Origin: Utricularia gibba
Taxonomy: Eukaryota > Streptophyta > Magnoliopsida > Lamiales > Lentibulariaceae
Assembly (NCBI GenBank): GCA_002189035.1
Contig: NEEC01000117.1
Span: forward strand, 1-29,563
Reading direction: 5' to 3'
DNA: 29,563 nucleotides
Part shown: one piece after another, positions 1-29,563 of the stretch
Numbering within the stretch: the stretch's first letter is position 1
Layout of the letters: every line of letters starts with the position of its first letter
The notes under the pieces: model-generated
The model's input: the letters and a program-made list of their open reading frames with translations, nothing else
What the model was told of the DNA's origin: nothing
Database searches by the model: none
Made by a program: the position numbers and the translations under genes

Positions 1-16
1 TCCTTAAATGGTGCAG

Positions 17-107
17 GCTTGAAAATGAACACTTGAACAATGCCGGGAAATTCAGAGTCCTGAAACCTGTTCCATTGCCATTTCAAGAGGGTGATTATGA
101 TGTGTAA
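17..107 (+). CDS. PHO1-like: PHO1-type phosphate exporter, last exon only (3' partial)
   Basis: The window opens inside an intron. An acceptor AG at 15-16 is followed by an open frame (first base completes a split Arg codon) ending in TAA at 105-107. The 29 residues after the split codon begin [20 protein letters not shown] and end in an acidic GDYDV tail. The [11 protein letters not shown] block is the C-terminal end of the EXS domain in SPX-EXS proteins (plant PHO1, animal XPR1), which export inorganic phosphate from cells and load it into xylem. In that family it directly follows the Trp-Asn-Phe-Phe/Tyr-Arg motif, which fits the Arg split at this junction. The SPX domain and the rest of EXS lie outside the window. 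Which PHO1 paralogue this is cannot be told from so short a piece. The family call rests on one conserved motif. Confidence 0.8.
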
Positions 108-833
108 AAAGCAGGACTTTCAGTCACATTGCTAGGGCCCTATCTAATCCAAGGAATTTAACCTTAGGACATTTGTAAATATGAATCAATACTATGAGTC
201 TCTAGATATTAGCTTGCAGTTCAGAACCATAGCATTCATTTGCAAACTTAGAGCAGTACTCGCTGCTCATCCTTTTCAAATAAACCGAAGAATATGATGT
301 TCAATAAATTGGACAATACTTGGATTTTTTCTGGTGAATACCTGTCTGCTTTTGTTGTCCTTGCTCTGTCCGGCTAGAATAATGGAGTGTAAGTAACAAC
401 AGCAGAGTAAAGTTAGCGAAGAAGGCGATGAACTATCTCTTTATGAAGCCTTCATCCTGTCCAATACAGCACCATGCTGAACGCAGTGAATCGTGTGATT
501 GAACATCAAAAAATTATTCATGCTGAATTTCACCAGGAACTCGTGAATCTTTTTTTGTAGGAAAGGTGCACAACTAATGCGTGCTTTCAACAAACATCAT
601 TTAACTTTAGATGAAGTGGATGATTACACCAATATGATATGAAAAGAAGGCATCACACAAACATATCCATTACATATTGAATGAACTAACAGAGAAACCA
701 CATTGTTTCAGAAGGCAAGAACACTACATCAATCAGGCGATTCCTAAAATCCAACCATAAAAAACGTTCCATATTTAAATTGATGCATGCAGCAAACTCT
801 GCAGTTCTCCTTTCTCCTCGTCCTCCAGTTGCT
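108..833. other. Convergent 3' ends of PHO1-like and SF3B5 genes
   Basis: About 725 bp between two stop codons that face each other. It should hold the 3' UTR of the PHO1-like gene (+) and that of SF3B5 (-). I see no conserved open frame. An open frame at 787-981 (+) is only antisense to SF3B5. No clear poly(A) signal could be assigned with confidence. Confidence 0.5.
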
Positions 834-1274
834 TCACTCGTCCTCCCTCTCAGGAGGAAGCCCACATGGTAAGAGCATTTTCTGCAGTAAAATGATGACG
901 CCAACTTTTTTAGCAGCCGCATCAAACGAACAATACGCCAAAAAAAGCACAACTCTTTTTACAAAAAACCTACTTGCATAAAGTTGTAGCGTTCTCTTCC
1001 GATAGATTCATTCTCCGCGACCGCAAAATAAGCGAGCATCGGATAATGCCCAATGTATGAAGCATGACTATCTCGATGGATATTCACCGCCCATTCGCTG
1101 CAAACACCACATCCACAACTCACCACAAACAGCGAGAAGCATGGAAAAACAGCAACCATAAGCCAACAAACCGCAAGCTCACAATCTCGTCAAGTCGGCG
1201 TGGCCCGTCCCCACATACTTAGCCTGCAAGTGCTCGAGCTGGGAGTTGATGTTGAATCTGTCACTCGCCTGCAT
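834..1274 (-). CDS. SF3B5: Splicing factor 3B subunit 5 (SF3b10)
   Basis: Smallest core subunit of the SF3b complex in the U2 snRNP, which recognises the intron branch point; nuclear. Three coding exons on the minus strand: 1274-1183, 1097-974 and 881-834, joined by GT-AG introns with matching phases (2, then 0). The product is 87 residues, about the family length (human 86). It starts MQASDRFNINSQLEHLQAKY, has EWAVNIHRDS and the IGRERYNFMQ block in the middle exon, and ends KMLLPCGLPPEREDE. All are near-invariant family motifs. The start is the first Met in frame and matches the usual N-terminus exactly. Two of the exons are too short to be seen as separate ORFs. The gene lies tail-to-tail with the PHO1-like gene and downstream of the NDR kinase. 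Nothing is odd in the coding sequence. Confidence 0.96.
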
Positions 1275-2316
1275 CTCCCAAATCCCAAATTCCCAAATTG
1301 GAGATCCGCTAGGGCTTTTCTAGTTTTTTTTTTTTTTTTTTTTCCACCGAGCCCAGGATTTTTATAGTTGGGTAAACAGGTCGGATTCTGAAACCGGGTC
1401 CACGAACCCTATATTTAGAATGCATTTTCAAGATAATTTACCTTTAAAATATCATTTAATTGTGTTTTCCCAAATCATCACAATCATTTGATTTGGGACG
1501 AAAACAAATGAGAAATTTGTCCCTAACGAATGATTTTGACAAAATCATCAATTAACCGCAAACAAAAATTTTCCTTAATTAGTTCCTATTGTTTTAAATA
1601 TTTGACGTACTTAGTCTCTATTGTTTTAATATTTGACGTAATTAATTTCTATTATTTTAAATATTTGGTGTAATTAGTTCCTATTATTTGAAAATAATAA
1701 CCTCGATCCTTTTTTGTTTCTTACCATCATCTACTCCTTTTGTCCATCGCACTGTGCCATCCCCCTTCTCGACGGTCGCCTGCCGCCCACACGCCGGCCG
1801 ACCGGCCGCCGCCCACTCCCTCCGCCCCATCACCCACCGCGTCGTTGTTACTGAATTTGATCAAATCGACTAAACCCGAAGGTTGGTTGGTTCGATCCAA
1901 AACCACCCTAAAAACAAGGATCACGCCGTACGACTAGAACGGGTGGAAGAATCAACCAACAAACAACAGTGTTTGGATACACAAATCTTACAAACAACCG
2001 GCTTCAACCTCAGCTAAACACAGTACGTCTAAACAACACTTACAACAGCAAGCTCTGATCCCGTGATTCCCAGGCCACAGTATAAAAACGATGATATGAA
2101 TGCCAGAATTAGAATGGGTGAGTAGAAAGCTATGTACAGCCAATGACTATCTACACAAGCCATAGCCAGTCGATCATTAGAGGGGGAAGAAGAACTGCAT
2201 TCCGACCGGGTGAAAAAACGACTAGAAACGGATGTTACTTTGCCCAAGATGAAAAATCGAGCATTATTACCGACAGTCTCGAATCTCTGTCAGCATATCT
2301 GTGGGTGGTGTCAGGA
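1275..2316. other. Spacer between SF3B5 and NDR kinase
   Basis: About 1.04 kb. It holds the SF3B5 5' region, including a run of 20 T at 1324-1343, a minisatellite at 1579-1700, a GC-rich stretch around 1760-1840 with open frames on both strands but no recognisable protein, and the 3' UTR of the NDR kinase next to 2316. I see no further gene. Confidence 0.5.
1579..1700. repeat. Minisatellite, about 32-bp unit, 3.7 copies
   Basis: Four head-to-tail units begin at about 1579, 1611, 1642 and 1674. Each starts with a variant of TTAGTTCCTATTGTTTTAA followed by an ATATTTGACGTAAT-like tail. Units are 31-32 bp, and the last is truncated and diverged. Substitutions between units are few, so the array is fairly young. 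It is noncoding, in AT-rich DNA upstream of SF3B5. Confidence 0.85.
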
Positions 2317-5819
<3,503 letters not shown>

Positions 5820-5953
5820 CAGTATAGCCCCTTGATGTAGCTATACTATGGAACAACTCCTCAAGCTACAGTCCCTGTTAAATATCTCCCGTCCTCAGCA
5901 GCTGGTTGTAAATGGAACACAGAGAGTCGCTTCAGTAACCTAATATCCTAATC

Positions 5954-6260
5954 CTGCATAGTATCAGCAAGAGGAGATGATCACTCCAAACGACCATCAA
6001 TCTTTTCGAGCAAAAAAGATAACTTTTCCCTTCAATTTAATCTCTTGTTCAAGCGGAGGAAGCATAACCCCTTACCTTACCCGAATGTGCCAAGTTTATT
6101 TACCCCAACTCGAAGGAAGAACTAAGCAACACAGAAAAAAAAAAAAATCTACTCTCACTCGAAACAAGCAAAACACAGCATGTGAAACCCATACCAAGAA
6201 CAGCAATTGATGGGCCAAACAAAGCATAGGAATTTCAGATCACCCGGATCCGATACTCAC
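5954..6260 (-). other. Probable 5' UTR and 5' UTR intron of the NDR kinase
   Basis: Upstream of the ATG on the minus strand, a strong donor GTGAGTATC begins at 6260 and a candidate acceptor CAG ends at 5954. That would make a 307-bp intron in the 5' UTR, followed by about 134 bp of leader to the ATG at 5819. The region carries no conserved open frame. This is inferred from splice consensus only. Confidence 0.4.
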
Positions 6261-6479
6261 AATTCTGCTCAGGCCGAATCCCCAATTCACGTGTGAATCC
6301 AGAGCATCACCCAGTCAGCCGAATCGAATGCCGTAAAACAGCATCCACACGTACAAGTTGAAAAAGAGGAAACTTCACCCCCAACCCAACCCTAACTCGC
6401 TGAAGAGAGAAGGGGAGAACTTCCCAGTAGAGCCGAGTTGCGGTACAAAACATTAAGCACTCGCATCCTCATTCATTCA

Positions 6480-8007
6480 TTCCCCATTAAAAAGAGAGAG
6501 AGACATTTTTTTTTAAACCCAAACTCTCCTTTTATTTTGGAATTTTAGTTGATTGAACCACGTCACATTGTCAAAATAGTCACCCAATTCTATATTAATT
6601 TTACAATTTTACATTTTTCTTTAACAAAAAATTTCATACAAGATTTAATATCATCTTTTTTAGATTGATATGAAAATACTATTCATTTTTTATCTATTCA
6701 ACTTATAGAATTAGACGGTACTCGAATCGTCTCGTTTTCAATTCATCGAATCATATTCTAAAGTTTTAGAACTATTTGAAGGTGCACTTTGTTCTAATAC
6801 ACATACAAAAGAGAATCTAACTATACAAGTTATTGACTATGGATCGGGTCGCATTATCAACACCCGATTCCAAAAAAAAGCAAAAATATAATATAATAAT
6901 CAAAACGCGTTTACTCTTTCTCTCTCTTCCAGCGTATCAAACCTTTGATTATTTAAATTATTATTTATATGAGTTTTTCAATTGTGGGTTGGTTACCCAC
7001 GACGACCGGCATCGATCGCTTTCAAACCCTACTTCGCTAATTAAAAAAAAAAACCGGTTGCCGGTCAAGGTGCTCTTCTATTTTGTGTTTTAAAAACCGG
7101 TTCAATGAATTATTCGAATTATTCTTGATTTTGGGTAGAACCATTGTTATAATGGGTTTAATTGGATTGAATTGAATATGAACAATTATAAAAATATACA
7201 AATAATTATTTAAATTTAAGGATTTTTTAATTTTTTATAAAAAAATATTGGATCCGAATCCATAAAATTATGGGATCGGGTTGAATCGAATCCTAGATTC
7301 AATCCATGATTTTAAAATATGGTATGTTGCATTAAAAACATTTCATAATATAAATACACGTATATTTTGCATAAAAATTAAAAAAATAAAAAGCAGTGAG
7401 AAAATAGAAAGTAAGATTTATGGCTTCGTAATAACTCTAAAGTTACGTTTGGTCGATCAATTCGGATTAATTTGAATAAATAAATATAAATTTAAAATTT
7501 TGGTACAAATGTTTTTTAAATTCATGAAAAAACATTAATATGAGATTTTTGGATAAAATTTATCGAAAATAGGTAGGTAAAAATTTTTCCGTTCAAATAA
7601 ACCCATAAATAATCCTTAATTTTCATTACTTTTCATTCAACTAAACTTGGCTTATGATGCTAAATTTTTTATTTTTAAGAAATAAAAATCAATTGTATTT
7701 AATAACAAATTCATTTATGAAATGTTTTTATTGTTTCAGACAAACTAGAATAAAAATTGTTAATATATAGAAAAGGTGTATATTTTCATCCATATAATTT
7801 TATATTAGTAATAATTTCTATGCATGGAAAGAGGACAAGGACCCAACCAGCTGACAATTTTATTTAAAAAAAATAAGTAGAAAATAGTAAATGTGTCAAG
7901 ACACCATAATTGTACAGCCAAGATAACTACCACATGCAAGAATATCATACCAAAAAAGGAAAAAAATTAATAATAATAATAATCATTGAAGGGGTTGTTC
8001 TTCCCTT
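6480..8007. other. AT-rich intergenic spacer
   Basis: About 1.5 kb of strongly AT-rich DNA between the head of the NDR gene and the tail of the PMT gene. It holds a short AAT microsatellite at about 7968-7983 next to the PMT 3' UTR. The short open frames in it show no recognisable domain and no splice continuity. No gene is seen. Confidence 0.6.
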
Positions 8008-10468
8008 CTACTCGGTGTCTCTGAGGCTTTCAGGTGCCACCCACAGTTTCTTCTTAAGGATGAGCACAGCTTCATCGCCTCCATCTTGGCCGGCGGCAGC
8101 TTCTGCGGCTGAATCAGATGTCGCGACTGCTTCCCAGTGCAATGCCGACAGATATTTCTTCACAAAGTCGATGACGCCGGGGCGATCCCTGACGATTACG
8201 AACCCGGATGGTCTGAGGATGCGGTCGATCTCCAGGAGGAGGTCCTCCCGGCTGCAGCCCTTCTTTTCGATGTCTGAGAAGATGGTCCAGGCGTGGAGCA
8301 TGTCGTATGTTCTTGGGTACGTGGAGAAAGCTTCGCACCTGGGAATGGCGGAGGGGGTTTACCATACGGGGTTCCGGCTGTGGAAAAGGGTACACAGGAA
8401 GAAGGACGTACCAGTTATGAATGCTGCCGATCAAGCCCCGGTCGTAAACAATCTTGAGAGTGTTGGGTCCATCTTCGGGGACTACGTTCATCACCCATAC
8501 ATTTTTGTCCTTCAGAGCTGCAGCAAAGGATCCTAGATTTGCCTTCATGTCCATCACGTTCCTCACTGTATCTGGGCCGATTTTCGTGCCGAGGAGATTC
8601 CAGTAACTATCAACCCTCTGCCTCCAAAGTTCCTGGAAAGGAAGAGGACATGAGCAGTTTTTGGTTTAGAGGGAATGCATGTGAAGAATAGAGAATGTCA
8701 TGGGTGGGGTGGGGTGCTGTGTTCAATACCATGTCCTTGTCAAAGATTTCGCCTGAGTAGCCGAGATCAGCGAGACGAGGAGGAGGGGAAGTTAGACGGT
8801 CAGGCCAAGGCGCCAGCCCACTTCCTCCGGTTTTGTGATCATCTGATGATGGGAGAGGAAATATCAGATGAGATATAATTCACAATTCCTATCATATAAT
8901 CTTTAGAGTTGCCATAAAAAGTTTGCAGACCAGGTGCAAGGTTGAAACTCAGAAATGGATGCAAGATAGTTTTGATAGAGAAGATGCTTACGCTCAGAGT
9001 AAGGGGTGATGCATGTCTCCATTGCTACATTCCACACAGCGTCAGGGTCATCTTCAGATCGACAAAGAGGAGGCTGGGTGCCGGGCGCTCTCTCTAAATA
9101 GCAGTCATTAGTCAAAGGCTTTTGCCAAATCACTGTCTGGTTCTTTTTGGCTGCAATCCTCCAACACATACGCTCCACAAGTTCACTCATCTGCTTCCAG
9201 ATCCGAAGATCTTCTTCATCCTGGGCATAAGCTTCAGGTGAAGAGTAGGCAAAATAACCTCCAGGTCTGAGCAGCCTATCCAATTCAAGGAGGAGAATCC
9301 CATCCCTTTGCAACCAATCAATTCTACAGCGGGAACAGTGTGCAAGCTCAAATGATCGGCTTGGATAGGGAAGTCGCTTAGTCCCAAGAACACCAAGGTA
9401 TGCGGGAATTCCCCTTTCCAGAGCAAACTGGATCTGATTTTGGTGCACATCATTCGGAGCTAATGACATGGCAATTATATTTGATGAGAGAAGGTAACCA
9501 CCAAAACTTGCAACCCCACACCCCACATCAAAAACTGTACGTAAATTTCCTTCATTGTTCAAGATATTGTCTGAAAAGTTGAGCATCTACAAATGAAAAA
9601 ATGATCAAATTAGAAAGGAGGGTTCTATAAATATCTGCTAATGGTGTAAAAAGGAACTTACATTTGCGATGTGAGCAATGTACTTGTCTGCTCCATAGTG
9701 AAAGTGGGTGCCACCTCCAGGAAAATTAATCTTATCTCCCTTGACAACCATCCAATTTTGGTCAGATTTCTCCTGTGCAAGGTGCGTGTGCGGGATGTTT
9801 GCTTTCCAAACTTCATCTCTACTTGCTGGCCACTTGATTGGAACCTACAGTGGCACCAAACCATGACAACGCAAAAATGGAAAAAATTCTGAAAAAAAAA
9901 TGCACAATGCAGATATGTAAAACACCTTATATCCAGGTGGCGGAGGAATTAAGCAATTGAACCGCCTCTCTGGCAGTGGGCAGTGCCTTTCATAGTGCTC
10001 CATCAAAGATAAATCCAACTTTAATCGCATCTGAGAATGAATATTTCTGTCCAGACAGGGGATCAACTCCGAATGCCGATCATCACAAACCTTGGTGAAA
10101 AGAAAAATAACTTCTCAACCATATTAAAAACAACAAAGGGATCATTCATAAACAGTTACTACATTCAAATGGGCCTTAAGGACAGGAGAACATACTGGAA
10201 AGCTCTTTGGTGTGATACTGTTATCCAACTCATCTGATTCTTGCTTGTTTGAAGGATCTTCTTGCCTATGGCCAATGTCAGAATCTTCATCCCCACCCAC
10301 GTAAGATGAGCCTAGCCTTCTCAAAGATCGACTTCCATATTCTAAAGCAGACTCCCCAGAGCTACTGGAGCCATAGTAGAAATACAGAAAAACAAGAAAT
10401 ACGGCCACGAGGCCCACTGAGAGAAAGAGGCGCTTCTTTTGCGCACCATCTGACCTTGCCCTCGTCAT
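8008..10468 (-). CDS. PMT8-like: Golgi PMT-type methyltransferase (PMT8/PMT3 group)
   Basis: Plant-specific type II membrane protein of the DUF248/QUASIMODO family, SAM-dependent putative pectin (homogalacturonan) methyltransferases of the Golgi. Seven exons, minus strand: 10468-10196, 10090-9926, 9844-9662, 9586-8992, 8842-8730, 8632-8412, 8338-8008. All junctions are GT-AG and in phase, giving 626 residues. A basic N-terminus is followed by one membrane anchor (about 14-32), a short Ser-rich stem, VCDDRHSELIPCLDRN, the FNCLIPPPPGYK and FPGGGTHFHYGADKYI motifs, the SAM-binding loop DVGCGVASFG (about 227-236), SLAPNDVHQNQIQFALERG, AHCSRCRIDW, the second domain MDMKANLGSFAAALKD, and a tail ending ESLRDTE. 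The motif order and the KKLWVAPESLRDTE ending fit the PMT8/PMT3 subgroup. The substrate is inferred for this subgroup, not shown. The gene looks intact. Confidence 0.95.
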
Positions 10469-11720
10469 TATCTATCTCAGACTTTCGATTTGACAATCAG
10501 AGTTTACACGGTCAAAATTGCAGGAAGTCTTCAATGCGACATAAAGCAACACGCGAAGACTGATCACTGTATGGGCACTTGAGTCAAAAGTAGTCTACAA
10601 CGCTACCTGTTTAAATACGCAACCGATTAGTAAGCTTCCCTTGGTAACAAAAGGTTCACAGTTTCTGCATGAAATACTAAGGCTATAAAGCATACTTTTT
10701 TTGTTATGCATTTCAAAAACTACCAGGTAAAACCAGATCACTTGAGTGTTAAAGCTGTTGTCTTTACTCGTCACAATGATCATAAGCATACGAAAGGGTA
10801 GGATTCCACTAGAAAGCAGAGAGTGATATCTGAACTAGGTACTACAGAAGCCAACATACCTACAAACCAGACCCCCCTACAGTATGGGGTTGGCTACGAG
10901 AATCAATTAAGAATTAACAATAGTGCTCAAGCCTAGTTTTAAGGGTAAAAAAAAAACAGAATCCCATGAAAAAGGAAGAATTTTCTCAGAATGGCCCGTG
11001 GGAAAACAACACAAAAATGCTTCAAATCGTAACGATTTTCCCAAAAAGAGTTGCTCACATACGATCTAGCTTTCCCACTCAATTTTCCCAAAACATGACT
11101 CCGCATTAAATAGATCAAAGAAAACAACAATCTCCACCATTAATTCCCCCTCCAACCCAGATAACAACAACGAACGGGATCCGGGAACAAAATTCGACAC
11201 TTTCAAATCCCAACACTGCAAAACAAGAAACAATCACCAAGAAAGCTTCCACAAACTAACCATCGATCCAGATCTGGAACACACGGTAGACCGCAATATG
11301 CTCTAGAAAATGAAAATGCAGATCGGGAATAAACAAAGGGAGCTCTGCAGGGACCGTGAAAGTGACGGCGAGGTGGGATACTCCCAAAACCGGTAAAATT
11401 TACAGCCAAGTAGATCTGCTTTGCGATCGATCGGCCATTTTTAACTTTCTGGCAAAGGTGAGTTTCTTCAGTCGGGTATGAACCCGCACCACGATTGGAT
11501 CCGTCGGCCGCAATCAATATGATCACCTTTTTTCCAAGAGGAAAGGAGATCGCGACCCGCTTCGGCGTCGGTTCCGGATCCGGGTTCATTGAAAGGATCC
11601 AAATAGTAAAGCCCGACCCTGCTTGATAAGGCCTGGCCCGTATCCCAAATCCAACAAGCCCATTACCGATTTTTTGAAAAAAACAGTAATTCTTTTGAAA
11701 AAAATATTTTTTAAAATTTT
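10469..11720 (-). promoter_or_regulatory. 5' UTR and promoter region of the PMT gene
   Basis: About 1.25 kb upstream of the PMT start. A possible 5' UTR intron acceptor (AACAG, minus strand) lies near 10611. An open frame of 173 codons at 11203-11724 (-) has no recognisable domain, and I treat it as leader or promoter sequence. GGCCC and GCCCAT motifs near 11630-11680 could be site II-like promoter elements. No separate gene is supported. Confidence 0.4.
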
Positions 11721-13848
11721 TCAAAAATTATTTTTTAGTGTAGTGTGGTTTTAGAGACATATTATATAAATTGATTGTATGGAAACGTTTTTATTTAAAA
11801 ATATATTTAATTTTAAATCGATTTTAGATATTGTCAATAAAAAATATAATTTTGAATCCTAATGGACTAATAATAAAAGTATTATAAATCATGGGGTTTC
11901 TAAAGATGAGAAAAGTATTTTAAAATTATGAAAATTTGGCATATGAAAATAATTGCTAAAAACAAGTGTTAATAATTCATATAATGTTAGAGGAAAAAAA
12001 ACAAATATAGCATAATTTGTAAATCTTTATAACATGAATGAAGTTTTTATTTATACTTGATGTCTAAACATAAAAATTTGTTATTCATACAACTTGTTTC
12101 ATGTTTTTTGAATTCAATATAAATTTTGTTGAAATTAAAGATACAATAAATCAGACAAACTTATATAAATTTCAAATATATAAGAAATATAAATTACATT
12201 AAAAAAAAATTAAATATAATTATTATTAGTTATCTACAATTTTTTAATATACTTCATTATATCATTTAACTTCCCAATAATGCTATTATTTGCTCTAATA
12301 CTCACTCTCAAATCTAATTGATCTTTGATTCAATTAAAACTTGTTTTTTTATTTTTTTAATTGTAGGTAATATTTAGATTGTAAGTTAATCTAATTTCGT
12401 TGTCGTAAATTACATCATTTTTTAATCAAAACTCAAATTAGCACAAACTCATCTTTATTATCAAATTAAGACAAATGCTTTAATACATATTGAAATTATG
12501 AATTTAATGGGTTGGATGAACACACATGTAAAGTCCATATAAATAAGAAACTTGGATAACATTTATAAAGATTAGTCTCAACCAAATAATAGTAATTCAA
12601 AAATTTTTATATATTTGATTATATAATATTAATTTCTTGATGTAGTATTATTTGCTCCAATAAACTTATTATAAAGATATATATTGTTGTGGTTAAAAAT
12701 TGGTATTGGAAAGGAATCCGATTTCAGGTAGTGAGTTTGGGTTTTATATTCGTTTTTTGTTGATTTAGGTTTGGTTCTCAACTAGAGTAAAAAGGGATAA
12801 ATGAGGTAAAGAATTTTAACGTGAACAACAAAAAAACCATAAAGCTGGAGGAAAGAAGGATTTCACTAAAGAGAATAAAAGAAAGATTTACAAGGATTGG
12901 TGTGGGATGCCCCATCTCTTCTTAGCTCGTTTTTCTATTTATATGGGAGATCAGGCCGACTGATTTTTGAGGGTGTTAATTACTTTCTATGTTTTGTGGT
13001 TATGTTGCACAAGTGGTACTATAACATACAATCATCGCATGTTCTGAAACTTCTGCAAATCGAACATTTTTCAAATTCTATTGAAATTGTTGACTTTGTC
13101 ATGTTACATCATTTATCAGCACTAATGTCTGTCATATGTTGTAAGAAGTCACCTCCCCCAAGATCAATTTCATCTAGTGAGTATCAATTTGATGTTTAAT
13201 ACCTCCGCCGATTTAAGTATTTTTCTTATAATCGTTCTATATGACATATACAGATTTATGACTATATATAATAATATTATTATTACCTAAAAATAATAAA
13301 ATTATTCAAAAAAGGCTCGAATGCACAATAATCATTCATGCTTTTCTTTTTCATACATACGATTAAAATAATATTAGGGATGATGTTCACTTTTAACATG
13401 AACAAATGTGAGGATCATTCTTCAAAATATCTCATTGAAATGGCGAGGGAAGACAAAAACATGTGATGGCAAGAATATGAAGACAGTCTTGCCCCATCGG
13501 ATGCCTTGAAGATTTATTTATTGTAATAAATAAATAATGTGAATAAAAAATAAAATAAAAATTTCCCCTCGAACAGAGCACAAAAAAAAAAAGAAAAAGC
13601 GAATGTCACACCATAAATAGAAAATTTGACGCTAACGACAAAACTGGGCGGTGTACGTTTGCAAACCATGAATCTTTCCCGAAATACCCTGCCGACGTCA
13701 CTATTCATGATAATTCATTAATAATAATAATAATTTAATTACACAGTAATAGTAGTGTCTGAATCACAAGAGAATAGGGTCAAAGGGGAAAGCGTTTTGA
13801 TTCGATGGCAAACACACAGTGACAACAGTACCTCCCATTCTGCTTCCT
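11721..13848. other. AT-rich intergenic region with one TRIM element
   Basis: About 2.1 kb between the PMT promoter and the ALOG gene. Apart from the TRIM described separately (12127-12662), it holds AT-rich filler, an open frame at 12897-13199 (+) without recognisable homology, and an AAT microsatellite near 13718-13733. No gene is supported. Confidence 0.55.
12127..12662 (-). mobile_element. TRIM-like retroelement, copy C
   Basis: Two direct repeats of about 175 bp (12127-12300 and 12488-12662) flank about 187 bp. Both start like TGTTGAAATTA and share inner blocks, for example TATTATTTGCTCTAATA at the end of the left one against TATTATTTGCTCCAATA in the right. The internal part matches two other elements in this window (near 22231 and 26523) over TTTTTTAATCAAAACTCAAATTA. 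In copy B the base next to the right repeat is a reverse-complemented AGGTATCAGAAC, close to the initiator Met-tRNA primer site TGGTATCAGAGC. Total length of about 536 bp, terminal repeats below 200 bp and no coding capacity fit terminal-repeat retrotransposons in miniature. The copy is old and diverged, so the ends are approximate. Confidence 0.7.
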
Positions 13849-13851
13849 TCA

Positions 13852-14645
<794 letters not shown>

Positions 14646-14669
14646 GGATCACCCCTCTCGATATATGAT

Positions 14670-14678
14670 TAGGGTTTA
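14670..14678 (-). promoter_or_regulatory. Telo-box upstream of the ALOG gene
   Basis: On the minus strand this reads TAAACCCTA, the plant telo-box (interstitial telomere motif AAACCCTA), about 25 bp before the putative ATG. It is frequent in 5' leaders of plant genes. Function here is inferred from the motif alone. Confidence 0.4.
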
Positions 14679-15936
14679 TGATGAGAAGGCAAGAAAAAGA
14701 GAGCAAGAAGAAGTGGGCTGTCTGAATGAGCCGTCGCTTTCGTTCTTTTCAGAGACAGGAGGATCCATGTCCGATATGCGGGCTTCACGAATGAGTTTGG
14801 AGGCTACTGCTTTTATCCCCAACACTCACTCACATTCGTAACAGAGCGTGTGTCTGTGTGTTTTTGCTTTGCTGCAGTAGGGCGGCAGCAAAGCAGACAC
14901 CTCTCTCTCTCCCATGACTAGTCTTGTGCTTATGACTGGATGCCCAACATGATTCACAGGCTTGACTTTGACCCTCTCCTCCCCTCCCATCGAGTTTGGG
15001 CACATTCCAGTCTCCTTCTTCTTCACCTTATCTTATCTCTCTCTTTCATGGGTTCATCAGTCTGGGTTTTTGTGCTTCTCTGCGGCCTTTCTTTTCATCT
15101 GATGAATGAGAAACACCTTGTGACGCTTCAAATACAACCCGCACGCTCTCTTTTCTCTGAAACAGTGTCAAAACAGACAACCAAACCAGGGGAAGAAGAT
15201 CAGTGTTGTTGTTTCCATAGAACCTGATCGGGGGGGGGGGGGGGAAGCTACTAGTTTCAACTGCATTTTCCCTTGATCCAACCAATGTGATGCCCTAATT
15301 TCAGCAAGCCAGGGAGTGGGCTCTATTCTAATGTTTTGTATAAGAGGATGTTATAAGTGGAATACTTAGTCACCATAAAATTGTATAGGATAACTTAAAT
15401 TTGTAATCGGTTGGAACTAGAATGATTCATGATTCTGAATTTATGTACAATTCCGATTTTGAATTGGTTCAATATTTTTGGAATTGGGAAGCTACCATTC
15501 CAGCCCATTTGAAATCAATGTAATTGATGGTTCAAAACTAATGAAACATCGATTTTAATTTTAAAAATTTAAAATTTGGTGACACTCATAATAACTATTA
15601 TGGAAACCTGATAAAAAATGTATTTTATAGATAGTTACAACGGTTCATGTGGATGACTAAGACAAATTATCTTTTTTGTATGATTGTTTTAAATACTCAG
15701 AACAATTGTCCGGTTTAATTCCGGTTTCAGTTTAATTCAATGTTTTCAGTTTCGGTTTTGAATTGAAACCATACAGCTAGACTTCAATTTAAGTTCGATT
15801 CAAGGTTTACAATTCCAAACCAAATTTGATATTTAACTGTGGTTTATGATAATGTCACTTAAATTCTGTATTTAGTTATTTTATTTTAAAATAAAAAATA
15901 TAAAAAAATTGGGATGGGCTCTATCCATTTGATTAC
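14679..15936. other. Spacer between divergent ALOG and ARM genes
   Basis: About 1.25 kb between two divergently transcribed genes. The left part (to about 15230) is moderately GC-rich and probably holds the ALOG leader and promoter, with CT-rich stretches near 14900 and 15035. Then come a run of 15 G (15230-15244) and AT-rich DNA with repeated GGTTTTGAATTGAAACC-like words near 15470-15800, which look like old repeat DNA. No gene is seen. Confidence 0.5.
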
Positions 15937-15963
15937 GGGCCCATTTGCCGCGTGTAGGCCCAT
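15937..15963. promoter_or_regulatory. Site II (TCP-type) elements before the ARM-repeat gene
   Basis: GGGCCCA at 15937-15943 and GGCCCAT at 15957-15963 lie about 250 bp before the start codon, in an otherwise unique stretch. Paired TGGGCC/GGCCCA site II elements are typical of plant nuclear genes for ribosomal, mitochondrial and other housekeeping proteins. This agrees with the mitochondrial guess for the gene. Confidence 0.5.
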
Positions 15964-16204
15964 ACTTGGTATCCATCGTGCGGTCCATTTGGAAAAGTAA
16001 GTGTCGCCGTTGCTCCGGCGTGACGTCTCTGAAATCCAAGGTGCGAAGAGCTTTGCTGGGGTTCTTCGCTCCGAGGTGTTATGTGCTTTGATTTGCTTGG
16101 GATGAGGACGTGTTGGATTCGTTTTGTGTCCATTTCTTGATCCTGGTAGTGCAATTCCGGTGCGTTGCCGGTTTTTCGCTTTTGCTGGAACGTATATACT
16201 AACG

Positions 16205-17856
16205 ATGGTAAGATGAATTTTTGAGCCACTCGCTCCATGGTGTTGGATATGTGAATGTGGAAACTAGATCGCAATTTCCGGCAAGCTAGTGATTTATGCG
16301 CCGGGATGAAGTTTGTATTCGTTTTTATTGTATGTTGAATTTGTATATATTGGCTTCCTTCCTGGCGTTTGATGACTATCTTCTACGATTATCACTTGAG
16401 GGAATTTGCTGATTTTATTTATGTGATAGATTCTTGCAAGACGATGCGGTCGTCTGCCAGCTTGCGACGCGGGAAAAGGGCTGTGCTATAGAATATGTAA
16501 GTGACGCTGAATACTTTAAAAATGAGCATGCTTCATCGTGCAAAATGTGCAGAATTGGATTGCTGCGTAGTTTTTGTGCTTATGTTGTTAAGCAGATTGC
16601 AGTATCATTGCCAAAGAACCTCAGGCTCGGCAACATTTTACATCTTCTGCTATATTTAATCCTTCCGGATTGCCCAGAACTGAGCCTACAAATGTAAGAA
16701 TGCTTAGTTGAAGTTGCTACATATGATTATGACCACCCAACTCTCTATCTGACGGTGCTTGAATATTGCATAGACAACTTGAAGTTGCATTTTGTCTTTT
16801 TTGAGAATTCTTTTGATACAAAGGTGTGTTATGTGTGGGAGTGAATGAGGTATACATCCTTCATTCATTCTCCCAAGTCTGTTACACTGGATTTAAACAG
16901 TGATATGGTGGAATTTCTCCGTGGAGTATTTTTAGTATTTGAACTTGTTTTGTTTGTGTAAATTTTCTCTTCATTTGACTGGTGTAGTTTCTATGCAAAA
17001 CAAATCCGGTAAACGTGCAGTATCGATGCTTGTCATCTTCGACATTTAACCAAGGTAAGATAATACATTTTTTGTTTCTTCATCTTGTCATATATTCTTG
17101 GACAGTAGTTCTTTGCTTAGACTGATTTTCACTTTTTATTTATCTGTAGTGGATCAGGAATCACTGCAGAAGGATGCTGAAAAGAAAATTGGCTGGGTGT
17201 TGAAGACATTATTTTTGGGGACTGCATCATTCGTTGCCTACAATTTATTTCCATACATGGGTTGGTTTTTTTATACATAATCAACTGAAATCCAACATAT
17301 GGAATACAATTTCTTACGCCTTCTTTTTCACCTGTGTAGGTGAGAATGTGATACAGCAGTCTGTGTCACTCTTGAAAACCAAGGACCCTCTCTTCAAAAG
17401 AATGGGAGCTTCTAGAGTAGCTCGTATTGCAATCGACGGTAATGCATATTTTCCAAACTGGCTATTGCCTGTCATCTTGGCATGGATGCTCTGCATTTTA
17501 GTAATCTCCTGTCACACACTTTTCCAGATGAAAGGCGGATGAAGATAGTTGAATTAGGTGGGGTTCAGCACCTTCTCAATATGCTGGCCTTTGCAAAAGA
17601 TGATCGAACCCGACTGGAAGCACTGAAAGCTCTCGTAGCCATCTGCAAATCAGGTTTCCCTTGCTATGCTGATAGCATCCACGCCACTGCTACAGACTAC
17701 TAACTGATGTGTTATGGTGCAGATGCTGCTGCAGCCGCTGTGCAAGAAGCTGGAGGTGCAGAGGTGATCGATTCGACTCCGGATTCGGAGTCAGATTCCG
17801 AGATCGGAGTATGCAAGTCCACTTTGGCAAGCAGATTCCGGGAACTCAGACATTGA
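16205..17856 (+). CDS. Small membrane-anchored ARM-repeat protein, probably mitochondrial
   Basis: Eight exons, plus strand: 16205-16207 (ATG only), 16430-16496, 16596-16693, 16988-17054, 17150-17260, 17340-17438, 17528-17653, 17723-17856. All junctions are GT-AG and phases fit throughout, giving 234 residues. The N-terminus (about 1-60) is Arg/Cys/Ser-rich with few acids, like an organelle transit peptide. A hydrophobic segment follows at about 93-112 (GWVLKTLFLGTASFVAYNLF), then armadillo-type helices (about 117-205) with motifs such as MGASRVARIAI, IVELGGVQHLLNML, RLEALKALVAICKS and AAAAAVQEAGGAEVI. The Ser/Asp-rich tail ends in a basic RFRELRH. It resembles plant ARM-repeat superfamily proteins of unknown role. 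I do not recognise a named gene. The early exons are less certain because they lack a conserved domain, though their phases close perfectly. Confidence 0.82.
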
Positions 17857-18577
17857 CAATAAGGTATGACACCAGACATGTTTTTAGGCATGCTATCAAG
17901 AGACATAACCTGATTTCAGTTGTTTTAGAGAAGCCGTTTTGCTGGGCAGTAAAAGAAGAGAAGTGAAGTAGAGTTGCTGGATAGCATGTCTGAAATGATT
18001 TTAATAAATTTTTTAATTTTAATAATTTCTCTTTTATAATGTTGTTTTATTATAAATCAAAAATAAAATTTAAATAAAGGTAAGAGATTGAGTGGTTTTC
18101 TTTAAATGTGTATATTGTATTTTTTTTAGTTTTTTTTCAATGATAAATGTGTTTTTTTTGTTGTAAAATTAAAATTAATTTATTATAGTATATCAATGAT
18201 ATTTTTACTATTTTATATATTTAAATAAAAATGAATTTTAATCAATTAAGTCTCGATCTAATAAAGGATGCATGTATTTTAAATGAATTTTACATTGATT
18301 AAGAATGTAATAATAAAATAGTTTGTATAAAAATATCTTCTTTAATTTTATATGATTTTTTTTTTCACAAGAGAAGAATGTAACTATATGAAAATTGAGT
18401 GTTTAAAGCAAATAATATTGTACAATACAAGATGAAGATTAAATTTAAATGAAATTATAAAATACATATCTAATAATATAAACATAAATCATAAAGTAAT
18501 ACATGCTAATGACTAATTATGGATCGAGAAGTGTATATGTAAACTCAAGAAGCCCATTGGGTCCGGAAATGGATGTT
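17857..18577. other. ARM gene 3' UTR and AT-rich spacer
   Basis: About 720 bp. The first 130-150 bp are probably 3' UTR of the ARM-repeat gene. The rest is extremely AT-rich with long T and A runs. No open frame of interest and no clear transposon ends were seen. Confidence 0.55.
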
Positions 18578-18594
18578 TGGGCCTACGATGGGCC
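18578..18594. promoter_or_regulatory. Paired site II elements before the ADF gene
   Basis: TGGGCC occurs at 18578-18583 and again at 18589-18594, with AGCCCAT at 18551-18557 just before, about 190-230 bp upstream of the ADF start codon. Clustered site II motifs mark TCP-responsive promoters of broadly expressed plant genes. Confidence 0.5.
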
Positions 18595-18779
18595 TTTGGG
18601 CAGATAGAGAATTGATTGTCGTTTTCTGCTACTAGGCTTTGCTTCATCGAAAGAACTTGATGCTGCTTCGCTGCTTTCATCGGTTTATCTTCTCAGTTTC
18701 TTCTTCTAATTGTCATCTCATCACCGCCATTATTTATCTCATCTGAACTTCCGTTTTCTGCTTGCTGCCTTCGATCGTA

Positions 18780-19790
18780 ATGTCTTTTCGCTGGGGAGTG
18801 GTCGGTTATCGATCCCTTTTTTGTTGATTTTGATATTCTGCAGTTTGTTATTTTGTTTGTTCGTTTGTGCTGTGTTTCCGATCCGTTTGTTTTTATGAAG
18901 GGTTTGATGGCGAGCGCCTGAATATGGGTTCGTAACATCCGTTTGCATATTCGAGTTTATGGTTTTCGCTGCTTATGTGTTCCTTGAATGATCGATTGAT
19001 TAATCTGTTTATTGTTTTGAAGAACTCGTTTATGTGTTTATGCCGCCAATTTTTTGATATGCTATCCATTTCGCTAGTTCACCATGTCCCATGAAGGGCG
19101 ATTGGAGGAAGGGTTTTTGCTGTGTTTGACTGTAGTTGGACTTTGACTCTTGAATTTGGGAATACTGTTAATGGGGAATTAAGGATGCGACGGAAGACAA
19201 TGTTGTGTGTTGTTTTAGATTTTGATTTTGCATTACGAGCTTGGTCAGTGGGGTGAGATTCTGTTGCTTCACCTCTGGTTTGAACTATCTGTTCCAGAGA
19301 AATGCAATATCAGGGATGGGTGTGGCAGATGACACCAAAACAACTTACATGGAATTGCAGAGGAAAAAAGTGTACCGCTATGTGATATTCAAGATTGATG
19401 AGAAGAAAAAGGAGGTTGTGGTTGAAAAAACTGGCAACCCTGCTGAGAACTACGAAGATTTCACTGCATCTCTGCCAGAGAGTGACTGTCGTTATGCGGT
19501 TTATGATTTCGATTTCGTAACTTCTGATAAATGCCAAAAGAGCAAGATCTTCTTCATTGCATGGTCTGTAGCACAATACACAGTAGTCTAAACACATGTT
19601 TTTACAGGGGCACTGATCAATCAAAGTATTCTTTCTCAGGTCACCCTCAGTCTCCCGCATCCGTTCAAAGATGCTTTATGCGACTTCCAAGGAAAGGTTC
19701 AGGAGGGAATTGGAGGGCGTTCACTACGAGATTCAGGCGACCGATCCAACCGAGATGGACATGGACGTGATCAAGGAGCGTGCCAACTGA
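18780..19790 (+). CDS. ADF6: Actin-depolymerising factor, ADF6-type
   Basis: ADF/cofilin severs and depolymerises actin filaments in the cytoplasm. Three exons, plus strand: 18780-18797, 19298-19563, 19640-19790, total 144 residues (Arabidopsis ADF6: 146). The short first exon encodes MSFRWG; exon 2 starts [12 protein letters not shown]. The single ADF-H domain shows [40 protein letters not shown], the actin-binding helix region [20 protein letters not shown], and the [16 protein letters not shown] tail. The Met-Ser-Phe-Arg start and the [13 protein letters not shown] insert are typical of the ADF6 subclass. The regulatory Ser near the N-terminus is represented by Ser in the ISGMGV context. 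The exon 1 donor (GTGGTC) is weak, so the first six residues are the least certain part. The exon 2/3 junction splits the Trp codon of the AWSPS motif. Confidence 0.94.
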
Positions 19791-21580
19791 TCCCATCACC
19801 ATCATCACCTATAAAGAAGTATACTTGTCCATGGTGTCTTTCCCTCATAGTTTTATTAACTTTTAACCTTGAATAAGCTGGCTTAGGGGAAATGCTGATT
19901 GGGAGCTCTCTCACCTGCAACATGCTTCTCCCCCAAGTGATGCGTTTTCCGGTTATGTTATCATGTAATGAAGCTGTATTCGAAACTGTGGTGCTGCTAT
20001 GGTCTTTTGCTTCCTTTTGTACCTTCCCAATTGCTGCAACTGGCATAAGCCACAGGGTTGTTCGTTGCAGACTCAGATTCCAATGACAGGGAAAATGATG
20101 CAGGGTGCTGGTCTATCTGTATATTTGTGACCATGAAACATTGCTTCTTTGTTATCTTCCTCATTCTGCTGACAAGGAAGTTCCGGCCCAACTCCCCGGT
20201 AGCCTATTCGCAGAATCTGTTTTCCGATGACTCTTCCCGGTCCAAGGATCTTTCCGGTCATTCTTGATAGCAACGCAGGGGTTTGATTCTACACCAAAAA
20301 ACAAATACCAAATGTCTGGTCCAAACCAGACAAACAAAAAAGAATGAAAAGCTCTCCTCCACTTAGATGGCAATACTGTGTTTCGGTCTGGTGTTTTTTT
20401 TATTTATTTATGTAGGTGGCTCTTATGAAAAAAACCATTTTAATAAAATAAAAATATAATAGAACGAGAATTGATGTATTATTTAAGTACACAAAAAATG
20501 ATAATTAATTATTATAATAAATGATATATTTATTAAGAATTATTTTTTTCAAATCGATAAATTTCAAAAATATATTTTATAAATCATTTATATTACGAAT
20601 ATACTCTATAAATGTATAAGGTATTTTTAATATTTCTATAAAACAGATTTGTACCAAGATTATATAATTTAAAATAATTTATTTGAAGATGGGTAATAGT
20701 TATAATTTTTATAAAAAACATGAATTTAATTGTTAATTTATATCTGATAATTGATTCTAAAAAATCAATCATAAGCAAATTTATAATTCATTCTCAAAAA
20801 TAATTCTTGAATTCGATAGATGTTTAAAACTTAAAATTTATTATTGAAATAAGATTTAATTGTATTATTGATTTTCCACATGTAGAGGATGCCTCTCCTA
20901 CTATTCTAACATATGATAAATAGACGAGAATTTTTCAATATTTTGATATCTAGTGTTGACACCTCAGTTTTGATTTGTTCGTCTTTTAAAAGAGGGAGGT
21001 GCTCTTGTAAATGAGAGGGATTGAACTAAGGATGAGAACTTAGTGTTTGAATGATGAAAATAGGATGCAATAATCTCACACTACCACACAAACACAATGA
21101 ATTTGCACAAGAAGCTGCATGGTTGCTTTGGGAGGACAAGATGAAAAAACTTTTCAGTTACAAAATACTCTCTTTCTTTTTTTATCATCAATACATGAAA
21201 AAAAAAAAGAAAAAAATACAACATATATAAACTATACTCTCATGAAAATTGTGAAACATAAATCATAATAGATAACATATCGATATAACCATACATGAAA
21301 TTCAAGTAAACGAAAAATATACTCACATTAATAAAGATTATGTACATGATTTGTAATTTATTATGTACTTAACTTGTCGCGGTGAAATGACCAATGGCAA
21401 GTGTGAAGTAGGAAGAACATGTTTATTTGAATAGAATACACTAGAAACAACATCAATCACGGGTAGCATTCTGCAAACCCCAATTCCTAACACCATACAA
21501 CGTTAACGTAAGAACAGGCCCCGACGTTTCGAGCACACTTATTAAGGATGTCTAGAAGTAGAGCAACAAGGAGATGAGCC
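19791..21580. other. ADF 3' UTR and AT-rich spacer up to the ERF gene
   Basis: About 1.8 kb. About 19791-20270 has ordinary base composition and is probably the ADF 3' UTR and flank. The open frames there on both strands have no recognised domain. About 20390-21360 is very AT-rich filler. The last stretch before 21580 should include the 3' UTR of the ERF gene. No gene was found. Confidence 0.5.
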
Positions 21581-21946
21581 TCAACCATGGCGCATCTGGT
21601 ATTGATTCGTATAAGGGGAGAGAAGATCCTCGAGCAGGTTTTCCTGGTACTCGATCTCGAAAACTTCTCGCCGTGGCGCTGAGGTGGAGCCTGTTGATGA
21701 TATCTGGGGCGCCGGCGGCTGCCTCGGCATGTTGTACTCTTCCGGGAAGTTGAGGATGGCGTAGCGGCCTCTCGTCTCGTACGCCTTCCTGTCGACCGCT
21801 CTGGCCGCCTCCTCCGGAGTGTCGTACGACCCCAGCCAGTCCTTCTTCCCCCGCGGCGCCGACTCGCTCAAGTCGCGTAACTCTGCGATCCACTTCCCCT
21901 TGCGCCGCCGCACCCCGTAGAACCTGGTATTCCCGGTATCCGCCAT
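21581..21946 (-). CDS. Small group IX AP2/ERF transcription factor with altered AP2 domain
   Basis: Intronless, 121 residues, minus strand. One AP2/ERF domain (about 8-70): RFYGVRRRKGKWIAELRD, then WLGSYDTPEEAARAVDRKAY and RGRYAILNFPEEY. The C-terminal motif REVFEIEYQENLLEDLL matches the EFEYLDD-LEELL motif of the small group IX ERFs (ERF95-98 type), which act in ethylene, jasmonate and defence or abiotic signalling and bind GCC boxes in the nucleus. Two things are odd. The usual Arg-Pro-Trp-Gly-Lys of the first beta-hairpin is Arg-Lys-Gly-Lys, so the Pro-Trp pair is lost. The loop before TrpLeuGly is two to three residues longer. A longer overlapping frame starting at 21995 lies partly upstream of the probable transcription start and is not chosen. 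A TATA box lies about 60 bp before the ATG. Confidence 0.92.
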   Translation of the reverse strand: MADTGNTRFYGVRRRKGKWIAELRDLSESAPRGKKDWLGSYDTPEEAARAVDRKAYETRGRYAILNFPEEYNMPRQPPAPQISSTGSTSAPRREVFEIEYQENLLEDLLSPYTNQYQMRHG

Positions 21947-22004
21947 GAATGCGCGAGTTTAGGGTTTTGTTGGGTGTGTGTCTGTGTGCGATCATGGGGG
22001 TGTG

Positions 22005-22014
22005 TTATATAAGG
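22005..22014 (-). promoter_or_regulatory. TATA box of the ERF gene
   Basis: The minus strand reads CCTTATATAA, ending about 58 bp before the ATG at 21946. A G-box CACGTG (22039-22044) lies just upstream. A telo-box-like AAACCCTAAA is in the leader near 21956-21966. Spacing suits a short leader. Confidence 0.65.
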
Positions 22015-22038
22015 TGGGTGGGAGGAAGGAGAAGAGGA

Positions 22039-22044
22039 CACGTG
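22039..22044. promoter_or_regulatory. G-box (CACGTG) in the ERF promoter
   Basis: Perfect palindrome CACGTG within ACACGTGG, an ABRE/G-box core bound by bHLH and bZIP factors, about 25 bp upstream of the TATA box. A stress- or light-responsive role is inferred only. Confidence 0.5.
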
Positions 22045-22230
22045 GAAGGATGACTGGTCAACCTGGTTTCTTTGAAGCCCTTGCTGCTTTTTTGAACAGC
22101 TGGGACGATGATTCCTGCCTCCATTTGTGTGTTGAATAAATACTCTGTGGACGGCCACGACGGAGCTACCTTGCCACCTCACTCACTTCACACACTGGTA
22201 ACTGCTCTCTAACTGGTATCAATTCATTTT

Positions 22231-22739
22231 ATTTGAAATTAAAGATTGTTAAAAAAAATATAAATCACATTCCAAAAAAATAGATCTAATCAATAACGAA
22301 ATATAGAGTAATCAAAAGGGAAGACTTTATTTTTTGGTTTATATATATAATTTCTTAGGAGCCTAGATTACAAATTGAATTTTTTTGATTCAGTGAAGAT
22401 TTGTTTTTTTTTTTGTGTGTAACTATAGGTATTACTTAAATTATAAATTGATTTAAGTTTTGTCGCATAAATTTGATATATCTTACTGTTTTTCTTGTTT
22501 TTTTAATCAAAACTCAGATTAATATGAAGCTTATCTTGGGTGCACTAGTCTTGTTACAAAACAAATGTTGTGATACCTTTTTAAAGTTAATGATTCAATA
22601 AATTAGATATATGTATAAATTATAAATATACAATAAATATGAACTATATTCGAATAGAATAATATCTAATGAATTACTAATGATTATTTCAAACTAATAT
22701 ATCATTTTAATTTTATAATACATGCTTAGTATTAGAATA
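22231..22739 (-). mobile_element. TRIM-like retroelement, copy A
   Basis: Left terminal repeat about 22231-22368, right about 22578-22739. Both carry ATTC-AA-A-AATA--ATCTAAT-AAT-AC-like blocks. A primer-site-like GATACC lies just left of the right repeat at about 22572-22577, reverse orientation. The internal part (near 22385-22560) is nearly identical to copy B at 26523-27130 and recognisably related to copy C at 12127. It is noncoding. Ends are approximate. Confidence 0.65.
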
Positions 22740-23106
22740 CACAATATCACATCAAAAAATAAAAATGATATAATCAAGTATATAAAAAATTATAAATTAT
22801 AAATAAATAATTAAATTTAATTTTTTCTATTGTAATTAACGTTTATTATGTACTTGGATTTCACGTGTTTACTCAACTCACCCCATGTGATTCTCAATTT
22901 CAACACTTAATACTACCCATGAGGAAGACAACAGATCCCTCAGAAATATCCATTCCCATGTACCAATAACAACAGCAACTGATAGTCAGCTAACCAGAGA
23001 GACTGTGCCACAGTGACTCCTCCAGTCCAGTCCTCCGTGTTACTGCTGCATATTCTGTTTTTGTGAAAGCATAATCTTGAATTTTCAACCATTTCGAGCC
23101 ACCCAA

Positions 23107-23535
23107 ATGCAGGATAAAGGAGAAAATAACTCGGACAGAAGTATGATCCAAGGAATATTGAGACCAGAAAGTTTTCTTCCCGGGCTCACGTGCAGGGACT
23201 TGTTGGTCAAAAGTTAGTCATTCCTCTTCAAACCCATATCCTCTCCTTTCTCTTAGGACTGTAATCTTTCAAGAATTCGGAGATCCGATTTCCAGATTCG
23301 ATCCTGGATGGGAGAAGATTCGCCTATTGTTTCGAGAAAAAAACATGGGAAACAGTCGAAGGAAAACCCTCGCTGCATCTGGTGCAAACTACGCAGGCCA
23401 AGGAGCTCGGAGCAACTGTTATTAGCTTCGTCTGTGTATTTCAGTTTCTGGGATCCCGAGGAAGAAGACGTTGTGCCCAAACCCCACGCCGACTTCAAAA
23501 CACGGAAAAATAATCACATGCTGAATTTTGATTGA
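23107..23535 (+). pseudogene. Unrecognised open frame(s) in the duplicated block, left copy
   Basis: An ATG at 23107 begins MQDKGENNSDRSMIQGILRP, shared with the right copy except for one residue (Arg/Thr). In this copy an extra base at a CCCGGG run (near 23180) shifts the frame and ends it at a TAG by about 23217. A second frame at 23308-23535 encodes a segment containing WDPEEEDVVPKPHADFK, also present in the right copy. I do not recognise either protein. It could be a decayed gene, exons of one, or a chance frame in a duplicated noncoding repeat. No function can be given. Confidence 0.35.
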
Positions 23536-23996
23536 ATATATGTGTTTGGTAACAATAATATTTTAATATCTATGTTTATCTTTTTTTTCATATACAAATA
23601 TCGAAATTTTCTAAAATAAACTTGTTAAATATTTAATAGTGCATTCCTCCTGTTACTAGCTTTTCAACCAAGCGTGATGACTAATTGTGCGAATCAACGT
23701 TACTTTCATACACGTAGAAATAAAGCTAACCTGTCTAATCTAAAGATGAGATTTGTTTTAATTGGTTTTCTTTTATATCGATTTGTTTGAATATATAAAA
23801 AAAGAGTAAGATTATATATATATATATTGATAAAAAAAATACATACATATTCTCATGTGGATTTAAAACCATATACACAATTATTCTCATTTTGATTTGA
23901 AAGACCAAAAACTTGACATGTGATTATATGTACAAAAGTGTAATTTTATGATAAAAAAAATGAAAGGTATAATAGTTTCAAAGTATATTATAAAAA

Positions 23997-24356
23997 GAGA
24001 AAAATCAATTTTCTTAATCATAATGTTTGTTTCATTTTTATTTTACAATTGAATATTTTGACTTGTATAAAATACAGTCAAAACTTTTATCAATAAACTC
24101 ATTTTATGACATTACATTCAAAAACTCGTTGTAACTAACTAAACATTGTATCATTCACTTTCATTTCTTTTTTGATTAAATAATTATATATTTTTTTCAA
24201 ATAAATCATAAAAAATTTTAAATTATATTTTCTGAATTATATTACAAGTGTGAAAATTTATTGATAAACTTTTTAACTGAATTTTACATAAGTTAAAATA
24301 TTCAACTGTAAAATGAAAATGAACCAAATATTATGATTTAAAAAACGATTTATCTC
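23997..24356. mobile_element. Mutator-like MITE, 360 bp, with 9-bp target duplication
   Basis: The element begins GAGAAAAATC and ends GATTTATCTC, so the outer ends are inverted (GAGAAAAATC against GAGATAAATC). The inverted similarity continues inward for at least 100 bp, with blocks such as AATCATAAT, ATTTTACA, TTGAATATTTT and ATCAATAAA in both arms. It can therefore fold into one long hairpin. It is flanked by identical TTATAAAAA at 23988-23996 and 24357-24365. The other copy of the host block has a single TTATAAAAA at 29509-29517 and no element, that is, an empty site. A 9-bp duplication with long inverted repeats starting with G fits Mutator-like elements. There is no coding capacity. Confidence 0.9.
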
Positions 24357-24418
24357 TTATAAAAATACATATGTTTTGATAATTATGTATGTTTGGTAAA
24401 AGTATTATTATACATTTA

Positions 24419-24780
24419 ATTTGTAAAAAAAAATTATATAAATTATATAATTATGTTTTTTAAAATTTTATTGCTATCTGAGTTTTCCTAATTATCCAAG
24501 AGTTGATTTTTTTTGATTTTATTTATATAAATATACGTCATGTGATTAAAATTAAAATAATATTTTATATATTTTCAATAATTCAATTATTCAGATAAAA
24601 TATTTATATGAGTTAAATTCATATCCGGATCTGGCTTGTTTCCATATTAAGTAAGCATGATATGGAAATTCTGATACCGTATCTCCTATATTTAGATTTT
24701 TAATAAATAATCTAAAATCCTGCAAAATTTCTCCTTGATGGAAAGAACACGATGGATACAACGAAGGTAAAACCATGGAG
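24419..24780. other. AT-rich flank downstream of the RING-H2 gene
   Basis: About 360 bp. It is AT-rich on the left, and the right side is the 3' flank of the minus-strand RING gene. No gene and no clear repeat were found. Confidence 0.5.
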
Positions 24781-25464
24781 TCAGGCGTCGGTGGGGAGCT
24801 CCAGCCGGCAACAGGGGCAGCTATGGCCGACGCTGAGCCACTTTGTGATGCATTCTTTGTGGAAGAAATGTCGGCACGGCATCTCGAAGCCCTCAGCGTC
24901 ATCAGCATACTCCTCCAGGCAGATGGGGCAGGAATCCATGATCGAAGACGCCGCCGTCGTGCTCTTCAGCGCCGCCGCAATGGCCGACTCCTCCGCCCTC
25001 ACCGTCACCACGGCATCGTCGTCCATGGACTGCAGCACGGTCTCCGTCTCGGAATCCACGTTGAGATCAACGCCGATGCGGTAGTTGAGCCAGAAGCGGT
25101 TACAGTTGGGGTGCAAGTTCCGTATTGCGCCGGAGCATGAGTAGCAGATATGACAAATTAGGAATTCCTGGACGTACAGGGGTACATGGGCATCCCACGC
25201 CTCCCATTCTTCTATGCGGCGCCTGATGGCGGGTCCGATGGCCGCGGTTGTTGGGTCGCTGCGCTTCACGATGATGGATAACTCCAGCGGCGCCAGACGG
25301 ACGGAACTGAGGATGGTGCCCATGCTCCGCACGGAGGATCGGATGATGATGCCGAGGCTGACCTCCACGTCATCAGAGCTCTCTCCGGTACGGCGGAAGG
25401 CGAAGCTTTCTTGCGCGGAGAAGGAGACCGAGTCTTCGCCGTTGGAGAAGAGGATCTCGTTCAT
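24781..25464 (-). CDS. RING-H2 E3 ubiquitin ligase, intronless
   Basis: 227 residues, single exon. The C-terminal RING-H2 finger has the full C3H2C3 ligand set: Cys179, Cys182, Cys197, His199, His202, Cys205, Cys216, Cys219. The conserved Trp209 lies four residues after the sixth ligand, as needed for E2 contact. The core reads CPICLEEY, then CRHFFHKECITKW, then CPCC. No membrane segment or signal peptide is seen, so it is probably soluble. The N-terminal 170 residues match no domain I recognise and include a Cys-rich patch LICHICYSC (about 103-111). The family attaches ubiquitin to target proteins; the target is unknown. The GC content (clearly higher than the surroundings) and the lack of introns are typical of plant RING-H2 genes. 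It sits between the two copies of the duplication. Confidence 0.92.
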   Translation of the reverse strand: MNEILFSNGEDSVSFSAQESFAFRRTGESSDDVEVSLGIIIRSSVRSMGTILSSVRLAPLELSIIVKRSDPTTAAIGPAIRRRIEEWEAWDAHVPLYVQEFLICHICYSCSGAIRNLHPNCNRFWLNYRIGVDLNVDSETETVLQSMDDDAVVTVRAEESAIAAALKSTTAASSIMDSCPICLEEYADDAEGFEMPCRHFFHKECITKWLSVGHSCPCCRLELPTDA

Positions 25465-25530
25465 GCTTCTTATCTTCTTCTGTTCACAGTATGCATAATG
25501 CGGGAGACTTGAGCGCTTTTATAACAACAA
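25465..25530 (-). promoter_or_regulatory. Core promoter of the RING-H2 gene
   Basis: On the minus strand, TTATAAAAG at 25524-25516 is a good TATA box about 52 bp upstream of the ATG at 25464, giving a short leader. Confidence 0.6.
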
Positions 25531-26168
25531 GAAGAAGAAGATATGGAAACAAATCAAGTATTATGGAAACAATTAGTTATAAGATTGTGATTACACCTTT
25601 TTAATCTAAGTAAATCTAGTTTTGTTGAGATTAATAAATAAAAAAATATTTTTAGATAAAAAAGTATATCCTTGCATTATAATAATGGAAATTAAAACTG
25701 TTTATATCAAAAAATAGTGAGAATTGAATGTACAATTTTCATTTAATATAGGAGGTGTTTTGTTTGTTGAGGTAATTTTGTTTAATTTTATAAATTTTTA
25801 ATTTTTAGATGTTTTATAGTAATATTAGAAATTCATATTCCGTAATTAATTTCAACGATTATTAATTTTTTTGAATTTTTGTTTCAAAAATTAAATAAAA
25901 CATTAATTAAAAAATTATATTATTAACTTGTTATTTATTCTAAAAATATATGTATATTATAACATTAAATTTTATAATATTATTTTTTATTAAAATTTAT
26001 TATATAATTTTATATTATATTATAAAACAATTTTACAATTTTAAATTGATTACGTTTACATAATTTTTATTATGATAAATAGTTCGAAATTCTAAAATAA
26101 TGCGGCTGGAGCGAAAGGGAAGCCGAGCCGAGTCAAACCGCTCAGCTTGACTAACTTGCCTGTTTAAT
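25531..26168. other. AT-rich spacer
   Basis: About 640 bp of very AT-rich DNA upstream of the RING gene. No open frame, no clear terminal repeats and no recognised element. Confidence 0.55.
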
Positions 26169-26192
26169 CCACGTGGCTTCAATTTATCCAAT
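26169..26192. promoter_or_regulatory. G-box and CCAAT box before the truncated gene
   Basis: CCACGTGG at 26169-26176 (palindromic G-box) and CCAAT at 26188-26192 lie about 90-110 bp before the ATG at 26279. They look like the surviving promoter of the truncated gene that follows. Confidence 0.45.
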
Positions 26193-26278
26193 CATAAAAT
26201 TCTCTCTCACGCAGATCACACGCACCAAAAAATTAAAATCTCAAGAACAAGAAAGTTGATTTGGAATGATCTGGAAAT

Positions 26279-26520
26279 GGCGGAGGAGAGGAATACGAAG
26301 GCATCGGCGGGGCTTGAGCCGAGCAGGTTGCAGCGGAGAGCTCCAGCGTCGATTCAGATCGCTCCGGCGAAGGAATGGAATGTTGCGATCCCCCTTTTGA
26401 CGCCGTTGATCCATCGCCGACATCAGAGATTCCGACTATGGGGACATGGTCAACGGAAGAAACGAAGCCACGGTTGCCGAGACGGATAAGTCGCCGCCTC
26501 CTTCGTCATCTCTGGCCATA
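26279..26520 (+). pseudogene. Truncated gene related to the At4g14450-like small protein family
   Basis: The ATG at 26279 opens a frame beginning MAEERNTKASAGLEPSRLQR and continuing through RRAPASIQIAPAKEWNVAIP to LLTPL. The SRLQRRAPASIQ-(n)-WNVAIPLL core is typical of a family of short, uncharacterised plant proteins (the At4g14450-like group). I recall that their C-terminus carries a KKWQHPAAPFCYEP-type motif. That motif is missing here. After LLTPL (about 26407) the frame stays open to a stop at about 26487, but the residues are unlike the family, and another frame reads ETDKSPPPSSSLAIRFK up to about 26527. TRIM copy B follows immediately. A frameshift plus loss of the 3' end beside the TRIM is the simplest reading. 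Function of the intact family is unknown. Confidence 0.55.
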
Positions 26521-26550
26521 AGGTTTAAATACTTACATAAGGTTTAAATA
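26518..26550. repeat. 19-bp tandem duplication at the gene/TRIM junction
   Basis: ATAAGGTTTAAATA occurs at 26518-26531 and again at 26537-26550, so the unit is 19 bp. It sits exactly where the truncated gene gives way to TRIM copy B, so it may be a scar of insertion or repair. Confidence 0.7.
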
Positions 26551-27130
26551 TATGTAAAAATATGAATCACATTCTAAAAAATTAGTTTAATCAATAACAA
26601 ATATAGAATAATAGAAAGGTAAGCCGTTATTTTTTTTGGTTATATATATATAATTTCTTAGTAAGATAGATTATATCATTAGATGGAATTAATTACTAAT
26701 AATTTATAATATATATATATTTTTTATTTATTTATATTATTTTAATTTCTTGTTTGATATAATATTCAAACTTGAGTCAAATTGGATTTTTTTGATTCAG
26801 TGAATATTTTTTTTTTTTATGAGTGTAACTAGTTATGACTTAAATTATAAATTGATTTAAGTTTTGTTGCATAAATTTGATATATCTCATTGTTTTTCTT
26901 GTTTTTTTAATCAAAACTCAAATTAATATGAAGCTTATCTTGGATGCACTAGTCCAATACAAAACAAATGTTCTGATACCTTGTTGAAGTTAATGATACG
27001 ATAAATTAGATATATGTAAAAATCACAAACAAACAATAAATGTGAAATATATTGGAAAAGAATAAAATCCAACCAATTACTGATGATTCATCCAAACTAA
27101 CATATCGTTTTAATTTTGTAATACATGCTA
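26523..27130 (-). mobile_element. TRIM-like retroelement, copy B (interrupted by a LINE)
   Basis: Near-identical to copy A through the internal part (for example TTAATCAAAACTCAAATTAA near 26907). On the minus strand the primer-site-like AGGTATCAGAAC (plus 26970-26981) directly follows a terminal repeat ending in CA (plus strand repeat start TGTTGAAGTTAATGATACG at 26982). It matches 10 of 12 bases of the usual initiator Met-tRNA site. The right terminal repeat is cut off at about 27130, where LINE sequence begins. The left repeat is longer than in copy A because of extra AT-rich DNA. No coding capacity. Confidence 0.65.
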
Positions 27131-28409
27131 CCAATTACTAATGAAGTTCTTCTGGAACGGATCTAACATCACGACCCAGAAGATCACCTGGGTGGCATGG
27201 GGACAAATCACTAATTCCTATGAGATAGGGGGTCTGAATTACTTTGCAAGTGTCGAATATTTCACTGCTAGTCAAGTGGTGGCGGCGGCTTATGGAGACG
27301 GGTGGTACTATCCATCTATGTCGAGGAGGTGGACTCAATTGCAAATGGGTTCTAGAGTACGTACTACTACATGGGGGAGGATAGTATCTATTTCGGCAAC
27401 TATAAAAAAAGATTGGCCAACCATTGACATTAATAGGTGGTTCAAACACACATGGGGGGACGGATCACAGGTCGTGTGTGGGAAGACTCTGGGATCTAGA
27501 GGGAGAGAGATCGTTTTCCAGAACTCTATAGGATAGTTTTGCATAGACAAGCTACACTAAGTGAAGCTTGAGAATGGGAGGCAGGGAATATTATGGAACA
27601 TTGATATCATAAGAGTTCCCTCCAACAGTCATGGAGGAAAGACTAGAATTTTTAGCAATGATTAGAGACTCAAAAAACGAGCGAGAAAACAACTCTTTGT
27701 TGCTGGACGATCACTGATCAGGAGCAAGATTTGTCCACTTTAGTGAGGAGTGCACAACCCACAATATCAAGGAGCTTCTTAGACCTCCAAGAGCACACAC
27801 GTCTCCCTCCATCCCACCCTTTTTTGGTAAGGAGTGGAACATGTATCCTATTAAAGTGAGGATTTTTGTGTGGCTATTAGCTCAAGAACAGTTGCCAACG
27901 AAACTGAACTTGATGGCAAGAGGGGTAGCATTGAGTGATGTTATGTGTAGTAAATGTCACAGGACAGAGGAGACTGGTCTACACATCGAGTTCCACTGCG
28001 GCGAAGCTCAAACATTATGGACTGATATATTCCACTGGCTGCAGTGTGATGTTCAAAATTGGGATGCTTCTAGATGGCATTCAAATATCCCAGCTCCATA
28101 TCACTCTACAGGTTTAAGGAGCGTCTGGAAGGTGGTGCTCGCTTCTACTCTATGGCTACAATAGAAGGCTCGGAATTATAATGTATTTAGTGAACATCAA
28201 GATGCGCATCTTCGATTGCAGGGGGTAAATTTGAGAGATGTACAAGTAATGGCATTATCATGGCTACAAGGGAGAACACGAAGGAAGCACATCCCAGCTT
28301 TCTTATGGCTTTGTAACCCCTTATTAGTGGGAGGCAGCGCCTAAAATATGTAATTTGTTCTCTCGTTTAAAAAAAAAAAATCAATTTAACAGTAAAAAAA
28401 AAAAAAAAA
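27131..28409 (+). mobile_element. 5'-truncated LINE (non-LTR) retrotransposon, decayed
   Basis: It encodes the C-terminal part of LINE ORF2 in broken frames. At 27141-27535 a reverse-transcriptase C-terminal region begins MKFFWNGSNITTQKITWVAW and contains GGLNYFAS. At 27841-28163 a zf-RVT domain has PIKVRIFVWLLAQEQLPTKL, CSKCHRTEETGLHIEFHC and LWTDIFHWLQ (Cys-X2-Cys ... His-X3-His-Cys pattern). A stop TAG at about 28162 is followed in the same frame by KARNYNVFSEH, the usual IWKARN motif of plant LINEs, then a tail with RRKHIPAFLWLCN ending at about 28344. Two A runs (about 28369-28380 and 28394-28409) end the element. The 5' part, including endonuclease and most of the RT, is absent. CTACC next to both ends may be a remnant target duplication. 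It is inactive. Confidence 0.85.
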
Positions 28410-28420
28410 CTACCTAGTAC

Positions 28421-29563
28421 TACTACCCGTGAGGAAGACAACAGATCCCTCAGAAACATCCATTCCGATGAACCCATAACAACAGCAACTGATAGTCGGA
28501 TAACCTGAGAGACAGTGCCAAAGTGACTCCTCCAGTCTAGTCCTTAGTGTTACTGCTGCTTATTCTGTTTTTGTGAAAGTGTAATCTTGAATTTTCAACC
28601 ATTTCGAGCCACCCAAATGCAGGATAAAGGAGAAAACAACTCGGACACAAGTATGATCCAAGGAATATTGAGACCAGAAAGTTTTCTTCAGGGCTCACGT
28701 GCAGGAACTTGTTGGTCAAAAGTTAGTCATTCCTCTTCAAAACCATCTCCTCTCCTTTCTCTTAGGACTGTTATCTTTCAAGAATTCTGAGATCCGATTT
28801 CCAGATTCGATCCTGGATGGGAGAAGATTCGCCTATTGTTTTGAGAAAAAACAATGGGAAACAGTCGAAGGAAAACCCTCGCTGCATCGGATTAAACTAC
28901 GCTGGCCAAGGAGCTTGGAGCAACTGTTATTAGCTTCGTCTGTGTATTTCAGTTTCTGGGATCCCGAGGAAGAAGACGTTGTGCCCAAACCCCACGCCGA
29001 CTTCAAAACATGGAAAAATAATCACATGCTGAATTTTTGATTGAATATATGTGTTTGGCAACAAGAATATTTTAATATCTTATGGTTTATCTCCTTTTTT
29101 TCATATACCAAATATTGAGAATTTCTAAAAAAACATGTTAAATATTTTAATAGTGCATTCCTTTGTATTACTAGCTTTTCAACCAAGCGTGATGACCAAT
29201 TATGCGAATCAACGATTCCTTTCATACACGTAGAAATAAAGCTAACCTGTCTAATCTAAAGATGAGATTTGTTTTAATTGGTTTTATTTTATATCGATTT
29301 GTTTGAATATATATAAAAAGGAGTAAGATTATATTTATATATATATATTGATAAGAAAATACATACACATTCTCATGTGGATTTAAAACCATATACACAC
29401 AATTATTCTCATTTAGATTTGAAAGACCAAAAACTTGACATGTGATTATATGTACAAAAGTGTAATTTTATGATAAAAAAATGAAAGGTATAATAGTTTC
29501 AAAGTGTATTATAAAAAATAAATATGTTTTGATAATTATGTATGTTCGGTAAAAGTATTATCA
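28421..29563. repeat. Duplicated block, right copy (runs to the window end)
   Basis: Direct copy of 22911-24418 without the MITE. Its end near 29563 still aligns with about 24418, so the duplication may continue beyond the window. Differences are scattered substitutions and small indels in A/T runs. Confidence 0.95.
28617..29037 (+). pseudogene. Unrecognised open frame(s) in the duplicated block, right copy
   Basis: The ATG at 28617 begins MQDKGENNSDTSMIQGILRP and stays open through a Ser-rich part (HSSSKPSPLLSLRTVIFQEF) to a TGA at 28788-28790. The left copy has GGA at the position of that TGA, and a further open stretch with KIRLLF and RRKTLAASGANYAGQG follows there. Another frame containing WDPEEEDVVPKPHADFK is open at 28699-29037. 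So each copy is broken at a different place in the first frame. I do not recognise the protein, and no function can be assigned. Confidence 0.35.

Follow-up and report, generated by a model that had tools for sequence, protein, structure and literature searches.

A 360-bp hairpin MITE, very probably Mutator-like, in one of two tandem block copies in Utricularia gibba

Background

Mutator-like elements (MULEs) typically have terminal inverted repeats (TIRs) of 100-500 bp (PMC3310237), and several groups of short, non-autonomous relatives have been described. MuTAnT of Medicago truncatula is a group of short MULE-derived foldback elements (one example measures 292 bp and has arms of 144 bp) with 9-nucleotide target duplications where these are visible and with a coding partner in the same genome (PMC4486113). 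The Mutator/Foldback family Tm1 of root-knot nematodes also makes 9-bp duplications and has a MITE-like class, on average 431 bp long, that outnumbers its single coding element (PMC3169594). The non-autonomous plant MULEs with multiple long TIRs carry duplicated TIRs and amplify with target duplications of 9-11 bp (PMC3310237). MULE MITEs are thus already known and the individual element described here is of an ordinary kind.

Results

The element and its ends

The element lies in a stretch of 29,563 nucleotides of Utricularia gibba, analysed as a whole and called the window below, which belongs to contig C187 of the 100.09 Mb genome (516 contigs). It has the following parts:

23997..24356, no strand: very probable non-autonomous Mutator-like MITE, hairpin, 360 bp; assigned from ends, duplications, relatives, fold (z -6.4) and the absence of an ORF of 90 aa or more
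23997..24099, plus strand: left terminal inverted arm, starting GAGAAAAATC; from the arm alignment, with homology to the L end of the long MULE reaching to about 24231
24255..24356, minus strand: right terminal inverted arm, starting GAGATAAATC on the minus strand; shortened in comparison with relatives of 480-500 bp
23988..23996, no strand: 9-bp target site duplication TTATAAAAA, left copy
24357..24365, no strand: 9-bp target site duplication TTATAAAAA, right copy

An initial annotation, made from the letters alone, had placed a 360-bp element between identical 9-mers here, and both ends and both copies of TTATAAAAA are indeed exact to the base. Identical 9-mers at a spacing of 369 bases occur at just one of 29,185 window positions, which is this pair. 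The annotation had further proposed a full hairpin with arms of at least 100 bp each, and this holds in part: the well-paired part of each arm is about 100 bp long, but the middle of the element pairs poorly and the right arm of this copy looks shortened when judged against the relatives of 480-500 bp. Folding and arm alignment, both suggested at the time, bear out the inverted structure: the ungapped pairing of 24009-24097 with 24257-24345 (89 bp) is 85% complementary, the terminal-arm alignment scores 67 (maximum 30.5 in 1000 first-order Markov sequences), and the predicted DNA fold has -54.8 kcal/mol (100 shuffles: mean -31.8, standard deviation 3.6; z -6.4). Aligned to its own reverse complement, the element is about 70% identical over the full 360 bp. 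The ORF listing of the window has no ORF of 90 aa or more in the element's interior.

A filled and an empty site in a tandem duplication

The insertion lies in one of two tandem copies of a host block, which are 95.2% identical over 1127 aligned bases:

22908..24420, plus strand: host block copy 1, aligned part, with the insertion
28418..29563, plus strand: host block copy 2, aligned part, without the insertion; runs off the window end
29509..29517, no strand: empty site, a single unduplicated TTATAAAAA

The flanks of the empty site match copy 1 on both sides, and the window stops 46 bp further on. Contig C4 contains the same block copy 2, with TTATAAAAA once at C4:3393937, and prolongs the right flank by about 180 bp with indels, including one gap of about 75 bp; beyond this follows a second RING-H2 ORF (C4:3394285-3394803, minus strand). 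C4 has no element at the empty site: the nearest is one weak match of 47 bp about 1.5 kb away. The empty site claimed by the annotation is therefore present on both contigs.

The filled and empty copies are most simply read as the outcome of one insertion, into copy 1 and later than the duplication, as had been proposed. An insertion before the duplication, followed by exact loss from copy 2, whether by precise excision or by repair that used an empty allele, would equally leave a single TTATAAAAA and continuous flanks; it takes two events where one would do, the second of them base-exact, and we consider it highly improbable. The filled/empty pattern is found on C187 and on C4, yet, because these contigs overlap, the two are not independent evidence on this point.

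For the same reason, C4:3388404-3388763 was rejected as a second copy of the element. It is 100% identical, the only such match among the 40 scored of 53 candidates, and its surroundings also match the window (98.9% over 4.5 kb; further out 99.5% over 1.5 kb and 99.9% over 1.1 kb; 94.6% and 100% for the nearest 200 bp on the left and right, respectively), so that it represents the same locus. C4 and the window are colinear over the compared stretches. Between two of these (window 6367-21102 versus C4:3365400-3385500), C4 is longer by about 5.4 kb, so that the two overlapping contigs differ in structure here. A separate difference distinguishes the block copies: about 1.3 kb in copy 2 (27130-28417) correspond to about 180 bp in copy 1 (22727-22907). 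With a zf-RVT ORF at 27718-28164 and runs of A near 28370-28410, the longer stretch resembles a truncated LINE-type remnant.

Neighbouring genes

ORFs of the window have domains of ADF/cofilin, RING-H2, AP2 (below the Pfam cut-off), protein kinase and Methyltransf_29 type. The element follows a RING-H2 ORF (24781-25518, minus strand) at a distance of about 425 bp from its stop; of this tandem RING-H2 pair, one member has the MITE downstream and its paralogue is without the insertion.

This position, together with the strong hairpin, would suit an element that was kept as a source of small RNAs or of a miRNA acting on the RING-H2 gene, and a review names Mutator MITEs among the sources of miRNAs (PMC10004981). 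However, the arms are only about 85% paired, transposition accounts for the structure of the family, 24-nt siRNAs are reported to be reduced in Utricularia gibba (PMC8333044) and an Rfam search over 23500-24900 returned no match at E up to 1: we regard such a role as very unlikely. We found no evidence for a host function of the element.

Dispersed relatives and their target duplications

Used as query against the genome, the element has at least 114 matches, with arms and strands counted separately (53 candidates, of which 40 were scored). Apart from the overlapping contig, the closest scored relative matches part of the element at 87% identity; many near-identical copies, as expected from a recent burst, were thus absent among these 40. 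The relatives comprise hairpins in two size ranges, 301-387 bp and 456-506 bp, and forms of 761-837 bp in which arms of about 225 bp enclose an internal stretch. The 360-bp element is accordingly short, non-coding, bounded by inverted ends and one of many dispersed copies, as is characteristic of MITEs.

Both ends could be placed in 42 rows, and 22 of these have a perfect 9-bp duplication and 34 have one with at most one mismatch; the remaining eight have 2-4 mismatches. Random flank positions gave 17/2503 perfect duplications and 103/2503 with at most one mismatch. For some rows, ends were first chosen within ±10 bases with the duplication as part of the score and then rescanned within ±6; this gave the observed rows greater latitude than the control, for which the range was ±6 only. 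In a second control at ±5 (n=5514), 0.56% had a perfect duplication and 5.3% one with at most one mismatch. When rows with common flanks are merged (the window with C4, and six rows on C244/C246), 36 insertions remain, 19 with perfect duplications, 28 with at most one mismatch and eight with 2-4 mismatches. The further copies looked for on the advice of the annotation thus exist, with related termini and with 9-bp duplications far above the control. The duplications are AT-rich and some are near-homopolymers, for example nine Ts, and for this reason single cases are weak. A search with fixed termini gave three convincing rows besides the window locus, because the terminal bases vary; ends were then placed by homology.

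The six rows counted as one insertion (L017, L019, L020, L043, L044 and L045) are a hairpin insertion that was multiplied together with its flanks: they are 91-100% identical, occur in both orientations and are spread over about 400 kb of C244 and on the small contig C246. Eight rows with only one end in the stretch or placed are outside the 42 (L014, L023, L034, L039, L041, L059, L060 and L061); among these, L023 (C451) and L041 (C30) have an identical match pattern and are probably duplicates of each other.

A long partner with a MULE transposase domain

A profile search of the genome with PF10551 returned at least 150 MULE matches (239 candidates, of which 150 were scored). A MULE with the same ends had been named as something to look for, and C451:5280844-5286320 has ends homologous to those of the element: it is 5,477 bp long, is flanked by a perfect 9-bp duplication (TATTTGGTA) and has, on stop-to-stop pieces, PF10551 MULE (E 6.6e-14) and SWIM (1.1e-7) domains above the Pfam cut-off, with DBD_Tnp_Mut (7.4e-5) below it. 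Its left end is 83% identical to the right arm of the window copy over 100 bp, and 73% identical to the left 235 bp of that copy. Three shorter relatives form a size series: 3,837 bp (C451:2658486-2662322; about 92% identical to the long element, duplication with two mismatches), 2,286 bp (C507:489166-491451; perfect duplication) and 739 bp (C451:4993125-4993863; perfect 9-bp duplication). The last is an internal-deletion form of the long element, with 505 bp retained at the left end and 219 bp at the right; an ordinary internal-deletion form thus also exists in the family. In the stretch that includes it (C451:4992700-4993863; L026 1-1101, L049 1-63), a further, inverted fragment of the same MULE lies nearby. 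The homologous ends of the long partner and of the size series indicate that the termini of the MITE belong to a real MULE.

The transposase frame of the long partner is in pieces and the closest transposase frames found are broken too, for which introns are a possible cause; an intact coding partner with these ends, as would be expected for present activity, was not among them, which concerns activity rather than membership of the family. Long open frames do occur in MULEs that are more distant, for example C505:1070076-1070954 with a frame of 749 aa at 33% identity, and therefore another transposase may have served. The MULE domain beside C317:1275678-1276179 was rejected as a partner: the hairpin there (506 bp) has its own duplication (8/9) and lies beside the domain.

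With a probability of about 93%, the 360-bp element is a non-autonomous Mutator-like foldback MITE. This class, already proposed in the initial annotation, is supported by relatives with 9-bp duplications and by a MULE-encoding relative with homologous ends. The window copy itself has the features of TIR-type MULEs, namely a perfect target duplication within the range of 9-11 bp and inverted repeats of about 100 bp, where about 100 bp or more is typical.

One end possibly used twice

The two ends of the long elements, L and R, align with each other over about 115-120 bp only. Past the terminal 120 bp or so, 21 of 35 miniature elements have L-type sequence in both arms and nine have it in one arm; R-type sequence above the shuffle maximum was found in none of the 35 (1400 shuffled comparisons; 95th percentile 35.6 bits, maximum 46.4). 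At a laxer E of 1e-3, R-end matches on one strand or the other appear in 15/35 elements, all at 35.6 bits or less and inside the shuffle range. From the set of 35, L009, L043 and L045 were excluded, as were the four elements that are long or internally deleted; L017, L020 and L044, which have flanks in common with L019, are still included. For the two arms of the window copy, the L extension scores 68.0 and 31.0 bits against the shuffle maximum of 46.4, so that it is clear for the left arm alone. A search of the genome with the R end as query is in line with the result for the 35 elements: of 34 matches, five extend beyond position 121. Four of the five are termini of the long and internally deleted elements described above; the other, C2:4106630-4106828, has about 1.3 kb of long-element sequence next to it.

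A tree was built from 58 arms of 29 elements, after removal of 13 of the 42 rows as duplicates or for doubtful ends (L009, L043, L044, L045, L020, L017, L028, L029, L035, L057, L062, L036 and L015). The nearest neighbour of an arm is its own partner in only 1/58 cases. A subfamily of 13 elements has one arm of each in one clade (support 100/99, from a rough bootstrap), and its arms group with the matching arms of other elements, indicating that the two-L form pre-dates the spread of this subfamily. The arms of L019 and of L030 stand side by side with weak support, which speaks against a single origin for these two. The bootstrap is not settled, with 30/55 inner branches drawn open, and the tree places the window arms without support; the dating of the two-L form covers the 13-element subfamily but not the older hairpins, which include the window copy.

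Among the elements examined, the L/L form is commoner than L/R. We give about even odds to the reading that the MITEs of this family are mostly palindromes of a single end rather than internal deletions of their MULE, with L copied in inverted orientation and R dropped, and that the transposase pairs two L ends no less well than an L and an R end. Two-L arms could also be ancestral, if the TIRs of the founder MULE were symmetrical over 230 bp and only the R end has diverged since, in the long elements sampled: the L and R arms can still be aligned over their terminal part, and such a length is within the 100-500 bp given as typical of MULEs (PMC3310237). This is doubtful, since R-type sequence past position 121 recurs in the five R matches, including the diverged C507 and C2:4106630, and since the inverted repeats that span the transposase at two of four coding outgroup loci, a small sample, are 97 and 107 bp long and not above 230 bp. 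The remaining two loci have no spanning inverted repeat. From the two short repeats, the long L-type arms look derived, as the single-end reading has it. The duplication scan at outgroup locus C2:1987331 gave four mismatches at best, and a perfect 9-bp duplication at C409:1157480 was discarded as evidence, as it came from about 9,000 end pairs scanned without a control.

Discussion

The miniature lineages would go back to an event in which a long element gained an inverted copy of its L end, with L now facing L, and these palindromes would then have been mobilised as units. At the window locus, a MULE transposase made elsewhere in the genome may have bound the terminal 100 bp or so of both arms and inserted the element at a cut with a 9-base stagger in block copy 1, when the block was already duplicated; the window copy would afterwards have lost about 140 bp from its right arm. 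The family looks old and is probably dormant, given that identity to the closest relative scored at a different locus is 87%, over a part of the element's length, and that the closest transposase frames found are broken.

Filled and empty twin sites within one window give the ends and the relative date of the insertion without recourse to other data, and the tandem gene pair, one member with a downstream MITE and one lacking it, is a natural test of the effect of a MITE on its neighbour. The apparent use of one end twice points to a way, open to test, in which an autonomous MULE may give rise to a hairpin MITE; if true, an end asymmetry of the MULE transposase would drive the birth of MITEs. 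A preference for one transposon end has been reported for mariner (PMC4505599). Among the literature matches listed, mostly outside subscription journals, there is no description of one-end palindromes for MULEs and no title on a Utricularia MULE-MITE.

By description rather than by sequence, MuTAnT resembles the window family in the foldback architecture of short elements, in its 9-nucleotide duplications, in its coding partner and in insertions near genes, and differs in its targets: all but 14 of 218 MuTAnT copies are in TA microsatellites (PMC4486113), whereas the targets of the window family are AT-rich but varied. Tm1, also compared by description and not by sequence, is similar in its 9-bp duplications, in its numerous MITE-like class, in the use of a paralogous empty site as evidence and in showing no sign of recent transposition; unlike the window family, it has an animal host, a Phantom-type transposase, TIRs composed of composite motifs and usually different 7-bp motifs at the two ends (PMC3169594). 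The plant MULEs with multiple TIRs share the non-autonomous state, the duplication of TIRs and the size of the target duplication, but add a TIR beside the normal pair (PMC3310237), whereas here one end has seemingly replaced the other, in inverted orientation.
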